Shown here piece by piece: positions 1 through 64,000 of a DNA stretch of 64,000 bases. Made by a program: the position numbers and the translations under genes. Under the pieces are notes generated by a model. The model searched no databases. It was not told where the DNA came from and was given only the letters and a program-made list of their open reading frames with translations. Source of the stretch: Micrococcales bacterium 72-143 (lineage in GTDB: Bacteria; Actinomycetota; Actinomycetes; Actinomycetales; Microbacteriaceae); NCBI GenBank assembly GCA_001898835.1, contig MKVM01000001.1, forward strand, positions 392,233 through 456,232, read 5' to 3'. The number at the start of each line of letters is the position of its first letter. Within the stretch, counting starts at the first letter, position 1.

Positions 1-1231
<1,231 letters not shown>

Positions 1232-1232
1232 G

Positions 1233-1919
1233 ATGCCGCGCGTCCCGCTGCTGCTGGGGGCGTTCGCGCCCTTCCTCGCGGTCTCGGGATTCCACCTCGC
1301 GGTGAAGCTCGCGGGGCTCGTCGAGCTCGACCGCGCCACGAAGGGACTCACGATCCCCGCGCTGCTGCTCGGCGTCGTCGTGGTGCTCGCGGTGGGGCGG
1401 TCGACCGTCCGCCCCGCCGTGCTGGCGCTCCTCGTGACGGCGCTCGCGCTGTCCTGGCTCGGCGACATGACCCTCGCGTTCTTCGAGGTCGGCCTGGCGT
1501 TCTTCCTCGCCGCGCACCTGGCCTACGTCGCGATGTTCCACGTCGCGTTCCGCCGCAGGCCGTCGTGGTGGGCGATCGGGCTCGTGCCGTGGTTCGCGGG
1601 GCTGCTGCTCGCGCTCTGGCCGTACCTCGGCGAGCGTGTGGTCATCGTGGCCGCCTACGGGGTCGTGCTCGCCTACATGGCGGCATCCGCCACGCGTGGG
1701 AACTCGCTCACCACGATCGGCGGGGCGCTGTTCGTCGCGAGCGACTCGCTGCTCGCGTTCCGGCTGTTCACCCCGCTCTTCCAGACGCCGCCCGAGGACA
1801 CGCTCATCATGGGCCTGTATCTGGCGGCGCAGCTCTGCATCGCCCTCGGGGTGCTGCGCACGGCCGTGCCGCGGGCCCCGCGCGCCCCGCATCCGAGCGA
1901 GACGCCTTCAGCCGCCTAG
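1233..1919 (+). CDS. YhhN family membrane protein (lysoplasmalogenase-like)
   Basis: A 228-residue, nearly all-hydrophobic protein with about seven to eight membrane segments. The motifs SWLGDMTLAF (about residue 75) and FFLAAHLAYV (about residue 90) match the YhhN/TMEM86 family. Some members hydrolyse the vinyl-ether bond of lysoplasmalogens; whether this one does is unknown. The ATG lies 1 nt after the gdhA stop and the gene ends at the -10 hexamer proposed for panB, so its stop codon overlaps that promoter. Confidence 0.8.
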   Translation: MPRVPLLLGAFAPFLAVSGFHLAVKLAGLVELDRATKGLTIPALLLGVVVVLAVGRSTVRPAVLALLVTALALSWLGDMTLAFFEVGLAFFLAAHLAYVAMFHVAFRRRPSWWAIGLVPWFAGLLLALWPYLGERVVIVAAYGVVLAYMAASATRGNSLTTIGGALFVASDSLLAFRLFTPLFQTPPEDTLIMGLYLAAQLCIALGVLRTAVPRAPRAPHPSETPSAA

Positions 1920-1928
1920 ACTGGCGTG

Positions 1929-2744
1929 ATGGCAGACGAGGTCGTCAAGAAGGTACGCACCCGGCATTTCCAGAACGCCAAGGCCAACGGCATCAAGATC
2001 ACCGGGCTCACGAGCTACGACCAGCTCACCGCCGCGATCTTCGACAAGGCCGGCATCGACTTCCTGCTGGTGGGCGACTCCGCGGGCAACAACGTCTTCG
2101 GCTACGAGACGACCCTGCCCGTCACGATCGATCAGCTGATCCCGCTGACGCGGGCCGTCGCGGGTGCCGTGAAGCGCGCCTTCGTCATCGGCGACATGCC
2201 GTTCGGCTCCTACGAGACGGGGCCGGATGAGGCGCTGCACACGGCGTTCCGCTTCATGAAGGAGACCGGCGCCCACGCCGTCAAACTCGAGGGCGGGGTG
2301 CGCTCCGCGGAGCAGATCCGGCGCATCGTGTCGGCCGGCATCCCGGTGATGGCGCACATCGGCTTCACGCCGCAGAGCGAGCACCAGCTCGGCGGCCACG
2401 TGATCCAGGGGCGCGGGGAGCGCATCGAGCAGCTGATCGCCGACGCGCACGCCGTGGAGGAGGCCGGCGCCTTCGCCGTCGTGCTCGAGATGGTGCCCGC
2501 GGAGGCCGCCCGCCGGATCACCGCCGAGCTCACGATCCCCACGATCTCGGTCGGCGCAGGTCCCCACACCGACGGCCAGCTGCTGGTCTGGACCGACTGG
2601 GCGGGTCTCACCACCGGCCGCCTCCCGAAGTTCGTCAAGCAGTACGCGAACCTCGCCGAGATCCTGGGGGATGCGGCGCGCGCCTGGACCGCGGACGTCG
2701 CATCCGGCGTCTACCCCGGACCCGAGCACTCCTACGACGACTGA
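1929..2744 (+). CDS. panB: 3-methyl-2-oxobutanoate hydroxymethyltransferase
   Basis: First committed step of pantothenate synthesis: transfers a hydroxymethyl group from methylenetetrahydrofolate to 2-oxoisovalerate to give ketopantoate. The product is 271 residues, the normal family length, with the N-terminal metal and substrate motif LLVGDSAGN, the GDMPFGSY segment, KLEGG and the C-terminal [11 protein letters not shown] region. The ATG at 1929 is preferred over an in-frame GTG at 1926 because a TAGACT hexamer at 1917-1922 stands 6 nt before it, the spacing expected for a leaderless transcript. No panC or panD is visible nearby. Confidence 0.95.
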
Positions 2745-2751
2745 CCGCGAG

Positions 2752-3567
2752 ATGGCCACCGCGCGCGTCGGGATGGCGGGGTGGACCTATGCGCCCTGGC
2801 GCGGGGTCTTCTACCCGAAGGGCCTGCGGCAGGCGGACGAGCTCCGCTACGCCTCCGAGCGTGTCACATCGATCGAGCTCAACGGCTCGTTCTACGCGCT
2901 GCAGAAGCCGACGAGCTGGCAGCGCTGGCGCGAGGACACCCCGGACGGCTTCGTGTTCGCGGTCAAGGCGCCGCGCTTCATCACCCACATCCGCCGACTC
3001 GACGACGTGGCCGAGCCGATCGCGAACTTCCTCGCGTCCGGGCTGCTCGGCCTCGGCCCGAAGCTCGGGCCGATCCTCTGGCAGCTGCCCCCGAGCCTCG
3101 AGTACGACCCCGAGCTCGTCGCACGTTTCCTCGCCCTGCTGCCCCACGACACCGGCGCCGCGCTCGAGGTCGCGCGTGGCCGCAGCGGGAGGATGCACGG
3201 CAAGGAGCTGCTGGAGATCGACGAGGTGCGACCGCTGCGCCACGCGATCGAGCCGCGCGCACACAGCTTCGACGATCAGGAGTTCGCGGACCAGGCCGCC
3301 GCGGCCGGGGTCGCCGTGGTGCTGGGCGACTCGGCGGGCCGCTGGCCGCGACTCGACTGGGTGACGGCGGACTTCGCCTATGCGCGGCTGCACGGCGACA
3401 AGGAGGTCTACACGTCCGGCTACGACGCGGCGGGCCTCGACGAGTGGGAGGAGTGGACGCGCGACCATCTCGACCACGACCGCGACGTGTACGTCTACTT
3501 CGACAACGACGTGAAGGTGCGGGCTCCCATCGACGCGATGTCGCTTCTGGAACGATTGGGTCGATGA
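2752..3567 (+). CDS. DUF72 family protein
   Basis: A 271-residue TIM-barrel-like protein of the DUF72 (YecE) family. The N-terminal GMAGWTYAPWRGVFYP and the segments FVFAVKAPRFITH, YARLHGDKEVY and the C-terminal VYVYFDNDVKVRAP are typical. The molecular function of the family is not established. The ATG at 2752 was chosen because upstream in-frame codons lie inside panB and the conserved N-terminus begins here. The gene follows panB by 7 nt and overlaps the next start codon by 4 nt. Confidence 0.85.
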   Translation: MATARVGMAGWTYAPWRGVFYPKGLRQADELRYASERVTSIELNGSFYALQKPTSWQRWREDTPDGFVFAVKAPRFITHIRRLDDVAEPIANFLASGLLGLGPKLGPILWQLPPSLEYDPELVARFLALLPHDTGAALEVARGRSGRMHGKELLEIDEVRPLRHAIEPRAHSFDDQEFADQAAAAGVAVVLGDSAGRWPRLDWVTADFAYARLHGDKEVYTSGYDAAGLDEWEEWTRDHLDHDRDVYVYFDNDVKVRAPIDAMSLLERLGR

Positions 3568-4163
3568 TCGATCCCGCCGCCCCGTCGCCGTTCCGACTTC
3601 CGCCCGCACCCGCCGAGCTCCGCCTCACGAGCGAGCGCCTCGAGCTGCGACCCCTCGGCGAGGCCGAGCTGCCGGCGATGACCGCGTACCGCGGCGACCC
3701 CGAGGTGTGCCGCTTCCTGCCCTTCCCGCCGCAGACGGTCGACGACATCCGGGGGCGCATCGGGCACATCCTCGGCTCGACGAGCCTCGAGGGCGAGAAT
3801 GCGGGGGTGGCCGTCGGCATCTTCCGGCGGGACGACGGCGAACTCATCGGCGACCTCGTGCTGTTCCACCCCGATCTCGTCAACGGCAGCGCGGAGATCG
3901 GATGGGTCCTCCGCCCCGACGTCTCGGGTCGCGGTTACGCGACGGAGGCGGTGCGCGCCCTGCTCGACGCGGCGTTCGCCGTCTACGGGCTGCGCCGCGT
4001 CGTGGCGCGGATCGACGCCGAGAACACCGCATCGGCACGCCTCGCCGAGCGGGTCGGGATGCGTCTCGAGGCCCGCCTGGTCGAGAACGAGTGGTACAAG
4101 GGCCGCTGGGGCGACGAACTCGACTACGCGATCCTCGCGCGCGAATGGACGCCGACCGGATGA
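3564..4163 (+). CDS. GNAT family acetyltransferase (RimJ/RimL-like)
   Basis: A 199-residue N-acetyltransferase of the GNAT fold that transfers acetyl from acetyl-CoA to an amine; the substrate is unknown. It shows the start LTSERLELRPLGEAEL, the acetyl-CoA loop RGYATEAVRALL in motif A, the NTASARLAERVGMR segment and the final WYKGRWGDELDYAILAREW typical of the RimJ/RimL branch. Its ATG overlaps the stop of the DUF72 gene (ATGA), which implies translational coupling. Confidence 0.85.
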   Translation: MIDPAAPSPFRLPPAPAELRLTSERLELRPLGEAELPAMTAYRGDPEVCRFLPFPPQTVDDIRGRIGHILGSTSLEGENAGVAVGIFRRDDGELIGDLVLFHPDLVNGSAEIGWVLRPDVSGRGYATEAVRALLDAAFAVYGLRRVVARIDAENTASARLAERVGMRLEARLVENEWYKGRWGDELDYAILAREWTPTG

Positions 4164-4179
4164 GGCCGTCCGGGCACGA

Positions 4180-4350
4180 TCAGCGCTCGGCTTCGTCCTC
4201 CGCGGCCCAGGCCCGCGACCGTTCGGCCGCGATCTGCGGGGCCCGTTCGGCCTCCTCGCGCGTCGCGAACGGACCGTCTCGCTCGGAGCCCAGCGACTGC
4301 GGGCCCTCCTCGACCTCACCGGTCCTGTGGTTGTACCACCACTCGGTCAT
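4180..4350 (-). CDS. small conserved actinobacterial protein (SPOR-annotated type)
   Basis: A 56-residue protein beginning [19 protein letters not shown] with a later [12 protein letters not shown] segment. This pattern (aromatic start, HRTGEVE, then a GP[FY].T..EA helix) recalls a short actinobacterial family often annotated as SPOR-domain or mislabelled methionine aminopeptidase because of its neighbour. A Shine-Dalgarno AAAGGCGG precedes the ATG and GC at third codon positions is very high, so the frame is real coding DNA. It is encoded opposite and just upstream of map; the start codons are divergent with about 30 nt between them. Function unknown. Confidence 0.75.
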
Positions 4351-4382
4351 CTGTCCGCCTTTCGCTCGGTACGCTTGAGCCT

Positions 4383-5267
4383 ATGCCTCGCGACGCAGCC
4401 GGTCACCTCGTCGCGGGCCGGGTCTCGCCGCTGCGTGCGGTGCCCGCCACGATCCCCCGGCCCGAGTACGTCGGCCGCCCCGGTCCGCGTCCGTTCACGG
4501 GGTCAGACGTCTACACCCCCGAGGAGATCGAGCGGATCCGCACGAGCGGTCGCATCGCGGCACAGGCCGTCGAGGCGGTCCACGACGCGATCCGGCCCGG
4601 CGTCACGACCGAGGAACTCGACCGGGTCGCGCACGAGTTCCTCGTCGCCCACGAGGCCTACCCCTCGACCCTCGGCTACCGCGGCTTCCCCAAGTCGTCG
4701 TGCACCTCGCTCAACGAGGTCATCTGCCACGGCATCCCCGACGACACCGTCCTCGAGGACGGCGACATCGTCAACGTCGACATCACCGCCTACCACGACG
4801 GCATGCACGGCGACCTCAACGCGACCTTCCTCGTCGGCGACGTTGCCCCCGAGGCGCGCGAGCTCGTCGAGCGCACGCGAGAGGCGCTGAACCGCGGCAT
4901 CAAGGCGGTGGCTCCCGGCCGCGAGATCAACGTCGTCGGGCGCGCGATCGAGAGCTACGCCCGCCGCTTCGGCTACGGCGTCGTGCGCGACTACACGGGT
5001 CACGGCGTCGGCAGCGCCTTCCACACGGGTCTCATCGTCCCCCACTACGACGCTGCACCGCGCTACGACACCGTCATGGAGGTCGGCATGGTGTTCACCA
5101 TCGAGCCCATGCTCACCCTCGGCACCCCCGAGCGCCCCGGGACGATCGAGTGGGACGAGTGGGACGACGGATGGACGATCGTCACCCGCGACCTCAGCCT
5201 CACCGCGCAGTTCGAGCACACGCTCGTCGTCACCGAGAGCGGCGCGGAGATCCTGACCCTGCCCTGA
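4383..5267 (+). CDS. map: methionine aminopeptidase, type I
   Basis: Removes the initiator methionine from nascent proteins using a dinuclear metal site. The 294-residue protein has an N-terminal extension of about 40 residues before the catalytic domain, as in many actinobacterial type I enzymes. Metal ligands and signature segments are visible: [14 protein letters not shown] (two Asp), GHGVGSAFH (His), FTIEPML (Glu) and the final [11 protein letters not shown] (Glu). A TACGCT hexamer at 4370-4375 lies 7 nt before the ATG, so the transcript is probably leaderless. Confidence 0.95.
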
Positions 5268-5287
5268 CCGCACCACCGGAGGACACC

Positions 5288-6046
5288 ATGAGCACACTCG
5301 CCGTCGGAATCGACATCGGGGGTACCGGCATCAAGGGCGCGCTCGTCGACGTCGGAACGGGCGAGCTGGTGAGCGAACGGGTCAAGGTCGCGACGCCCGA
5401 CGGCGGCGACCCGGATGCCGTTCTCGCCGCCGTCGCGGAGCTGGTCGCCGGCTTCGGGCCCGACGCCGACGGTGTGCCGCTCGGGGTCTGCTTCCCCGCG
5501 ATCGTCCGCCGCGGGCGGACGATGTCCGCGGCCAACGTCTCCCGGCGCTGGATCGGCCTGGACGCCGAGGCGCTCTTCGAGCAGACGCTGCACCGCGGAA
5601 TCCACTTCGTGAACGACGCCGATGCGGCGGGGGTCGGCGAGTCGCGGTTCGGCGCCGCCAGGGGCACGGACGGGCTCGTCATCATGACGACACTCGGCAC
5701 AGGCATCGGCAGCGCGTTCCTCTACGACGGCGTCCTCGTTCCCAACACCGAGCTCGGCCACCTCGAGATCGACGGGGTCGACGCCGAGTCCCGCGCCTCG
5801 TACGCGGCGAAGGAGCGGGACGAACTCGACTGGGCGCCATGGGCGGCCCGGCTGCAGCGCTACTACTCGCGCGTCGAGTTCCTGTTCTCCCCCGAGCTGT
5901 TCATCGTGGGCGGCGGGGTCTCCAAGCACTACGAGGAGTTCCTGCCCCTCCTCGAGCTCGAGACGCCCATCGTCCCCGCCGTGCTGCGCAACAACGCGGG
6001 CATCCTCGGCGCCGCCTGGCTCGCAGCGCAGCCCGGCGGCAGTTGA
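5288..6046 (+). CDS. ppgK: polyphosphate glucokinase (ROK family)
   Basis: Phosphorylates glucose to glucose 6-phosphate using polyphosphate (and usually ATP) in the cytoplasm. The 252-residue protein shows the phosphate loop DIGGTGIKGA at the N-terminus, the catalytic NDADAAG, the TLGTGIGSA loop, and ELGHLEIDG, the place where the ROK family carries its EXGH motif; no canonical ROK zinc-cysteine cluster is seen, which suits this subfamily. The ATG follows an AGGA Shine-Dalgarno and lies 20 nt downstream of map, so the two may be co-transcribed. Confidence 0.92.
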   Translation: MSTLAVGIDIGGTGIKGALVDVGTGELVSERVKVATPDGGDPDAVLAAVAELVAGFGPDADGVPLGVCFPAIVRRGRTMSAANVSRRWIGLDAEALFEQTLHRGIHFVNDADAAGVGESRFGAARGTDGLVIMTTLGTGIGSAFLYDGVLVPNTELGHLEIDGVDAESRASYAAKERDELDWAPWAARLQRYYSRVEFLFSPELFIVGGGVSKHYEEFLPLLELETPIVPAVLRNNAGILGAAWLAAQPGGS

Positions 6047-6124
6047 GAGCCGTACGTTTCGGTTCGGTGAAATCTCTCGCAACCCACTGCCCCGGCATCC
6101 CCGGTGTGCATTAGGTTGGGCAGA

Positions 6125-6144
6125 CGCCCCCGAGTTGGGGGGCG
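6125..6144 (+). promoter_or_regulatory. hairpin in the 5' leader of the cold shock gene
   Basis: CGCCCCC and GGGGGCG arms surround a short GAGTT-containing loop 25 nt upstream of the cold shock ATG. Long structured leaders are common in cold shock mRNAs, but a regulatory role here is inference. Confidence 0.4.
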
Positions 6145-6168
6145 CTTGCACCAGAAGAAAGCAGTCAC

Positions 6169-6372
6169 ATGCCCAGTGGAACCGTGAAGTGGTTCAACGC
6201 CGAAAAGGGATTCGGCTTCATCACCCCCGACGACGGCGCTCAGGACGTCTTCGCGCACTACTCGGCCATCGAGGCCAAGGGGTACCGCACCCTCGAAGAG
6301 GGGCAGCGCGTCGAGTTCGAGGTCACCGAGGGCCAGAAGGGTCCGCAGGCCGCGAACATCCGCCTCGCCTGA
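6169..6372 (+). CDS. cspA: cold shock protein (CspA family)
   Basis: A 67-residue single cold-shock domain that binds single-stranded nucleic acid and melts RNA structure. RNP1 (KGFGFI, residues about 13-18) and RNP2 (DVFAHY, about 27-32) are intact and the length is typical. An AGAAGAAAGCAG stretch provides the ribosome site. A strong stem-loop follows 14 nt after the stop. The monocistronic setting with a structured leader fits this family. Confidence 0.95.
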
Positions 6373-6385
6373 GACGTACTCCACC

Positions 6386-6428
6386 ATGAGGAAGCGCCTC
6401 CGGGATGATCCCGGGGGCGCTTCCTCAT
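6386..6428 (+). terminator. long GC-rich stem-loop between cspA and rnpB
   Basis: A 20-bp stem with one wobble pair and a 3-nt loop. It lacks a T-tract. It lies between the convergent cspA (+) and rnpB (-) genes and abuts the rnpB 3' end, so it may serve both directions. Confidence 0.75.
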
Positions 6429-6430
6429 GC

Positions 6431-6842
6431 ACGAACGGGCCGGCCGATACGCCGGGTTCTGTCAGCCGGGGTCACGCCTCGCGGCGCGGCCCGACCGGAC
6501 GGCCATCTCTCTCGGGGATGCGTTGCCGCACCCCTCCAGCGGTCTACCCGACACCTCGGCGAGCAGCCTCATCGGTGTCTGTCTGACCTTGCTCCGGGCG
6601 AGGTTTACCCAGCGAGCCCGATCACTCGGGCCCCTGGTGGTCTCTTACACCACCGTTTCACCCTTACCCCGCCGTCCGAAGACGACGTGGCGGTCTGCTC
6701 TCTGTTGCACTTTCTCGCGGATCGCTCCGGGTGGGTGTTACCCACCACCCTGCTCTGCGGAGCCCGGACGTTCCTCGGCACGCGCCCGGCGCCTTCGAGA
6801 GGCACCGTGCGCGCGACGCGACCGTCTGGCCGACCCGTTCGC
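6431..6842 (-). ncRNA. rnpB: RNase P RNA, bacterial type A
   Basis: Catalytic RNA of RNase P, which matures tRNA 5' ends. On the minus strand the conserved GAGGAACGTCCGGGCTCC (6759-6776) lies near the 5' end and ACAGAACCCGGCGTATCGG (6444-6462) at the 3' end. The two termini pair over 14 bp (6432-6445 with 6828-6841, one wobble), giving helix P1 and fixing the limits at about 412 nt. The exact ends are good to a few bases. Confidence 0.95.
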
Positions 6843-6879
6843 GACCCTCAGGATACTCGACGGTCCCCGCGCCCGGAGG

Positions 6880-7620
6880 TCAGAGTCCGGACTCCGCCGT
6901 CCGCACCAGGATCGCGCTCGAATCCGGGCACAGCAGCACATCGTCGGGTGCCGCGGCGCGCACCGCGCCCAGATCGGTCGCGTTGAGCGCGACGCCGCTC
7001 GCGCTCGAGACCCCGCCGCGCAGGTGCGAGGCGCCGGCCCCGTAGCGCGCGCGCTGCTTCTCGTAGAGGGCGAGCAGCTCGGCCGGAACGCGTGCGGCGA
7101 CCGTGGCGCGATCCGCCGCGGTGCGTGCGCGATCCTGCTCGATCGCGGAGGCCGCCGCGTCGCGCGCCTCGGTCGTCGCGGCGACCTCGGCCTCGTGCGC
7201 ATCCAACTGCAGACGGATCGACGAGAGCGCCACCTCCAGCTCCTCGACCTTCTCCATCACCACGAGCTCGATCTCCTCCAGCTCGTCGCGGCGACGGGCG
7301 AGCGCGGCGAGCTCCTGCTCGAGCGCCTGGACGTCCTTCATCGACGAGCTGGACTCGAGCCGGCCCCGATCCCGCTCGATGCGCGCCTCGACGACCGCGA
7401 CGTCCGACTCGACGCGCCCGAGCTCGGCCCGCGCGTCCTCGAGCGCACCGAGCTGCTCGGCGACCGAGCGCCGCAGCGTGTCGCTCGACGTGGCGAGCTC
7501 CGCGAGCCGCGCGGTCTCGGGGATGGTGCGCAGGCGGTGATCCAGCTGCTGCAGCCGCGTGTCGAACTCCTGCAGCTCGAGCAGCAGCGCCTGGTCTTCT
7601 GGGGCGGCCTTGAGGCCCAT
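6880..7620 (-). CDS. COG1579-type coiled-coil protein with degenerate zinc ribbon
   Basis: A 246-residue protein: residues about 10-170 form long heptad-rich coiled coils (LLELQEFDTRLQQLDHRL, KDVQALEQELAALARRR), followed by a conserved small C-terminal domain with VPAELLALYEKQRARYG and ending ILVRTAESGL. In the COG1579 family the C-terminal domain is a zinc ribbon with two Cys pairs; here only one cysteine (LLCPDS) remains and the other positions are Gly, Ser or Asn. The fold is probably retained without zinc. Function in the family is unclear; nucleic-acid binding has been suggested. It lies 31 nt downstream of the Nif3-like gene. Confidence 0.8.
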   Translation of the reverse strand: MGLKAAPEDQALLLELQEFDTRLQQLDHRLRTIPETARLAELATSSDTLRRSVAEQLGALEDARAELGRVESDVAVVEARIERDRGRLESSSSMKDVQALEQELAALARRRDELEEIELVVMEKVEELEVALSSIRLQLDAHEAEVAATTEARDAAASAIEQDRARTAADRATVAARVPAELLALYEKQRARYGAGASHLRGGVSSASGVALNATDLGAVRAAAPDDVLLCPDSSAILVRTAESGL

Positions 7621-7651
7621 ACGGTTTCCGTTCCTGTCGGTGTCGGGGAGG

Positions 7652-8470
7652 TCAGATGAGGGCGAAGTCCCACGGATCGGTGCGCAGCTCGCTCACCGTC
7701 ACGGTCACGCCGGGGAGAGCCTCGCGCAGCGACGCGGCGGCCTCCTCGAGCCACAGCCACTCGGCCGCCCAGTGCGAGACGTCGAGCAGCGCGGGCCCGC
7801 CCGCGACCCGGGCCTCCTCGCGCGCCTCAGAGGCCGGGTGATGACGCAGGTCGCTCGTGATGTACACATCGGCGCCGCGCACCTCCGGATGGCCGAGCAG
7901 CGAGTCCCCCGCGCCGGCGCACAGCGCGACGCGCTGCACCTCGGCGAAGTAGTCGCCCGACCCCCGGATGCCCTGCGCCGTCGCGGGGAGGATCTCCTGC
8001 AGGCCGCGGGCGAGCTCACCGAGGGTCATCGGTTCGGGCAGCTCGCCGACGCGTCCGAGGCCGAGGGCTGCATCCGCCGTCGACGGCACGATCGGACGGA
8101 CGCTCTCCAGCCCGAGCCGCCCGGCGAGCACGGCAGAGGTGCCGTCGGCGACGATGTCCGCGTTGGTGTGCGCCGCGAGCAGCGCGCAGCCACCACGGAT
8201 GAGGCGCGCCAGCACGGCGCCCTTATAGCGGTCCTCGGCGACCGAGGTGACGCCGCGCAGCAGCAGCGGATGGTGCACGAGCAGCAGCTGCGCACCCCGC
8301 TCCACCGCCTCATCCGCCGTCTCGACGACCGCGTCGACGGCGAGATGCACCGACGAGACCTCGGCAGCGGGGTCACCGGCGACGAGACCGGGCGCATCCC
8401 ACGCCTCGGCCCCCGCGAGCGGCCAGAGGGCGTGGGCGACCTCGGTCACGCGTGCGAGGGTGGGTGCCAC
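7652..8470 (-). CDS. Nif3-like dinuclear metal centre protein
   Basis: A 272-residue member of the Nif3/YbgI family, toroidal hexamers with two metals per subunit; some annotations call it GTP cyclohydrolase 1 type 2, but the function is unsettled. Metal-binding motifs LLLVHHPLLLRG (about residues 62-73), AAHTNADI and the C-terminal DVSHWAAEW are visible. A GTG start is used; a TAGACT hexamer (8477-8482) sits 6 nt before it, implying a leaderless transcript. It probably shares an operon with the downstream COG1579 gene. Confidence 0.88.
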   Translation of the reverse strand: MAPTLARVTEVAHALWPLAGAEAWDAPGLVAGDPAAEVSSVHLAVDAVVETADEAVERGAQLLLVHHPLLLRGVTSVAEDRYKGAVLARLIRGGCALLAAHTNADIVADGTSAVLAGRLGLESVRPIVPSTADAALGLGRVGELPEPMTLGELARGLQEILPATAQGIRGSGDYFAEVQRVALCAGAGDSLLGHPEVRGADVYITSDLRHHPASEAREEARVAGGPALLDVSHWAAEWLWLEEAAASLREALPGVTVTVSELRTDPWDFALI

Positions 8471-8474
8471 GACC

Positions 8475-11327
8475 TCAGTCTAGGAGCGGCTGCGCCGCGC
8501 TCCGGGTCGGTGCCGCCTCCAGGCCGTCGCGGTCGCGCTCCTGCCGGCGGATGGCGGGGATGCCCGTCGCGAGCGGGAGCACGAGTCCGAGCACGAGCGC
8601 GACGAGCACCCCGAGGTCGGTCGTCGCGAGCGGGTCGCCCGACTGCACCCCGAGGAGCCCGAAGAGGTAGCCCTGCCATTGGAAGCCCGAGAGCTGCGCC
8701 GAGGTCAACCCGAGCCCGACGACCGAGATGACGACGAGGCCGACGAGGTTCACCCAGCGCACCGCGGGGTAGACACCGCCTCGCTCCAGCAGCGACGGCG
8801 TGTGGAAGCGCCGCAGGCGGATCATCATCTCGCTCGCGAAGATGCCCGTCCACGCGGCCACGGGCACGGCGACCGTCGTCGCGACGTCGCGCACGATGTC
8901 GCGCGTGTCGCTTCCGAGGAGCAGGAAACCGGCACCGACGACGGCGACCAGCACCGCCGCGACGAGCGTCGCGATCGCGCGCGGGGCGCGCAGCCCGCTC
9001 GCGGCGACGGCGAGGCCGCCCGAGTACATCGCCACGATCGTGCCGGCCACCAGCCCGAACGCCGACGCCCCGAAGAGGGGCAGCGCGAGCACGCCGGGGA
9101 CGAGGTCGAGAAGCGCCGCGAGCGGCTCCCGTGCGAGCCTGTCGGCCGTCGACGGGTCGGACGCGGCGAGCACCGCGCCCCACGAGAGGATCGCGAGGGT
9201 CGGCACGATCGCGCCGAAGCTGCTCCACAGCATGTTGGCCGCACCGGAGCCCGCCGGGCTCTGATACCGCGCGAGATCGGAGCTCGACTGCGCCCACGCC
9301 AGGCCCACCACGCTGAAGACCGTGACCGCGCCTCCGATTGCGAGCAGCCAGGAGCCGTCGTCCGTCTGAAGGGCGACCTCGACGTCGACGTGCGACGCCG
9401 TGAACGCGATGATGACGACGACCAGCACCGTCGACAGGATGCCGAGCACGCGCTGCACCCGGTGCAGGAGGCCGTAGCCGAGCACGGCGACGACTCCCGC
9501 GATCACGGCGCCCGCGGCGAGGGCGACGAGTGCGGTGACGCTCGTCGAATCGCCCGGGGCGAGCAGCGACCCGGCGGTGGCGGCGAGCAGCCACAGGAGC
9601 ACCCCGCCCCACAGCACGCGGCCGACCACGGCGAGGAGCGCGGGAACGATGTTGCCCACCACCCCGAAGGTGGCACGCGAGACGACCATGGTCGGCTGGC
9701 CGCTCCATTTGCCCGCGAGGGAGCCGAGGCCGAGCGGGAGCGCCGAGACGGCCACCCCCGCGACGACCGCGACGAGCACCTGCCGAAGGCTCATCCCGAG
9801 CGTGAACAGGGTCGCGCCGACCGCGACCATGATGATCGAGGAGTTGGCGGCGAACCACAGCCAGAACAGGCGGGCCGCGTAGCCCGCGCGCCGTTCGACC
9901 GGTGTCGGCTCGAGCGATTCGGCCTCAACCGCCATGGCCGGCGGGTCGGACGGCGCAAGCGGCTGCGGCGGCTCGCCGACCGCCACGACGGTCGCCGTGG
10001 AGAGCGGGACGGGGGCGACGGATGCGATGCCCGCGTCGTCGACGGGGATCGGCGCCGCGAGGTCAGCGCGGTCCAGCTCGTCGATGCCCTCCACATCCGG
10101 ATCCATCGGCGGGGCCGGGAGGTTCCCGAGCACCGCCGCCTCGACGACGGGAGGCGGGGCGAGCGGCACCGCGCCCACGTCCGGGGGCGGCGCGTCCTGG
10201 AAGCCGGCCGGAGTCACCTCGACGGCGTTCGCGGTGGGCGGCGGGAGGTGCGCGACGTCGACCGGTCCGTTCGGCCCCTCGACGGTCGTGACCGGCGGCG
10301 GGAGCACGGGCGCCGGGAGCTCCGAGACGGGCGGCGGCGTGAGGGCCGTCGTGTCGATCGGCCCGGCCGGCGGCTCGAGCGGAGGCTCGACGAGAGGCGG
10401 CGGCGCGAAGCTCGGCGGGGGTGCGGTGAGCCAGGCCTGGTCGTCGGCGGGAAGATCGTCCACAGGGGCGGGGGTCTCGAGGTTCCAGACCGCGTCCGCG
10501 TCGGCGGGCTCCTCCGCCTGCACGAGGGGCGCCGGGGCGTCGAGCCGGTCGCCCTCGCGGCTCGGATCGGGCGCGTCGGTCCATCCGGGAGGGCCGCTCA
10601 CGGGCGGCACATCGACGGGTGCGGGCTGCGGGTCGGGCGGCGCCGACGCGAAGGCCTCGGGCGCGGCCCCCGTCCATGCCGCGGCACCGAACGCCGCGCC
10701 GACCCCGGCGGGCGGCTCCTCCGCCTCCACGACGGGCGCGAGTCCCTGACGGCGGCGCAGCTCGTTCTCGAGCAGCAGGATCGCGTCGAGCGTGGAACCG
10801 GCCGCCGCCTCCTGCTCGATCGTGCGCGTGAGGTCGTCGTCCGCCGCGGGTCCGGCCGCCGGCGTCAGGGGCCAGGAAGTCGTCGCGGGCGCCTCGCGCA
10901 CCGGTTCCGGGGTCACGGACGCATCCGCCCCGAACTCGGCGGTGTCGGACGCGACGGCATCCGGCGCGATGTACTCCGGGGCCGGAGGCGGCGGCGGGAC
11001 CGGCAGCGGCGGAAGGGCGGGCTCGTGGTCGAGGGGCGCGGCAGACTGCTCCGTCTCGACCGGGGCCGCCTCGACGGGGGGCGGAACGTCGCTCTGCAGC
11101 TCACCGGGGTCCGGTCGGAAGACCGGGTCGGAGTTGAGCACGGGGATCGTGATCGGGCCCGTGTACATCGCCGTCTGAGCGGCGAGCGCGGCGGCGAGCT
11201 CCTCGTCGCTCGCGGCGGGCGACGCGGATCCGTACGGCGGCGGATACTCCGCGGGGGCGGGCGCGTCCTCGGGCATCGCGCCCTCGGCGTCATCCCGCGA
11301 CGGCTCGTCGCCCGGCACCTCGATCAT
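8475..11327 (-). CDS. NCS1-type cytosine permease-like transporter with long N-terminal extension
   Basis: A 950-residue membrane protein. From about residue 480 onward it resembles purine/cytosine permeases: RAGYAARLFWLWFAANSS, SGQPTMVVSRATFG and SSDLARYQ are family-like, with about twelve membrane segments. The first ~475 residues are Pro/Ala/Asp/Glu-rich, without hydrophobic segments and presumably disordered and cytoplasmic. NCS1 permeases are normally about 400-500 residues in total. The ATG (11325-11327) overlaps the EamA stop as ATGA; it also follows a TAGAAT hexamer by 7 nt, so it may have its own leaderless promoter. Substrate unknown. Confidence 0.82.
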   Translation of the reverse strand: MIEVPGDEPSRDDAEGAMPEDAPAPAEYPPPYGSASPAASDEELAAALAAQTAMYTGPITIPVLNSDPVFRPDPGELQSDVPPPVEAAPVETEQSAAPLDHEPALPPLPVPPPPPAPEYIAPDAVASDTAEFGADASVTPEPVREAPATTSWPLTPAAGPAADDDLTRTIEQEAAAGSTLDAILLLENELRRRQGLAPVVEAEEPPAGVGAAFGAAAWTGAAPEAFASAPPDPQPAPVDVPPVSGPPGWTDAPDPSREGDRLDAPAPLVQAEEPADADAVWNLETPAPVDDLPADDQAWLTAPPPSFAPPPLVEPPLEPPAGPIDTTALTPPPVSELPAPVLPPPVTTVEGPNGPVDVAHLPPPTANAVEVTPAGFQDAPPPDVGAVPLAPPPVVEAAVLGNLPAPPMDPDVEGIDELDRADLAAPIPVDDAGIASVAPVPLSTATVVAVGEPPQPLAPSDPPAMAVEAESLEPTPVERRAGYAARLFWLWFAANSSIIMVAVGATLFTLGMSLRQVLVAVVAGVAVSALPLGLGSLAGKWSGQPTMVVSRATFGVVGNIVPALLAVVGRVLWGGVLLWLLAATAGSLLAPGDSTSVTALVALAAGAVIAGVVAVLGYGLLHRVQRVLGILSTVLVVVIIAFTASHVDVEVALQTDDGSWLLAIGGAVTVFSVVGLAWAQSSSDLARYQSPAGSGAANMLWSSFGAIVPTLAILSWGAVLAASDPSTADRLAREPLAALLDLVPGVLALPLFGASAFGLVAGTIVAMYSGGLAVAASGLRAPRAIATLVAAVLVAVVGAGFLLLGSDTRDIVRDVATTVAVPVAAWTGIFASEMMIRLRRFHTPSLLERGGVYPAVRWVNLVGLVVISVVGLGLTSAQLSGFQWQGYLFGLLGVQSGDPLATTDLGVLVALVLGLVLPLATGIPAIRRQERDRDGLEAAPTRSAAQPLLD

Positions 11328-12241
11328 GGCTCGGATTCTAGGGCTGCCGTGCGGCGGGAGCCGGGAGGACGGGCCGTCACGAGCACGATGATCCCGGCGA
11401 GGATCGCGAGCACCCCGAGCCAGGCGAGCGGCTCGAGGCGCTCCCCCACGACCACCACGGCGAGCACGGTCGCGACGACGGGCTCGAGGAGGGCGATGGT
11501 CGTGACCGTCGACGAGCGCAGGGTTCGGAGCGCGACCCCGACCAGGAGGTAGGCCGCGAACATCGGCCCCAGCGCGAGGTAGGCGGCGATCCCGATCGAG
11601 CGCCCCTCGGCGAGCAGCGGAGCACCGGTCGCCAGCAGCACGGGAAGAAGCAGCAGGGCGCCGCATCCGAACATCGCGCCCATCGCGGCACGGGATCCGG
11701 CGCCCGCGCCGATCACGCGGCTCGAGGCGTAGGTGTAGACGCCATATGCGAGGCCGGCCAGCAGACCGAGCAGGACACCGGGCACCACGGCGCCGCCCCC
11801 CTCCCCCGGATGCCGCGCGAGCGCGGCGAGGGTCATGCCGACGATGGCGAGCACGGTCGCGATCGCCCAGCTCCGCGACAGCGGATGACGCTCGACGACC
11901 CACTCGAGCAGCGCCGTCACCACGGGTCCCGTGCCGAGCGCGACCACGTTGCCGATCGCGACCCCCGCGAGATCCATGCCGGAGTAGAACGCGAGCGGGT
12001 AGACGAAGACGCCGACGGCGCCCACGAGCGCCCAGCTCCGCGTCGATCCTCGGCGCAGCACCGCGAGGCTCGCACGCGGCGCGGTCGCGAAGAGCAGCAG
12101 GCCTCCGACGCCCATGGTCGCCGCGCCCGTCGCGAGCGGGCTGACCGCGGCGGGGAGGAGGCTCGCGGCCGTCCCGGTGGTGCCCCAGAGCAGCGAGGCC
12201 ACGACGATCGCGAGCGTCGCCCTCCCTCGCCCGGTCTGCAC
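11324..12241 (-). CDS. EamA-type (DMT superfamily) transporter
   Basis: A 305-residue protein with about ten membrane segments arranged as two EamA repeats: the first begins LAIVVASLLWGTTGTAASLL, the second near GVLLGLLAGLAYGVYTYASS, and each repeat ends in a conserved ALLEWVVERHPLS or ALLEPVVATVLAVVVVGERL segment. Family members export amino acids or metabolites; the substrate here is unknown. It is the first gene of a coupled pair with the permease downstream and is preceded by tRNA-Val on the same strand. Confidence 0.85.
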   Translation of the reverse strand: MQTGRGRATLAIVVASLLWGTTGTAASLLPAAVSPLATGAATMGVGGLLLFATAPRASLAVLRRGSTRSWALVGAVGVFVYPLAFYSGMDLAGVAIGNVVALGTGPVVTALLEWVVERHPLSRSWAIATVLAIVGMTLAALARHPGEGGGAVVPGVLLGLLAGLAYGVYTYASSRVIGAGAGSRAAMGAMFGCGALLLLPVLLATGAPLLAEGRSIGIAAYLALGPMFAAYLLVGVALRTLRSSTVTTIALLEPVVATVLAVVVVGERLEPLAWLGVLAILAGIIVLVTARPPGSRRTAALESEP

Positions 12242-12242
12242 G

Positions 12243-12315
12243 TGGGCGCTGAGGGACTCGAACCCCCGGCATCTTCGGTGTAAACGAAGCGCTCTACCAG
12301 CTGAGCTAAGCGCCC
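12243..12315 (-). tRNA. tRNA-Val (anticodon TAC)
   Basis: The minus strand folds into a full cloverleaf: a 7-bp acceptor stem GGGCGCT/AGCGCCC, a D arm with AGCTCAGCTGGTAGAGC, anticodon stem CTTCG/CGAAG around TTTACAC, and a T arm with GGTTCGAGTCC. The discriminator is A and CCA is not encoded. Confidence 0.97.
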
Positions 12316-12341
12316 GGACCCCCCGATGCTATCGGGCGCGC

Positions 12342-12815
12342 TCAGACCGAGACGGGAAGCACCTCGTCGAGCGCCGCACGGTACTCCTCGAGCGAGCGGG
12401 CCTGGCCCGGCGCGGTGATGAACGACGCGCGGATGATGCCCTTGACGTCGATGACGAAGGTCGCGCGGTTCGCGAAGCCCTTCTCCTCCAGGAAGACGCC
12501 GTACTCCTTGGCGACGGCGCCATGCGGCCAGAAGTCGGCGAGCAGCGTGAAGTCGTAGCCCTCCTGCTCGGCCCAGGCGCGCAGCGCGGCCTTCGAGTCG
12601 ACCGAGATGCCGATGAGCTCCACGCCGTGGCGCTGGAACTCCGCGAGGTTGTCGCGCAGCACGCACAGCTCGCCCGTGCACGTGCTCGAGAAGGCGAGCG
12701 GGAAGAAGACGAGCGCGACGGGCTTCCGCCCGCGGAAGTCGCTGAGCCGCACGTGCTCGCCGTATTGGTTGGGCAGGTCGAAGTCGGGAGCCTGCGTGTC
12801 GTTCTCCAGAGCCAC
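12342..12815 (-). CDS. AhpE-like peroxiredoxin
   Basis: A 157-residue thiol peroxidase that reduces hydroperoxides. The peroxidatic Cys46 lies in [13 protein letters not shown] and a second cysteine, Cys51, five residues later could resolve it. The segment [17 protein letters not shown] is characteristic of the AhpE branch. The GTG start lies 8 nt after a TATGAT hexamer (12824-12829), so the message is probably leaderless. The gene is divergent from aceE. Confidence 0.88.
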
Positions 12816-12937
12816 GAGCGACGATCATACGCCGGAGACCACGGATGTGCCGGTGGCGCGACCGCGATGGAGGAATCCCCCCTCGCCACGGGCCTAGACT
12901 CGAAGACGGCCACGACACGATCAGGAAGAGGTCAAGG

Positions 12938-15661
12938 GTGACGGTGAACGACCAGGATCCGTACTCGGTGAACAACACCGATCAGGACCCGGAGGAGACC
13001 GCCGAATGGCAGGAGTCCCTCGACGCGCTCGTCGCGGAGAAGGGGCATCAGCGCGGCCGCGAGATCATGCTGAGCCTGCTCAAGCGGTCCAAGGACCTGC
13101 ACCTGGGCGTGCCCATGGTGCCCACCACCGACTACATCAACACGATCGCCCCGGAGAACGAACCGGAGTTCCCGGGCGACGAGGAGGTGGAGCGCCAGTA
13201 CCGCCGCTGGATCCGCTGGAACGCGGCCATCACGGTGCACCGGGCGCAGCGTCCCGGCATCGCGGTCGGCGGCCACATCTCGACCTACGCGTCGAGCGCC
13301 TCCCTGTACGAGGTCGGACACAACTGGTTTTTCCGCGGGCAGGACCACCCCTCCGGCGGCGACCAGATCTTCTACCAGGGTCACGCCTCCCCCGGCATGT
13401 ACGCCCGCGCGTTCCTCGAGGGACGCCTCGGCGAGGACGACCTCGACGGGTTCCGCCAGGAGAAGTCCCGCGCGCCCCACGGGCTGAGCTCCTATCCGCA
13501 CCCCCGGCTCATGCCCGAGTTCTGGCAGTTCCCGACGGTGTCGATGGGCCTCGGCCCCATCAACGCCATCTGGCAGGCGCAGAACAACAAGTACCTCACC
13601 AACCGCGGCATCGTCGACCGCTCCGACAGCCGCGTCTGGGCGTTCCTCGGCGACGGCGAGATGGACGAGGTCGAGAGCCGCGGCGCCCTCCAGTGGGCCG
13701 CCAACGAGAAGCTCGACAACCTGACCTTCGTGGTCAACTGCAACCTGCAGCGGCTCGACGGTCCCGTGCGCGGCAACGGCAAGATCATCCAGGAGCTCGA
13801 GAGCTTCTTCCGCGGCGCCGGCTGGAACGTCATCAAGGTCGTCTGGGGCCGTGAGTGGGACGAGCTGCTCGCCCGCGACAACGGCTCGCTCGTGAACCTC
13901 ATGAACGTCACCCCCGACGGCGACTACCAGACCTACAAGACCGAGGACGGCGCCTACGTGCGCGAGAACTTCTTCGGCCGCGACCCCGAGACCCTCAAGC
14001 TCGTCGAGGGGTACAGCGACGAGCAGATCTGGAACCTCAAGCGCGGCGGTCACGACTACCGCAAGGTGTACGCGGCCTTCAAGGCGGCCGTCGAGCACGA
14101 GGGCCAGCCGACCGTCATCCTCGCGAAGACGATCAAGGGCTACGGGCTCGGCAAGAACTTCGAGGGCCGCAACGCGACCCACCAGATGAAGAAGCTCACG
14201 CTCGACAACCTCAAGCAGTTCCGTGACGAGCTCCGCATCCCCATCACGGACGCCCAGCTCGAGGAGAACCCGTACCTGCCCCCGTACTACCACCCGGGCG
14301 AGTCGGATCCCGCGATCCAGTACCTGCAGGAGCGCCGCCGCGAGCTCGGCGGATACCTGCCCGAGCGTCGCACGAAGTACGTCGACCTCGCGCTCCCCGG
14401 CGACAACGCGTACGAGATCGCGAAGAAGGGTTCCGGCAAGCAGGAGGTCGCCACCACCATGGCGTTCGCCCGCCTGCTCAAGGACCTGCTGAAGGACCCG
14501 GGCATCGGGCAGCGCATCGTGCCGATCATCCCGGACGAGGCGCGCACCTTCGGCATGGACGCCTACTTCCCGACGGCGAAGATCTACAACCCGAACGGCC
14601 AGCACTACACCTCGGTCGACCGGGAGCTGCTGCTCGCCTACAAGGAGAGCCCGCAGGGCCAGATCGTGCACGTCGGCATCAACGAGGCGGGCGCCTTCGC
14701 GGCCTTCACCGCGATCGGCACCTCGTATGCGACGCACGGCCAGCCGCTCATCCCGGTGTACGTCTTCTACTCGATGTTCGGCTTCCAGCGCACCGGTGAC
14801 GCGATGTGGGCCGCGGGCGACCAGATGGCGCGCGGCTTCATCATCGGCGCGACCGCGGGACGCACGACGCTCACGGGCGAGGGCCTGCAGCACGCCGACG
14901 GCCACTCGCCGCTGCTCGCCTCCACGAACCCCGCGGTCGTCGCGTACGACCCGGCGTACGGCTACGAGATCGGCCACATCGTGCGCGCCGGCCTCGAGCG
15001 GATGTACGGGGGCCAGCACCCGGATCCGAACGTCATGTACTACCTGACGGTCTACAACGAGCCGATCGTGCAGCCCGCGGAGCCCGAGGGTCTCGACGTC
15101 GAGGGCCTCCTGCGCGGGATCTACAAGCTCAAGGACGCCACCATCCGGGGTCCGAAGGCGCAGATCCTCGCGTCGGGCGTGTCGGTTCCGTGGGCCCTCG
15201 AGGCGCAGGAGCTGCTCGCGAAGGACTGGGGCGTCGCCGCGGACGTGTGGAGCGTCACCTCGTGGAACGAGCTGCGCCGCGACGGCGTCGCCGCCGACGA
15301 GCACAACTTCCTCAACCCGACGAAGCAGCCGCAGGTGCCCTACGTGTGGCAGAAGCTCAGCGGGGCCGAGGGGCCGTTCCTCGCCGTGACCGACTACATG
15401 CACGCCGTGCCGGATCAGATCCGCGCCTGGGTGCCCGGCGAGTACGCGACGCTCGGCGCCGACGACTTCGGCTTCAGCGACACGCGTCCCGCCGCCCGCC
15501 GGTACTTCAAGATCGACGGCCCGTCGGTCGTGGTGCGCATCCTGCAGTCGCTCGCGCGGCGTGGCCAGGTCGACCCGGCCTACGTGCTCCAGGCGATCGA
15601 CAAGTACAAGCTCTACGACGTGACCGCCGGCACGACCGGATCCGCGGGCGGCGAGAGCTAG
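12938..15661 (+). CDS. aceE: pyruvate dehydrogenase E1 component, homodimeric type
   Basis: Thiamine-diphosphate enzyme that decarboxylates pyruvate and acetylates the lipoyl domain of E2. At 907 residues it matches the homodimeric alpha2 class. The thiamine-diphosphate motif begins GDGEMDE at about residue 238 and ends near [23 protein letters not shown] lies in the N-terminal active-site region. The GTG at 12938 is preferred because AGGAAGAGG lies 6 nt upstream; a second GTG at 12944 is possible. No E2 or E3 gene is adjacent; instead the fatty-acid cluster follows, which links acetyl-CoA production to its use. Confidence 0.95.
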
Positions 15662-15674
15662 GCCGACGCCACCC

Positions 15675-16853
15675 GTGGCGGAGAGGACGAAGGCGCAGAC
15701 GCTCGCCTGGCTGCGCACGCTGTCGGGCGAGCTCGCGACGACGACCCTCAAGCGTCTCGACGACACGCTGCCCTGGTATCGCGAGATGCCGCCCGGGCGG
15801 CGCAGCGCGGTGGGGCTCGTCGCCCAGGCGGGCATCACCTCGTTCATCTCCTGGTACGACGACCCGAGCTCGACGCCGTGGATCGCGGCGGACGTGTTCG
15901 GGGCGGCTCCGCGCGAGCTGCTGCGCTCGGTGAGCCTGCAGCAGACGCTGCAGCTCATCCGCGTGACGGTCGAGGTGGTCGAGGAGCGCGTCACGAGCTC
16001 GAGTGAGGAGCTGCGGGAGGCGATCCTGCTCTACTCGCGCGAGATCGCGTTCGCGGCGGCCGACGTGTACGCACGCGCCGCCGAGGCGCGCGGGCTGTGG
16101 GATGCGCGCCTCGAGGCGCTCGTCGTCGACTCGATCCTCACGGGCGAGTACGACAGCGAGCTCCCGAGCCGGGTGGCGGCGCTCGGCTGGAACGGCCACG
16201 GCGCGGTGTCGGTGCTGGTCGGCACGGCACCGCGGATGCTCGACGTCGACCAGCTGCGCCGCACCGCGCGGCACCTCGACGCCGACGTGCTGATCGGCGT
16301 GCAGGGCTCCCGGCTCGTGCTCGTGATCGGGCGGGTCGAGCCGCGCGACGACGCCGAGGTGCGAGAGCCCCTGCCGTTCATCGACATCGCCCGCCAGCTC
16401 GAGCCCGGCTTCGGCCCGGGGTTCCTGGTGCTCGGCCACGAGGTTCCGTCGCTCGTCGACGCCGCCCGCAGCGCGCGAGCGGCGCTCGCCGGCTTCGCGG
16501 TCGCCAAGTCGTGGCGGAACGCCCCGCGGCCCGTGCTCGCCGACGACCTGCTCCCCGAGCGCGCTCTCGCCGGCGACCCGCTCGCGCGCGCCACGCTCAT
16601 CACCCGCATCTACCAGCCGCTCAGGGACCACTCCGGCGAGCTGCTGCTGACGCTGTGGGCCTACCTCGACAACGGACGCTCCCTCGAGGCCACGGCGCGC
16701 GAGCTCTTCGTGCACGCCAACACCGTGCGCTACCGCCTCAAGCGCATCAGCGAGATCATCGGCTGGGATGCCACCGGCGCGCGGGAGGCGCTCATCCTGC
16801 AGACCGCCCTCATCGTCGGATCCATCGCCGACACCGGCAAGAAGCCGGAGTGA
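15675..16853 (+). CDS. PucR-type transcriptional regulator of fatty acid synthesis (FasR-like)
   Basis: A 392-residue regulator ending in a PucR-type helix-turn-helix (ARELFVHANTVRYRLKRISEIIGWD, in the last ~50 residues) preceded by a GGDEF-like or CdaR-like middle region. In Streptomyces the equivalent gene directly upstream of fabD encodes FasR, an activator of the fab operon; the same position here supports that role by inference. The GTG start is 13 nt after the aceE stop. A stem-loop follows the gene. Confidence 0.85.
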   Translation: MAERTKAQTLAWLRTLSGELATTTLKRLDDTLPWYREMPPGRRSAVGLVAQAGITSFISWYDDPSSTPWIAADVFGAAPRELLRSVSLQQTLQLIRVTVEVVEERVTSSSEELREAILLYSREIAFAAADVYARAAEARGLWDARLEALVVDSILTGEYDSELPSRVAALGWNGHGAVSVLVGTAPRMLDVDQLRRTARHLDADVLIGVQGSRLVLVIGRVEPRDDAEVREPLPFIDIARQLEPGFGPGFLVLGHEVPSLVDAARSARAALAGFAVAKSWRNAPRPVLADDLLPERALAGDPLARATLITRIYQPLRDHSGELLLTLWAYLDNGRSLEATARELFVHANTVRYRLKRISEIIGWDATGAREALILQTALIVGSIADTGKKPE

Positions 16854-16860
16854 TGTAGGC

Positions 16861-16886
16861 ATCCGCCAAGGTCTCGGCGGATTTCT
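16861..16886 (+). terminator. stem-loop with short T-run after the PucR-type gene
   Basis: ATCCGCC (16861-16867) pairs with GGCGGAT (16876-16882) and is followed by TTCT. It separates the regulator from fabD and would reduce read-through into the fab genes. Confidence 0.65.
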
Positions 16887-16934
16887 CGTGCGATGCATGC
16901 CGCCATCCGCCGCAGGGCTTGGCAGGATGGACGG

Positions 16935-17861
16935 GTGACCGTCGTGATCGTCGCGCCCGGACAGGGCTCGCAGACCCCCGGATTCCTCGACCCCTGGCTC
17001 GCCGAGCCGCACTTCGCGGACCATCTCGCCGAGCTCTCCGACGCCGCGGGCGTCGACCTGCGTGCGCACGGCACGGTGTCGGACGCCGACACCATCCGCG
17101 ACACCGCGGTCGCCCAGCCCCTCATCGTCGGCGCATCGCTGCTGTCGCTCGACGCCGTGCTCGACGCTCGCCGCGACCGGATCGCCGGCATCGCGGGCCA
17201 CTCGGTGGGCGAGGTCGCCGCGGCCGCCGGGGCGGGCATCCTGAACGAGGCGGACGCGATGCGGTTCGTCGCCGCCCGCGGCCGGGCGATGGCGGATGCC
17301 GCTGCCCGCTCGGAGACCGGCATGAGCGCCGTGATCGGCGCCGACGAGAGCGAGCTCATGGCGGCCCTCGAGCCGCTGGGGCTCTCCCCCGCCAACCTCA
17401 ACGGCGGCGGGCAGATCGTCGTCGCCGGCGAGCTGCACGCGCTCTCCGCGCTCCAGGCGAACCCGCCCGCGGGTGCACGGGTCATCCCGCTCCAGGTGGC
17501 GGGTGCCTTCCACACGCGCTACATGGAGCCCGCGGTCGACACGATGCGCGAGCTCGCCTCCGGGATCGTGGCGCAGCATCCGAAGCTCCGCATCTGGACC
17601 AACCGCGACGGCTCGATCGTCGGCGACGGGCCGCGCTACCTCGACCTCCTGGTGGGCCAGATCGCCTCGCCGGTCCGCTGGGACCTCGTCATGGAGTCCT
17701 TCGCGGCGAACGGCGTCACGGGTCTCGTCGAGCTGGCGCCCGCCGGCGCCCTCGTCGGTCTCGCGAAGCGCGCTCTCAAGGGGCTGCCGACGGTCGCGGT
17801 GAAGACGCCAGACGACATCCCGGCCGCCCAGGCCCTCATCGATCAGGAGGCCGCGGCGTGA
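16935..17861 (+). CDS. fabD: malonyl-CoA:ACP S-malonyltransferase
   Basis: Loads malonyl groups onto acyl carrier protein for chain elongation. The 308-residue protein has the APGQGSQ motif at the N-terminus, the nucleophile elbow GHSVGE with Ser at about residue 90 and the GAFHTRYM histidine motif near residue 190. The GTG at 16935 is preferred because the conserved N-terminus begins here; a CAGGAT hexamer lies 6 nt upstream, compatible with a leaderless start. Its stop overlaps the fabH start (GTGA). Confidence 0.95.
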   Translation: MTVVIVAPGQGSQTPGFLDPWLAEPHFADHLAELSDAAGVDLRAHGTVSDADTIRDTAVAQPLIVGASLLSLDAVLDARRDRIAGIAGHSVGEVAAAAGAGILNEADAMRFVAARGRAMADAAARSETGMSAVIGADESELMAALEPLGLSPANLNGGGQIVVAGELHALSALQANPPAGARVIPLQVAGAFHTRYMEPAVDTMRELASGIVAQHPKLRIWTNRDGSIVGDGPRYLDLLVGQIASPVRWDLVMESFAANGVTGLVELAPAGALVGLAKRALKGLPTVAVKTPDDIPAAQALIDQEAAA

Positions 17862-18859
17862 CCGTCCACCTCAAGCAGGCCCACGGGGCGCCCGGCAGCC
17901 GGATCGTCGCGCTCGGCGCGGCACGCGGCGACCTCGTCGTCCCCAATGACGACCTCGTCGGCCCCATCGACTCGAGCGACGAGTGGATCCGCCAGCGCAC
18001 GGGCATCATCACCCGCAAGCGCGCCTCGAAGGGCGTCGACGCGATCGACCTCGCGGAGGCCGCGTCGCGCGAGGCGCTCGAGCGGTCGGGGATCGACCCC
18101 TCGCGGGTCGGTGCGGTGCTCGTGTCGACGATCAGCAACGTCGCCGTGACCCCCTCGATGTCGACCCTGCTCGCGGAGCGGATCGGTGTCGCCCCCGCCC
18201 CCGCCTACGACATCAGCGCGGCGTGCGCGGGCTACACCTACGCGATCGCGCAAGCCGACGCCCTCATCCGCGCGGGCGCGGCGGAGTACGTGCTCGTCGT
18301 CGGCGCCGAGAAGCTGTCGCAGTACGTGCACCCGGAGGACCGCTCCATCTCGTTCCTGCTCGGCGACGGCGCGGGCGCGGCCATCCTCGGCCCCTCCGAC
18401 GAGCCCGGCGTCTCGAAGACGGTCTGGGGATCGGACGGGTCCAAGTGGGACGCGGTCGGAATGAACGCGACCTTCGAGGAGTACCTCGACAAGAAGAAGC
18501 CGTGGCCGACCATGCGTCAGGACGGGCAGACCGTCTTCCGCTGGGCCGTCTGGGAGATGGCGAAGGTCGCGCGGCTCACGCTCGAGGAGGCCGGGGTCAC
18601 CCCGGAGGACCTCGCCGCCTTCATCCCGCACCAGGCGAACATGCGCATCATCGACGAGCTCGCCAAGCAGCTGAAGCTCCCCGAGACGGTCGCGATCGCA
18701 CGCGACATCGAGACGACGGGCAACACCTCCGCCGCGTCGATCCCGCTCGCCACCCACCGCCTGCTCGAGGAGAACCCGGAGCTCTCCGGCGGCCTCGCGC
18801 TGCAGATCGGCTTCGGCGCGGGCCTCGTCTTCGGGGCCCAGGTCGTGCGGCTCCCCTAA
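17858..18859 (+). CDS. fabH: beta-ketoacyl-ACP synthase III
   Basis: Condenses an acyl-CoA starter with malonyl-ACP to begin fatty acid synthesis; in actinobacteria branched starters are usual. The 333-residue protein carries the catalytic triad: Cys at about residue 122 (SAACAGYTYA), His in FIPHQANMR and Asn in TTGNTSAASIPLA. The GTG start overlaps the fabD stop. acpP follows after 39 nt. Confidence 0.96.
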   Translation: MTVHLKQAHGAPGSRIVALGAARGDLVVPNDDLVGPIDSSDEWIRQRTGIITRKRASKGVDAIDLAEAASREALERSGIDPSRVGAVLVSTISNVAVTPSMSTLLAERIGVAPAPAYDISAACAGYTYAIAQADALIRAGAAEYVLVVGAEKLSQYVHPEDRSISFLLGDGAGAAILGPSDEPGVSKTVWGSDGSKWDAVGMNATFEEYLDKKKPWPTMRQDGQTVFRWAVWEMAKVARLTLEEAGVTPEDLAAFIPHQANMRIIDELAKQLKLPETVAIARDIETTGNTSAASIPLATHRLLEENPELSGGLALQIGFGAGLVFGAQVVRLP

Positions 18860-18898
18860 ACTTGTCCCGGTCACTCGACACCCCTAGGAGAAACGAAC

Positions 18899-19147
18899 AT
18901 GGCACTGTCCACCGAAGAAGTCCTCGCCGGCCTGGCTGAGCTCATCAACGACGAGACCGGCATCGCGGCGGACACCGTCGAGCTCGACAAGTCGTTCACG
19001 GACGATCTGGACATCGACTCCATCTCGATGATGACCATCGTGGTCAACGCCGAGGAGAAGTTCGACGTCAAGATCCCCGACGAGGAGGTCAAGAACCTCA
19101 AGACCGTCGGCGACGCCGTCACCTACATCGTCAACGCCCAGAGCTGA
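18899..19147 (+). CDS. acpP: acyl carrier protein
   Basis: An 82-residue acidic four-helix protein that carries growing acyl chains. The phosphopantetheine is expected on Ser41 in DLDIDSISMM (DSI in place of the common DSL). A CCTAGGAGAAACGAAC stretch gives a good ribosome site. It lies between fabH and fabF, and a GC-rich hairpin follows it. Confidence 0.96.
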   Translation: MALSTEEVLAGLAELINDETGIAADTVELDKSFTDDLDIDSISMMTIVVNAEEKFDVKIPDEEVKNLKTVGDAVTYIVNAQS

Positions 19148-19154
19148 TCGACGA

Positions 19155-19183
19155 CGGGCGGGGGCGCACACCGTCCCCGCCCG
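19155..19183 (+). promoter_or_regulatory. stem-loop between acpP and fabF
   Basis: A 9-bp perfect stem (19155-19163 with 19175-19183) starts 7 nt after the acpP stop. There is no T-tract. It could protect the acpP 3' end or partly terminate transcription, which would favour the abundant carrier protein over fabF; that role is inferred. Confidence 0.5.
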
Positions 19184-19242
19184 CACCACCTCCTCCCGCC
19201 CACCCCGCGGGATGCGCTACATCACCCCTCGGAGTACCTCGA

Positions 19243-20478
19243 ATGACCAAGAAGATCGTCGTCACCGGCATCGGGACGTCGTCGCCCCTCGGCGGCACCG
19301 CGCCCGACACCTGGAACGCGCTGCTCGCCGGCGAGTCGGGGGCGCACACCCTCGCGCACGAGTGGGTGAGCGAGCTCGAGCTGCCCGTCACCTTCGCCGC
19401 CGAGGCGAAGGTGCGGCCGGATGAGGTGCTCGAGCGGCAGGAGATCAAGCGCCTCGACCCGATGAGCCAGTTCGCGCTCATCGCCTCGCGCGAGGCATGG
19501 GCAGACGCAGGCGCCCCCGAGGTCGAGCCCGAGCGCTTCGGCGTCGAGTACTCGACCGGCATCGGCGGGCTGTGGACGCTGCTCGACGCCTGGGACACCC
19601 TCAAGGAGAAGGGGCCGCGCCGGGTGCTCCCGATGACGGTCCCGATGCTCATGCCGAATGCAGCGGCTGCGGCGGTCAGCATGCACCTCGGCGCCCGCGC
19701 CTTCGCGCGCACCGACGTCTCGGCGTGCGCCTCGAGCACCGAGGCCATCGCGAACGCCTACGACCACCTCCAGCAGGGCTACGCGGACATCATCATCGCG
19801 GGCGGCACGGAGTCGGCCATCCACGGCATCACGATCGCCGCGTTCTCCTCCATGCAGGCGCTGTCGAGGCGCAACGACTCGCCTGCCACGGCATCCCGCC
19901 CCTACGACCTGACGCGCGACGGCTTCGTCATGGGCGAGGGCGCCGCATCCCTCGTGCTCGAGACCGAGGAGCACGCGAAGGCGCGCGGCGCGAAGATCTA
20001 CGCCGAGCTCGCGGGCGGCGGCGTCACGAGCGACTCGTACCACATCACGGCCCCCGACCCGGAGGGCTGGGGCGCGTCCCGTGCCGTACGTGCGGCCCTG
20101 CTGCAGGCCGGCGCATCGCCCGACGACGTCACCCACATCAACGCGCACGCGACCAGCACCCCCGTCGGCGACATCGCCGAGTACAAGGCGCTGCTCGCGG
20201 TGTTCGGCGAGCGGGCCCACGAGATCCCGGTCTCCGCGACCAAGGCCTCCACGGGTCACCTGCTCGGCGGCACCGGTGCGCTCGAGGCGATCTTCACCGT
20301 GCTGGCGGTTCAGCAGCGGCTGGCGCCGCCCACGATCAACCTCACCGAGCAGGACCCGGAGATCCCCCTCGACGTCGTCACCTCGCCGCGGGCGCTGGGG
20401 GACGGCCCGCAGCTTGCCATCTCGAACTCGTTCGGGTTCGGCGGCCACAACTCCGTGGTGGTGTTCCGCAGCGTTTAG
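19243..20478 (+). CDS. fabF: beta-ketoacyl-ACP synthase II
   Basis: Elongating condensing enzyme of type II fatty acid synthesis. The 411-residue protein shows the catalytic Cys at about residue 162 (DVSACASSTEA) and the two histidine motifs INAHATSTPVGD and ASTGHLLGGTGALEA, ending with the SFGFGGHNSVVVF loop. It is the last gene of the fab cluster; the stop codon overlaps the stop of a convergent small gene on the minus strand by 2 nt. Confidence 0.96.
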   Translation: MTKKIVVTGIGTSSPLGGTAPDTWNALLAGESGAHTLAHEWVSELELPVTFAAEAKVRPDEVLERQEIKRLDPMSQFALIASREAWADAGAPEVEPERFGVEYSTGIGGLWTLLDAWDTLKEKGPRRVLPMTVPMLMPNAAAAAVSMHLGARAFARTDVSACASSTEAIANAYDHLQQGYADIIIAGGTESAIHGITIAAFSSMQALSRRNDSPATASRPYDLTRDGFVMGEGAASLVLETEEHAKARGAKIYAELAGGGVTSDSYHITAPDPEGWGASRAVRAALLQAGASPDDVTHINAHATSTPVGDIAEYKALLAVFGERAHEIPVSATKASTGHLLGGTGALEAIFTVLAVQQRLAPPTINLTEQDPEIPLDVVTSPRALGDGPQLAISNSFGFGGHNSVVVFRSV

Positions 20479-20627
20479 CGGATGATGCGGCAGCCGTCGT
20501 GCTGCGTGCAGACTCCGTCGAAGCCGTCGTCGACCTCCTCGGCATCGGCGACCTCGCCGACCGTGATGAGGGGCTCCTCGAGCTCGTCGAGGAGCGCCCG
20601 CAGGTCGATGTCATTCGTCTTCAGCAT
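20475..20627 (-). CDS. small acidic protein of unknown function
   Basis: A 50-residue, strongly acidic protein (MLKTNDIDLRALLDELEEPL at the start, DGVCTQHDGCRIIR at the end) with two cysteines spaced C-x5-C. GC-ending codons are nearly universal in it and a GAGAGGG ribosome site lies about 8 nt before the ATG, so it is very probably translated. It is convergent with fabF and lies downstream of the DUF3145 gene, separated from it by a paired-hairpin repeat. I do not recognise the family. Confidence 0.65.
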   Translation of the reverse strand: MLKTNDIDLRALLDELEEPLITVGEVADAEEVDDGFDGVCTQHDGCRIIR

Positions 20628-20650
20628 GTCGTACGCCCTCTCTTGCGGAC

Positions 20651-20714
20651 CCGCCGGAGGGCGCGATCACGCTCGTATCCTCCGGCGGCAGTGCGCCGCG
20701 GATTACCGCGGCGC
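20651..20714. repeat. paired-hairpin intergenic repeat, copy A
   Basis: Hairpin one: a 10-bp perfect stem (20651-20660 with 20679-20688) around an 18-nt loop containing GCGATCACGCTCGT. Hairpin two: a 9-bp perfect stem (20693-20701 with 20706-20714) around ATTA. The second hairpin reaches the stop codon of the DUF3145 gene, so on the minus strand it looks like its terminator. Related copies are at 27035-27096 and 57198-57260. Confidence 0.7.
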
Positions 20715-21217
20715 TAGCCAACTTTGTGGAGCCAGATCACGGGCGAGTCCTCGCCCGCGTAGCGGAACGGCTCGAGCTCCTCATCCCAGGCCTGCCCGAG
20801 GGTGAGCCGCAGCTCACGGTGCAGCTCGAACGCGTCGGAGCCCGCCGACTCCATGGCGGCACGGATGCGGTCCTCCGGCACGACCATGTTGCCCGCTGTG
20901 TCCGTCTGGGCGAAGAAGACGCCCAGGTCGGGGGTGTGCATCCAGCGGCCGCCGTCCGTGCCGAGGCCGGCATCCTCGGTCACCTCGTAGCGCAGGTGCT
21001 CCCACCCGCGGAGAGCGGAGGCGAGCACGGCACCGGTTCCACGCGGGCCCTCCCAGACGTACTCCGTGCGGTGCGCGCCGGGCAGCACGGGCTGCGGCCG
21101 CCAGTCGAAGTTTACGGCGCGTCCGAGGGCTCGTCCCGCGGCCCACTCGACATGCGGGCAGAGAGCACGAGGAGCGGAGTGGACGTACACCACTCCGCGC
21201 GACATCGCAGCAGCCAC
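20714..21217 (-). CDS. DUF3145 family protein
   Basis: A 167-residue actinobacterial protein with SRGVVYVHSAPRALCPHVEWA at the start (shown in part: RGVVYVHSAPRALCPH) and a Trp-rich middle. The family has no known function but is repeatedly found beside the fab cluster, as here. A GTG at 21217 is chosen over the ATG at 21205 because GGAGAG lies about 4 nt before it. A plausible promoter lies upstream at 21285-21314. Confidence 0.88.
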   Translation of the reverse strand: MAAAMSRGVVYVHSAPRALCPHVEWAAGRALGRAVNFDWRPQPVLPGAHRTEYVWEGPRGTGAVLASALRGWEHLRYEVTEDAGLGTDGGRWMHTPDLGVFFAQTDTAGNMVVPEDRIRAAMESAGSDAFELHRELRLTLGQAWDEELEPFRYAGEDSPVIWLHKVG

Positions 21218-21284
21218 TTTTCTCTCCGTTCGTCAGATGCGACTTCCCCATCGACCTGACGTACGTACGCTGTTGCTTGCTCAG

Positions 21285-21314
21285 ATTATGCCCGGTCGCG
21301 ACCGCAAATCACAA
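21285..21314 (-). promoter_or_regulatory. predicted promoter of the DUF3145 gene
   Basis: On the minus strand TTGTGA (21309-21314) and CATAAT (21285-21290) are separated by 18 bp. The leader to the start codon at 21217 would be about 60 nt. Confidence 0.5.
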
Positions 21315-21334
21315 GCGTGTCGTTCGGCGTGTGC

Positions 21335-22981
21335 TCACTTCGCATCCGCGTAGCTGTCGACGATCGCGACGGTGAGCGGGAACTCGACGGGCGCGTCGCC
21401 GAAGAGGATGCGGCCGGCCTCGGCCGCCGAGGCACGCAGGGCGTCGGCGACCGCATCCGCCAGCCCGGCCGGTGCGTGCACGATCAGCTCGTCGTGCAGG
21501 AAGAAGACGAGGTGCGGTCGCGCGGTGAGGGGGCACGGGTCGGCATCTCCCCCGCCCAGCTCCCACAGCATCCGGCGCAGCGCACCCATCCAGCACAGCG
21601 CCCACTCCGCCGCCGTGCCCTGCACCACGAAGTTGCGCGTGAACCGTCCCCAGGCGCGCCCGTCGCTGCGGGCACGGGCGCGCTCGTCGTCGCTGCGCGT
21701 CTCGTCGTAGGCGGCGTCGCGCCCCGGCGGGGAGGTGCGTCCGAGCCAGGTGCTCACGACGTCGCCCGCCTCGCCCGCGCGCGCCGCCGCCTCGACAAAG
21801 GCCATCGCCCGCGGGAAGGCGCGCTCGATGCGCGGGCGCATGCGGCCCGACTCGCCGGTGGTGCCGCCGTAGATGGCGCCGAGCATCCCGTACTTGGCCT
21901 GGGAGCGGGTCTCGACCGCGCCGGCGTCGACCATCCCCTGGTACATGTCGTGGGCGCGGCCGGCGCGTGCCATCGCCGCATCGCCCGACATCGCGGCGAG
22001 CACGCGCGGCTCGAGCTGCGCGGCATCGGCGACGACGAGCTTCCAGCCCGGGTCGGACACGACGGCCCCGCGCACCTGCTGCGGCAGCTGCAGCGCTCCC
22101 CCGCCGTCGGAGGCCCAGCGGCCCGTGACGACGCCCGCCGGCACGTAGACGGGGCGGAACCGCCCCCCGTGCACCCACTCGCCGAGCCACGCCCACCCAT
22201 TGGCCGTGTAGAGCCGGGCGAGCTTCTTGTAGGCGAGCAGCGGCGCGACCACGGGGTGGTCGACGCCCTTCAGCTCCCAGCGGCTCGTGCTCGACACGCG
22301 CAACCCCGCGCGCTGCAGGCTCTTGAGCAGCGTCGGCGCCGAGTCGGGATTGACGTCGGGGTCGTCGAGAGCGGCGCGGATCTCGCCCACGAGTCGCTCC
22401 ATGTGGGCCGGGCGGGCGCCCGGCATCCGCTCCCCGAGGAGCTCCGTGAGGATGCGGTCGTGCCGCACCGCATCCCACGGGAGGCCCGCGTGCTCCAGCT
22501 CGACCGCGACCAGCGCCCCGACGCTGTCGGCCGCGGTGAGCAGCGCGAGCCGTCCGGGGGTCGCGGATGCGGCGATCACCGCGCGCTGGAACAGCAGCTC
22601 GGCCACGGGGTCGTCGTCGGGTACGGGCGCGTCGAGCTCGAAGAGGGTGTCGGATGCGGCGGCCACCGCCCGCGGCTCGTCCCAGCGGTCGCGGGGCGCG
22701 CGGGCGAGCTCGGTGTCGCGCGCGGCCGCCGCGTTCCGCAGGAGGAGGCGGCACATCCGCAGGTCGACGCAGCGCTCCACGCGCGTCCCCGCCGCGAGGA
22801 GTGCGGGATACCAGCGGGTGGTGTCGGCCCACACCCAGCGCGGATGCCCCGCCTCGAGCGCCGCGGCGCGGACGGGGAGCTCGGCCTCGGGGATGCGCTC
22901 GCGGGTGGCGACGGCACCGTCGGCGTCGAGGGCCGTGAGCTCGACGACGCCCGGGGCCGGCGAGCTCACGGCGAGGTACAT
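21335..22981 (-). CDS. bifunctional 3'-5' exonuclease/DNA polymerase (PolA-like, stand-alone)
   Basis: A 548-residue relative of DNA polymerase I without the 5' nuclease domain, a type found in actinobacteria. The N-terminal ~200 residues occupy the place of the proofreading domain. The polymerase part retains motif A (VVADAAQLEPRVLA), a finger helix with RSQAKYGMLGAIYG and motif C (FFLHDELIVH). Motif A has AAQLE where PolA has YSQIE. The biological role is unknown; a part in repair or lesion processing is a guess. The ATG has no close neighbour upstream on this strand except DUF779. Confidence 0.85.
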   Translation of the reverse strand: MYLAVSSPAPGVVELTALDADGAVATRERIPEAELPVRAAALEAGHPRWVWADTTRWYPALLAAGTRVERCVDLRMCRLLLRNAAAARDTELARAPRDRWDEPRAVAAASDTLFELDAPVPDDDPVAELLFQRAVIAASATPGRLALLTAADSVGALVAVELEHAGLPWDAVRHDRILTELLGERMPGARPAHMERLVGEIRAALDDPDVNPDSAPTLLKSLQRAGLRVSSTSRWELKGVDHPVVAPLLAYKKLARLYTANGWAWLGEWVHGGRFRPVYVPAGVVTGRWASDGGGALQLPQQVRGAVVSDPGWKLVVADAAQLEPRVLAAMSGDAAMARAGRAHDMYQGMVDAGAVETRSQAKYGMLGAIYGGTTGESGRMRPRIERAFPRAMAFVEAAARAGEAGDVVSTWLGRTSPPGRDAAYDETRSDDERARARSDGRAWGRFTRNFVVQGTAAEWALCWMGALRRMLWELGGGDADPCPLTARPHLVFFLHDELIVHAPAGLADAVADALRASAAEAGRILFGDAPVEFPLTVAIVDSYADAK

Positions 22982-23027
22982 GACGCCATCCTCGCGCGGA
23001 CGGGTGACGTCGTGGGCGGTGGCGCCC

Positions 23028-23435
23028 TCAGGCGAAGGGCTCCACGGAGTCCATGAGCTCCGAGCGGATCAGGAACCGCACCCCCTCGGGCGCCTCGACC
23101 GAGAAGCCCGAGCCCCGACCCGGGACGACATCGACGAGCAGCTTCGTGTGCGACCAGTACGCGAACTGCTCCGCCGACATCCAGAACTCGAGCGGCTGCG
23201 TGGGTTCACCCGGCCCCGCGAGATCGAACACGCCGAGGAGCACATCGGCAGCCGAGGTGAGGAACTCGCCCGCCGGGTAGCACATGGGCGAGCTGCCATC
23301 GCAGCATCCGCCCGACTGATGGAACATGAGCGGGCCGTGCCGAAGCCGCAGGCGGCGCAGCAGGGCGACCGCGTCGTCGCTCAGCGCGACCCGCGAGCGG
23401 GTCTCGCCGGGACGCGTGGCAGCGGACTCCATCAT
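23028..23435 (-). CDS. DUF779 family protein
   Basis: A 135-residue protein with the diagnostic FHQSGGCCDGSSPMCYPAG segment, a Cys-rich cluster suited to binding metal or a thiol. The family is almost always next to an acetaldehyde-type dehydrogenase, as here. Tandem ATG codons (23435 and 23432) follow a GGGGAGG ribosome site 5 nt upstream of the first. A perfect 12-bp hairpin separates it from the dehydrogenase gene. Confidence 0.88.
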   Translation of the reverse strand: MMESAATRPGETRSRVALSDDAVALLRRLRLRHGPLMFHQSGGCCDGSSPMCYPAGEFLTSAADVLLGVFDLAGPGEPTQPLEFWMSAEQFAYWSHTKLLVDVVPGRGSGFSVEAPEGVRFLIRSELMDSVEPFA

Positions 23436-23500
23436 CCGGTCCTCCCCAAGATCGGGGAGCCGGCTCCCTGCAGGCCCAGGTCGCCGGCTCCCGGTCGGTC

Positions 23501-23534
23501 GGCCGGCCGCGCGCCGAGGGCAGCGCGGCCGGCC
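23501..23534 (-). terminator. 12-bp perfect stem-loop between the aldehyde dehydrogenase and DUF779 genes
   Basis: GGCCGGCCGCGC (23501-23512) pairs with 23523-23534 around a 10-nt loop, starting 7 nt after the dehydrogenase stop. A second 8-bp stem (23457-23464 with 23483-23490) follows. No T-tract is present, so it may be an attenuator rather than a full terminator. Confidence 0.6.
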
Positions 23535-23541
23535 GGGTCGA

Positions 23542-25065
23542 TCAGAAGAAGCCCAGCGCCGACTCGGAGTACGAGACGAGCAGGTTCTTCGTCTGCTGGT
23601 AGTGGTCGAGCGCCTGGGCGTTGTTCTCCCGTCCGATACCGGAGCTCTTGTAGCCGCCGAAGGCGGCCCCAGCCGGGTATGCGTGGTAGTTGTTGACCCA
23701 CACGCGCCCCGCCTGCACGTCGCGGCCCGCCCGGTAGGCGAGGTTGCCGTTGCGCGTCCACACGCCCGCACCGAGGCCGTAGAGCGTGTCGTTCGCGAGC
23801 ATGATGGCCTCGTCGTAGTCCTCGAAGGTCGTCACGGCGACGACCGGCCCGAAGATCTCCTCCTGGAACAGGCGCATCGAGTTGTTGCCCTCGAAGATGG
23901 TGGGCTCGACGTAGTAGCCGCCCGCGAGGTCGCCGCCGAGCTCCGCACGGCCTCCGCCGACGGCGATCTTCGCCCCCTCTTTCACCCCGATGTCGATGTA
24001 GCTGAGGATCTTCTCCAGCTGGTCGTTGGAGGCCTGCGCGCCCACCTGCGTCCCGGTGTCGAGCGGGTTGCCCTGGGTCGCGAGCCTCGTGCGGGCGACG
24101 GCCGCCTCCAGGAACTCGTCGTAGATCGTCTTCTGGATCAGCGCGCGGCTCGGGCAGGTGCACACCTCGCCCTGGTTGAAGGCGAAGAGCGTGAAGCCCT
24201 CGAGCGCCTTGTCGTAGTAGGCGTCCTTCGTCTGGGCGACATCCTCGAAGAAGATGTTGGGGCTCTTACCGCCGAGCTCGAGCGTCGCCGGGATGATGTT
24301 GGCGCTCGCGTACTGCAGGATGAGGCGGCCCGTGGTCGTCTCGCCTGTGAAGGCGATCTTGCGGATGCGGTTGCTGGAGGCGAGGGGCTTCCCCGCCTCG
24401 ACGCCGAAGCCGTTCACGACGTTGACGACGCCGGGCGGCAGGATGTCGCCGATCAGCTCCATGAGCACGAGGATCGAGACCGGCGTCTGCTCGGCGGGCT
24501 TCAGCACGACCGTGTTGCCCGCCGCGAGCGCCGGCGCGAGCTTCCAGACCGCCATCAGGATCGGGAAGTTCCACGGGATGATCTGGCCCACGACGCCGAG
24601 GGGCTCGTGGAAGTGGTAGGCGACTGTGTCGTTGTCGAGCTGCGTGAAGCTGCCCTCCTGAGCTCGGATGAGACTCGCGAAGTAGCGGAAGTGGTCGGCC
24701 GCGAGCGGCAGGTCCGCGTTGAGGGGCTCGCGGATCGCCTTCCCGTTGTCCCACGTCTCCGCGACCGCGAGCACCTCGAGGTTGCGCTCGATGACGTCCG
24801 CGATGCGGTTGAGCACCGCGGCGCGCTCCGCGGCGGACGCACGCCCCCAGGCGGGCGCGGCCTTCTCGGCGGCGTCGAGTGCGGCCTCGACGTCCTCCGC
24901 CGTTCCGCGTGCGACCTCCGTGAACGGCTTGCCGTTGACGGGCGAGATGTCCTCGAAGTACTGGCCGAGCTTGGGCTTCACCCACTCCCCGCCGATCCAG
25001 TGCTCGTAGCGCGGTTTGAAATCGATGAGCGCGCCGGGCGTACCGGGTGCTGCGTAGACGGTCAT
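23542..25065 (-). CDS. NAD-dependent aldehyde dehydrogenase (acetaldehyde type)
   Basis: Oxidises aldehydes, probably acetaldehyde, to acids. The 507-residue protein carries the general-base motif LELGGKSPN and the catalytic Cys302 in [11 protein letters not shown], with a second cysteine two residues later as in the ExaC/AldB group. The cofactor-binding FTGETTTGR is present. An AGGAGGG ribosome site precedes the ATG. The upstream GAF regulator and downstream DUF779 gene form the usual alcohol/aldehyde oxidation module. Confidence 0.94.
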
Positions 25066-25120
25066 CGTCGACCCTCCTGTGACGTCGTCGTCGCCCGGCG
25101 GTCGCCGGGTTGCCACGACG

Positions 25121-26452
25121 CTAGGAGCGCGGGGGTTGCGGGGAGGTTGCAGTCCGTTGCACGGGCTCGGAGGCGCGCCCGAACTCGCGCTCGATCCGCT
25201 CGATCCGGGCGACGACGAGGGCGCGCTTGGGCGACCGTGCAGGCAGCAGCCGCAGGCACGCCTGCCAGACGTCCAGGTCGTCGGCGGCATCGTCGCTGCG
25301 CGCGTACTCGAGCAGGGTGTCGACGGATGCGTCGGCGAGCATCGCCTCGCGGATGACGCCGCGCAGCTCCTCGCGGATCGCGACGATGCCGGGCGCATCC
25401 GACTGCGGCAGCAGGGGCCCGGGGTAGCTGCCGAGCGCGACCTTGTGCGCCCCGCGCTCCAGGAACCCGAGCACCCTGCTCACGTCCAGTTCGAGCGGCC
25501 GCGGCAGCCGGTAGGGCCGCGACTCGGGCGCGAGCGGGTCCGGCAGCTCGCGACGGAGCCGCACCATCTCGGCGCGCAGGGTGACGACGGCGTCGTCCCG
25601 TCCGTAGAGCAGCTCGGCCAGCCGTTCGGCGCTGAGCCCCTGGCGATGCCAGGCGAGGAGGGTGAGGATCTCGGCGTGGCGTCGGGTCAGCTCCGTGCTG
25701 TCGCGACCGTGGTCGAGTCGTCCGTCGTCGCGCCCGAGCACATGCAGTACGGGACGCACGACCGGTGCCGGGGCGCGGCGGACGGGCGCGACCACCTCGT
25801 CGAGGCGCCGGATGCGCAGCTCCGCCTCGACGGCGGCGACGGCCGCCTCGATGAGCGGCAGCGTCGCGGGCGCGACGGCGTCCTCTCCCCCGGTGATGTC
25901 GATGACGCCCACGAGCGCACCGCTGCCGGGCTCGTGCACCGGCACCGCCGTGCACGACCAGGGGTGCACGACGCGACCGAAATGCTCGGCGCCGGCGATC
26001 TGGATGCCGTGGTCGAGGGTGAGCGCCGTTCCCGGTGCGCTCGTGCCCACCGCCCGCTCGGACCAGTCGGCGCCCTCGACGAAGCCCATCGATTCGGCGC
26101 GCCGCCGCAGGGCGCGGTCCCCGTCGATCCACAGCAGGCGGCCCGCCTGATCCCCCACCGCGATGATGAGCCCCGCGTCGAAGGCGTGCCGGATGAGCAG
26201 GCGATGCAGGCTCGGCAGGGCGGCGGAGAGCGGATGCGCGTCACGATACGCGCGCAGCTCCTCGTCGGAGAGCTCCACGTCCGGGGACAACCGATCGGGA
26301 TCGACCCGGAACCCCACCGAGCGCTCCCACGACTCCCGGATGAGGCGACGGACGCCCTCGGCGTCCCGCCGCTCCCCGACGACCGCGTCATGGGCGGCCC
26401 GCACCGCATCACGCTGTTCGGTGGGCAGCGCGACCCAGGGGCTCGAGCTCAC
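25121..26452 (-). CDS. GAF-domain transcriptional regulator (AcoR-like, no AAA+ domain)
   Basis: A 443-residue protein. Residues about 35-220 resemble the sensor half of AcoR-type activators ([55 protein letters not shown]). The rest has a winged-helix-like segment ([20 protein letters not shown], about residues 275-320) instead of the sigma-54 AAA+ domain, so it should work with ordinary RNA polymerase. Its place 55 nt upstream of the aldehyde dehydrogenase gene suggests it controls that gene. Confidence 0.82.
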
Positions 26453-26518
26453 GGCCGCTCCTTCGCCGTCGAGGGGTGGGATCAGGCTACTCCGAACGCC
26501 GCTCGGTAGCCTGACCCG

Positions 26519-26953
26519 ATGCGCCTGCTGCTGCGGATCGTGTTCGCCGCCTACCTCGTGGCGGTCGGGATCGTCGTGTGGTCACCGCAGCCGACGGGCG
26601 GGGATGCCGGCGTGCTCGGCGCGATCGCGAGCTGGCTGGCCTCCGTCGGATTGCCGTATCGCGCGACGTACGACACGCTCGAGGTGGCCGCGAACGTCAC
26701 GATGTTCGTGCCGTTCGGGGTGCTCGCGATGGCCTCGTACCAATTCATGCGCGTCTGGTCGACGACCCTCGCGGGGCTCGTGACGAGCGGCATCATCGAG
26801 GGCGTGCAGCTGTTCCTGCCGACGCGCTACTCGACCGTGTCCGACCTGATCGCCAACACCTCCGGTGCTCTCGTCGGCGCACTCCTCGTCGCGGTCGCAC
26901 GGCGGCGACGTGCCCACTCGCTCGCGGGCGAACCCTCCGGCCGGGCCGGGTGA
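26519..26953 (+). CDS. VanZ family membrane protein
   Basis: A 144-residue membrane protein with three to four hydrophobic segments and the VanZ-like core ANVTMFVPFGVLA, then EGVQLFLPTRYSTVSDLIAN. VanZ homologues are linked to glycopeptide tolerance in some species, but most are of unknown function. A TAGCCT hexamer (26507-26512) stands 6 nt before the ATG, suggesting a leaderless message. The gene diverges from the GAF regulator. Confidence 0.85.
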   Translation: MRLLLRIVFAAYLVAVGIVVWSPQPTGGDAGVLGAIASWLASVGLPYRATYDTLEVAANVTMFVPFGVLAMASYQFMRVWSTTLAGLVTSGIIEGVQLFLPTRYSTVSDLIANTSGALVGALLVAVARRRRAHSLAGEPSGRAG

Positions 26954-26974
26954 ACGCACGCCGAACGACCAACA

Positions 26975-27096
26975 GCGACCACGCTCGTGCCGGATGCGAA
27001 GCGACGCGCCGCGCTCCCCTGCACAATCCCCACAGCATCCGGCGCGACCACGCTCGTGCCGGATGCGAAGCGACGCGCCGCGGATTACCGCGGCGC
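26975..27096. repeat. paired-hairpin intergenic repeat, copy B, with a partial duplicate
   Basis: A 39-bp sequence occurs twice, identical, at 26975-27013 and 27044-27082. The downstream copy belongs to a complete element (27035-27096): a 9-bp stem (27035-27043 with 27058-27066) around GCGACCACGCTCGT, then a second 9-bp stem (27075-27083 with 27088-27096) around ATTA. The upstream copy lacks the left half of the first stem. The complete element ends 7 nt from the stop codon of the DUF1684 gene. Confidence 0.75.
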
Positions 27097-27103
27097 CATG
27101 GAT

Positions 27104-27943
27104 TCAGTGCAGCGGGGAGCCGTCCTTCTTGAGGGGCAGCTTCTCCCCCGCCTCGACCGCGAATGGGAATCGGTTCTGCTTGGGCGGGAGCGGGCAGTTG
27201 AACGCGTAGCTGAAGGCGCACGGGGGCAGCACGGCCCTGTTGAAGTCGAGCGTGATGGTGCCGTCGGCGTTGGGCGCGACGAAGAGGAAGCGCCCGACGC
27301 TGTATGTGGTGTCGCCGTTGGTGGCGTCCGCGAACACGAGCTGGAGGGCACGGCCCGACTTGAAGGCCGCGAGGTCGTAGCCGACGCCGTCGCGGCTGAA
27401 GGTGATGCGGCCGGGCACGACCTCGTCGCGGGTCTTGCCGTCGTCCTTGAGGTGCTCGAAGCCGAGGGTGGTGCCCTCGGGGTTGAGCGACCAGTCGGCG
27501 GTGACCACCCAGCTGGGGTCGTAGGGGTAGGCGTCGATGCTGCCGAACTCGCGGATCGCGTCGGACCCGGCGTCCCAGATGCGTACGGCGTAGAGCCCGC
27601 CCTCCTGGGCGATGACGAAGCCCGTGACCGTGTCGCTGAAGCGGATGTCGGACGGCTTCGGGTCGTCCTTCCCGCGCACCTCGACGGTGCCGTCGACGGT
27701 CTCACCGTCTACCTGGATGCCGTCGGCGGCGGTCGCGGTGAGGAGCACACCTGAGCCGCCGTCGGTGCGGGGCGCCCAGCTTCCCGGGACGCCCCAGACC
27801 GTCTGCGGCGTGTCGATCACCTGGGTCGTGGTGAGGGCGAGGCTGCCCTGCGGCTGCACGACCGCGAGCTCGCGCCGGGAGTGGAAGAAGGCGAATTGCT
27901 CCTCGGGGGTCTGGGGCATGGCGGGGGCGGCGGTCTCGGTCAT
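27104..27943 (-). CDS. DUF1684 family protein
   Basis: A 279-residue protein with the family's C-terminal signature CAFSYAFNCPLPPKQNRFPF and an N-terminal FFHSRRELAVVQPQGSLAL segment. The fold is predicted to be beta-rich; the function is unknown. ATG codons at 27943 and 27952 are both possible; 27943 is taken because GGAG lies just before it, while 27952 would add three residues. No signal peptide is seen. Confidence 0.85.
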   Translation of the reverse strand: MTETAAPAMPQTPEEQFAFFHSRRELAVVQPQGSLALTTTQVIDTPQTVWGVPGSWAPRTDGGSGVLLTATAADGIQVDGETVDGTVEVRGKDDPKPSDIRFSDTVTGFVIAQEGGLYAVRIWDAGSDAIREFGSIDAYPYDPSWVVTADWSLNPEGTTLGFEHLKDDGKTRDEVVPGRITFSRDGVGYDLAAFKSGRALQLVFADATNGDTTYSVGRFLFVAPNADGTITLDFNRAVLPPCAFSYAFNCPLPPKQNRFPFAVEAGEKLPLKKDGSPLH

Positions 27944-28083
27944 GGTCTCCATCCTCGTCGACTCCCCCGACACAACCGCGCGGGACACGTGGGTATTTCG
28001 TCCCCAGCCATCCGCCGGTCGATCCATCCCCATCCCCCTCGCGGATGACGAGCGCGCCTCGGGCTTCTCGATAGGCTCCGGCC

Positions 28084-31000
28084 ATGACCTGGACTGACGA
28101 CGTCACCCGGTTCGTGCTCGACGTGGACGCGTGCCCCCGCTGCCACACCCGCAGCTGGGGCGGAGGTCCGGCACTCCGTGGCGGGGTGTGCGCACGCTGC
28201 GGGGCGGATGTGCGCGAGGCGGGCGCGGAGCTGTGGGCGGCGTCGGAGGAGATGGTCGCCGCGGCGCGCCGGCGCCAGACGCTCATCGACGCACTTCCGA
28301 CGGTCGTCGCGCCCACCCCTGCGGTCGCGTCGGCGGCCGCGCCCGCCGGCGGCCCGGCTACCGCCGCCGCGGCGTCACCCGGCTCCCCCGTGCCGCTCGC
28401 CGCGCCGGTCGTCCAGGCCGAGCGCCCCCGCTCGGCGGTGAGCCTGCAGTCGGTGCTCGCGGTGGTCGGTGCCGGGCTGCTCGCGGTCGCCGCGATCGTC
28501 TTCACCTTCCTCAATCCCGACCTCACCGACTTCACGACGCGCACCACGATCATCGCGGTGGTGACCGCGGTGTTCCTCGGCGGCGCGTGGCTGCTGCACA
28601 GCCGTCGGCTGCAGTTCTCCGCCGAGGCCGTCGGGGCTCTCGGCATGGTGTTCCTGGCGCTCGACGTGTGGGCGTTCTCCCGCATCGCCCCGGAGGGCAC
28701 GAGCGGATGGTTCTTCGGGGCTCTCGGGCTGCTGGTGAGCGGCGGCGCGATGGTCGCGATCGGCGCCTGGCTGCGGATGCGCACCTGGCTGTGGTCGGGC
28801 CTCGCCGGACTCGTCATCGTCCCGGCGTTCGTCGGCTACGCCTTCGAGGCTCAGCGCCTCTCCGAGCCCGGGGGCATCGCGGCGACCTGGGGCCACGTCG
28901 CCGTGGTATTCGCGGGTTGGGGGTTGATCGAGCTCACCCGGGTGCTCGGGCGCCGCGTGGGCTCTCCGCTGCGTGCCGACCGCGTGACGCTCACGGTCCT
29001 GCAGCTCATCGCGCTCGTCACCGCCGTGCTCCTGGCCTTCCTCATCGTGTCGTTCCGCGGCCAGGAGGGTCGGGAGCTCACCGTGGCCGCCGTCCTCGCC
29101 GCGCTCGCCCTCGGAGCGCTGCTCAGCACGCGCGCGGTCGCGCCCACGCTGTGGACCGTCCTGACGGGGGTGCTCGTCTCGAGTGCCCTCGTCGAGACGG
29201 CGCTGGCGCTGCCCATCCCCGACGACTGGCGCCTGCTGTCGCTCGCGGTCGCCGTGACCCTTCCGCTCGTCGCGACGGCCCTCATCCGTCGCACGGGCAG
29301 CATCCGCCGCACCGCGCTCATGGTGACCCAGCTGTGCGTCGGCGCCTTCGTCGCGCTGCCCGCCACGCTGCTCGTGATGGGAGGCGGTCTCGGAACGCTG
29401 GCCGACGCCTGGAGCTCGCCCCCGCCGTGGACGGTGCACCTCGGCGCCGCGACGGTGTTCCTCGTGGCGGTGCTCTCCCTCCTGGTGCTCGCGCTCGGGG
29501 TGTGGACGGCATCGCGTGGCGCCCCGTCCGCGCGGTCGGCCTTCACGCTCGCCGTCGTCGCCCGCTGGACCGGGGTCCCTGCCGCCGCAGGCCTCCCGCT
29601 CGCCTTCCCCGGTCATGTCGCGCTCGTCGTCGGGTACGCCCTCGCGATCTCGGTCGCCGCATCCCTGGCCCTGCTGTTCGTGGCGCGCATCCGCGGTGCG
29701 CGGCGCGCGCTGCGCGCACCCGTCGTCACGGTCGCCTACGGTGCGATCGTCGAGGCGGTCGCCTTCTCGTGGCCGGATGCGACGATCGCGGCCGTGGCCG
29801 GGGCCGCCGCCGTGGCGGCGCTCGCGCTCGCCGCGCGCACGGCACCCGCCGGCGTCCGTCCGCTGCACACCGCGCTCGGGTTCGGCTACGCGATCATCGC
29901 GGGCGCCGCCGCGCTCAGCCTCACCGAGCTCGGCACGCTGCCGGTGCTGTGCCTGCTGACGAGCGCGGCCGCCCTCGTCGCGATCGCGGCATCCCTCACC
30001 TCGTGGCTGCCGGTGGGCAGCTGGTACGCGGTGCTGGGGGTCACCTCCGTTCCGTTCGCGATCGGCGTGGTCTCGGTGCTCATCGAGCGCAGCGGGTGGA
30101 CGGCCCTCTCGACGGGTGTCATCTTCCTGCTCGCGGTGACGCTGCTGCTGACCCGCCGCACGGGTGCGGGGCTCGCGCTCCGTGCCGGCGCCGCCGCCCT
30201 GCTCGTTCCGACGCTGTCGGTCGTCATCGTGTGCCTCACGGCGCAGTTCCTCACCGTGAGCGGCTCGCCGTACGCGCTCGTCATCATCGCGGTGCTCGTG
30301 GCCTGCGCCCTGCCTACGACCGGGCTCGTGCGCGCGGGTCTCATCCGCTACGGGCTCACCGTCGAGACGGCGAACGCCGTGCGCCTCGCGATCGAGGGCT
30401 CGTCGCTCGTGACGGGCGCGATCGCGGTGCTCCTCGCTCTCGTGCGCGCGGCGGCGGGCTTCGAGATCGCCTTCGTCGTGCTGCTCGTGCTCGGCATTGG
30501 GGCCGCCGCGACGGCGCTCTGGATGCGACGGCGCTACGGATGGTGGACGGCCGCCGCCGCGTGGACGGGCGCCCTCTGGTGCGCCTGGGCGCTCGCCGGG
30601 GTCACCGTCGTCGAGCCGTACCTGCTGCCGCCCGCGGCGGCGGCGATCACGGTCGGCACGGTGCTGCTGGCCCGCCGCCGCACGGCCTCACCGCGCTCCG
30701 CCGCGGCGCTCGTCGCTACCGGACTCGGCATCGCGGTCGCACCGTCCGTCGCGCTGCTCGCGATCACCGGCAACGGAACCGGCACGACGCTCCAGGCGGC
30801 AGCCGAGCTGTGGCGCGCCTACGGCCTCCTGGCGGGCGGGGTCGTGCTCGTCGTGCTCGCGGGGCTCGTGACCCGCGCGGCGGGCGCCGCGCCGACGCGG
30901 TTCGAGCGCATCCGTCCCGCGCTGCTGCTCGCGGCCGTCGTCGCGGGTGCCGCGGGCACGGTACAGGGCGTGCGACTCGGCTGGGGCGTCGACCCGCTGC

Positions 31001-31818
31001 CGGTCGCGGACGCGCATCCCATGGCCCAGGTGTTCGGGTTCGCGATCGTGGGCGCGGGGATCGCGACCGCTGCGGCAGTGCTCGCGGTCACGGCGGGCCA
31101 CGCGTCGCGGTGGGCGTTCGCGCCGGCGCTCGTCTACCTCGCCATCGGGCCGATGACCGCCATCCGGAACGACCCGCTCGCCATCTGGACGCTGTGGGGT
31201 CTCGAGCTCGTGCTGCTGGGCATCATGGTCGCGACCGTCTGGCGCGCCCGCGAGCACGTCGTTCATCTGCCACCGGTGTGGTTCCAGTGGGCGCTCGCCT
31301 GGTGCGTGGCGGTGACCGCGTGGAGCCAGCGGGAGATCCTGCGGGTCGAGGGCTTCGCCCTCCCGCTCGGCCTGGCGCTCGTGCTGGCGGGCGCGATCGC
31401 TTTCACGCGCGGAGCCCGCCCGGGCGACGCGCGCACGCCGACAAGCTGGCCGATCGGCTTCCGCGGCTCGTGGGCGACGCTCGCGCCGGGCGTCGTGGCG
31501 ACGCTGCTGCCGTCGGTCATGGCGACGTTCACCGACCCGCAGACGTGGCGTGCGATCCTCGTCATCGCGATCGCGCTCGTCGCGGTGCTCGTGGGCGCCC
31601 GCAAGACGCTCGCGGCGCCCTTCATCCTCGGCATCTCGGCGCTGCCGCTCGAGATCCTCGTCGTGTTCCTCGTGCAGCTCGGCGACACGATCAACCCGCT
31701 GCTGTGGTGGATCACGCTCGCCACAGCCGGCATCGTGCTCCTCGTGATCGCGGTCGGCTGGGAGCGGCGCACGGGCGCCGACGCCTCGCTCGCCGCCCGC
31801 ATCCGCGACCTCCGCTGA
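28084..31818 (+). CDS. SCO7613-type giant polytopic membrane protein
   Basis: A 1244-residue protein. The N-terminal ~40 residues form a zinc ribbon (Cys17, Cys20, Cys36, Cys39). A Pro/Ala linker (about residues 75-120) follows, and the remainder holds roughly thirty hydrophobic segments in an almost uninterrupted series. This arrangement matches the actinobacterial 'SCO7613 C-terminal domain' family of unknown function. A TAGGCT hexamer (28072-28077) lies 6 nt before the ATG. It is a single gene, transcribed away from DUF1684. Confidence 0.85.
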   Translation: MTWTDDVTRFVLDVDACPRCHTRSWGGGPALRGGVCARCGADVREAGAELWAASEEMVAAARRRQTLIDALPTVVAPTPAVASAAAPAGGPATAAAASPGSPVPLAAPVVQAERPRSAVSLQSVLAVVGAGLLAVAAIVFTFLNPDLTDFTTRTTIIAVVTAVFLGGAWLLHSRRLQFSAEAVGALGMVFLALDVWAFSRIAPEGTSGWFFGALGLLVSGGAMVAIGAWLRMRTWLWSGLAGLVIVPAFVGYAFEAQRLSEPGGIAATWGHVAVVFAGWGLIELTRVLGRRVGSPLRADRVTLTVLQLIALVTAVLLAFLIVSFRGQEGRELTVAAVLAALALGALLSTRAVAPTLWTVLTGVLVSSALVETALALPIPDDWRLLSLAVAVTLPLVATALIRRTGSIRRTALMVTQLCVGAFVALPATLLVMGGGLGTLADAWSSPPPWTVHLGAATVFLVAVLSLLVLALGVWTASRGAPSARSAFTLAVVARWTGVPAAAGLPLAFPGHVALVVGYALAISVAASLALLFVARIRGARRALRAPVVTVAYGAIVEAVAFSWPDATIAAVAGAAAVAALALAARTAPAGVRPLHTALGFGYAIIAGAAALSLTELGTLPVLCLLTSAAALVAIAASLTSWLPVGSWYAVLGVTSVPFAIGVVSVLIERSGWTALSTGVIFLLAVTLLLTRRTGAGLALRAGAAALLVPTLSVVIVCLTAQFLTVSGSPYALVIIAVLVACALPTTGLVRAGLIRYGLTVETANAVRLAIEGSSLVTGAIAVLLALVRAAAGFEIAFVVLLVLGIGAAATALWMRRRYGWWTAAAAWTGALWCAWALAGVTVVEPYLLPPAAAAITVGTVLLARRRTASPRSAAALVATGLGIAVAPSVALLAITGNGTGTTLQAAAELWRAYGLLAGGVVLVVLAGLVTRAAGAAPTRFERIRPALLLAAVVAGAAGTVQGVRLGWGVDPLPVADAHPMAQVFGFAIVGAGIATAAAVLAVTAGHASRWAFAPALVYLAIGPMTAIRNDPLAIWTLWGLELVLLGIMVATVWRAREHVVHLPPVWFQWALAWCVAVTAWSQREILRVEGFALPLGLALVLAGAIAFTRGARPGDARTPTSWPIGFRGSWATLAPGVVATLLPSVMATFTDPQTWRAILVIAIALVAVLVGARKTLAAPFILGISALPLEILVVFLVQLGDTINPLLWWITLATAGIVLLVIAVGWERRTGADASLAARIRDLR

Positions 31819-31841
31819 GCGCCGCCTCGAGACGGCTGCCT

Positions 31842-31899
31842 CGAGACGGCAGAACCGACCCGACAGTTCACCCCCCTCGGGGTCGTTCCTGCCGTCTCG
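31842..31899. repeat. long imperfect inverted repeat upstream of the glutaredoxin gene
   Basis: An 11-bp perfect outer stem (31842-31852 with 31889-31899) is extended inward by AAC/GTT and GACCC/GGGTC pairs with single-base bulges. A 14-bp tandem copy of the left arm lies at 31824-31837, so two left arms compete for one right arm. It stands between the membrane protein stop and the glutaredoxin promoter and could act as a terminator. Confidence 0.6.
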
Positions 31900-31923
31900 A
31901 CGCGACGCGCCTACGCTGGAGGC

Positions 31924-32178
31924 ATGCCCGACAGCACGATCACGATGTACGGCGCCGACTGGTGCCGCGACTGCCTGCGCACCAAGGCGCAGCTCGACGC
32001 GCTGGGCGTCGCCTACGACTACGTCGACGTCGAGGCGGATGCCGCCGCCGCGGAGACGGCACGCGGCATCTCGGGCCGCACGAACATCCCCGTGGTCGTG
32101 TACGCGGACGGAACCCATCAGGTGGAGCCCACGAACCCCGAGGTCGAGGCGAAGCTGCGCGAGCTCGCGCTCATCTGA
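31924..32178 (+). CDS. glutaredoxin-like protein (mycoredoxin type)
   Basis: An 84-residue thioredoxin-fold reductant with the active site WCRDC (Cys14 and Cys17), a cis-Pro loop TNIPVVVYADG and length typical of mycoredoxins, which reduce mycothiol mixed disulfides in actinobacteria. A TACGCT hexamer lies 6 nt before the ATG. The stop codon directly abuts the left attachment repeat of the integrated element. Confidence 0.85.
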   Translation: MPDSTITMYGADWCRDCLRTKAQLDALGVAYDYVDVEADAAAAETARGISGRTNIPVVVYADGTHQVEPTNPEVEAKLRELALI

Positions 32179-32221
32179 GTAGGGCGGACGGGACTTGAAC
32201 CCGTGACCGACGGATTATGAG
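32179..32221. repeat. left attachment site with displaced tRNA 3' fragment
   Basis: The 43 bp are identical to 38546-38588 and cover the T arm, variable loop and 3' anticodon stem of the tRNA on the minus strand. The D arm and 5' acceptor are missing, so it is not a functional tRNA. The bases beyond the acceptor do not encode CCA here, unlike the right copy. Confidence 0.93.
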
Positions 32222-32301
32222 GGCCTTGCAAGCGCCGAGGAGGTTCGTTTCTGCTGTTTCTTAGGGTGCTCAGGTTCCCTCGAACCTCCCCGGTATCACC
32301 C

Positions 32302-32324
32302 CGGGGGGACGCCGGGGGGCCGCG
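32302..32324. repeat. 23-bp direct repeat near the left end (possible arm-type integrase site)
   Basis: An exact copy, in the same orientation, occurs at 38475-38497 near the right end. In the circular form the two copies would lie about 50-80 bp on either side of the 43-bp core, as arm-type sites of tyrosine integrases do. The right copy falls within the end of the integrase reading frame. Confidence 0.6.
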
Positions 32325-32341
32325 CGCAATATGCTCACGAC

Positions 32342-32806
32342 ATGTATCGCAAGGCGGTGTGGCTCGGTGCCGGCGCGGTTCTGGTCATCGTTGCTGTTCT
32401 GGTGAGCTGGACGCTCGCTGTCCCTGCGTTCGCCGCGCCGCTCGCTACTGCCGCGGACATCATCGCTGCCCTCGGGACCGCAGCGGCAGCGGTCGCCGCG
32501 CTCCTGGCGGCTGAGGCTAGCCGCCAGGCGGCCCAGCGAAGTGAAGAGTCCGTGCTGGCCAGCCGTGCCGCGCTTCGCGACGGTCTCCGCCGGGAGAGAG
32601 AGGCACTCAACGCAGAGCGGCTTCGCCTCCAAGCGGAGGTGAACCAATCGAGCTACTGGTTATCTGTCGCGACGAACTATGGCGACGAGCTGCGTGCAGG
32701 GAACCTCGAAGCCGCAATAGCCCAGATGAACGTCCGTATCGCTGAGATAGCTGTTCGCCTCGGAGAGATTGACCGAGGACTCGCCGAGCCCCCACTCAGC
32801 GAATAA
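32342..32806 (+). CDS. membrane-anchored coiled-coil protein of unknown function
   Basis: A 154-residue protein with two hydrophobic segments (about residues 6-30 and 36-58) followed by a heptad-like helical region rich in Arg, Glu and Ala (QAAQRSEESVLASRAALRDG and onward). A TATGCT hexamer (32330-32335) stands 6 nt before the ATG. It overlaps the convergent gene by 11 bp at its end. No family is recognised; being placed at the element's left end, it is a candidate cargo gene. Confidence 0.7.
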   Translation: MYRKAVWLGAGAVLVIVAVLVSWTLAVPAFAAPLATAADIIAALGTAAAAVAALLAAEASRQAAQRSEESVLASRAALRDGLRREREALNAERLRLQAEVNQSSYWLSVATNYGDELRAGNLEAAIAQMNVRIAEIAVRLGEIDRGLAEPPLSE

Positions 32807-33260
32807 CGGGCACGAAGTAGGCCTTCCTCGTCCCGTCGCTGCCCTTCATCCACGCTTCACTCGTCAAGCCGCGCTGGGTTAACTCGTCCGCGATCGTCCT
32901 ATGCGCCGTCTCCCCCACACCCTGGACCCGGAACACCTCAACCGCGACGTGGGCGTGGTTGTAAAGAGTCACGGTGGTCTGCTTTCTTTCCTCCCGGGTG
33001 GTCACATAGTGAGGGTGCGAGGCAAGAGCGTGCCAAGGTAGCCCGCCTGGCGGCTGGTTCTTGCTGCCGTCGGCCTCCGCGTAGAAGTCGCGGGAACCCG
33101 CGCCATTGCGGGTCCACCAATGGTTCTTCCAGTCCCGTCCGGAAGAAGGCAGGTACGCACGTCCGACGACGTCGTAAGGCTCGCCGTTGCCTTGGTTCGG
33201 GATATCAACCTCTTCCTGAACAGTGCCGTCGGCACCGTGCAGAACTATGCGCTCAGCCAT
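32796..33260 (-). CDS. hypothetical protein of the integrative element
   Basis: A 154-residue soluble protein starting MAERIVLHGADG with several aromatic segments (KNHWWTRNGAGSRDFYAEAD, VTLYNHAHVAVEVFRVQG). No family is recognised. The ATG at 33260 is chosen because the codon pattern deteriorates upstream; there is no clear ribosome site, so the start is uncertain. It is convergent with the membrane protein gene and may form a two-gene cargo module with it. Confidence 0.6.
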   Translation of the reverse strand: MAERIVLHGADGTVQEEVDIPNQGNGEPYDVVGRAYLPSSGRDWKNHWWTRNGAGSRDFYAEADGSKNQPPGGLPWHALASHPHYVTTREERKQTTVTLYNHAHVAVEVFRVQGVGETAHRTIADELTQRGLTSEAWMKGSDGTRKAYFVPVIR

Positions 33261-33414
33261 GAAAGAACGGTAGAGGAGTCCCGCTGGGTCTGCTCGCCCG
33301 TAGCACGCTGAGGGGGGTCCAAATCGCTCAGAATTGACCCGGGGCCACACCGCCGCCACCCGCCCCGGGCGGGCTCGGCATCGTGTCCGTCGGCGCTCGC
33401 GGCGTGCACGACAA

Positions 33415-33442
33415 AGCCCCCGGGCGCAGTGTCCCGGGGGCT
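33415..33442 (-). terminator. rho-independent-type terminator of the serine recombinase gene
   Basis: AGCCCCCGGG (33415-33424) pairs perfectly with CCCGGGGGCT (33433-33442). On the minus strand it begins 10 nt after the recombinase stop and is followed by TTTG. The rest of 33261-33414 shows no convincing gene. Confidence 0.75.
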
Positions 33443-33452
33443 GTGGGGCTCG

Positions 33453-34046
33453 CTACTTCTGTGCGGCGAGGTAGCGGTAGATGGTCGGCTCACTGACGCC
33501 CAGCGTCTTCGCGATGTCGCGCACCTTCTCGCCCTCGTCGGAGAGCCGAATAGCAAGCGCTGCCTTCTTGCTGTCGAGCGCACGGGGGCGACCTCCCACG
33601 CGCCCCTGTGCCTTCGCCTCGGCGAGCCCCGCACGCGTGCGACGTTGAATCATCCGGCGCTCGACCCCAGCGAACACTGCGAGGAGTTGCATCATCACCT
33701 CACCCATGTCCGTGCTGCTGTCGATGCCGTCAGCGATAGAGCGGACGTGGATGCCTCGCTCGCGGAGGCTGGCAATCGTTGTGATGACGTGTCCCGTGTT
33801 CCTTCCGAGCCTGTCGAGTTCGGATACGACCACGACGTCGCCAGGTTCGAGGTCGGCGAGCATGCGGTCAAACTCGGGGCGGGATGTCTTCGCGCCGCTC
33901 TGCGCGTGGTCGACGTAGAGGTAGCGCGTCTTGGTAATGCCGTGCTCGCGGAGGGCGGTCAGCTGACGCGCCTCGTCTTGCTTGTCCGTGCTCACGCGCG
34001 CGTAGCCCACGATGGTGCCGGTCGTGGCCGGGGCGGTCTTGGTCAT
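33453..34046 (-). CDS. serine recombinase (resolvase/invertase family)
   Basis: A 197-residue small serine recombinase. The nucleophile is Ser19 in GYARVSTDKQ; VVVSELDRLGRN and the helix-E region MMQLLAVFAGVERRMIQRRT follow, and the C-terminus is a Hin-like helix-turn-helix (IAKTLGVSEPTIYRYLA). Such enzymes resolve multimers or invert segments. It sits inside an element that already has a tyrosine integrase. A TTGCAT/TAAACT promoter with an 18-bp spacer stands 6 nt before the ATG and overlaps an 18-bp dyad. Confidence 0.92.
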   Translation of the reverse strand: MTKTAPATTGTIVGYARVSTDKQDEARQLTALREHGITKTRYLYVDHAQSGAKTSRPEFDRMLADLEPGDVVVVSELDRLGRNTGHVITTIASLRERGIHVRSIADGIDSSTDMGEVMMQLLAVFAGVERRMIQRRTRAGLAEAKAQGRVGGRPRALDSKKAALAIRLSDEGEKVRDIAKTLGVSEPTIYRYLAAQK

Positions 34047-34050
34047 GCGT

Positions 34051-34082
34051 CGAGTTTATCGAAACTCGTCTGTCCAATGCAA
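34051..34082 (-). promoter_or_regulatory. promoter and overlapping dyad of the serine recombinase gene
   Basis: On the minus strand TTGCAT (34077-34082) and TAAACT (34053-34058) are 18 bp apart. A perfect dyad, CGAGTTT (34051-34057) and AAACTCG (34062-34068), covers the -10 region; another CGAGTTT occurs at 34106-34112. The dyad could be a recombinase site that also allows self-repression. Confidence 0.5.
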
Positions 34083-34189
34083 GCGAATCCAGGAAGTTCC
34101 GTAGTCGAGTTTTGAGAAGTAGAAGTGGTCCGTTTCGAGCCCTGCGAGGGCGCTCTCTCAGTTCTCAGTTATTGATCGTTTTCGAGAGA

Positions 34190-34234
34190 CCGGGGGCGCT
34201 GCCGACCATGACTGAAATATCGCAGCGCCCCCGG
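34190..34234 (-). terminator. 13-bp perfect stem-loop at the end of the small-gene operon
   Basis: CCGGGGGCGCTGC (34190-34202) pairs with 34222-34234 around a 19-nt AT-richer loop, 60 nt beyond the last gene of the operon. No T-tract follows. The rest of the 34047-34293 gap holds the recombinase promoter and further TTTCGAG-like half sites. Confidence 0.6.
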
Positions 34235-34293
34235 AGTAGGGCCGAGAGGGAACGGCCAGCACGCCGGACGCCGCGCGTTCCCCCTCGGAGTCT

Positions 34294-34536
34294 TCATACA
34301 TTCGGCCAGGACAGCCGAAGTTCGAGCTCTTCATCGGCGGTGAGCGCGAGCTCGCCGCGCTCGGTCAGGACCCGCACGACGCCGCCGACGTAGATGAACC
34401 CGAGGTCACCCCGGAGCCGGACTGCCGCGATTGACGGAACCCTGTAGACCGTCGCGCCCACTTGGAGCTTGCGAGCGTCGGGAGCCGGGTCGTCCTCCCA
34501 CGGCACGACGGGGCGGGTGGTGGCTGGTGCGCTCAC
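34294..34536 (-). CDS. small hypothetical protein, last gene of the element operon
   Basis: An 80-residue protein with an SH3-like beta pattern (GATVYRVPSIAAVRLRGDLG, FIYVGGVVRVLTERGEL). No family is recognised. The GTG start overlaps the upstream stop (GTGA). The position at the end of a run of five overlapping genes supports translation. Confidence 0.65.
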   Translation of the reverse strand: MSAPATTRPVVPWEDDPAPDARKLQVGATVYRVPSIAAVRLRGDLGFIYVGGVVRVLTERGELALTADEELELRLSWPNV

Positions 34537-34727
34537 TGCTCGCCCTCGTGCTGGCGGAGGTACGCCTCAACGACGCGCAGAGCATCCGCGCGGGCGTCAT
34601 CACGGTCGTCTTTCGGCATCGGGAGCGCATACGACACCCCTGGCGACGGGGCCCATCGACCACCCGCGGTTCGGCCGGTATCGCCCGGCGACGGAACCCA
34701 CATTCCCCCGGCTGAGTACCTTCCCAT
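34533..34727 (-). CDS. small hypothetical protein of the element operon
   Basis: A 64-residue protein with a Gly/Trp/Ser-rich N-terminal half (WVPSPGDTGR and WAPSPGVSY form an imperfect repeat) and a helical C-terminus (DARADALRVVEAYLRQHEGE). Its ATG overlaps the upstream stop as TAATG and its stop overlaps the next GTG. An internal start giving only the last 28 residues cannot be excluded. Confidence 0.5.
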   Translation of the reverse strand: MGRYSAGGMWVPSPGDTGRTAGGRWAPSPGVSYALPMPKDDRDDARADALRVVEAYLRQHEGEQ

Positions 34728-34900
34728 TAGAGCGCCCCAACCTTGTGAAGCGCCGCCAGCCGCTCAACCTCGGCCCGCTCCGCGGCGCTTCCCGTGGGCA
34801 CGGTCGGGGCGCTCGCCGAGGTGGTGCCGGGACCGTGCAGCTGCACAAGGCGCTCGACTTCCGCGGCGACTTCCTCGGGCGTCATCTCCTGCTTGCTCAC
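34727..34900 (-). CDS. 57-residue hypothetical protein of the element operon
   Basis: A short, mostly helical protein (MSKQEMTPEEVAAEVERLVQ at the start, a Pro/Thr/Ser linker, then AERAEVERLAALHKVGAL). GTG start overlapping the upstream stop (GTGA) and stop overlapping the next ATG (TAATG) make translation by coupling likely. No known family. Confidence 0.6.
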   Translation of the reverse strand: MSKQEMTPEEVAAEVERLVQLHGPGTTSASAPTVPTGSAAERAEVERLAALHKVGAL

Positions 34901-35319
34901 GAGTTTTGACCTTCCGCGTCGAGCGCCGCAAGCTCCGCATCGAGCTGCGCGAGGTAGCCGGTCGCCGCGTCCGCTCGTCGCGCCGCCGTGGAACCCGCGA
35001 TGAGGTCGCGGCGGCGTTCGAGAAGGGCTTCGCGTCGCAACTCGCGGACCCGCGCGGCCACGTCCGGGGTGGCCGGCCCGCGCCGGAACCGCACGCTACC
35101 GAACGCGTCGGTCTGCCCGGCTTCGTCAAGCTCTAGCCAGGTACGGCCTAGTCGGTCCCTGTTGCGATCGAGCAATTCAGGCGTGATTTCGAACTCCTCG
35201 CCAAATTGCAAGTTCAGCGGCTGCGCACCAAACACATTCCCGGAGCCCGAGGGGTCGACCGCGACGAGCCGGATACCCAGCGGGTCTACTACGTGCGCGA
35301 GATTCTTCTTTTCAGACAT
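34897..35319 (-). CDS. hypothetical phage-like protein of the element operon
   Basis: A 140-residue protein: residues 1-75 look like a beta-rich small domain (DPLGIRLVAVDPSGSGNVFG), and the rest is helical and Arg/Ala/Glu-rich (VRELRREALLERRRDLIAGS). It overlaps the preceding helix-turn-helix gene by 8 bp and has an AAGGAAG ribosome site. No family is recognised. Confidence 0.65.
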   Translation of the reverse strand: MSEKKNLAHVVDPLGIRLVAVDPSGSGNVFGAQPLNLQFGEEFEITPELLDRNRDRLGRTWLELDEAGQTDAFGSVRFRRGPATPDVAARVRELRREALLERRRDLIAGSTAARRADAATGYLAQLDAELAALDAEGQNS

Positions 35320-35917
35320 GGGCTTCCTTCTTCTCGGGGTTCGTCGTGTGGCTCGTGCGCGCTTCGCGCTCGCGGACTCGTGCGCCGAGCACCTCGAACT
35401 CGCGCGCGAGCCCGGGCTTGTGCTGGTCGTGCGCGGCCTCCGCCAGCACCTCGGCCATCGCCGGATTCCTGAACACGAGGCCCACCAGGAAGTCGGCAAG
35501 CAACTCATGTTCCGCGAGGGCTGCGGCCACGATGGTGGGGTCATCACTCAGTCCAAGGTCCTTGGCAATGACGACCGCGAGCTGAGCACGCACCCGAGCC
35601 GCGGAGGTCGCGGCGCTGTCAGAGCCCTTCGCGAGCGCATTCGCCCGCTGCTGCCCGAGCGACAGCCAGTCCGCCACGACGCCGCCGACGAAGCCGGAAA
35701 GCGTCGTGGTGCCGTCCGGGAGGTAGGTAGGCGCGAAGGTAGCCCGGGACACGTGGGCGCTCACGTGTCGGTAGAGGCTGGACTGGGAGCCGCCAAGGGT
35801 CGCCCCGTGCTCTCGCAGAATTTCAGCGGGGCGCATGCCAGCGGCCAGCGCCTCGGAGACGAGCAGCGCCTTTGAGTCATCTGCGCAGATGCGACACCGC
35901 GGGTCGAACCTCGCCAT
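35312..35917 (-). CDS. helix-turn-helix protein with CxxC start, phage type
   Basis: A 201-residue protein. The N-terminus has RCRICADDSKALLVSEALAA followed by a helix-turn-helix-like stretch ending SSLYRHVSAHV, a pattern common in actinophage DNA-binding proteins and reminiscent of small terminase subunits; the latter is only a suggestion. The remaining ~140 residues are helical. A strong AGGAGG lies 6 nt before the ATG. It heads the overlapping five-gene run. Confidence 0.65.
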   Translation of the reverse strand: MARFDPRCRICADDSKALLVSEALAAGMRPAEILREHGATLGGSQSSLYRHVSAHVSRATFAPTYLPDGTTTLSGFVGGVVADWLSLGQQRANALAKGSDSAATSAARVRAQLAVVIAKDLGLSDDPTIVAAALAEHELLADFLVGLVFRNPAMAEVLAEAAHDQHKPGLAREFEVLGARVREREARTSHTTNPEKKEAHV

Positions 35918-35977
35918 AAAGGACCTCCTGAGTAGGGAGAGCGGGCGGCGAGCTTTTGACGGCCATCCCGGACGGGC

Positions 35978-36274
35978 CTAAGTAACGCCCAGGAGCCCAC
36001 GCCACCCGCTCTCAGTGCTAACCATCGACCGCTCCGGGAAACCGAGGCCGTTTCCCGCTGGGAATTCGCCTAGCTTTCCCGGATGGCGCGCATGCCGGAC
36101 GCGAACTATGCGGAGAAACCCGATTCCCGAGGAGCCATGCGATTCGGGGCGATTTAGGCTCGCGGCTGCTTCGCCCAGTGCGTCGGCGATGAGTTGGCCG
36201 AGGAGTTCGTATCCTTCTGAGGCGCCGTTTTGGATGAGCCAGAGCGCTACGTCGAACTGCTCACGCTGCGTCAC
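35978..36274 (-). CDS. hypothetical protein, possibly decayed at the C-terminus
   Basis: A 98-residue frame. A strong AGGAGGG lies 9 nt before the GTG, and the first ~45 residues (QREQFDVALWLIQNGASEGY, LIADALGEAAASLNR) look like a genuine helical protein. The second half has codon use unlike its neighbours (ATA, CTA, GTT) and no clear pattern, so the gene may be shifted or truncated. It overlaps the upstream gene by 14 bp. Confidence 0.5.
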   Translation of the reverse strand: MTQREQFDVALWLIQNGASEGYELLGQLIADALGEAAASLNRPESHGSSGIGFLRIVRVRHARHPGKLGEFPAGNGLGFPERSMVSTESGWRGLLGVT

Positions 36275-36833
36275 GACGCGCTTCCCTCCTGAGCCTGGCG
36301 ATGGTGGACCGGCTGACGTTCAGCGCTTCGGCCTGGGCCTTGATAGAGCCCGGTGGGAGGTCTGCCGGCGTGAGCCGAGGCAGTCGCCGGGAGCTGCGAC
36401 CGCCCTGTACCGCGGCGTCGTGCCGTCGCTGAGCCGTGTGCGGGTCCCAGAGCTCGATCGCGGCCTCAGACGCCCTCCTCGTCGCCCGGAGGAGCCAGCG
36501 TTCGGAGAGCACCCCGTCGAGGACGTGACGGGGCTGCGTGCGCCCGGGGGTGAACCTTAGCCCCGCCCGCTCAGCCCCGATGCGGACCACGCGGCGCAGG
36601 TCGCCCACGACGACCTCCACCATCTCGTACTCTCCCAGCGGGTCGTGCTCGGCGTTCAGTCGGCGCAGTGCCGCGGACACCATGAGCGCGTACAAGTGAT
36701 GCTCGTACTCGTCAGCCCGTCGCTGCGGGAGGACGGGTCGGTACCACATGGTTCTGGTTCTCGGGTTCCAGCGACGTTCGGGCAGCGACGAATACCAGGC
36801 ATCCGGCGTCGGGATGCGGAGACGAGCGAACAT
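36261..36833 (-). CDS. helix-turn-helix protein of the integrative element
   Basis: A 190-residue basic protein ending in a resolvase/Hin-like helix-turn-helix (IKAQAEALNVSRSTIARLRR). The N-terminal part contains a Trp/Tyr-rich segment (WNPRTRTMWYRPVLPQRRAD). The ATG at 36833 is preferred over an upstream TTG because GGAGG lies 9 nt before it. As the first gene leaving the central control region it is the best candidate for the element's regulator, by inference. Confidence 0.65.
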   Translation of the reverse strand: MFARLRIPTPDAWYSSLPERRWNPRTRTMWYRPVLPQRRADEYEHHLYALMVSAALRRLNAEHDPLGEYEMVEVVVGDLRRVVRIGAERAGLRFTPGRTQPRHVLDGVLSERWLLRATRRASEAAIELWDPHTAQRRHDAAVQGGRSSRRLPRLTPADLPPGSIKAQAEALNVSRSTIARLRREARRDAA

Positions 36834-37026
36834 GAGGGACAACCTCCGGGCAGAAGGGGCAGAGACTCCCGTCTCGTCGTTCCCGGGTCCGGTTGCTGGA
36901 CTATCGCGTCACGAAGATTCTAGCGAGCAGAACTTGATTTCGAGGTGGAGTTTGCTCATCGAGCATCATGCAGACGCATCCCTCCCCCCGGGAGGGATTA
37001 GCTAAATGACACTAGGTGGAAATGCG

Positions 37027-37063
37027 ATGACCCCCGAAACCTCTGCCCAAGGTCGGGGGTCAT
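37027..37063. terminator. 11-bp stem-loop in the central intergenic region of the element
   Basis: ATGACCCCCGA (37027-37037) pairs perfectly with 37053-37063. It lies between the divergent helix-turn-helix and excisionase genes. The 36834-37235 interval holds no convincing gene; it is AT-richer than its surroundings and contains this hairpin plus the palindromes and promoter listed next. Confidence 0.5.
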
Positions 37064-37110
37064 CATCTGTTCACGAGGAACTGGAAGAGAGCACTCGACG
37101 CCAGCATAAC

Positions 37111-37189
37111 AGTTGACACGACAACTAAGTGGTGAGTTTTGCGAGTACACAATTGTGTAGTTGTGCTCAATTTCGTGAATTGGTAGAAT
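37111..37189 (+). promoter_or_regulatory. operator-like palindromes and promoter of the excisionase-integrase genes
   Basis: TTGTGC (37161-37166) and TAGAAT (37184-37189) are separated by exactly 17 bp and read toward the excisionase gene. A perfect 14-bp palindrome TACACAATTGTGTA (37146-37159) abuts the -35 box, and an inverted repeat AGTTG/CAACT lies at 37111-37126. A repressor bound here would block integrase expression. Confidence 0.6.
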
Positions 37190-37235
37190 TGCCGTGGTTA
37201 CCAGCACCGGACCAACCATCCGGAAGAAGTAGAAA

Positions 37236-37427
37236 TTGACTACTGATGCTGAGCCCCTTCTGACCTCGCGCGAGGTCGCTGCCCTCCTGCGTGTCTCAGC
37301 TGCCACCCTGTCCCGCTGGCGCGATCGAGGCGACGGGCCCGCGTGGCTAGAGCTCGCGCCCGGGATACCGAGATACGAAGCTGACGTCATCGCCCGGTGG
37401 CGGGAAGATAGGCGCCGTGAGCGTTGA
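37236..37427 (+). CDS. excisionase-like helix-turn-helix protein
   Basis: A 63-residue protein of the MerR/Xis-like winged-helix class: LLTSREVAALLRVSAATLSR WRDRGDGPAW (given in two parts) with an aromatic wing. Such proteins next to an integrase usually direct excision. The TTG start follows GGAAGAAG by about 6 nt. The end overlaps the integrase start by 11 bp, so the two are coupled. Confidence 0.82.
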   Translation: MTTDAEPLLTSREVAALLRVSAATLSRWRDRGDGPAWLELAPGIPRYEADVIARWREDRRRER

Positions 37428-38538
37428 GAGAACTTCTTCCGGGCGATGGCGAGCGCGCGTCAAGGATGGTCGTCGTAACGTCGCGTCACGCACGTTCGAC
37501 CGGAAGATGGATGCCGAGGCGTGGGAGCACTCCCAGCGTCGCGCACTGAACCTTGGTGAATGGGTGGACCCGCGCGCCGGTCGGGAGCCTCTACGGGACG
37601 CTCTCGCGCGATGGATGGACGGTAGGGCGGGGCTCGTCGCCTCATCGACTCTCAAAGCCGACCGCGGGCGTCTCGCCTACCTCTCCCCGCGGCTCGGCAA
37701 CCTGCCGGTGAGCGCAGTACGTACCAGCGACGTTCAAGGGCTTCTTGACGACCTCACCCGACGTGGGCTGAGCCAAGCATCCGTCGCACGCGTCCGTGCC
37801 CTCCTCTCGTCGTTCTACTCCTGGGCGAAACGCGAGGGTATGACCTCCACCAACCCCGTGTCGGACACCAAAGCACGAGCCGGGGATGCGACCAAGCCGC
37901 GAGCCGAGGTCTACCCTTTCTCCATCGAGGAGTTGCGCGAGGTCGTCGCCGAGTTGCAGCAGCGCTCCCCCGAACAAGCAGAACTCGCGCTCGTGCTCGG
38001 ACTAACCGGGCTCCGGTGGGGAGAACTCGCGGCGCTCCGTGTGCGGGACGTGGCGACGGTTCCGCATCCCTCCCTGCACGTCACACGGAGCGCTCCTGAC
38101 GGCCACGAAGTGCGAACCCGTACCAAGGGCGGGCGGGGTCGCACGGTTCCCCTTGTGGCCGAACTCGTGCCCCTCATCGCCGAGCGCGCCGCGGGGCGTG
38201 ACCCCGATGCGCCGCTGTTCACCACCCCCGAGGGAAACCGCCTCAACAACTCGAACTGGCGTCGGCTGGTCGGCTGGTCCCGCTCATGCCGGGGTCGTCG
38301 GGTTCACGACCTTCGGCACACCGCCGCGACCCTCTGGCTATCCAACGGCATCGACGTGAAGACGGTCCAAACGTGGCTCGGTCACGAGTCCGCGCAGTTG
38401 ACCCTGAACCTTTACAGCCATTGGATGGGCTCCCACGCCGACGCCGCCGCACTCGCCCGCCTGAATGCGCTCCTCGGGGGGACGCCGGGGGGCCGCGACG
38501 AGAAACCTGGGAGCGGCGCTCGCGGAAGTTCCCTGTAA
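37417..38538 (+). CDS. tyrosine-type site-specific integrase
   Basis: A 373-residue phage-type integrase. The N-terminus has an arm-binding-like SSGRWRARVKDGRRNVASR segment, a SAM-like core-binding domain covers about residues 70-160, and the catalytic domain has Arg200 (GLTGLRWGEL), His297 and Arg300 (HDLRH), His323 (LGHES) and Tyr333 (LNLYSHW). The gene ends 7 nt before the right attachment repeat, in the orientation usual for tRNA-targeting elements. Confidence 0.95.
   Translation: MSVERTSSGRWRARVKDGRRNVASRTFDRKMDAEAWEHSQRRALNLGEWVDPRAGREPLRDALARWMDGRAGLVASSTLKADRGRLAYLSPRLGNLPVSAVRTSDVQGLLDDLTRRGLSQASVARVRALLSSFYSWAKREGMTSTNPVSDTKARAGDATKPRAEVYPFSIEELREVVAELQQRSPEQAELALVLGLTGLRWGELAALRVRDVATVPHPSLHVTRSAPDGHEVRTRTKGGRGRTVPLVAELVPLIAERAAGRDPDAPLFTTPEGNRLNNSNWRRLVGWSRSCRGRRVHDLRHTAATLWLSNGIDVKTVQTWLGHESAQLTLNLYSHWMGSHADAAALARLNALLGGTPGGRDEKPGSGARGSSL
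38475..38497. repeat. 23-bp direct repeat near the right end (possible arm-type integrase site)
   Basis: Identical to 32302-32324. It lies inside the last codons of the integrase gene (encoding GGTPGGR) and 49 bp from the 43-bp core. Confidence 0.6.
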
Positions 38539-38543
38539 TTCAT

Positions 38544-38620
38544 TGGTAGGGCGGACGGGACTTGAACCCGTGACCGACGGATTATGAGTCCGCTGCTCTA
38601 ACCGGCTGAGCTACCGCCCC
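38544..38620 (-). tRNA. tRNA with anticodon CAT (elongator Met or Ile2), integration target
   Basis: A full cloverleaf on the minus strand: acceptor GGGGCGG/CCGCCCT with one wobble, D arm AGCTCAGCCGGTTAGAGC, anticodon stem GCGGA/TCCGT around CTCATAA, and T arm with GGTTCAAGTCC. It lacks the initiator features. Whether it is elongator Met or lysidine-modified Ile2 cannot be decided from these bases. CCA is encoded (38544-38546), supplied by the inserted element. The tRNA proper is 38547-38620. Confidence 0.93.
38546..38588. repeat. right attachment site within the intact tRNA gene
   Basis: The 43-bp core matches 32179-32221. It supplies the 3' half of the tRNA, so integration regenerated a complete gene. 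Confidence 0.93.
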
Positions 38621-38629
38621 GCGACAACG

Positions 38630-39934
38630 CTACCGGGTGGTGCCGTCGCCGAACGCCGGCCCGCCGGACGCCTGCTCCCCCGCCACCCCGATGAGCCACT
38701 CCACACGGCTCGAGTGGGCGCGGCGGCGCCTCAACCACAGCCACAGCGCGAGGGCGCCGAGCGCAGCACCCGCGATCGTCACCACGATGCCGACCCAGGG
38801 CGGGCCGTAGCCCTGAGCGAGGGCGACCGGACCGCCGATGACGGTCATCAGCGCCACCATCCCGAGCACGAGCAGCCCGAGGCCCGCCATCCGTCCCCCG
38901 GGCGGACGCAGCCACGCGGTGTGGAAGGGCGTTGGCAGGCCCCGCCTGCGCTGCTCCTCGGATGCCGCGGCGAGCCAGCGGAGCGAGATCGCGCGGTTGC
39001 GGGAGTCGTCCGCGTCCGCCGCCACCGCCCACGCGACGCCCGTGACGAGCGCGGCGAGGATCGCGAACGACATCGCCGCGGTCAGCGGGTCCTCGTCGGC
39101 TGCCCCGAAGTCCGTCCCCGTCGCCTCCATGATCACGAGCACGACGAGCATGCCCGCCGCGATCACGCACGCGATCACGAAGACCCAGAACGCGATCCGG
39201 CGCGCCAGCCGGGTCGCGCGCGCGTCAGTCGCCAGGGCACGCCCCGCGTCGCCGTCGTCCGCGAGGGCCGCGCCGAAGCGGCCACGGGCGACCAGGGCAT
39301 CCGCCACCTCGGCGTCGGGCGAGGGCGCATCGTCGCCCGAGGGCGCGCGATAGGGGGCTCCGCGCAGTTGGTCGAGCTCGCGCAGCACCAGATTCCGATC
39401 CGCCTCCACCCCGCGGCCGCTCGCGAGCACGCTCTCGCTCAGGAACGCCCTCTCGCTCGCGGACTCCGCGCGGAACGGGATACCGGATGCCGCGACGGCC
39501 TCCCGAAGCATCCGCAGCTGCTCGCCGTCGAGGCCGCGGATCGGCGTGCCCGCGACGAGCACCCGGATGCGCCGCCCAGCCGCGGTGCGCAACATCAGCA
39601 CCAGGTACGCGGCGCCGCCGCCCGCCGACACGGAACGCCGCACGCCGACGATCTCGGAGGGTCGCACCGTGCGCCCGCGCACGCGCAGCGCCCCATCCGC
39701 CTCCACGAGGATGCGCGGGTACGCGATGCCGAGGCCCACGACGAGTGCGGCGACCACCGGCACGGCGATCGCCAGGAACACGAGCGCACGCGGGGTGGCC
39801 GCGGGCAGCAGCGCGGCGACCGGCTCCTGCAGCACGACGCTCAGCACGAGCACCGCGACGAGGATCGGGACGATCGAGCGGCGCCACGCCGCCGGCTGCA
39901 GCACGCGAGCCGCGGGCGCAGCCGAGCGGTTCAC
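38630..39934 (-). CDS. membrane protein with PH-like domain, unknown function
   Basis: A 434-residue protein. Two membrane segments near residues 20-70 are followed by a beta-rich region resembling a bacterial PH domain (ILVEADGALRVRGRTVRPSE and IVGVRRSVSAGGGAAYLVLM), then an acidic soluble stretch and four more membrane segments (about residues 245-275, 290-315, 350-375, 385-405). No family is recognised with confidence. The start overlaps the glycosyltransferase stop (ATGA). Confidence 0.7.
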   Translation of the reverse strand: MNRSAAPAARVLQPAAWRRSIVPILVAVLVLSVVLQEPVAALLPAATPRALVFLAIAVPVVAALVVGLGIAYPRILVEADGALRVRGRTVRPSEIVGVRRSVSAGGGAAYLVLMLRTAAGRRIRVLVAGTPIRGLDGEQLRMLREAVAASGIPFRAESASERAFLSESVLASGRGVEADRNLVLRELDQLRGAPYRAPSGDDAPSPDAEVADALVARGRFGAALADDGDAGRALATDARATRLARRIAFWVFVIACVIAAGMLVVLVIMEATGTDFGAADEDPLTAAMSFAILAALVTGVAWAVAADADDSRNRAISLRWLAAASEEQRRRGLPTPFHTAWLRPPGGRMAGLGLLVLGMVALMTVIGGPVALAQGYGPPWVGIVVTIAGAALGALALWLWLRRRRAHSSRVEWLIGVAGEQASGGPAFGDGTTR

Positions 39935-41157
39935 CGCGCGAGCTCCCCCTCGGTGTCGGGATCGACGACATCCTCGCCGCGGTAGAGCGCCTCGAAGATG
40001 TCGAGGGTGCGCTGGATGTCGTGGGACTCCACGGTGCGCAGGGCGCCCCGTCGCAGGCGCTCGAGCTCCGCGGGCTCCGCCGTGAGGACCGCGCGCAGGT
40101 GCCGCGCGAACTCGTCGATGTCGCCGGGCTGGTAGAGGTAGCCGTTCACGCCCGGGTGCACGAGATGCGGCAGCGCCATCGCGTCCGCCGCGACGACCGG
40201 CAGCCCCGAGGCGAGCGCCTCCATCGTCGCGATCGACTGCAGCTCCGCGCGGGACGGCATCGCGAAGACGAGCGCCTCGGTGAGCTCGCGGCGCAGCTCC
40301 TCGTCGGAGACGCGCCCCGTGAACCGCACGCGATCGGCGACGCCGAGATCGCGCGCGCGGGCCTCCAGCTTCGGGCGGACCTCGCCGTCGCCGATGATCA
40401 CGAGGCGCGCATCCAGGTCATCCAGTCGCGCGACGGCCTCGATCGCCTCGTGGATGAACTTCTCCTCGTCGAGCCGCCCGAGGAAAGCGATGGTCTTCGT
40501 GCTGCGCGGCGACAGGTCGGCGGTGTAGAAGCTCGTGTCGATGCCGCACGAGATGGCGTGCACCCCGGTCAGCCCCGTGCCGCGCTCGAAGAAGTCGGCC
40601 GCGCTGCGCGTGGGTGCGGTGACCGCGTCCGCCATCGCGAACCACTTGCGGGCCGAACCCCACTGGATGCGCGCGAGCCAGTCGAGGGTGCCCTTCGGCA
40701 GAACCTCGACATGCTGCAGGATGTTCTCCGGCATGGTGTGGTTGGTGCCCACGAGCTGGATGCCGTGCCTCTTGGCCGAGGTCGCGAGGCCACGGCCGAC
40801 GACGATGTGCGACTGGAAGTGGATCGCGTCCGGCTTCACGGCGCGCACGATGCGCTCGGCGTTCGCCTTGACCCGCCACGGGAGCATGAACCGCAGCCAG
40901 GGATGCGGGAGCCAGCGCCACGAGTACACGCGGTGCACCGTCATGGGCACGTTCTCGTGCACCTCGGTGAAGGTGCCGACGCGCCCCTTCTGGGCGGGTG
41001 CCATGACGTGGACCTCGTGCCCACGGGCCGCAAGGCCCGCCGCGAGGTTGCGCGTGAAGGTCGCCGCGCCGTTGACGTCGGGGGCGAAGGTGTCGGCGCC
41101 GATGAGCACCGTCAGGCGGGGTTCGGCAGGGGGCGTCGACGACGTCGCGTCGGTCAC
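39931..41157 (-). CDS. glycosyltransferase family 4 (PimB/MgtA-like)
   Basis: A 408-residue GT-B enzyme that transfers a sugar from a nucleotide donor, probably to a cell-envelope lipid. Visible motifs are the N-terminal GADTFAPDVNGAATFTRN, the donor-site IAFLGRLDEEKFIHEAIEA and the E-x7-E region PSRAELQSIATMEALASGLP. The length and NG..T motif resemble actinobacterial mannosyltransferases, but donor and acceptor are not determined. A GTG start is used. It is coupled to the membrane protein downstream. Confidence 0.88.
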   Translation of the reverse strand: MTDATSSTPPAEPRLTVLIGADTFAPDVNGAATFTRNLAAGLAARGHEVHVMAPAQKGRVGTFTEVHENVPMTVHRVYSWRWLPHPWLRFMLPWRVKANAERIVRAVKPDAIHFQSHIVVGRGLATSAKRHGIQLVGTNHTMPENILQHVEVLPKGTLDWLARIQWGSARKWFAMADAVTAPTRSAADFFERGTGLTGVHAISCGIDTSFYTADLSPRSTKTIAFLGRLDEEKFIHEAIEAVARLDDLDARLVIIGDGEVRPKLEARARDLGVADRVRFTGRVSDEELRRELTEALVFAMPSRAELQSIATMEALASGLPVVAADAMALPHLVHPGVNGYLYQPGDIDEFARHLRAVLTAEPAELERLRRGALRTVESHDIQRTLDIFEALYRGEDVVDPDTEGELAR

Positions 41158-41196
41158 TCGATCAGTCCCTCGGTCGGCGGAAACAACCCCTCCAAA

Positions 41197-42150
41197 CTAC
41201 CTCAGCGGGGCGACCTCGCCCGTCTCATCCCGTCGGTGGGTCTGCGGATGATGCTTCGCGAGCTGGAACACGCCCAGGATCGCCACCGCACCTGCGGCCG
41301 CCCACACGAGCGACGCCCACAACGGGGTGTTGGAGGCCTCGCCCAGCACGAAGATGCCGATCGCGACCGCGACGAGCGGATCGATCACGGTGAGGCCCGC
41401 GATCACCAGGTCCGGGGCGCCCACGGAGTACGCGGTCTGCACGAAGTAGAAGCCGAGCGCGAGCGCGAGGAACAGCGCGACCCCGCCCACCACGGTGACC
41501 CAGTCGAAGTTGCCCGTGATGATCCGATTGATGATGACCTTCGCGATGGAGGCCACGAAACCGTAGAGGACGCCGCCCGCGGCGATGTAGAACAGCGCGT
41601 TGACCCGCTTGCGGAAGAACGCGAAAGCCGCGCCCAGCAGGAGCAGCACGACGGCGAGGATCGACAGCACGATGATCAGCTGGGTCTCGCTCAGCACGTG
41701 CTCGGTCGCGTAGAACGCCGCGACGGTCACGAACACGCCGATGCCGCCCACGCACATCACGATCGCGAGGATCGCGTTGCGGTCGAGGCTCACGCGCGAC
41801 ACGCGCGCGTTGAGGATCGATGTGAGCACGAGCGCGACGATCCCGATCGGCTGCACGACGATGATCGGCGCGAAACCGAGCGCCGTGAGCTGGAAGACGA
41901 TCGCGAGACCCAGCATGACGGTGCCGGCGACCCAGCTGGGTCGCGCCAGGAGTCGCACGAACTGGCCCCCCGACAGCCCCGCCTTCTCGCCGGACCCGTA
42001 CCGTTCCTCGACCTTCGCGACGCCACGATGCTGGAACTGCGCACCGAGCGAGAGGAAGACGGCGCCGACCAGGGCGATCAGGATGCCGATCGGAGCGGAC
42101 CCCTGAAAGATCTCCGCAACGTCATCGGCAAGGGGCATGACGTCGGGCAC
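41197..42150 (-). CDS. DMT-family transporter (NIPA-like)
   Basis: A 317-residue protein with nine to ten membrane segments, starting near IGILIALVGAVFLSLGAQFQ. The pattern resembles the NIPA/EamA branch seen in actinobacteria; eukaryotic NIPA members move magnesium, but the substrate here is unknown. A TAGATT hexamer (42157-42162) stands 6 nt before the GTG, so the message is probably leaderless. It diverges from def. Confidence 0.8.
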   Translation of the reverse strand: MPDVMPLADDVAEIFQGSAPIGILIALVGAVFLSLGAQFQHRGVAKVEERYGSGEKAGLSGGQFVRLLARPSWVAGTVMLGLAIVFQLTALGFAPIIVVQPIGIVALVLTSILNARVSRVSLDRNAILAIVMCVGGIGVFVTVAAFYATEHVLSETQLIIVLSILAVVLLLLGAAFAFFRKRVNALFYIAAGGVLYGFVASIAKVIINRIITGNFDWVTVVGGVALFLALALGFYFVQTAYSVGAPDLVIAGLTVIDPLVAVAIGIFVLGEASNTPLWASLVWAAAGAVAILGVFQLAKHHPQTHRRDETGEVAPLR

Positions 42151-42190
42151 CCGTCGAATCTACCGGTCCCGCCGCCGATATCCTGTGCGA

Positions 42191-42757
42191 ATGGCCGTTC
42201 TCCCGATCCGGATCACCGGGGATCCCGTCCTGCACGAGCGGGCGCTCGAGGTGGAGGAGATCGACGAGGGGCTGTCGGCGCTCGTCCACGACATGGAGGA
42301 CACCATGTCGACGGCGCCGGGCGTCGGCCTCGCGGCCCCGCAGGTCGGCATCCCGCTGCGGCTCTTCGTCTACAACTGGCGCGACGAGGACGGCACGTTG
42401 CACCGGGGCACCGCGATCAACCCGCAACTCCTGATCTCTCCCCCGCCGGTCGGCGTGCCCGACCCGGACGACGACTCGGAGGGCTGCCTCTCGATCCCGG
42501 GCGAGCGGTTCCCGCTGCTGCGCTCGCACACGGCGCTGCTGCGCGCGGTGGACCTGGACGGCCGGCCCTACGAGGTGCTCGCGACGGGGTGGCTCGCTCG
42601 GATCTTCCAGCACGAGTTCGACCACCTCGACGGCGTTCTGTATGCCGACCGCCTCGCGGACGTGCACGCCCGCGCGGCCCAGCGGGCGGTGCGGCGCAAC
42701 CGCTGGGGGGTGCCCGGCAAGTCGTGGCTGCCGGGCCGCGACCACCTCGAGGACTGA
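42191..42757 (+). CDS. def: peptide deformylase
   Basis: Removes the formyl group from nascent proteins. The 188-residue protein has all three metal-site motifs: GVGLAAPQVG (about residues 45-54), EGCLS (about residue 100) and QHEFDHLDG (about residues 141-149). The ATG at 42191 follows a TATCCT hexamer (42179-42184) by 6 nt. Partner of methionine aminopeptidase, which is elsewhere in this window (4383-5267). Confidence 0.95.
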   Translation: MAVLPIRITGDPVLHERALEVEEIDEGLSALVHDMEDTMSTAPGVGLAAPQVGIPLRLFVYNWRDEDGTLHRGTAINPQLLISPPPVGVPDPDDDSEGCLSIPGERFPLLRSHTALLRAVDLDGRPYEVLATGWLARIFQHEFDHLDGVLYADRLADVHARAAQRAVRRNRWGVPGKSWLPGRDHLED

Positions 42758-42771
42758 CCCCGACGGTCGCT

Positions 42772-43086
42772 CTACGCGAGCCAGCCCAGGAAGCGGACGA
42801 GGGCGGCGAGGGCCGCAGCGGCCGCCACGACGACGATGAACGGCACGCGAAGCGCGTACAGCGCCGCCGCGAGCACCACGGCCGGGACGCGCGCGTCGAG
42901 CACGACCCCGCCGCCGGCCTCGAGGGTCTGGGTGGCCGTCAGCGCGGCGAGCAGCGCGACCGTCAGCAGGTTCGCCACCCGCGCGGGCGTGGGGCGCTCG
43001 AGCAGGCTCGGCGGCACGAGGTAGCCGACGAGCTTGAGCGCGAGAACCGCGATCGAGGCGATGAGGATGATGTGCCAGACGGTCAC
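42772..43086 (-). CDS. azlD: AzlD-type branched-chain amino acid exporter subunit
   Basis: A 104-residue hydrophobic protein with four membrane segments; VGYLVPPSLLERP and DARVPAVVLAAALYALRVPF match the small AzlD subunit. With AzlC it forms an exporter of branched-chain amino acids or analogues. The GTG start overlaps the azlC stop (GTGA). Confidence 0.88.
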   Translation of the reverse strand: MTVWHIILIASIAVLALKLVGYLVPPSLLERPTPARVANLLTVALLAALTATQTLEAGGGVVLDARVPAVVLAAALYALRVPFIVVVAAAAALAALVRFLGWLA

Positions 43087-43796
43087 CGCGCCCGCCTCCC
43101 GAGCACGTTCGTGACGCCCACGACGACCGCCACGACCGCCGCCGCGAGCACGGGGAGGCCCGGCGGCAGCCACGGCACCAGCACCGCCGCGACGACCGCC
43201 GCCGCGATCGCGACGGCGACGGGTTGGCGCGATGTGAGCCGCGGCCAGAGCAGGCCCAGGAATGCGGCCGCAGCCGCCGCATCCAGTCCGTACATGCGCA
43301 CGTCGCCCACCAGGTCGCCGAGCAGCGCCCCGAGCAGCGTCGTGAGGTTCCACCCCAGGTAGATCACGGCCCCCGTCACCCAGAAGCCCACCCGCTGGCC
43401 GCGGAGGGTCGGCTGGGCGCTCGCGACCGCCGTCGACTCGTCGATCGTCCAGTGGGCCGCGAGCAACCGGCGCCACCACGGCCCGCCGACGACGGGCGAC
43501 ATGCGCATCGAGTACAGGCCGTTGCGGATGCCGAGCAGCGTCGCGCTCGCGATCGCCGCGGGCCCCGCCGCGACGCCGCCCGACGCGAGCACCCCGACGA
43601 GAGCGAACTGCGAGCCACCCGAGAACATGAGGAGGCTCAGCACGCAGGTCTGCCAGATGTCGAGACCGGACGCGACGGCGAGCGCCCCGAACGACACCCC
43701 GTAGGCCGACACCGCGATGCCGACGCCCAGCGCGGCGCGCACGGCGGCTCCCGTCGCGTCGGGAACGGCCCGCGCGGGTGGGTTCGCCTCCGTCAC
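43083..43796 (-). CDS. azlC: AzlC-type branched-chain amino acid exporter subunit
   Basis: A 237-residue membrane protein with the family motifs YGVSFGALAVASGLDIWQTC (about residue 33), FSGGSQFALVG and RNGLYSMRMSPV. It exports branched-chain amino acids with AzlD. The GTG start overlaps the stop of the upstream histidine kinase (GTGA), so kinase, azlC and azlD are translated as a coupled set. Confidence 0.92.
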   Translation of the reverse strand: MTEANPPARAVPDATGAAVRAALGVGIAVSAYGVSFGALAVASGLDIWQTCVLSLLMFSGGSQFALVGVLASGGVAAGPAAIASATLLGIRNGLYSMRMSPVVGGPWWRRLLAAHWTIDESTAVASAQPTLRGQRVGFWVTGAVIYLGWNLTTLLGALLGDLVGDVRMYGLDAAAAAAFLGLLWPRLTSRQPVAVAIAAAVVAAVLVPWLPPGLPVLAAAVVAVVVGVTNVLGRRAR

Positions 43797-44707
43797 CGCG
43801 GCCCCGACGGCGCGCCCTGCACGGCGTTGTGGAAGCGGAGCGCGGGGAACACCGCCTGGACCGTGAAGCCGACGCCGGCCACGGTGTGCGCCTCGAATAC
43901 CCCGCCGAACAGCTCCGTGCGCTCGCGCATCTCGGTGATACCGCGCCCGGTGGGCACCTGGGTCAGCGCCGCGAGGTCGTCGCCGACGGTGTAGCCCTGC
44001 CGCTGGGCCTCGGCGTACGGGTCGAGGCCGTTGCGGATCGCCTCGGCGCGGATGCCGTCGTCCTCCACGAGGAGCTGCAGCCCGTCGTCGGTCCAGCCGA
44101 GCGTCACCTTCGCGTGGGTGCCCGGGCCGCCGTGGGCGAGGGCGTTCGCGAGCGCCTCCTGCAGGATCCGCAGCACCGCGACCTCCGCGCCCTCGCGCAG
44201 CTCGTGCGGCTCGCCGGTCTCGACGAGCTCCACCTCGAGCCCCTCGCCGCGGATGCCCTCGACGAGCTCGGTGAGGTTCGTGAGCGCGGGGGGCGCGCCG
44301 GCCTCCTGCTCGCCGTCGAGCGCGACATCCGCGACGCGCCGCAGGTCGGCGAGCACCGCCCGCGCGGAGTCGGCGATGGCGCCGGCGGTGCGCGCGGCGA
44401 CGGCCGGGTCCTGGGTCGCGGCGGAGCGGGCCCCCTCCGCCTGCGTGACGATCACCGTGAGGGCGCGCACGGCGACCTCGTGCAGCTCGCGCACCATCCG
44501 CAGCCGGCCGCCCTGCTCGGCGAGGGTGAGCTCCAGGTCGAGGCGGTCCCGCTCGGCGGCGGCCTTCTCGCGTGCGGCAAGGCGCGCACCGCGACGCGCC
44601 CGGCGCCAGAGCACGAGCAGCACGAGGACGAGCACGAGGAGCACTGCGGTGGCGGCGGCGAGCACGACGACGAGCGAGGTCGCGTTGGCGTCGAGCCAGG
44701 CGTCCAT
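43793..44707 (-). CDS. orphan histidine kinase, HisKA_3 type
   Basis: A 304-residue sensor kinase with one membrane segment (about residues 11-33), a coiled coil, the phosphorylation site His76 in VRELHEVAVR, and an ATPase domain with NALAHGGPGTHAKV, DDGIRAEA and GRGITEMRER. The sensing part is nearly absent, so it may respond through the membrane or a partner. No response regulator is adjacent; azlCD follows by overlap. GGGAGG lies 5 nt before the ATG. Confidence 0.85.
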   Translation of the reverse strand: MDAWLDANATSLVVVLAAATAVLLVLVLVLLVLWRRARRGARLAAREKAAAERDRLDLELTLAEQGGRLRMVRELHEVAVRALTVIVTQAEGARSAATQDPAVAARTAGAIADSARAVLADLRRVADVALDGEQEAGAPPALTNLTELVEGIRGEGLEVELVETGEPHELREGAEVAVLRILQEALANALAHGGPGTHAKVTLGWTDDGLQLLVEDDGIRAEAIRNGLDPYAEAQRQGYTVGDDLAALTQVPTGRGITEMRERTELFGGVFEAHTVAGVGFTVQAVFPALRFHNAVQGAPSGPR

Positions 44708-44758
44708 GTCGTCCTCCCGTCGCGCGCGCCGTTGCCGCGCGGTCGTCACGATGGTAGT

Positions 44759-44795
44759 GGAACGGGGGCCGCGCGACAGGCGCGGCCCCCGTTCC
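44759..44795 (-). terminator. 15-bp perfect stem-loop after the SHOCT gene
   Basis: GGAACGGGGGCCGCG (44759-44773) pairs with 44781-44795 around a 7-nt loop, 9 nt beyond the SHOCT gene stop. It separates that gene from the kinase-azlCD set. Confidence 0.75.
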
Positions 44796-44804
44796 GGATG
44801 CGGC

Positions 44805-45134
44805 TCAGGCCTGGGGCGGCTGCTGGCTGCGGAGCACCTCGAGTCGCGCCCGGTACTCGGTCTCCTCGATGTCGCCGCGCGCGAAGCGCTCCGCGAGCAC
44901 GGCCTCCGCGCTGCGCGCGGCCTGGGCCGCCGCCCACGGCGATCCCGCGGCACCCGGACCGCCCCACGGTCCACCCCATCCGGCGTTGCGCCAGCGACGG
45001 CGTCGGGTGGCGACGAGGGCGATGATGAGCCCGATGACGAGCAGCCAGAAGATCGCGGGGACGATCCAGAAGCCCGGTCCCCATCCCCAACCGGGGTGGA
45101 ACGGGCCGGCCGCGAGGGCGATGGTCGTGAGCAT
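44805..45134 (-). CDS. SHOCT-domain membrane protein
   Basis: A 109-residue protein with one hydrophobic segment (about residues 22-43), a Gly/Trp/Pro-rich linker and a C-terminal SHOCT motif (LAERFARGDIEETEYRARLE). Such small proteins are common next to envelope-stress two-component systems. A diverged copy of the palindrome found upstream of the two-component genes lies about 100 nt before its ATG, so it may be a target of that system. Confidence 0.82.
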   Translation of the reverse strand: MLTTIALAAGPFHPGWGWGPGFWIVPAIFWLLVIGLIIALVATRRRRWRNAGWGGPWGGPGAAGSPWAAAQAARSAEAVLAERFARGDIEETEYRARLEVLRSQQPPQA

Positions 45135-45229
45135 GTCAGGTGTCCTTTCGACGTCGGCTCGTGCGAGCCGTCGCGATCAGACTCCGCCGGATGGGGCGCG
45201 CGCGAATCCGCTCGCGGGCGTCTCCTCGC

Positions 45230-45245
45230 TACTCCCCCGGGACGA
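45230..45245. promoter_or_regulatory. diverged copy of the two-component operator, upstream of the SHOCT gene
   Basis: TACTCCCCCGGGACGA matches the perfect palindrome at 47177-47192 at 13 of 16 positions. It lies between the response-regulator stop and the SHOCT start. Confidence 0.45.
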
Positions 45246-45266
45246 CATCCGGTGCGGACCGCGCGG

Positions 45267-45926
45267 TCACGAACCGGGCGTGACGAGCCCGGTCTCGTAG
45301 GCGACGATCACCAGCTGCACCCGGTCACGGGCGGCGAGCTTCGCCATGATGCGCGACACGTGGGTCTTCGCGGTGAGCGGGCTGAGGAAGAGCGCGGCGC
45401 CGATCTCCTCGTTGGTGAGCCCCTGCCCGACGAGCGCGAGCACCTCGCGCTCCCGCTCGGTGAGCCCCGCGAGCCGCGCGGTGTCGGGCGGGGCGGCCAT
45501 GCCCGCGGCGAGGCGCGAGAGCAGCGTGCGGGTGACGCTCGGGCTGAGCAGCGCCTCTCCGGCCGCGACGACGTGCACGGCGCGGATGAGCTCGACCGGC
45601 TCGGTGTCCTTCACGAGGAAGCCGCTCGCGCCCGCGCGGATCGCCTGCGCGACGTACTCGTCCAGCTCGAAGGTCGTCACGACCACGACGTGCACCCCGG
45701 CCAGCGCGGGGTCGGAGACGATCCGCTCGGTGGCCCACAGGCCGTCGCCGTCCGGCATCCGGATGTCCATGAGGAGCACGTCCGGCCGCTCGCGCTTCGC
45801 GAGGGAGACGGCGTCCCGCCCGGTGGCGGCCTCCCCCACGACGACAAGCTCGGGCTCGGACTCCAGGAGGCTGCGGAAGCCGGCCCGGATGAGCTGCTGG
45901 TCGTCGGCGATCGCCACGCGGATCAT
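45267..45926 (-). CDS. LuxR/NarL-type response regulator
   Basis: A 219-residue regulator: receiver domain with the acidic pair ADDQ, phosphoacceptor Asp54 (LLMDIRMPDG), Thr in VVTTFE and Lys in LVKD, then a LuxR helix-turn-helix (LTEREREVLALVGQGLTNEE and the recognition helix SPLTAKTHVSRI). Its ATG overlaps the kinase stop (ATGA), so it is the cognate partner. Confidence 0.94.
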   Translation of the reverse strand: MIRVAIADDQQLIRAGFRSLLESEPELVVVGEAATGRDAVSLAKRERPDVLLMDIRMPDGDGLWATERIVSDPALAGVHVVVVTTFELDEYVAQAIRAGASGFLVKDTEPVELIRAVHVVAAGEALLSPSVTRTLLSRLAAGMAAPPDTARLAGLTEREREVLALVGQGLTNEEIGAALFLSPLTAKTHVSRIMAKLAARDRVQLVIVAYETGLVTPGS

Positions 45927-47119
45927 GGGCGTGCCCCTCCCGTCGGCAGCTGCGCTCGGACCGTGAAGCCGCCGTCCTGCACGACCTCGAACCGCCCGCC
46001 CAGCTGCTCGACCCTCTCGCGCATGCCCGTGAGGCCGCGCCCCGGCGCGAAGGGGGCGTCCCGCCCGTCGTCGCGCACCTCCACGCGGATGCCGTCCGCC
46101 TCCGGCGCGATCCGCACCTCCACCCGCGATACCGCGACCCCGTGCCGTGCCACGTTGGTGAGCCCCTCCTGCACGATGCGGTAGGCGGCGGCGCCGACGG
46201 GCGCGGGAACCTCGAGGCCGCCCAGGGCATCGTCGAGGACGAGCTCCGCCCCCGGCACGGCCGCCTGGGCGACGAGCGCCGCGATGCCCGCGATGCCGGG
46301 CTGGGGGGCCCGCGGAGCCTCGCCATCGGCGCGCAGCACCCCCAGCACGGATCGCACGTCGTCGAGCGCCGTCTTGCTCGCCTGCTTGATCGAGGCGAGC
46401 GCCTCGACCGCCTTCTCGGGCTGGGACTCGGCCAGGTGCAGCCCGACGCCGGCCTGCACGTTGATCTGGCTGAGCGAGTGCGCGAGCACGTCGTGGAGCT
46501 CGCGGGCGATGCGCATCCGCTCCTCCTCGGCTGCGGTCTGGCGGCGCCGCGCAGCCGCCGACCGGAAGGCCGCCACGCGCGCGCGACGCGACGCGAGGAG
46601 TTCGCCCAAGCCGATCGCGAACACGAGGCCGAGCGTCGTCCCGAGCAGTCGCGGCGGCGGCCACAACGTCGCATCGCCGATCACCGATACCGCGAACACC
46701 GCCACCCACGCGCTCGCGAGCGACACCCACGCCCACACGCGGGCGCCGCGCACGACGGCACCCGCGAGAGCGAAGGCGAAGGCGAGCGGAGGGGGACCGC
46801 CGGACGCCGCGAACAGCAGGGAGGCGACGGACACCGCCGCGACCACCGCGACGACGGGCCCCGGCAGGCGTCGCGCGGCGATGAGCGCGAGCGGACCCGC
46901 GAGCGACAGCGCGAGCGTGAGGGCGGCGACGGCCGGCGGATGCTCGCCCCCGCGGAGCACCACGAACGCGCCGATCAGCTGGACGAACGCACTCAGCAGC
47001 ACCGGGACCCAGAGCCGGAGCGCACGCGAGGGGCCGCGGCGCATGGCATCCGGATCGTGGAGCGCCCAGCTGCCCCCGCCCCAGGGCGGACCCTCATGGT
47101 GCGAGTAGGGCCCGGGCAT
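45923..47119 (-). CDS. sensor histidine kinase, HisKA_3 type
   Basis: A 398-residue kinase. Four to six membrane segments occupy about residues 35-180, followed by a dimerisation helix with the phospho-His near residue 208 (RIARELHDVLAHSLSQINVQ) and an ATPase domain (GLTNVARHG, DDGRDAP, GRGLTGMRERV). A TAGCAT hexamer (47126-47131) stands 6 nt before the ATG, and a perfect 16-bp palindrome is centred about 65 bp upstream of the expected transcription start. Confidence 0.93.
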   Translation of the reverse strand: MPGPYSHHEGPPWGGGSWALHDPDAMRRGPSRALRLWVPVLLSAFVQLIGAFVVLRGGEHPPAVAALTLALSLAGPLALIAARRLPGPVVAVVAAVSVASLLFAASGGPPPLAFAFALAGAVVRGARVWAWVSLASAWVAVFAVSVIGDATLWPPPRLLGTTLGLVFAIGLGELLASRRARVAAFRSAAARRRQTAAEEERMRIARELHDVLAHSLSQINVQAGVGLHLAESQPEKAVEALASIKQASKTALDDVRSVLGVLRADGEAPRAPQPGIAGIAALVAQAAVPGAELVLDDALGGLEVPAPVGAAAYRIVQEGLTNVARHGVAVSRVEVRIAPEADGIRVEVRDDGRDAPFAPGRGLTGMRERVEQLGGRFEVVQDGGFTVRAQLPTGGARP

Positions 47120-47176
47120 GGCGCCATGCTACGCGGGCGAGGCGCCGCACCCGTCCGCTCGGCGGCGCCACCCGGC

Positions 47177-47192
47177 TACTCCCGCGGGAGTA
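47177..47192. promoter_or_regulatory. 16-bp perfect palindrome, candidate response-regulator operator
   Basis: TACTCCCGCGGGAGTA is a perfect palindrome flanked by near-symmetrical CCGG. It lies upstream of the kinase-regulator operon at a distance suited to an activator site. Confidence 0.6.
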
Positions 47193-47198
47193 CCCGGC

Positions 47199-47633
47199 TC
47201 AGGGCTCGTCGCCGAGGGCGGCGCGCGACGGGTCGTCGGGGTCGTAGTAGACGGTCGTCGTGGCGCCGTCGAGCCTCGCGATGTAGCTCGTAGCGCTCGC
47301 CCGCGAGAAGTGGCGGTCGCGTCCGGTGATGGTGAACTCGCGCCCGTCGACCGTGTAGGCCCAGACGAGGTAGTAGTACTCGTGGCCGTTCCGGGTGCGG
47401 GACACGAAGCGGTCGGTGAGCGGCACCGCCTGCGCCTGCTCGCCCGTGCGCATGAGGTCGTCCCGCTGCAGGGTGGTCACGAGGAACACCCCCAGGGTGC
47501 CGACGACGAGCGCCGCGATGACGATGAGCCCGATGATCAGCATCCGCCCGCGAGGCAGCGACGGACGGGACAGTCGCACGTTCACGCGGACCTGCGGATC
47601 CCGCTCGGCTGGGGCAGGGGGCGTGTCGTTCAT
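47199..47633 (-). CDS. single-pass membrane protein of unknown function
   Basis: A 144-residue protein with a cytoplasmic Pro-rich start, one membrane segment (about residues 32-54) and an external beta-rich domain (HEYYYLVWAYTVDGREFTIT, TTTVYYDPDDPSRAALGDEP) resembling the DUF3592-type fold by pattern only. It lies between tRNA-Asn and the two-component operon on the same strand; its stop is close to the palindrome. Confidence 0.65.
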   Translation of the reverse strand: MNDTPPAPAERDPQVRVNVRLSRPSLPRGRMLIIGLIVIAALVVGTLGVFLVTTLQRDDLMRTGEQAQAVPLTDRFVSRTRNGHEYYYLVWAYTVDGREFTITGRDRHFSRASATSYIARLDGATTTVYYDPDDPSRAALGDEP

Positions 47634-47637
47634 GAAG

Positions 47638-47710
47638 CTCCCCGGCTTGGACTCGAACCAAGAACCTATCGGTTAACAGCCGATTGCTCTGCCAATTGAG
47701 CTACCGAGGA
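47638..47710 (-). tRNA. tRNA-Asn (anticodon GTT)
   Basis: A cloverleaf on the minus strand: acceptor TCCTCGG/CCGGGGA with one wobble, D arm AGCTCAATTGGCAGAGC, anticodon stem ATCGG/CCGAT around CTGTTAA, T arm with GGTTCGAGTCC. The discriminator is G and CCA is not encoded. Confidence 0.97.
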
Positions 47711-47730
47711 TCGCTGTGAGAACAGCCTCG

Positions 47731-48729
47731 CTAGCTTAGCAAAGGTTCGGGCTCGCTCCTGACGACGCAGGTCGGCGACGGCGTGGCCGCGACCCCGAGC
47801 AGCACGGGCGTGCCGTCGGCCCCGATGCGGAAGGTCGCGAGCTCGTCCGAGAGCTGGTTCGCCACGTGCAGGAGCTCCCCGTCGACGAGCAGATGACGGG
47901 GCCAGCGGCCGCCGGATGCGACCCAGCCCACGGCGCGCGCGCCGTCGTCCTCGAGTGCGATCACCGCGATCCGGTCCGCCCCGCGGACGCCGGCGTACAG
48001 GAAGCAGCCGTCCTCGCTCACGCCGAGCGCAGCCGCCTGGTCCTCCCCGGGCGTCGCGCCGGGCAGCGCCAGAATCTGCACGACCTCGAGCTCGCGACCG
48101 GCGGGATCGAGCACGAGCAGCTCGCAGCTCCACTCGCCGAGCAGCGCGAGCTCGCCCGTGGGAAGCGCGTGCAGGTCGCGCGGGCCGGTGCCCGCGGGGA
48201 GGGCGAGCGAGCCGGTGCGCTCGAGCCGCCCATCCGGCGTGCGTGAGTGGACGTGCAGGCGATCGGCGCCGAGGTCGAGCGTCAGCACGCGACCGTCCGG
48301 CATCACGTGCACGTGGTGCGCGTGCGGTCCCTCCTGTGCGGGCAGCGGACCGGATCCGGAGCCGTCGAGCCGCTGGACCGGACGCGGGTCGCCTGCTCGC
48401 GCGACGACGACCGCGCCGTCGCCGTAGCAGGCCACCGCGACGGTGTCGTCGTCGAGGAACGCGGCGTGGCAGGGCCACCGCCCCTCGAGCCGGGTCACAC
48501 CGTCAGCGCGCCAGCCGCCGGCCTCGCGCACGAACCACGCGAGCGCGCCCTCGCCCTCGAGCGCCGCCACCATGCGCTCGCCCCGCACCGCCAGCCACGA
48601 CGGCGAGGCGACCGCGGGCCCCTCGCCCGTCAGCGCGACCGCTCCCCCCGGATGGGATGCAGCGGTCGCGATCCCCGGCGCCGTGCCGTCCATGTCGGGC
48701 CCGTAGGCGCCGACCAGCAGGCGGGTCAC
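47731..48729 (-). CDS. lactonase-fold beta-propeller protein (Pgl-like)
   Basis: A 332-residue seven-bladed-propeller protein of the YbhE/6-phosphogluconolactonase (cycloisomerase 2) family: LLVGAYGPDM at the start, EGPHAHHVHVMPDGRVLTLD in the middle and FLYAGVRGADRIAVI later. The substrate is not certain; the family includes true 6-phosphogluconolactonases and relatives of unknown activity. The GTG start overlaps the stop of the ATPase gene upstream, placing it at the end of the transporter operon. Confidence 0.82.
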   Translation of the reverse strand: MTRLLVGAYGPDMDGTAPGIATAASHPGGAVALTGEGPAVASPSWLAVRGERMVAALEGEGALAWFVREAGGWRADGVTRLEGRWPCHAAFLDDDTVAVACYGDGAVVVARAGDPRPVQRLDGSGSGPLPAQEGPHAHHVHVMPDGRVLTLDLGADRLHVHSRTPDGRLERTGSLALPAGTGPRDLHALPTGELALLGEWSCELLVLDPAGRELEVVQILALPGATPGEDQAAALGVSEDGCFLYAGVRGADRIAVIALEDDGARAVGWVASGGRWPRHLLVDGELLHVANQLSDELATFRIGADGTPVLLGVAATPSPTCVVRSEPEPLLS

Positions 48730-49523
48730 GCGTGCAGTCCCGCGAGGGTGCGCACGTACTCGTGCAGGGGCGTCGCGAGCACCTCGTCGACCGGGCCGTA
48801 CCCGACGATGAGTCCCGCGTGCAGCACGGCGATGCGGTCGACGATGGTGCGCAGCTCGCGCAGGTCGTGCCCCACGATCAGGGCGCTGAACCCCAGCTCG
48901 CGCTGCAGCTCGGCCACCACCTGCAGGATCGGCCCGCGCACGAGCACATCGACGCCCATGGTCGGGTCGTCCGCGACGAGCAGCTCGGGTTCGAGCACGA
49001 GCGAGCGGGCGAGCGCGATGCGCTGCCGCTGGCCGCGGCTCAGCTCGTGGGGGAACTTCTCCATGACCGACAGCGGGAGGCGGACGGCGTCGACGAGGGT
49101 CGCGACCGCCGCGCCCGCCTCGACGCGATCGAAGTGCTTGTCGCGCTGGAAGATCGGCTCGGCGACGTTCTCGCCGACCGTGAGGTGCGGCTGGAGGGAG
49201 GAGCCGCCGTCCTGCGGGAGGTAGCCCACCCGAAGCGCCAACCGGTCGCGGACGCGCGCGCTCGTGCCGCGCAGCTCCTGGCCGAGCACCACGAGACGGC
49301 CGCCCCGGATCTCCGGTGCCTCGCGCTCCCCCGGCGCCGTCTGCGTCGCGATCGCCCGCGCGAGGGTCGTCTTGCCCGAGCCCGCCTCGCCGATGACGCC
49401 GAGCGTCTCCCCGCGCGCGAGCTGGAACGAGACCCCGTTGATGGCCGGGGTCTCGTCGCGCCCGTACCCGAGGGTCAGGTCGTCGGCGAGCACCGCCGCC
49501 TCGGTCGACGGGCGTGCGCTCAT
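48726..49523 (-). CDS. additional ABC ATPase with altered Walker B
   Basis: A 265-residue ATP-binding cassette. Walker A (GEAGSGKTT), the signature (LSRGQRQR in place of LSGGQ) and the H-loop (IVGHD) are present. Walker B reads LLVADDPT: the catalytic glutamate position holds Asp186. This is the third ATPase domain in an operon that already has a two-domain ATPase. It overlaps both neighbours (ATGA upstream, GTGA downstream). Confidence 0.88.
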   Translation of the reverse strand: MSARPSTEAAVLADDLTLGYGRDETPAINGVSFQLARGETLGVIGEAGSGKTTLARAIATQTAPGEREAPEIRGGRLVVLGQELRGTSARVRDRLALRVGYLPQDGGSSLQPHLTVGENVAEPIFQRDKHFDRVEAGAAVATLVDAVRLPLSVMEKFPHELSRGQRQRIALARSLVLEPELLVADDPTMGVDVLVRGPILQVVAELQRELGFSALIVGHDLRELRTIVDRIAVLHAGLIVGYGPVDEVLATPLHEYVRTLAGLHA

Positions 49524-51178
49524 CCGGCGTCCCCGTGCAACGCCGCCAGCTCGGCGCGACGACGCGCCTGCTCCACGGGGTCGGGCACCGGCAGGGATGC
49601 CAGCAGCCGCCTCGTGTACGGGTCGTGCGGCGTCCCCAGCACCTGCGCCGTCGAGCCCTCCTCGGCGATCTCGCCGCGGTGCAGCACCACGACGCGGTGC
49701 GCCACCCGGTCGACGACGGCGAGGTCGTGCGTGATGAAGAGCGAGGCGAAGCCGAACCGCTCCTGCAGCTCCTCGAAGAGTTCGAGCACGCGCGCCTGCA
49801 CCGACACGTCGAGTGCGCTCGTCGGCTCGTCGGCGATGAGCAGCTTCGGGTCGAGGGCGAGCGCGCGGGCGAGGCTCGCGCGCTGACGCTGACCGCCGGA
49901 GAGCTCGTGCGGGTAGCGGTCGCCGTAGGCGCCGCCAAGCTGCACGGCGTCGAGCAGCTCGTCCACCCGGCCGCGGGCCTCGGCGGCCGAGGAGGCGGCC
50001 CCGTGGACGATGAGCGGCTCGGCGACGCACTCCGCGATGGTGAGCAGCGGGTTGAAGCTCGTGGCCGGGTCCTGGAAGACGAACCCGAGCTCGCGTCGGC
50101 GGGGCCGGAACTGGCGCTCTTTCACGCCGCGCATCTCGGTGCCCAGCACCCGCAGCGATCCGCCCGTCACGGGCGCGAGGCCCGCGATGGCCCGCCCGAT
50201 CGTCGTCTTGCCGGAGCCCGACTCGCCGACGAGCCCCACGACCTCCCCCGCGCCGATGCGCAGGTCGACATCGTGCACCGCGCGGAAGGGCTTGCGGCCG
50301 AAACGTCCCGGGTACTCGATCTCGAGCCCTTGCGCCTCGACGACGGCCTCGGCGGCGGCACTCGCGGGGACCGCGCGCTCGGTGAGCTCCACGCGCGGCA
50401 CCGCCGCCAGGAGACGCTTGGTGTACTCGTGCCGCGGGGCGGCGAACAGCTCGCGCACGGGAGCCGTCTCGACGATCTCGCCCCGGTACATGACCGCGAC
50501 GCGGTCGGCGAGGTCGGCCACGACGCCCATGTTGTGGGTGATGAGCACGATCGCGGTGCCGAACTCGTCACGGCAGCGGCGCAGCAGCTCGAGGATCTCC
50601 GCCTGCACGGTGACGTCGAGCGCGGTCGTCGGCTCGTCGGCGATGAGCACGGAGGCATCGAGAGCGAGCGCCATCGCGATGACGATGCGCTGCTTCTGAC
50701 CGCCCGAGAACTGGTGAGGGTAATCGTCGATGCGCCGCTCGGGCTCGGGGATGCCGACCTTCCGCAGCATGTCGATCGCGTGGGCGCGCGCCTGCTTCTT
50801 GCTGTAGCTGCCGTGAGCCCTCAGCCCCTCGGCGATCTGCCAGCCGACCGTGTAGACGGGGTTGAGCGCCGTCGACGGCTCCTGGAAGATCATCGCCGCC
50901 TTCGTGCCGCGCAGCTGCCGCAGCCGTCCGGCGTCGAGCGTCACGACGTCCTCGGCGCCGACCAGCACCGCGCCCGACACGGATGCGGTCTCGGGGAGCA
51001 GACGCAGGATGCTGCGCGCGGTCACCGTCTTGCCCGACCCGGACTCGCCGACCACCGCGAGCACCTCGCCGGGGGCGACCTGGAGGTCGACGCCGCGCAC
51101 GGCCTGCACCGTGCCGCCGTCCGTGTCGAAGGAGATCCGCAGCTCGCGGATGTCGACGGCCGTCTCGCTCGCGCCCAT
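49520..51178 (-). CDS. oligopeptide-type ABC transporter ATPase, two fused domains (DppD-DppF type)
   Basis: A 552-residue protein with two complete cassettes: domain one about residues 5-265 (GESGSGKTVTAR, FSGGQKQR, LIADEPTTALD) and domain two about residues 285-545 (GESGSGKTTIGR, LSGGQRQR, LIADEPTSALD). Both catalytic Glu are intact. It energises import through the two permeases upstream. Start ATG overlaps the permease stop by one base (TGATG). Confidence 0.94.
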   Translation of the reverse strand: MGASETAVDIRELRISFDTDGGTVQAVRGVDLQVAPGEVLAVVGESGSGKTVTARSILRLLPETASVSGAVLVGAEDVVTLDAGRLRQLRGTKAAMIFQEPSTALNPVYTVGWQIAEGLRAHGSYSKKQARAHAIDMLRKVGIPEPERRIDDYPHQFSGGQKQRIVIAMALALDASVLIADEPTTALDVTVQAEILELLRRCRDEFGTAIVLITHNMGVVADLADRVAVMYRGEIVETAPVRELFAAPRHEYTKRLLAAVPRVELTERAVPASAAAEAVVEAQGLEIEYPGRFGRKPFRAVHDVDLRIGAGEVVGLVGESGSGKTTIGRAIAGLAPVTGGSLRVLGTEMRGVKERQFRPRRRELGFVFQDPATSFNPLLTIAECVAEPLIVHGAASSAAEARGRVDELLDAVQLGGAYGDRYPHELSGGQRQRASLARALALDPKLLIADEPTSALDVSVQARVLELFEELQERFGFASLFITHDLAVVDRVAHRVVVLHRGEIAEEGSTAQVLGTPHDPYTRRLLASLPVPDPVEQARRRAELAALHGDAG

Positions 51179-52194
51179 CAGTACACGTCCCCCATCTCCT
51201 CGCGCGCGACCGGCTGCTCGGCGGCGACCGCCTGGGCCGGCGTCTGCGCGGGCTTGCGACGCGCCCGGAGCCGCGGGTCGGCGAGGTCGTTGAGGCTCTC
51301 GCCGATGAGCGTGATGCCGAGCACGACGAGCACGATCGCGACGCCGGGGAAGATCGAGGTCCACCAGATGCCGCTCGTGACGTCCGACAGCGACTTGTTG
51401 AGGTCGTACCCCCACTCGGCCGCCGCGCTCGGCTCGATGCCGAAGCCCAGGAAGCCGAGACCCGCGAGCGTCAGGATGGCCTCGGAGCTGTTGAGGGTGA
51501 TGATGAGCGGCAGGGTGCGCGTGGAGTTGCGCAGCACATGACGGAACATGATGCGGCCGTTGCTCGCGCCGACGACCTTCGCGGACTCGACGAACGCCTC
51601 CGACTTCACGCGCAGCACCTCGGCGCGCACCACGCGGAGGTACTGCGGGATGAACACGACGGTGATCGAGATGGCCGCGGCGAGGATGCCGCCCCAGAGG
51701 CTCGACTGCCCACCCGAGATCACGATCGCCGCGACGATCGCGAGCAGCAGGCTCGGGAACGCGTAGATCGCGTCGGCGATGACGATCGTGATGCGGTCGA
51801 ACCAGCCGCCGATGTAGCCGGCGAGCAGGCCGAGCGCGATGCCCAGGAACACCGAGAGCAGAATGGCGACGATGATGACGAGCAGCGCGGTCTGGGCGCC
51901 CCAGACGACCCGCGAGAGCACGTCGTAGCCGCCGACGGTGGTGCCGAGGAGATGGTCGGCGCTCGGCGGCTGCTGCGCGCCGAACAGCCCGTCCGGACCG
52001 CGCAGCTGGTTGTAGCCGTAGGGCGCGATGAGCGGCGCGAAGATCGCCACGATCACGAACACGGCGGTGATGACGAGACCCGCGACGAGCATTCCGCGCT
52101 GCAGGCCAACGCTCTGCCGCAGCTGCTGCAGAACGGGGAGCCGGTGCCACCACGGCGGGCGGACGCGCTCGGGGCTGGAGATCGCGGCGGTCAT
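51178..52194 (-). CDS. oligopeptide-type ABC transporter permease (DppC-like)
   Basis: A 338-residue membrane protein with about six segments: the first near residue 37, then the BPD-type core with SAKVVGASNGRIMFRHVLRN, the ATPase-coupling EAA loop. The N-terminal APLIAPYGYNQLRG and HLLGTTVGGYDVLSR segments are typical of DppC. Its ATG overlaps the DppB stop by one base. Confidence 0.93.
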   Translation of the reverse strand: MTAAISSPERVRPPWWHRLPVLQQLRQSVGLQRGMLVAGLVITAVFVIVAIFAPLIAPYGYNQLRGPDGLFGAQQPPSADHLLGTTVGGYDVLSRVVWGAQTALLVIIVAILLSVFLGIALGLLAGYIGGWFDRITIVIADAIYAFPSLLLAIVAAIVISGGQSSLWGGILAAAISITVVFIPQYLRVVRAEVLRVKSEAFVESAKVVGASNGRIMFRHVLRNSTRTLPLIITLNSSEAILTLAGLGFLGFGIEPSAAAEWGYDLNKSLSDVTSGIWWTSIFPGVAIVLVVLGITLIGESLNDLADPRLRARRKPAQTPAQAVAAEQPVAREEMGDVY

Positions 52195-53282
52195 CAGTAC
52201 CTCACCCTCGGGTCGAGGATCGCCGCGATGAGGTCGACGATGAAGTTGGTGAGGGCGACGATCACGGCGAGCAGGGCGACGATGCCCTGCACGGCGACGA
52301 AGTCGCGCTTGGAGAGGTAGTAGGCGAGCTGGAAGCCGAGCCCCTTCCACTCGAAGGTGGTCTCGGTGAGCACCGCACCGCCCAGCAGCATCGCGATCTG
52401 GAGGCCGATGACGGTGATGATCGGCACGAGCGCGGGCTTGAGCGCGTGCTTGCGCACGAGCCGGTACTCGCGCACCCCGCGCGAGCGCGCCGCATCCACG
52501 TAGTCGCGCGACAGTGTGCCGATGACGTTCGTGCGGACGAGCCGCAAGAATACGCCCGCCGTGAGCAGCCCGAGGGCGAGCGCCGGGAGCACGGCGTGCG
52601 CCAGGACGTCGCCCACCGCGGCGGCGCTGCCCGTGCGGATCGCGTCGATGAGGTAGATGCCCGTCTGGTCGTCGAGCTGCTGGATCTTGATCTCGGTGCG
52701 CGTCGAGGCGCGGCCCGCGACCGGCAGCCACTTGAGCCACACCGAGAAGACGAGCTTGAGCACGAGACCGGCGAAGAACACCGGCGTCGCGTAGCAGAGG
52801 ATCGCGAAGACCCGCAGGGAGGCATCCCCCCAGCGGTCGCGGAAGTAGGCGGCCACCATCCCCAGGGGGATGCCGACGATGAACGCGACGATGAGCGCGT
52901 AGACGGCGAGCTCGAGCGTCGCCGATCCGTACGTCCACAGGATGTCGGTGATCGGCCGGCCGTCGGTGATCGAGTTGCCGAAGTTGCCGGTGAAGATCTG
53001 CCCCAGGTACTCGAGGTACTGCACGAGGATCGGCCGGTCGTAGCCGGCCTCGTGGATGCGCTCCGCGAGCTGGTCGGGCGTGAGCCGGTCGCCGAGCGAC
53101 GCCGTGATGGGGTCGCCCGTGAGGCGCATGAGGAAGAAGACGAGGGTGACGAGGATGAAGATCGTCGGGAAGATGAGGAGGAAGCGCACCAGCAGGTAGC
53201 GCCAGAAGCCGCCGCCTCGCGCCTTCCTGATGCCTGCCGTGCCCGCACCGGGTGGCGCGGCCGGGGCTGTGACGGTCGTCAT
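52194..53282 (-). CDS. oligopeptide-type ABC transporter permease (DppB-like)
   Basis: A 362-residue permease with about six membrane segments, beginning FWRYLLVRFLLIFPTIFILV; the EAA coupling loop is DAARSRGVREYRLVRKHALK. An insertion of about 25 residues follows a KWLPVAGRAS segment. It starts the membrane part of the importer and is separated from the binding-protein gene by a strong hairpin. Confidence 0.93.
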   Translation of the reverse strand: MTTVTAPAAPPGAGTAGIRKARGGGFWRYLLVRFLLIFPTIFILVTLVFFLMRLTGDPITASLGDRLTPDQLAERIHEAGYDRPILVQYLEYLGQIFTGNFGNSITDGRPITDILWTYGSATLELAVYALIVAFIVGIPLGMVAAYFRDRWGDASLRVFAILCYATPVFFAGLVLKLVFSVWLKWLPVAGRASTRTEIKIQQLDDQTGIYLIDAIRTGSAAAVGDVLAHAVLPALALGLLTAGVFLRLVRTNVIGTLSRDYVDAARSRGVREYRLVRKHALKPALVPIITVIGLQIAMLLGGAVLTETTFEWKGLGFQLAYYLSKRDFVAVQGIVALLAVIVALTNFIVDLIAAILDPRVRY

Positions 53283-53309
53283 GTCCTGTCGTTCTCCTTC
53301 GAGCGCGTG

Positions 53310-53342
53310 GAACGGGGCGGCCAGCGAGTGGCCGCCCCGTTC
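53310..53342 (-). promoter_or_regulatory. 14-bp perfect stem-loop between binding protein and permease genes
   Basis: GAACGGGGCGGCCA (53310-53323) pairs with 53329-53342 around GCGAG. Hairpins here are usual in importer operons and allow more binding protein than permease to be made; that role is inferred. Confidence 0.65.
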
Positions 53343-53367
53343 ACGGTGCGGACGTGTCCGGCTTCGC

Positions 53368-54996
53368 TCAGCCCTTGGTCAGGCTACCGAAGCGGAACTT
53401 GAACGAGCCGTCGAGCACGGCGCCCGAGACGTCCTTGCCGGTGATCGCGGTCTGCGCGCCCTGCAGCAGCGGCAGGGTCGACAGGTCGGCGGCCACCTTG
53501 GCCTGGATGTCCTCGATGAGCCCCGTGCGCGCGTCGGCGTCGGTCTCGGTCTGCTGCTTGACGATCAGACCGTCCACCTCGGAGTTGCTGTAGTGGTTCG
53601 CGAGGAAGTTCTCCGTGCGGAAGAACGGCGTGAGGTAGTTGTCCGCGTCCGAGTAGTCCGGGAACCAGCCGAGCTGGTACAGCGGGTACAGGTCGGCCGT
53701 GCGGTCCTTCGAGTACTGCGTCCACTCGGTCGAGCCGAGCTTGACGGTGAACAGGCCGCTCGCGTCGAGCTGGTCCTTGACGAGCGCGTACTCGTCGGCG
53801 GACGACTCGCCGTAGTGGTCGGGGTTGTACTGCAGGTTCACCTCGACCGGCGTCGCAACACCGGCGGCCGCGAGGGTCGCCTTCGCCTTGTCGACGTCGG
53901 GGCCGCCCTTGCCGTTGCCGTAGAGGTCCTTGAGCACCTCGGTGGCACCGGTCAGGCCCTGCGGCACGTAGGAGTACAGCGGGGTGTAGGTGTCCTTGTA
54001 GACCTGCGTCGCGATCTCGGCGCGGTCGACGACATCCGCGATCGCCTGGCGCACCGCGAGGGCCTTCGCCGGGTCGGCGTCGGGCGTGGTGGCGCCGAAC
54101 GGCTGCGTGTTGAAGTTGAACACGATGTAGCGGATCTCACCACCGGGGCCGTCGACGACCTTCACCGAGTCCTGCGTGCGCAGGTCGGCGATGTCGGTCG
54201 CCGAGAGGCTGCGGTACGCGACGTCGATGTTGCCCTCCTGCACGTCGAGCTTGAGGTTCGACGCGTCGGCGTAGTACTTGAGGGTGACGTCCGAGTTCTT
54301 CGGGGCTCCGAGGTTGCCCTTGTAGTCCTTGTAGGGCGAGAAGGTCACGAGCTCGTTGAGCTTATAGGTGTCGATCGTGTACGGACCGGCGAACGCCTTG
54401 CCCTTGACGATGTCGTCGTCGGAGGTGACCGCGTCGGCCGAGAAGACCTCCTCGTCGACGATCGGACCGGCGGGGCTCGAGAGCACCTGCGGGAAGGTCT
54501 GGTCGTTGCCGTTCTTGAGGTGGAACACGACCGTCGTGTCGTCGGGCGTCTCGATGCTGTCGATCGCGCCGAGGAGCGACGACGGGCCGTTCTCGTCGGC
54601 GATCGCGAGCTGGCGGTCGAAGCTGAACTTCACATCCGAGGAGGTGAGGTCGTGGCCGTTGGCGAACTTCAGGCCCGACTTCAGCTTGACCGTGTACTCG
54701 CCGTCGGCGGTGTACTCGGCCGACTCCGCGATGTCCGGCGTGACGTCGGAGGTGCCCTGCACGGAGTTGAGCAGGAAGGGATACACCTGGTTCATGACCG
54801 CGAACGAGCCGTTGTCGTAGGAGCCGGCCGGATCGAGGAAGGTGACCTTGTCGGTGGTGCCGACGATGATGCTGCTGCTGCCGTCCGACCCGCCGTTGTC
54901 GTCGGAGTCGGCTGCGCAACCCGCGAGCACCATTGCAGCAGCGACGGGGATCGTCACCGCGGCGAGCACGCGGGTCTTGTGAGAGACGGAAACCAT
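53368..54996 (-). CDS. oligopeptide-type substrate-binding lipoprotein (SBP family 5)
   Basis: A 542-residue extracellular binding protein anchored by a lipid. The signal peptide ends in the lipobox VLAGC with Cys27, followed by an acidic Ser/Gly linker. Family features include LKSGLKFANGHDLTSSDVKF, the IRYIVFNFNTQPFG segment and the GWFPDYSDADNYLTPFF region. The ATG at 54996 places the signal peptide at the proper length; an upstream ATG at 55011 lacks a ribosome site. The substrate is probably a short peptide, but this is not shown. Confidence 0.93.
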   Translation of the reverse strand: MVSVSHKTRVLAAVTIPVAAAMVLAGCAADSDDNGGSDGSSSIIVGTTDKVTFLDPAGSYDNGSFAVMNQVYPFLLNSVQGTSDVTPDIAESAEYTADGEYTVKLKSGLKFANGHDLTSSDVKFSFDRQLAIADENGPSSLLGAIDSIETPDDTTVVFHLKNGNDQTFPQVLSSPAGPIVDEEVFSADAVTSDDDIVKGKAFAGPYTIDTYKLNELVTFSPYKDYKGNLGAPKNSDVTLKYYADASNLKLDVQEGNIDVAYRSLSATDIADLRTQDSVKVVDGPGGEIRYIVFNFNTQPFGATTPDADPAKALAVRQAIADVVDRAEIATQVYKDTYTPLYSYVPQGLTGATEVLKDLYGNGKGGPDVDKAKATLAAAGVATPVEVNLQYNPDHYGESSADEYALVKDQLDASGLFTVKLGSTEWTQYSKDRTADLYPLYQLGWFPDYSDADNYLTPFFRTENFLANHYSNSEVDGLIVKQQTETDADARTGLIEDIQAKVAADLSTLPLLQGAQTAITGKDVSGAVLDGSFKFRFGSLTKG

Positions 54997-55029
54997 GTCC
55001 GTGGACCTCATTTCTGGGATGTGAAAGGG

Positions 55030-55050
55030 CGGGCGACCGAAAGTCGCCCG
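55030..55050 (-). terminator. stem-loop between dnaG and the binding-protein gene
   Basis: CGGGCGAC (55030-55037) pairs with GTCGCCCG (55043-55050). On the minus strand it lies after dnaG and 34 nt before the start of the binding-protein gene, so it is either a terminator of dnaG or a leader hairpin. Another imperfect stem (CACGGTGG/CCACCGTG) lies around 55068-55097. Confidence 0.5.
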
Positions 55051-55135
55051 GCTACCAGGTCTATCACGGTGGCGCGGTGCCGCCGCACCACCGTGCGACC
55101 GGTCGGCGGTTTGTTTACGGCATCGCAACGTTCGC

Positions 55136-55150
55136 CGCACGATTCGTGCG
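55136..55150. promoter_or_regulatory. 15-bp palindrome upstream of the binding-protein gene
   Basis: CGCACGATTCGTGCG is a perfect odd palindrome about 140 bp upstream of the importer's first start codon. It could be an operator of the importer operon; no other copy was noticed in the window. Confidence 0.35.
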
Positions 55151-55193
55151 TACGCAAGTTAGCCACGCAAGAAGATGCGGCGCGATGGCGAAA

Positions 55194-57080
55194 TCATTCG
55201 CCGCGCAACTCGCGCCGTTCGCTCTCCAGAGCCACGGATTCGCGGCTGAGTGCGGCTTCCCGCTCGCGGTCGCCCTCCGAGCGGGCACGCTGCATCGCCC
55301 CGAGCAGCTCGCCCTTGCGTCGCAGGAGGTCGCGGTCGACGAGCGAGGTGACCACCCCGCGGCAGTAGATCGCGATCTGCTCAGCGCGTTCCGGGATGGG
55401 GGCGACCCCCAGTTGCGTCACGAGCGACTCGAAGCCTTGCGGCACCTCCTCGCCCACGCGCTGCAGCCACTCCGGCGAGTCGAGCTGGTCGAGCTGCGCC
55501 CGCACCGCGTCGCGCACGATCGCGAGCGTCGCGTTGGTGAAGCGCGCCTCGGCCGCCTTCGCGACCAGGGCGGGACCCACCTGCTGCGGGTACTGCAGGA
55601 TGGCCATGAGCGCGTCGCGCTCCATGCGCGTGACGGGGTCGGTCGGCAGCTCCGTGAGATTGGCTTGCCGGGGCCGGCTCTCCTCGGCCGACTGCCCCTC
55701 CGGCCTGCGGCCGTCGTCGACGCGCGCCTCCGGGCGCCGCGAGGCGTTGCCCGCGCTCGTGACCGCCCGCGACACCTCGCCGGGGTCCATCCCGAGCCAG
55801 CCGGCGAGGTTGCGCACGTATCCCCCGCGCAGCGCGGGGTCGCGGATGCCGGCGACGACAGGCGCGCCCGCACGGAGCGCCGCCACCCGCCCTTCCACCG
55901 TCTCGAGGTCGTGGCCGGCGAGGCTGCGGCGGATCATGAACTCGAACATCGGCTTGCGGTCGGCGATGAGCGTGCGGACCGCCTCGTCTCCGCGGTGGAT
56001 GCGCAGATCGCACGGGTCGAGCCCCCCGGGTGCCACGGCGACGAAGGTCTGGGCGGCGAAGCGCTGCTCCTCGGCGAAGGCGCGGCTGGCCGCCCGCTGG
56101 CCCGCCTCATCCGGGTCGAAGGTGAATACCACCTCGCCCGTCTGCGAGACGGCCGCGTTGTCGTGGTCGCCGAGCACCCGTCGCACGACCTTGATGTGGT
56201 CGACGCCGAACGCCGTGCCGCAGGTCGCGACCGCCGTCGTGACGCCCGCGAGGTGGCAGGCCATGACGTCGGTGTAGCCCTCGACGATCACGACCTGCTT
56301 CGACTTCGCGACGTCGCGGCGGGCGAGGTCGAGGCCGTAGAGAACCTGCGACTTGTGGAAGACGAGGGTCTCGGGGGTGTTGAGGTACTTGGGGCCCTGG
56401 TCGTCGTCGAAGAGCTTGCGGGCGCCGAAGCCCACCGTCTGGCCCGTGACGTCGCGGATCGGCCAGATCACCCGGCCGCGGAAGCGGTCGTAGGAGTTGC
56501 CGCGATCGCCCGTGGACAGGAGGCCGGACGCGGTGAGCTCGTCGACCGTGAAGCCCTGCGCGGTGAGGGCGTTCTTGAGAGCGTCGAAGGACTTCGGCGC
56601 GTAGCCGACGCCGAAGCGCTCGGCCGCCGCCTGATCGAAGCCCCGCCCGCCGAGGAAGTCGCGCCCCGGCTGGGCGGCGGGCGTCGCGAGCTGCTCGCGG
56701 AAGAACCGCTCGGCCGCGGCGTTCGCGGCCAGCAGCCGGGCACGCTGCCCGTGGTCGGAGGGGGCCGACCCGCCGTCCTCGTAGTGCAGCTCGATGCCGG
56801 CGCGCGCCGCCATCCGCTCGACGGCCTCCTGGAAGCTCACGTGGTCCATGCGCTGCAGGAAGGTGAAGACGTCGCCGTCCTCCCCGCAACCGAAGCAGTG
56901 GTAGCGGCCGACGCCGGGCCGCACGTGGAAGCTCGGGCTGCGCTCCTCGTGGAACGGGCAGAGGCCCTTGAGCGAGCCGACGCCCGCCGACTTGAGGGTC
57001 ACGTAGTCGCCCACGATGTCGGCGATGTTGATGCGGGACCGGACCTCGTCGATATCGCTTCGACGAATGAGACCGGGCAT
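55194..57080 (-). CDS. dnaG: DNA primase
   Basis: Makes RNA primers at the replication fork. The 628-residue protein has the CHC2 zinc finger (LCPFHEERSPSFH then YHCFGCGEDGD, about residues 40-68), the RNA-polymerase domain with RFRGRVIWPIRD, the Toprim motif VIVEGYTDVM and the second acidic motif as TFDPDEAG where FDGDxAG is more usual, then a helicase-binding C-terminus. A TAGAAT hexamer lies 6 nt before the ATG, so the transcript is probably leaderless. dgt and dusB lie upstream on the same strand, as is common in related genomes. Confidence 0.95.
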   Translation of the reverse strand: MPGLIRRSDIDEVRSRINIADIVGDYVTLKSAGVGSLKGLCPFHEERSPSFHVRPGVGRYHCFGCGEDGDVFTFLQRMDHVSFQEAVERMAARAGIELHYEDGGSAPSDHGQRARLLAANAAAERFFREQLATPAAQPGRDFLGGRGFDQAAAERFGVGYAPKSFDALKNALTAQGFTVDELTASGLLSTGDRGNSYDRFRGRVIWPIRDVTGQTVGFGARKLFDDDQGPKYLNTPETLVFHKSQVLYGLDLARRDVAKSKQVVIVEGYTDVMACHLAGVTTAVATCGTAFGVDHIKVVRRVLGDHDNAAVSQTGEVVFTFDPDEAGQRAASRAFAEEQRFAAQTFVAVAPGGLDPCDLRIHRGDEAVRTLIADRKPMFEFMIRRSLAGHDLETVEGRVAALRAGAPVVAGIRDPALRGGYVRNLAGWLGMDPGEVSRAVTSAGNASRRPEARVDDGRRPEGQSAEESRPRQANLTELPTDPVTRMERDALMAILQYPQQVGPALVAKAAEARFTNATLAIVRDAVRAQLDQLDSPEWLQRVGEEVPQGFESLVTQLGVAPIPERAEQIAIYCRGVVTSLVDRDLLRRKGELLGAMQRARSEGDREREAALSRESVALESERRELRGE

Positions 57081-57197
57081 GCCCCGATTCTAGGGATGCG
57101 CGAGGACGGTCGCCGGGCTGCCCACGGCCGGACACGACGCGCCGCACTGCGGCTGCTCAACGAGCCGCAGCCGAACCCGCCTTCGAACTCACCACAA

Positions 57198-57260
57198 CGA
57201 CACGGCGCGACCGCGCTCGTGCCGTGTCGCGGAGCGACGCGGGGCGGATTGCCGCCGCGC
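57198..57260. repeat. paired-hairpin intergenic repeat, copy C
   Basis: A 9-bp perfect stem (57198-57206 with 57221-57229) around GCGACCGCGCTCGT, then a second stem (57239-57247 with 57252-57260, one mismatch) around ATTG. It ends 7 nt from the dgt stop codon. The first stem differs in sequence from copies A and B but keeps full pairing, while the loop is conserved. Confidence 0.7.
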
Positions 57261-57267
57261 CATCAAC

Positions 57268-58512
57268 TCAGCACAGCCGCTCGTGCCAGGCGTTCGCGGA
57301 CGGGTCGGTGAGCGAGGCCACCTGGTCGACGATCACGCGCTTGCGCGCCGTGTCGTCGGATGCGGCGGCGAAGTCGGCGGCGAAGCCCGCGTCGAGGTGC
57401 GAGGGGTCGGCCCACAGCGCATCCGCGAGCTCGCTCAGGATGCCGCGCTGACGCTCGTAGAGCGGCTTGCGCGCGTTCGTCGACATCACGTTCGCCGCGA
57501 CGATGCCCTTGAGCACCGCGATCTCGGCGCGCGTCTCGAGCGGCACCACGACGTCCGCCCCGAAGCGCGCGAGGGAGCCCTGCGGGTGCGCCTCACGCGT
57601 GGCCCGCACGGCCTCGCCCGCGAAGCGGCCGATGAGCTGCGAGGTGAGGTTCTTGAGACGCGCCTGGTCGCGCCGCGAGCCGTCCCAGTTCTCGACCCAG
57701 TCGGGCAGGTTGTCGAGCCGGTCGAAGGCGGCGATGAGCGTCGCGTGGTCGAGCTCGCCGCCGATCCACTCGACCATGCTGTCGACGAGCGCGTCGTGGT
57801 CGACCCGCGCCGAGAGAGCGCGCACGTCGAGGTAGCCCGTGATGATGGCGTCCTCGAGGTCGTGCACCGAGTAGGCGATGTCGTCGGAGAGGTCCATGAC
57901 CTGCGCCTCGATGCAGCGCACCCGCGGCGGAGCGCCGGCCCGCAGCCAGGCGAATGCGGGTGTGTCGTCGGAGTAGAAGCCGAACTTGCTGCGCCCCGAC
58001 GGGTCGGGGATGCCGTCCTGCTCGGGCCAGGGGTACTTGCAGCTCGCGTCGAGGCTCGCCCGCGTGAGGTTGAGTCCGTAGGCGCGACCGTCGGCGTCGA
58101 ACACCTTCGGCTCGAGCCGGGTGAGCAGCCGCAGGGTCTGCGCGTTGCCCTCGAATCCGCCGATGTCGGCGGCCCAGTCGTTGAGCGCGCGCTCGCCGTT
58201 GTGGCCGTAGGGCGGATGCCCCAGGTCGTGCGCGAGGCACGCCGTGTCGACGACGTCGGGGTCGAGGCCGAGGTTCTGGGCGAGCTCGCGCCCGACCTGG
58301 GCGACCTCGAGCGAGTGGGTGAGGCGGTTGCGTGCGAAGTCGAGGCCCGCCGTGGGGCTCAGCACCTGGGTCTTCACCGCGAGACGCCGCAGCGCGCTCG
58401 AGTGCAGGATGCGGGCCCGGTCGCGGGCGAAGTCGCTGCGGCGGGTGGAGTGCTGCTCCGGCAGCATGCGCTCGGCGTCCGCGTCACCATAGCCCGGCGC
58501 GAGCTCAGCCAC
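57268..58512 (-). CDS. dgt: deoxyguanosinetriphosphate triphosphohydrolase-like protein
   Basis: HD-domain enzyme that splits dNTPs into deoxynucleoside and triphosphate. The 414-residue protein shows RNRLTHSLEVAQVGRELAQN (first His), the HD pair in CLAHDLGHPPYGHNGE and the later Asp in LSDDIAYSVHDLEDA. The length matches the shorter, type 2 class. The GTG start overlaps the dusB stop by 8 bp, so translation is coupled. Confidence 0.93.
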   Translation of the reverse strand: MAELAPGYGDADAERMLPEQHSTRRSDFARDRARILHSSALRRLAVKTQVLSPTAGLDFARNRLTHSLEVAQVGRELAQNLGLDPDVVDTACLAHDLGHPPYGHNGERALNDWAADIGGFEGNAQTLRLLTRLEPKVFDADGRAYGLNLTRASLDASCKYPWPEQDGIPDPSGRSKFGFYSDDTPAFAWLRAGAPPRVRCIEAQVMDLSDDIAYSVHDLEDAIITGYLDVRALSARVDHDALVDSMVEWIGGELDHATLIAAFDRLDNLPDWVENWDGSRRDQARLKNLTSQLIGRFAGEAVRATREAHPQGSLARFGADVVVPLETRAEIAVLKGIVAANVMSTNARKPLYERQRGILSELADALWADPSHLDAGFAADFAAASDDTARKRVIVDQVASLTDPSANAWHERLC

Positions 58513-59665
58513 CGCTCGTGTCCAGTTCCGCCTCCGTGAGCGCGGCGCGGTGGGTCTCCCCGAGTTCGCGCGACTCGAGCCAACGCTCGGGAAGCGCCGG
58601 GTTCTTGGGGGTTCCGGCGCGCCCGCGCTGACCCTCGGCGTCCGCGCCCGGGTAGGGCTGCTCGGGGTCGAGCCGTCCGAGCAGCTCGTCGATCTCGGCG
58701 AGGCTGGATGACTGCGCGAGCGCCGCCCGCAGCTCCCCGCCGACGGCGTAGCCCTTGAAGTACCAGGCGACGTGCTTGCGGATGTCTCGGCAGGCGCGGT
58801 TCTCGTCGCCGCCGAAGAAGTCCACGAGCAGCTCCGCGTGACGGCGGAACGCGGTCGCGACCTCGCCGAGCGTCGGCTCGGCCTTGAGGGAGCCGCCGGT
58901 GAAGGCCGAGGCCAGATCGCCGAACAGCCACGGCCGCCCGAGGCAGCCTCGACCCACCACGACGCCGTCGCACCCGGTCTGCTCGACCATGCGGAGCGCA
59001 TCCGCCGCCGACCAGATGTCGCCGTTGCCGAGCACGGGAACGCTCGTGACCGTCTGCTTGAGGGTCCCGATCGCCGACCAGTCGGCGGTGCCCGAGTAGA
59101 AGTCGGCGGCCGTGCGCGCGTGCAGGGCGACCGCGGCGGCGCCCGCGCCCTCGGCGATGCGCCCTGCCTCGAGGTAGGTGAGGTGGTCGGCGTCGATGCC
59201 CTTGCGCATCTTGACGGTGAGCGGGAGCGGACCGGCCGCCTTCACCGCCGCCTCGACGATGCCGCGGAACAGGTCGAGCTTCCACGGCAGCGCCGCTCCC
59301 CCGCCCTTGCGGGTGACCTTCGGCACCGGGCAGCCGAAGTTGAGGTCGATGTGGTCGGCGCGGTCCTCGGCGACGAGCATCGTGACGGCCTCGGCCATCG
59401 TCTTCGGGTCGACGCCGTAGAGCTGGATCGAGCGCGGCGTCTCCGACTCGTGGTGGGTGATGAGCCGCATCGACTCCGGCGTGCGCTCCACGAGCGCGCG
59501 GCTCGTGATCATCTCCGAGACGTACAGTCCCGCGCCGTACTCGCGGCAGAGCCGCCGGAACGCGGTGTTGGTGATGCCCGCCATCGGCGCGAGCACGACG
59601 GGCACGTCGAGCCGGAGCGGGCCGATCTCGAGCGCGGGTGCGTGGGGCGCGAATAGGGTGGACAT
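58505..59665 (-). CDS. dusB: tRNA-dihydrouridine synthase
   Basis: Flavin enzyme that reduces uridines in tRNA. The 386-residue protein has the FMN-barrel start VVLAPMAGITNTAFRRLCRE, the NFGCPVPKVTRKGGGAA motif with its catalytic cysteine, VKMRKG and GNGDIWSAADA. The ATG at 59665 is used because the conserved N-terminus begins directly after it. It heads the dusB-dgt pair, divergent from the YbaK gene. Confidence 0.94.
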   Translation of the reverse strand: MSTLFAPHAPALEIGPLRLDVPVVLAPMAGITNTAFRRLCREYGAGLYVSEMITSRALVERTPESMRLITHHESETPRSIQLYGVDPKTMAEAVTMLVAEDRADHIDLNFGCPVPKVTRKGGGAALPWKLDLFRGIVEAAVKAAGPLPLTVKMRKGIDADHLTYLEAGRIAEGAGAAAVALHARTAADFYSGTADWSAIGTLKQTVTSVPVLGNGDIWSAADALRMVEQTGCDGVVVGRGCLGRPWLFGDLASAFTGGSLKAEPTLGEVATAFRRHAELLVDFFGGDENRACRDIRKHVAWYFKGYAVGGELRAALAQSSSLAEIDELLGRLDPEQPYPGADAEGQRGRAGTPKNPALPERWLESRELGETHRAALTEAELDTSGG

Positions 59666-59702
59666 CCTCTCGATTCTCTCAGATGACGGGTGAGGAGACC
59701 GG

Positions 59703-60182
59703 ATGGTGACGGGGCGCGAGCGCGTGGCGGCGGATGCTGCCGCCCGCGGCATCGAGGTGGAGTTCGTGGAACGTCAGGCGGCGGCGTCCCTCGAGGAGGC
59801 CGCCGCGATCCTCGGGATCACGCCCGCCGACATCGTGAAGTCACTCGTCGTCAAGCGCAGCGACGGGAGCTTCCTGTTCGCGGAGATCCCGGGCGACCGG
59901 GTGATCTCGTGGCCGAAGCTCCGCGCGCTCGTCGGGGTCAACAAGCTGCAGCTGCCGGACGCCGCGGTCGCCCTCGACGCGACCGGCTACGAGCGCGGCA
60001 CGATCACGCCGCTCGGGTCGAGCACCGCGTGGCCCGTCTACGTCGACGAGCGGGTGACCGGTCGCCGTGTCTCGATGGGCGCGGGCGAGCACGGACTGAG
60101 CCTGTTCGTGGACGCCGACGCGCTCATCGCGGGGCTCGGCGCCACGGTCGCCGACATCAGCGAGGCGGCTCCGGAGCGCTGA
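59703..60182 (+). CDS. YbaK/EbsC-type aminoacyl-tRNA deacylase
   Basis: A 159-residue editing-domain protein. Family members remove mischarged amino acids from tRNA, typically Cys-tRNA(Pro). The pattern includes the Lys in DIVKSLVVKRSDG, GVNKLQLPD and YERGTITPLGSSTAWPVYVD, ending with MGAGEHGLSLFVDADAL. Which mischarged tRNA it acts on is not certain. Confidence 0.88.
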   Translation: MVTGRERVAADAAARGIEVEFVERQAAASLEEAAAILGITPADIVKSLVVKRSDGSFLFAEIPGDRVISWPKLRALVGVNKLQLPDAAVALDATGYERGTITPLGSSTAWPVYVDERVTGRRVSMGAGEHGLSLFVDADALIAGLGATVADISEAAPER

Positions 60183-60255
60183 GGCCCGGCACCTCGCACA
60201 CGTCACCCTCGCAGGCGACCGCGTCGGGGTCGCCGAGCGGAATGAGGCCGCTCAC
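60157..60255 (-). CDS. 32-residue microprotein with paired cysteines
   Basis: A short frame, MSGLIPLGDPDAVACEGDVC at the start, whose two cysteines (C-x4-C, DAVACEGDVCEVPG) stand in a clean pattern. The GTG overlaps the stop of the DsbA-like gene upstream (GTGA). It overlaps the 3' end of the YbaK gene by 26 bp. I seem to recall similar tails downstream of this DsbA gene in related genomes, but cannot confirm. Confidence 0.45.
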   Translation of the reverse strand: MSGLIPLGDPDAVACEGDVCEVPGLSAPEPPR

Positions 60256-60920
60256 GAGGCGGCCCCCGCATCCGCCGTCTCCTTCTCGGCCGCGACCTGA
60301 CGCAGCACCTCGGCGAAGGTGGCGGGCTCCTGCGCGCCCGAGACCCCGTACTTGCGGTCGATGACGAAGAACGGCACACCCTGGATGCCGAACTCCTGCG
60401 CGACGGCCTGGTCCTCACGCACGTCGGCGAGGTGCTCGTCGGACTCGAGCGAGCGGACGACGTCGTCGCGGTCGAAGCCGAGCTCGGCGGCGAGGTCGGC
60501 GAGGTCCTCCACGCGGCCCACGTGGCGGCCCTCCTCGAAGTAGGCGCGCAGCAGGCGTTCCTTCATCTCGAGCTGGCGCCCGCGCAGCTTCGCGTAGTGC
60601 AGCAGCTGGTGCGCCTTGACGGTGTTGGTGTGCTGCAGCGCGTCGTAGTCGTAGTTCAGCCCGACGGTGGACGCGATGCCCGTGACGCGCTCGATCATCT
60701 GCTTCGCGGTGGATTCCGGGATGCCCTTGTGCTGCGCGAGGAACTCGAACTCGCTGCCGTCGAAGTCGACGGGGGTGTCGGGCGAGAGCTCGAAGGAGTG
60801 GTACTCGATCTCGACCGGCACGCCGGCCTCGGCGGCGCCCGCCTCGAACCGGCGCTTGCCGATGAAGCACCACGGGCACGCGATGTCGGACCAGATGTCG
60901 ATCTTGAGGGGTTCGGCCAT
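60252..60920 (-). CDS. DsbA-family oxidoreductase (FrnE-like)
   Basis: A 222-residue cytoplasmic thioredoxin-fold protein with an inserted helical domain. The active site is CPWC (Cys15 and Cys18) at the end of the first strand (IDIWSDIACPWCFIGKRRFE); the cis-Pro loop is FGIQGVPFFVIDRKYGVSGA. No signal peptide is present. FrnE members are disulfide isomerases linked to oxidative stress; the partner here is unknown. Confidence 0.9.
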   Translation of the reverse strand: MAEPLKIDIWSDIACPWCFIGKRRFEAGAAEAGVPVEIEYHSFELSPDTPVDFDGSEFEFLAQHKGIPESTAKQMIERVTGIASTVGLNYDYDALQHTNTVKAHQLLHYAKLRGRQLEMKERLLRAYFEEGRHVGRVEDLADLAAELGFDRDDVVRSLESDEHLADVREDQAVAQEFGIQGVPFFVIDRKYGVSGAQEPATFAEVLRQVAAEKETADAGAAS

Positions 60921-60988
60921 ACCGGCGACAACCCGTCGACCGATGCGGCTATTCCCGTGCGCCCCGCCGAACCGCCGCGGCCCGCGGT

Positions 60989-61029
60989 GCGGGGTACGCT
61001 CGAAAGCGCGCGGGGTACGCTCGAAAGCG
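60989..61029. repeat. two-copy tandem repeat with 21-bp period
   Basis: GCGGGGTACGCTCGAAAGCG occurs at 60989-61008 and again at 61010-61029. It lies in the 157-bp gap between the DsbA-like and sugar-nucleotide dehydrogenase genes. No function is evident. Confidence 0.6.
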
Positions 61030-61077
61030 TCCGCCGGGAGCCGGAGTTCCCGATAAACCCCGGACCCCGGCGGAACC

Positions 61078-62430
61078 TCAGGACCGCGCGACCCCGACCC
61101 CGGCGGGGCGTCCGAGAGCGCGGTACTCCCACCCGGCGGCACGGTAGCGGGCGACGTCGAGGGCGCTGCGGCCGTCGACGATGCGGCGGTGGGCGACGAG
61201 CACGCCCATGTCGTCCGGATCGGCCGAGACGAACTCGGCCCATTCGGTCAGCAGCAGCACGACGTCGGCCTCGTTCACCGCCTCGGCGAGCGAAGCGGCG
61301 TAGTCCAGGTCCGGATAGGCACGGTGCGCGTTCGCGTTGGCCTTCGGGTCGTACACGACGACGCTGGCCCCCTCGAGGTAGAGCAGTCGCGCCACATCGA
61401 GGGCGGGTGCGTCGCGCACGTCGTCCGAGTCCGGCTTGAAGGCTGCTCCGAGCGCCGCGACCCGCACTCCGCGGAGGTCAGGGCCGGCGAGCTCACGTAC
61501 GAGGTCGACCGTGCGCGAGCGCCGCCGGAGGTTGATCTGGTCGACCTCGTGCAGGAAGCTCACCGCGGCGCTCACGCCGAGTTCCTCGGCGCGGGCGCGG
61601 AACGCGCGGATGTCCTTGGGGAGGCAGCCTCCGCCGAAGCCGAGGCCCGGTTTCAGGAAGCGTCCGCCGATGCGGTCGTCGTAGCTGAGCGCGGAGGCGA
61701 GCAACGACACGTCGGCTCCCGTGGCCTCGCACACCTCCGCCATCGCGTTGATAAACGAGATCTTGGTGGCGAGGAACGAGTTCGCCGCGACCTTCACGAG
61801 CTCCGCGGTCGCGAGGTCGGCGACGATCACCGGAACGCCTTCGTCGAGCAGCGGGGCGTAGGCCGCTCGCAACATCCCCTCGGCGCGGGCGCTCTGGACG
61901 CCGAACACCAGGCGGTCGGGATGCAGGGTGTCCGCCACGGCGAACCCCTCACGCAGGAACTCGGGGTTCCAGGCGACCTCGACGCCGGGGCCCGCGACCT
62001 CCGCGACGAGGGCCGTGAGGCGCTGCGCGGTTCCGACCGGCACGGTCGACTTGCCGACGATGAGCGCGTCGCACGCCACACGCCGCGCGAGCTCGGTGAA
62101 CGCGGCGTCGACGTAGCGGAGGTCGGCGGCATCCGATCCGGCGGACTGCGGCGTGCCGACGCACACGAAGTGCACCTCGCCGAACGCGACGGCCTCGTCG
62201 AAGTCGGTCGTGAAGCGCAGCCTGCCCGTGGCGAGCGTGTCGCCGAGCAGCGTGTCGAGACCCGGCTCGTAGAACGGCAGGCGTCCGGAGGCGAGCGCGT
62301 CGATCTTCGCGGGGTCGACATCGACGGCCAGCACCTCGAAGCCGAGGTGGGCCATGCAGACGGCCTGGGTGGCTCCGAGGTAACCGGTGCCGATGACGGT
62401 CATGCGCGGTGCGGGGGGTCGGTGGTTCAC
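61078..62430 (-). CDS. UDP-glucose/GDP-mannose dehydrogenase family (probable UDP-glucose 6-dehydrogenase)
   Basis: Oxidises a nucleotide sugar in two NAD-dependent steps to a uronic acid. The 450-residue protein has the NAD loop VIGTGYLGATQAVCMAHLG, GKSTVPVGTA, WNPEFLREG and the catalytic Cys269 in LGFGGGCLPKD. UDP-glucose is the most likely substrate but not proven. The GTG at 62430 follows AAAGGA by 7 nt; an ATG at 62403 is the alternative. The neighbouring beta-helix gene suggests exopolysaccharide metabolism. Confidence 0.9.
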   Translation of the reverse strand: MNHRPPAPRMTVIGTGYLGATQAVCMAHLGFEVLAVDVDPAKIDALASGRLPFYEPGLDTLLGDTLATGRLRFTTDFDEAVAFGEVHFVCVGTPQSAGSDAADLRYVDAAFTELARRVACDALIVGKSTVPVGTAQRLTALVAEVAGPGVEVAWNPEFLREGFAVADTLHPDRLVFGVQSARAEGMLRAAYAPLLDEGVPVIVADLATAELVKVAANSFLATKISFINAMAEVCEATGADVSLLASALSYDDRIGGRFLKPGLGFGGGCLPKDIRAFRARAEELGVSAAVSFLHEVDQINLRRRSRTVDLVRELAGPDLRGVRVAALGAAFKPDSDDVRDAPALDVARLLYLEGASVVVYDPKANANAHRAYPDLDYAASLAEAVNEADVVLLLTEWAEFVSADPDDMGVLVAHRRIVDGRSALDVARYRAAGWEYRALGRPAGVGVARS

Positions 62431-62627
62431 GGTACGTCCTTTGCGTCAGGAGTGTCCGAGATCTCAACTGACGCCACATATCGGGTGGTGACGCAATCCT
62501 CATCGACCGTAGCTGTGCCCGATGCCGGGGGCGGCTGGGCAGCCAACAGTTGCTGCGCCCAAGGTGGCAGGGGGGGCGCCGGGTGTCAATACCCTGTGGC
62601 CCCCGAACGGGGAGGTTTTACCTCGCG

Positions 62628-64000
62628 TTAACGCAGCGCCACCGTGCGCGCCGTCGCCGATGCGGCGACGACCCGGATGACGAGCGGGATCGTCGCGACC
62701 CCGCCGTTCGTCGTGACGACCTGGGCGCTCGTCGCGTAGCTGCCCGAGGGAACGCCCGTGAGGTCCCAGGAGACCATCCACCGACCGCTCGCCCGGGTGC
62801 CGCGCACGACCGTGCGAGCTGCGATCGGGACGGTGAACGAGGCGGCCGCGATGCCCTTCGATGCGAAGTACGCGTCGATCCCGGGGATGTCGGAGCTCGC
62901 GCCGGCCTCGGCGGGGAGGATGAGCGTCGCGCCCGACGAGGACGAACCACCTCCCGCCGCCGGCGGCGTGGGCGCCGGCACCGCCCCGAGCGTCGCGCCG
63001 GGCACGCTGTCGGCTCCTGCCAAGCGCGGATCGAGCCCCTGGTCGTCGATGTCGAGCACCGCGGTCGCGACCGAGCCGGACGCCTCGATGCGGGCCTGCG
63101 TGGGCGTCACGAGGTGCAGGTCTCCGCCGGCGCGATCGCGGAAGTCGACGGCGCCGTAGCGTGTGCCGTTCACGCCGAGCGAGGCCGGCTGCGCGCATCC
63201 GGTCGGATTCCATCCCAGGATGACGGAGTTGCCGAGCGGCGCCGCGCAGTCGGACAGATAGCCCACTATGTTCCGGTCGGCGACGAGCCCCGGCGACGCG
63301 ATGAGACGCGTCGAGCCGTCCAGGATGGTGTTGCTGCGCAGCACGAGGCCGCTGATCTTCGGCGGGCGGAGGTCGACCGCCGAGCCGCCGCCGCACAGCG
63401 CGGAGCGCACCACGCAGCCCTGGATGAAGTTCGACTCGATGACGATGTCGGTCATCCCGGCGCCGCCCCCGGGCGAGAGGATGATGCCCGCGTTGTAGCA
63501 GTTCCCCAGGCGGTTGCCGCGGACGGTCACGCGGGCGCTGTCGAAGATCTGGAGGCAGTCCGCGTGGTAGCCGTTGTCGCTCGACTGGTCGTAGTCGTGC
63601 ACCTCGTTGCCCTCGATGAGCACGTCGGATGCGTTCCCGACCTGGATGCCGTCGATCGAGTGGCCGCCCTCGAAGAGCGAGTCGGCGACCGTGATCTGCG
63701 CTGCACGGAGGAACAGGCCTCCCCCGTCGAAGTGCATCCCGGTGAGCCGGGAACCGGTCGAGCCGGGATTGAGATAGAAGGTCGTCACCACCCGCAGCCC
63801 GCTCCACACGACGTGGGGTGCCGTGGTGCGCACCCGCGTGAGCGTCACGTCGGCACCGGGGGCGGCCTGCACGGTGAGCGGCTGGGCGGCCGTGCCTCCC
63901 CCGCCGGCGACCACGAGATCCGGGTAGCTGCCCGACACGAGCAGCACGCTGCCTCCGGCGCTGGCCCCGCTCACGGCGGTGGGCACCGCGCAGGGCTCCG
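62628..64000 (-). CDS. parallel beta-helix repeat protein, N-terminus outside window
   Basis: The frame remains open to the right edge, so at least 457 residues are visible and the start is missing. Successive turns of a right-handed beta-helix are evident (ITVADSLFEGGHSIDGIQVG, DVLIEGNEVHDYDQSSDNGY, RVTVRGNRLGNCYNAGIILS), the fold of pectate lyases, epimerases and other polysaccharide-active proteins. A Pro/Ala/Gly/Ser linker (about 340-355 of the visible part) leads to a final beta-rich domain. The start with a PCAVPTAVSG-like segment fits a secreted protein. The 62431-62627 gap holds a small CCCC/GGGG hairpin and no gene. Confidence 0.8.
   Translation of the reverse strand, partial: EPCAVPTAVSGASAGGSVLLVSGSYPDLVVAGGGGTAAQPLTVQAAPGADVTLTRVRTTAPHVVWSGLRVVTTFYLNPGSTGSRLTGMHFDGGGLFLRAAQITVADSLFEGGHSIDGIQVGNASDVLIEGNEVHDYDQSSDNGYHADCLQIFDSARVTVRGNRLGNCYNAGIILSPGGGAGMTDIVIESNFIQGCVVRSALCGGGSAVDLRPPKISGLVLRSNTILDGSTRLIASPGLVADRNIVGYLSDCAAPLGNSVILGWNPTGCAQPASLGVNGTRYGAVDFRDRAGGDLHLVTPTQARIEASGSVATAVLDIDDQGLDPRLAGADSVPGATLGAVPAPTPPAAGGGSSSSGATLILPAEAGASSDIPGIDAYFASKGIAAASFTVPIAARTVVRGTRASGRWMVSWDLTGVPSGSYATSAQVVTTNGGVATIPLVIRVVAASATARTVALR

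Follow-up and report, generated by a model that had tools for sequence, protein, structure and literature searches.

How a very small integrated element might travel between genomes is the question raised by a locus in Micrococcales bacterium 72-143 (Microbacteriaceae). The window, meaning the whole 64,000-nt stretch of DNA analysed here (contig MKVM01000001.1 of assembly GCA_001898835.1, forward strand 392,233–456,232), contains a 6.4-kb element at 32179–38588 that, on balance, we take from its sequence to be a minimal phage satellite, integrative and dependent on a helper, within a family defined by sequence. The nearest named genomes are those of Homoserinibacter and Protaetiibacter, none of which is known to us as a pathogen.

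Boundaries and genes of the element

The initial annotation had placed the element between direct repeats formed from a tRNA 3′ end, and this placement is borne out, since the two 43-bp copies (32179–32221 and 38546–38588) agree at 43 of 43 positions. The left attachment-site copy corresponds to the 3′ end of tRNA-Met, and the right copy lies within a tRNA-Met (CAT) gene called by ARAGORN at 38544–38620 on the minus strand, which is kept intact despite the insertion. G+C content is 66% in the element compared with 72% in the left and right flanks alike. Relatives had been named as the place to look for an empty site, and among eight congeners compared at this tRNA locus one (G361) has a clean empty site, with the flank and the intact tRNA 40 bp apart, and another (G058) retains a relic of the window integrase 3′ end, 82% identical in DNA over 348 bp and ending at an att copy. 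Site-specific integration, clean ends and an empty site, all features of phage satellites, are thus seen at this locus, the empty site in one of the eight congeners. A pair of inner 26-bp direct repeats, 96% identical between copies (32299–32324 and 38472–38497, both on the plus strand, the latter inside the int 3′ end), are candidate integrase arm sites; two related loci (L119 and L157) have similar inner repeats.

The predicted tyrosine integrase with a coupled excisionase-like gene was confirmed: the integrase (37417–38538, plus strand, 373 aa) matches phrog_1 at 1.9e-69, and an excisionase/AlpA-type HTH_17 protein of 63 aa (37236–37427, plus strand; PF12728, 2.4e-8) overlaps it by 11 bp. 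Divergent from these is p191 (36261–36836, minus strand), which by alignment belongs to a family with a C-terminal HTH, is found in 14 of 32 related loci (see below) and may be a regulator. The remaining small proteins are p80 (34294–34536, minus strand), recurrent in eight of the 32 loci; p64 (34533–34727, minus strand), without relatives in a set of 25 loci; and p57 (34727–34900, minus strand), which matches only itself among 25 loci and occupies the place of a gene that we call ‘nuc’, present in 21 of the 32. A suspected likeness of ‘nuc’ to the PD-(D/E)XK fold was not borne out, with no Pfam match for the seven members scanned and no conserved catalytic set in the alignment. Two proteins fill what we call the cargo slot: p154R (32796–33260, minus strand), with no Pfam or PADLOC match and a single weak relative among 299 genomes (E=6.4e-4, 30%), and p154L (32342–32806, plus strand), whose sequence has an N-terminal hydrophobic stretch and gives a weak PHROG match to a tape-measure family (3.1e-4, over 60 of 1582 positions) and weak matches to holin-type families (E 0.13 and 0.58; Pfam, PHROGs).

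Ten element proteins each were scanned against Pfam (the set without the integrase), PHROGs and PADLOC (both without the excisionase); a 98-aa ORF at 35978–36274 belonged to none of these sets. In agreement with the initial annotation, no convincing Pfam or PHROGs match to virion, replication or transfer functions was obtained among the proteins scanned, the weak p154L matches excepted.

The p201–p140 family

Profile searches, proposed earlier for the proteins of the element, recovered a family of 32 loci with a conserved core, defined by p201 (35312–35917, minus strand, 201 aa), a TerS-like protein with a CxxC motif, an HTH and further helices, or by p140 (34897–35319, minus strand). Both proteins are present in 27 loci, p201 occurs without a recognised p140 in three more and p140 without p201 in two (30 and 29 of 32 in total, respectively); 30 of the 32 lie in the host's own family. 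In 19 of 26 loci p140, counted from its nearest start codon, shares 4 or 8 nt with the end of p201. A tyrosine or large serine integrase accompanies 29 of the 32, and although integrase type and cargo vary, members of three bacterial families retain the pair. Exact repeats of 38–53 bp bound eight loci (the window element and seven p201–p140 relatives) of 4.6–12.7 kb, seven of them at tRNA genes, and the same core order recurs at several different tRNA sites. The smallest member, L119, measures 4.57 kb, its called genes being int, p191, p201, p140, nuc and p80. Cargo in several relatives includes AriA-like, type IIG RM, PifA-like, PD-T7-4 and PDC-S32 genes.

These relatives were recovered by searching whole genomes and by profiles. 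As single queries, window p201 gave no phage or plasmid match by tblastn and none in viral contigs, and window p191 none in viral contigs; pattern scans of viral contigs confirmed no relative, and an integrase scan of genome contigs confirmed none of 62 pattern stretches. Early p201 matches in G274 (contig 10), G232 and G281 proved to be conjugation-type or housekeeping loci and were dropped, and the p201 profile gave five weak matches, in G018, G029, G039, G161 and G203. One locus fetched via p191 (L026), with a type IIG RM gene beside its resolvase, has neither p201 nor p140 and was therefore left out of the 32.

The p201 profile matches Thermus phage Riverbug gp33 with 80.8 bits (positions 5–161 of 183), Meiothermus phages MMP7/MMP17 with 74.6 bits and vir515 with 62.5 bits, and in each of these four phage genomes the homologous gene overlaps the large terminase gene (TerL). 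Likewise, another genome of Microbacteriaceae (locus L156) has a p201 homologue (68.7 bits) and, overlapping it, a TerL half that is 44% identical over 222 aa to Riverbug TerL and matches a PDB terminase at 8.2e-7; a capsid-like gene lies downstream, and the whole set is inside 43-bp tRNA-Pro repeats. We therefore read p201, from homology and gene position, as a putative small terminase.

The same protein could also be read as a phage-derived regulator, for example a late activator, in which case p201 and p140 would sit on a defence-carrying genomic island that owes its movement to its integrase and to generalized transduction alone. PHROGs place the phage homologues of p201 with families named DNA binding protein (3.7e-5) and late transcriptional activator (1.2e-4), not with TerS; the PHROG called terminase small subunit is matched weakly (4.3e-4) by one of 20 p201 members, and the Riverbug annotation gives the TerS name to a gene other than gp33. 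A Foldseek search with the p201 model stayed above E=0.05 in both databases, the best values being 1.1 in PDB and 0.082 in BFVD. These results, the HTH in p201 and the defence cargo of several relatives are consistent with such an island, and the first two sets weigh on the satellite reading, as does p140, for which no phage relative was found (0 of 19 members match PHROGs at 0.01). Foldseek gave no significant match for p140 in PDB, and PDB profile searches with p140, like those with p201, gave no credible match. Against the regulator reading stand the conservation of the pair in three bacterial families despite changing integrases and cargo, and a homologue whose gene overlaps the TerL start, the usual place of TerS, in three phage types; we consider an island of this kind unlikely.

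A serine recombinase and the plasmid question

The element also encodes a small serine recombinase of resolvase/invertase type (33453–34046, minus strand, 197 aa; Resolvase 2.3e-45, HTH_7 7.2e-14). The initial annotation had given this recombinase a promoter of its own; the recombinase stands and the promoter is unconfirmed, a scan covering sigma-70-like promoters having found 0 sites. Upstream of the gene lies a res-like site (34047–34200, minus strand) with a 23-bp block identical to one in L028, where a 77% identical recombinase copy occupies the same place in the locus. The motif AAACGAT, picked after viewing the sequences, occurs in 10 of the 18 regions compared upstream of small recombinases, that of L026 being among the 18 (shuffle mean 0.40). 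Catalytic and HTH_7 domains behind a res-like site, its motifs chosen post hoc, are as expected of a serine resolvase, and no TnpA transposase, which would mark a Tn3-type element, was found beside it by Pfam or PHROGs. The PHROG matches named ‘transposase’ are the serine recombinase itself. Small serine recombinases occur in 18 of the 32 family loci, often behind a res-like motif (for comparison, 60 whole genomes contain 77 serine-recombinase matches); a conserved-core family in which this gene recurs had not figured in the initial annotation.

Having a resolvase together with a res-like site of its own is reminiscent of plasmids, and related recombinases are found in at least 5000 plasmid records, every one below 60% identity. 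The element might accordingly be what is left of an integrative plasmid, or a mobilizable element, that rides on conjugation via an unrecognised oriT, the resolvase keeping its circle monomeric. Against this, relaxase, Rep, FtsK-type and primase genes are unmatched in the scanned element proteins (Pfam, PHROGs), as they are when Pfam (cut-off 1e-4) is applied to 50 proteins from five delimited relatives, in which it likewise found no virion, replication or conjugation family; neither the replication initiator of an integrative plasmid nor the relaxase, FtsK-type transfer gene or Rep of an ICE/AICE or IME was recognised. A search of 72,556 plasmid records with a single member each of p201 and p140 gave no match, and a plasmid leaves the p201 homologues beside TerL unexplained, making this origin distinctly improbable. 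Between the two readings first offered, satellite and cut-down integrative plasmid, the former gains from the homology of p201 to a gene before TerL, and little is added to the latter. A decayed prophage remnant is very improbable, for although p201 has a relative among phage genes and G058 keeps true relics at this site, the core order is constant at several tRNA sites with exact att repeats and a 4.57-kb version consists of integrase and core genes only.

Known satellites and a proposed mode of transfer

PICIs, including SaPIs, carry an integrase and Xis at one end, their own small terminase that redirects the helper's large terminase, host-useful cargo, a pri-rep replication module and Stl/Str or AlpA regulators. 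The window element shares the terminal integrase and Xis and the cargo, p201 is a candidate for the small terminase, and p191 and xis may play the regulatory part, but the element has no pri-rep module recognised by Pfam or PHROGs, and it has a resolvase, a gene that to our knowledge is absent from the PICI/SaPI plan. The unrecognised primase or Rep speaks against a satellite, since PICIs and the minimalist islands discussed below have them. L156 resembles a capsid-forming PICI and shares with the window element the p201-type gene, there before TerL; the window element differs in having no recognised TerL, portal or capsid gene, and a full virion gene set was not found in the scanned element proteins, in the 50 relative proteins or among the 25 of 36 families listed.

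The phage-inducible chromosomal minimalist islands (PICMI) of Vibrionaceae are small integrative elements with int and an AlpA gene, PF12728 (HTH_17) being one of two AlpA-model profiles, without capsid genes and with a cargo place for defence systems including PARIS; an ORF overlaps int by 4 nt, comparable to the 11-nt xis–int overlap here (PMC10803314). Unlike the window element, in which neither was found and which sits at tRNA-Met, PICMI have a primase and are located at fis (PMC10803314), and the p201–p140 family is marked by its TerS-like gene, by p140 and, frequently, by a resolvase behind a res-like site. The Mulch and Flayer satellites of Streptomyces phages, likewise in Actinomycetota, encode encapsidation machinery (PMC10690885), which the window element does not. 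A review describes new hitch-hiking elements as continuing to emerge, a few of them from Actinobacteria, with unknown mechanisms probably behind the movement of some (PMC11389934). Literature searches, mostly outside subscription papers, listed no paper whose title or opening of the abstract describes the p201–p140 family, and this family of very small mobile elements looks undescribed.

Under the satellite reading, Int and Xis would integrate the element into, and excise it from, the tRNA-Met 3′ end, where site, empty site and relic are observed, with p191 and the HTH_17 protein setting on/off control. Upon phage infection the circle would be multiplied by host or helper enzymes, as no replication gene is recognised, and p201 as small terminase would direct the large terminase of the helper onto the satellite's DNA, leading to packaging in helper particles; p140, probably co-translated with p201, may modify or direct this step. 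The serine resolvase, judging from its family, would convert multimers to monomers at the single res-like site before its gene, and genes beside it would be exchangeable cargo, anti-phage defence in several relatives, with p154R and p154L filling the slot here. No TerL was found in the host genome (the control of one search was positive in 11 of 14 genomes; the other had no positive control), which indicates no resident helper, a point against the satellite reading too; family members probably travel in particles of passing phages. More tentatively, and short of even confidence, we envisage actinobacterial satellites whose hijacking kit combines a phage-type small terminase with a novel partner, p140, which have no replication gene, rely on exogenous helpers, swap anti-phage cargo beside resolvase and res, and fit integrase and core in 4.6 kb, with p154R/p154L as an undescribed defence unit.

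The p201–p140 marker pair makes this class of small islands searchable, the p140 profile being matched in 19 genomes out of 398 from the host's family, and it ties a phage packaging-type gene to tRNA islands that carry defence genes. The 4.6-kb minimal version is available for experiments, and the cargo genes are candidates for anti-phage defence.

Ends of the element and the tRNA-Met insertion site

The element boundaries proposed in the initial annotation were borne out by an exact 43-bp repeat at 32179–32221 and 38546–38588, the right copy of which lies within an intact tRNA-Met gene; the element measures 6.37 kb. Its integrase gene (int, 37417–38538) is overlapped by an excisionase-like HTH_17 gene (xis), after which p191 (an HTH protein, 36261–36836), p201 (35312–35917), p140 (34897–35319), p57, p64, p80 and a serine recombinase follow in that order on the strand opposite to int, with two more small genes at the left end. 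Internal to the att cores is a second, 26-bp direct repeat (32299–32324 and 38472–38497), whose copies are spaced 77 bp from the left core and 48 bp from the right one. Inner repeats are arranged likewise in two related elements, L119 (18 bp) and L157 (22 bp), and we infer that they are integrase arm sites.

The joined element flanks were used to search nine congeneric genomes, one of which is that of the window itself. Of the other eight, G361 has a clean empty site, in which 40 bp separate the left flank from an undisrupted tRNA-Met gene, showing clean insertion. In two genomes (G180 and G228), the site is free of large insertions, a portion of the left flank being found at a distance from the tRNA of ~0.3 and ~0.9 kb, respectively, and the neighbouring glutaredoxin-like gene is missing. 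Elsewhere, the flanks are split over two contigs (G335), other genes lie between flank and tRNA (G305, G127), or the tRNA and right flank alone were recovered (G269). The last genome, G058, contains a 45-bp att copy (96%) ~39 kb from the same tRNA and a second copy, of 35 bp (91%), 5.1 kb further out; the 45-bp copy adjoins a relic of the window integrase, which aligns over 348 bp at 82% DNA identity and whose frame is closed by a stop. A 43-bp att copy also lies 2.9 kb from the tRNA of G127. The tRNA-Met site is a hotspot, visited by a window-type integrase in another species.

Several insertions lie at this tRNA. Those of G058 (L105–L107) are stacked, the att copies being separated by ~39 kb and 5.1 kb, and the 5.1-kb part encodes a 441-aa ATPase-like protein and another protein of 380 aa. 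Small insertions in G127 (L104, 1330–4332; 2.9 kb) and G305 (L103, 1386–4249) carry an integrase piece with a 398-aa gene and a 537-aa gene, respectively.

A family of elements with the p201–p140 gene pair

A p140 profile (four sequences) matched in 19 of 398 genomes of the host's bacterial family; at order level, a p140 profile matched in 7 of 297 genomes, two of these in other families. The p201 profile (20 sequences) matched in 20 of 299 genomes; the E-value was below 1e-13 in 15 of them, and the other five matches were weak (1.5e-4 to 8.1e-4). Our family set comprises 32 loci with p201 or p140, of which fewer are independent, because it includes three copies with shared flanks from one assembly (L061, L063, L064), and because L021 and L022 are contig ends from a single genome. 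The three copies, in G135, are one element on two contigs, reflecting assembly redundancy or a large duplication.

Across the 32 loci, p201 occurs in 30, p140 in 29 and both in 27. In 19 of 26 loci that have both genes, the p140 start codon closest to the p201 end gives an overlap of 4 or 8 nt; it lies within 50 nt in the other seven. Further recurrent genes are 'nuc' (21 loci; missing from the window element), p191 (14) and p80 (8). The 'nuc' gene, found after p140 at L028 6318–6719 and in 19 other loci, has no Pfam match among seven members scanned and a GDILG-like motif, and possibly encodes a degenerate nuclease fold. A tyrosine integrase is present in 23 loci and a large serine recombinase in eight, with at least one of the two in 29; small serine recombinases are found in 18 loci, and L022, a contig end, is alone in having no recombinase of any sort. 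As background, when 60 genomes from the bacterial family were searched, the window serine recombinase gave 77 matches irrespective of length, approximately one per 2–3 Mb, so that an 18-kb stretch would contain one in ~1% of cases.

Exact 38–53-bp end repeats bound eight p201–p140 elements: the window element, L055 (6.58 kb, tRNA-Gly), L056 (8.94 kb, tRNA-Arg), L157 (10.17 kb, tRNA-Arg), L054 (10.34 kb, tRNA-Lys), L067 (12.67 kb, tRNA-Arg), L028 (8.42 kb, where ARAGORN finds no tRNA) and L119 (8030–12639, 4.57 kb, tRNA-Gly), which comes from another bacterial family (G592). The smallest, L119, has int, p191, p201, p140, nuc and p80 as its called genes, with ~1 kb without a called gene between p191 and p201. 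In the remaining loci, no such end repeat was found or the contigs stop too early.

Upstream of the window recombinase lies a 23-bp block, occurring once in the element, that is identical in L028 while much of the remaining region has diverged. Among 18 small-recombinase upstream regions, one of them from a locus outside the family (L026), 10 contain AAACGAT and 6 contain AAAACTCG, the motifs having been picked after the sequences were seen; shuffle controls gave a mean of 0.40 (maximum 3) and 0.12 (maximum 2), respectively. Where both motifs are present, their spacing is 68–69 nt in L028, L065, L067 and the window element, 58 nt in L071 and 79 nt in L157. The single res-like site in front of the resolvase gene would fit multimer resolution rather than inversion, a reading based on the Tn3/gamma-delta resolvase family.

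Relatives also carry defence cargo. Beside the resolvase are an AriA-like ATPase (2.5e-35, L027), a type IIG restriction enzyme (4.2e-165, L058) or a PifA-like protein (5.2e-26, L067), and among the proteins of five delimited relatives, PDC-S32 (1.2e-86), PD-T7-4 (2e-34) and others are matched by one protein each; L069, without p201, encodes an HsdR-like protein. The small window proteins p154R and p154L gave no PADLOC matches, and a search of 299 genomes recovered a single, weak relative of p154R.

At L027 4349–6468, the AriA-like ATPase adjoins a 307-aa gene without a PADLOC or Pfam match, forming a PARIS-like pair with an unrecognised partner. A DUF4145 protein (L028 3356–4228) and zinc-finger proteins that look alike by eye (L022 907–1830, L109 3616–4353) recur as neighbours of family elements or of the tRNA-Met site.

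Relationship of p201 to genes beside the large terminase

As a single query, window p201 had no match in phages, plasmids or viral contigs; of three other members queried against phages, two matched the gene adjoining the large terminase (TerL) gene of Meiothermus phages and the third none. The p201 profile matched gp33 of the Thermus phage Riverbug (80.8 bits over positions 5–161 of 183), a gene of the Meiothermus phages MMP7/MMP17 (74.6 bits), vir515 gene 42 (62.5 bits) and Methanoculleus virus L4768 gp04 (~50 bits). The Riverbug, MMP7/MMP17 and vir515 genes overlap the TerL gene start by 8 to 17 bp, and in L4768 two genes separate gp04 from TerL. In a tree of 31 sequences, where many deep branches are weakly supported, the five phage-type sequences cluster with a single element sequence (L120, on a long branch) with support of 95/92.

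A similar arrangement occurs in L156 (4696–13549), from a genome of the host's bacterial family (G217), where 43-bp tRNA-Pro repeats lie 8.81 kb apart with an integrase inside. Its p201 homologue (68.7 bits) is encoded by a gene whose end overlaps the gene for a 249-aa protein, which has 44% identity with Riverbug TerL and matches large terminases of solved structure (8.2e-7). This terminase has a broken reading frame, whose second part (224 aa) gives marginal matches only; a capsid-like protein of 280 aa (E=0.0026) follows within the repeats. Used as a query, the L156 p201-type protein matched the Meiothermus, Thermus and Methanoculleus genes, each alignment covering 88% or more of the query. 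Candidate readings of L156 are a capsid-forming satellite or a very small prophage.

This homology beside TerL, in phages and in L156, indicates at the sequence level that p201 shares ancestry with a protein encoded in the usual small-terminase (TerS) position. Several results count against TerS: Foldseek with the p201 model (mean pLDDT 85, pTM 0.48) gave no significant TerS match in PDB or BFVD, in PHROGs the best placements of the MMP7 homologue are among DNA-binding proteins (3.7e-5) and late transcriptional activators (1.2e-4) and that of L4768 gp04 is among HTH proteins, and the Riverbug annotation gives the TerS name to a gene other than gp33. The p140 model (pLDDT 79) gave no significant Foldseek match in PDB.

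Proposed mechanism and classification

We scanned 50 called proteins from five delimited relatives, a set from which the majority of the p201 and p140 genes and several nuc genes were omitted. Pfam at 1e-4 assigned 19 families, comprising integrase, resolvase, HTH and cargo domains, and no virion, terminase, primase, Rep or relaxase family; PHROGs gave no head, tail or terminase family among 25 of 36 matched families. Searches of the host genome revealed no TerL, and any helper would therefore come from outside, a likeness to PICMI satellites, for which virulent helpers are reported (PMC10803314).

In the mechanism we propose, the element would be excised upon phage infection and replicated by borrowed enzymes, TerS would direct packaging into helper particles, and the resolvase would resolve multimers. 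Such a working would be like that of PICI and PICMI; however, these have a replication module, which was not found in the window element, and it is therefore placed in neither. The accessible text of a 2023 survey of actinobacterial prophages supposes many elements <15 kb to be possible satellites and does not describe the p201–p140 family (PMC10023795). The window element and its relatives are presented as a candidate new satellite family.
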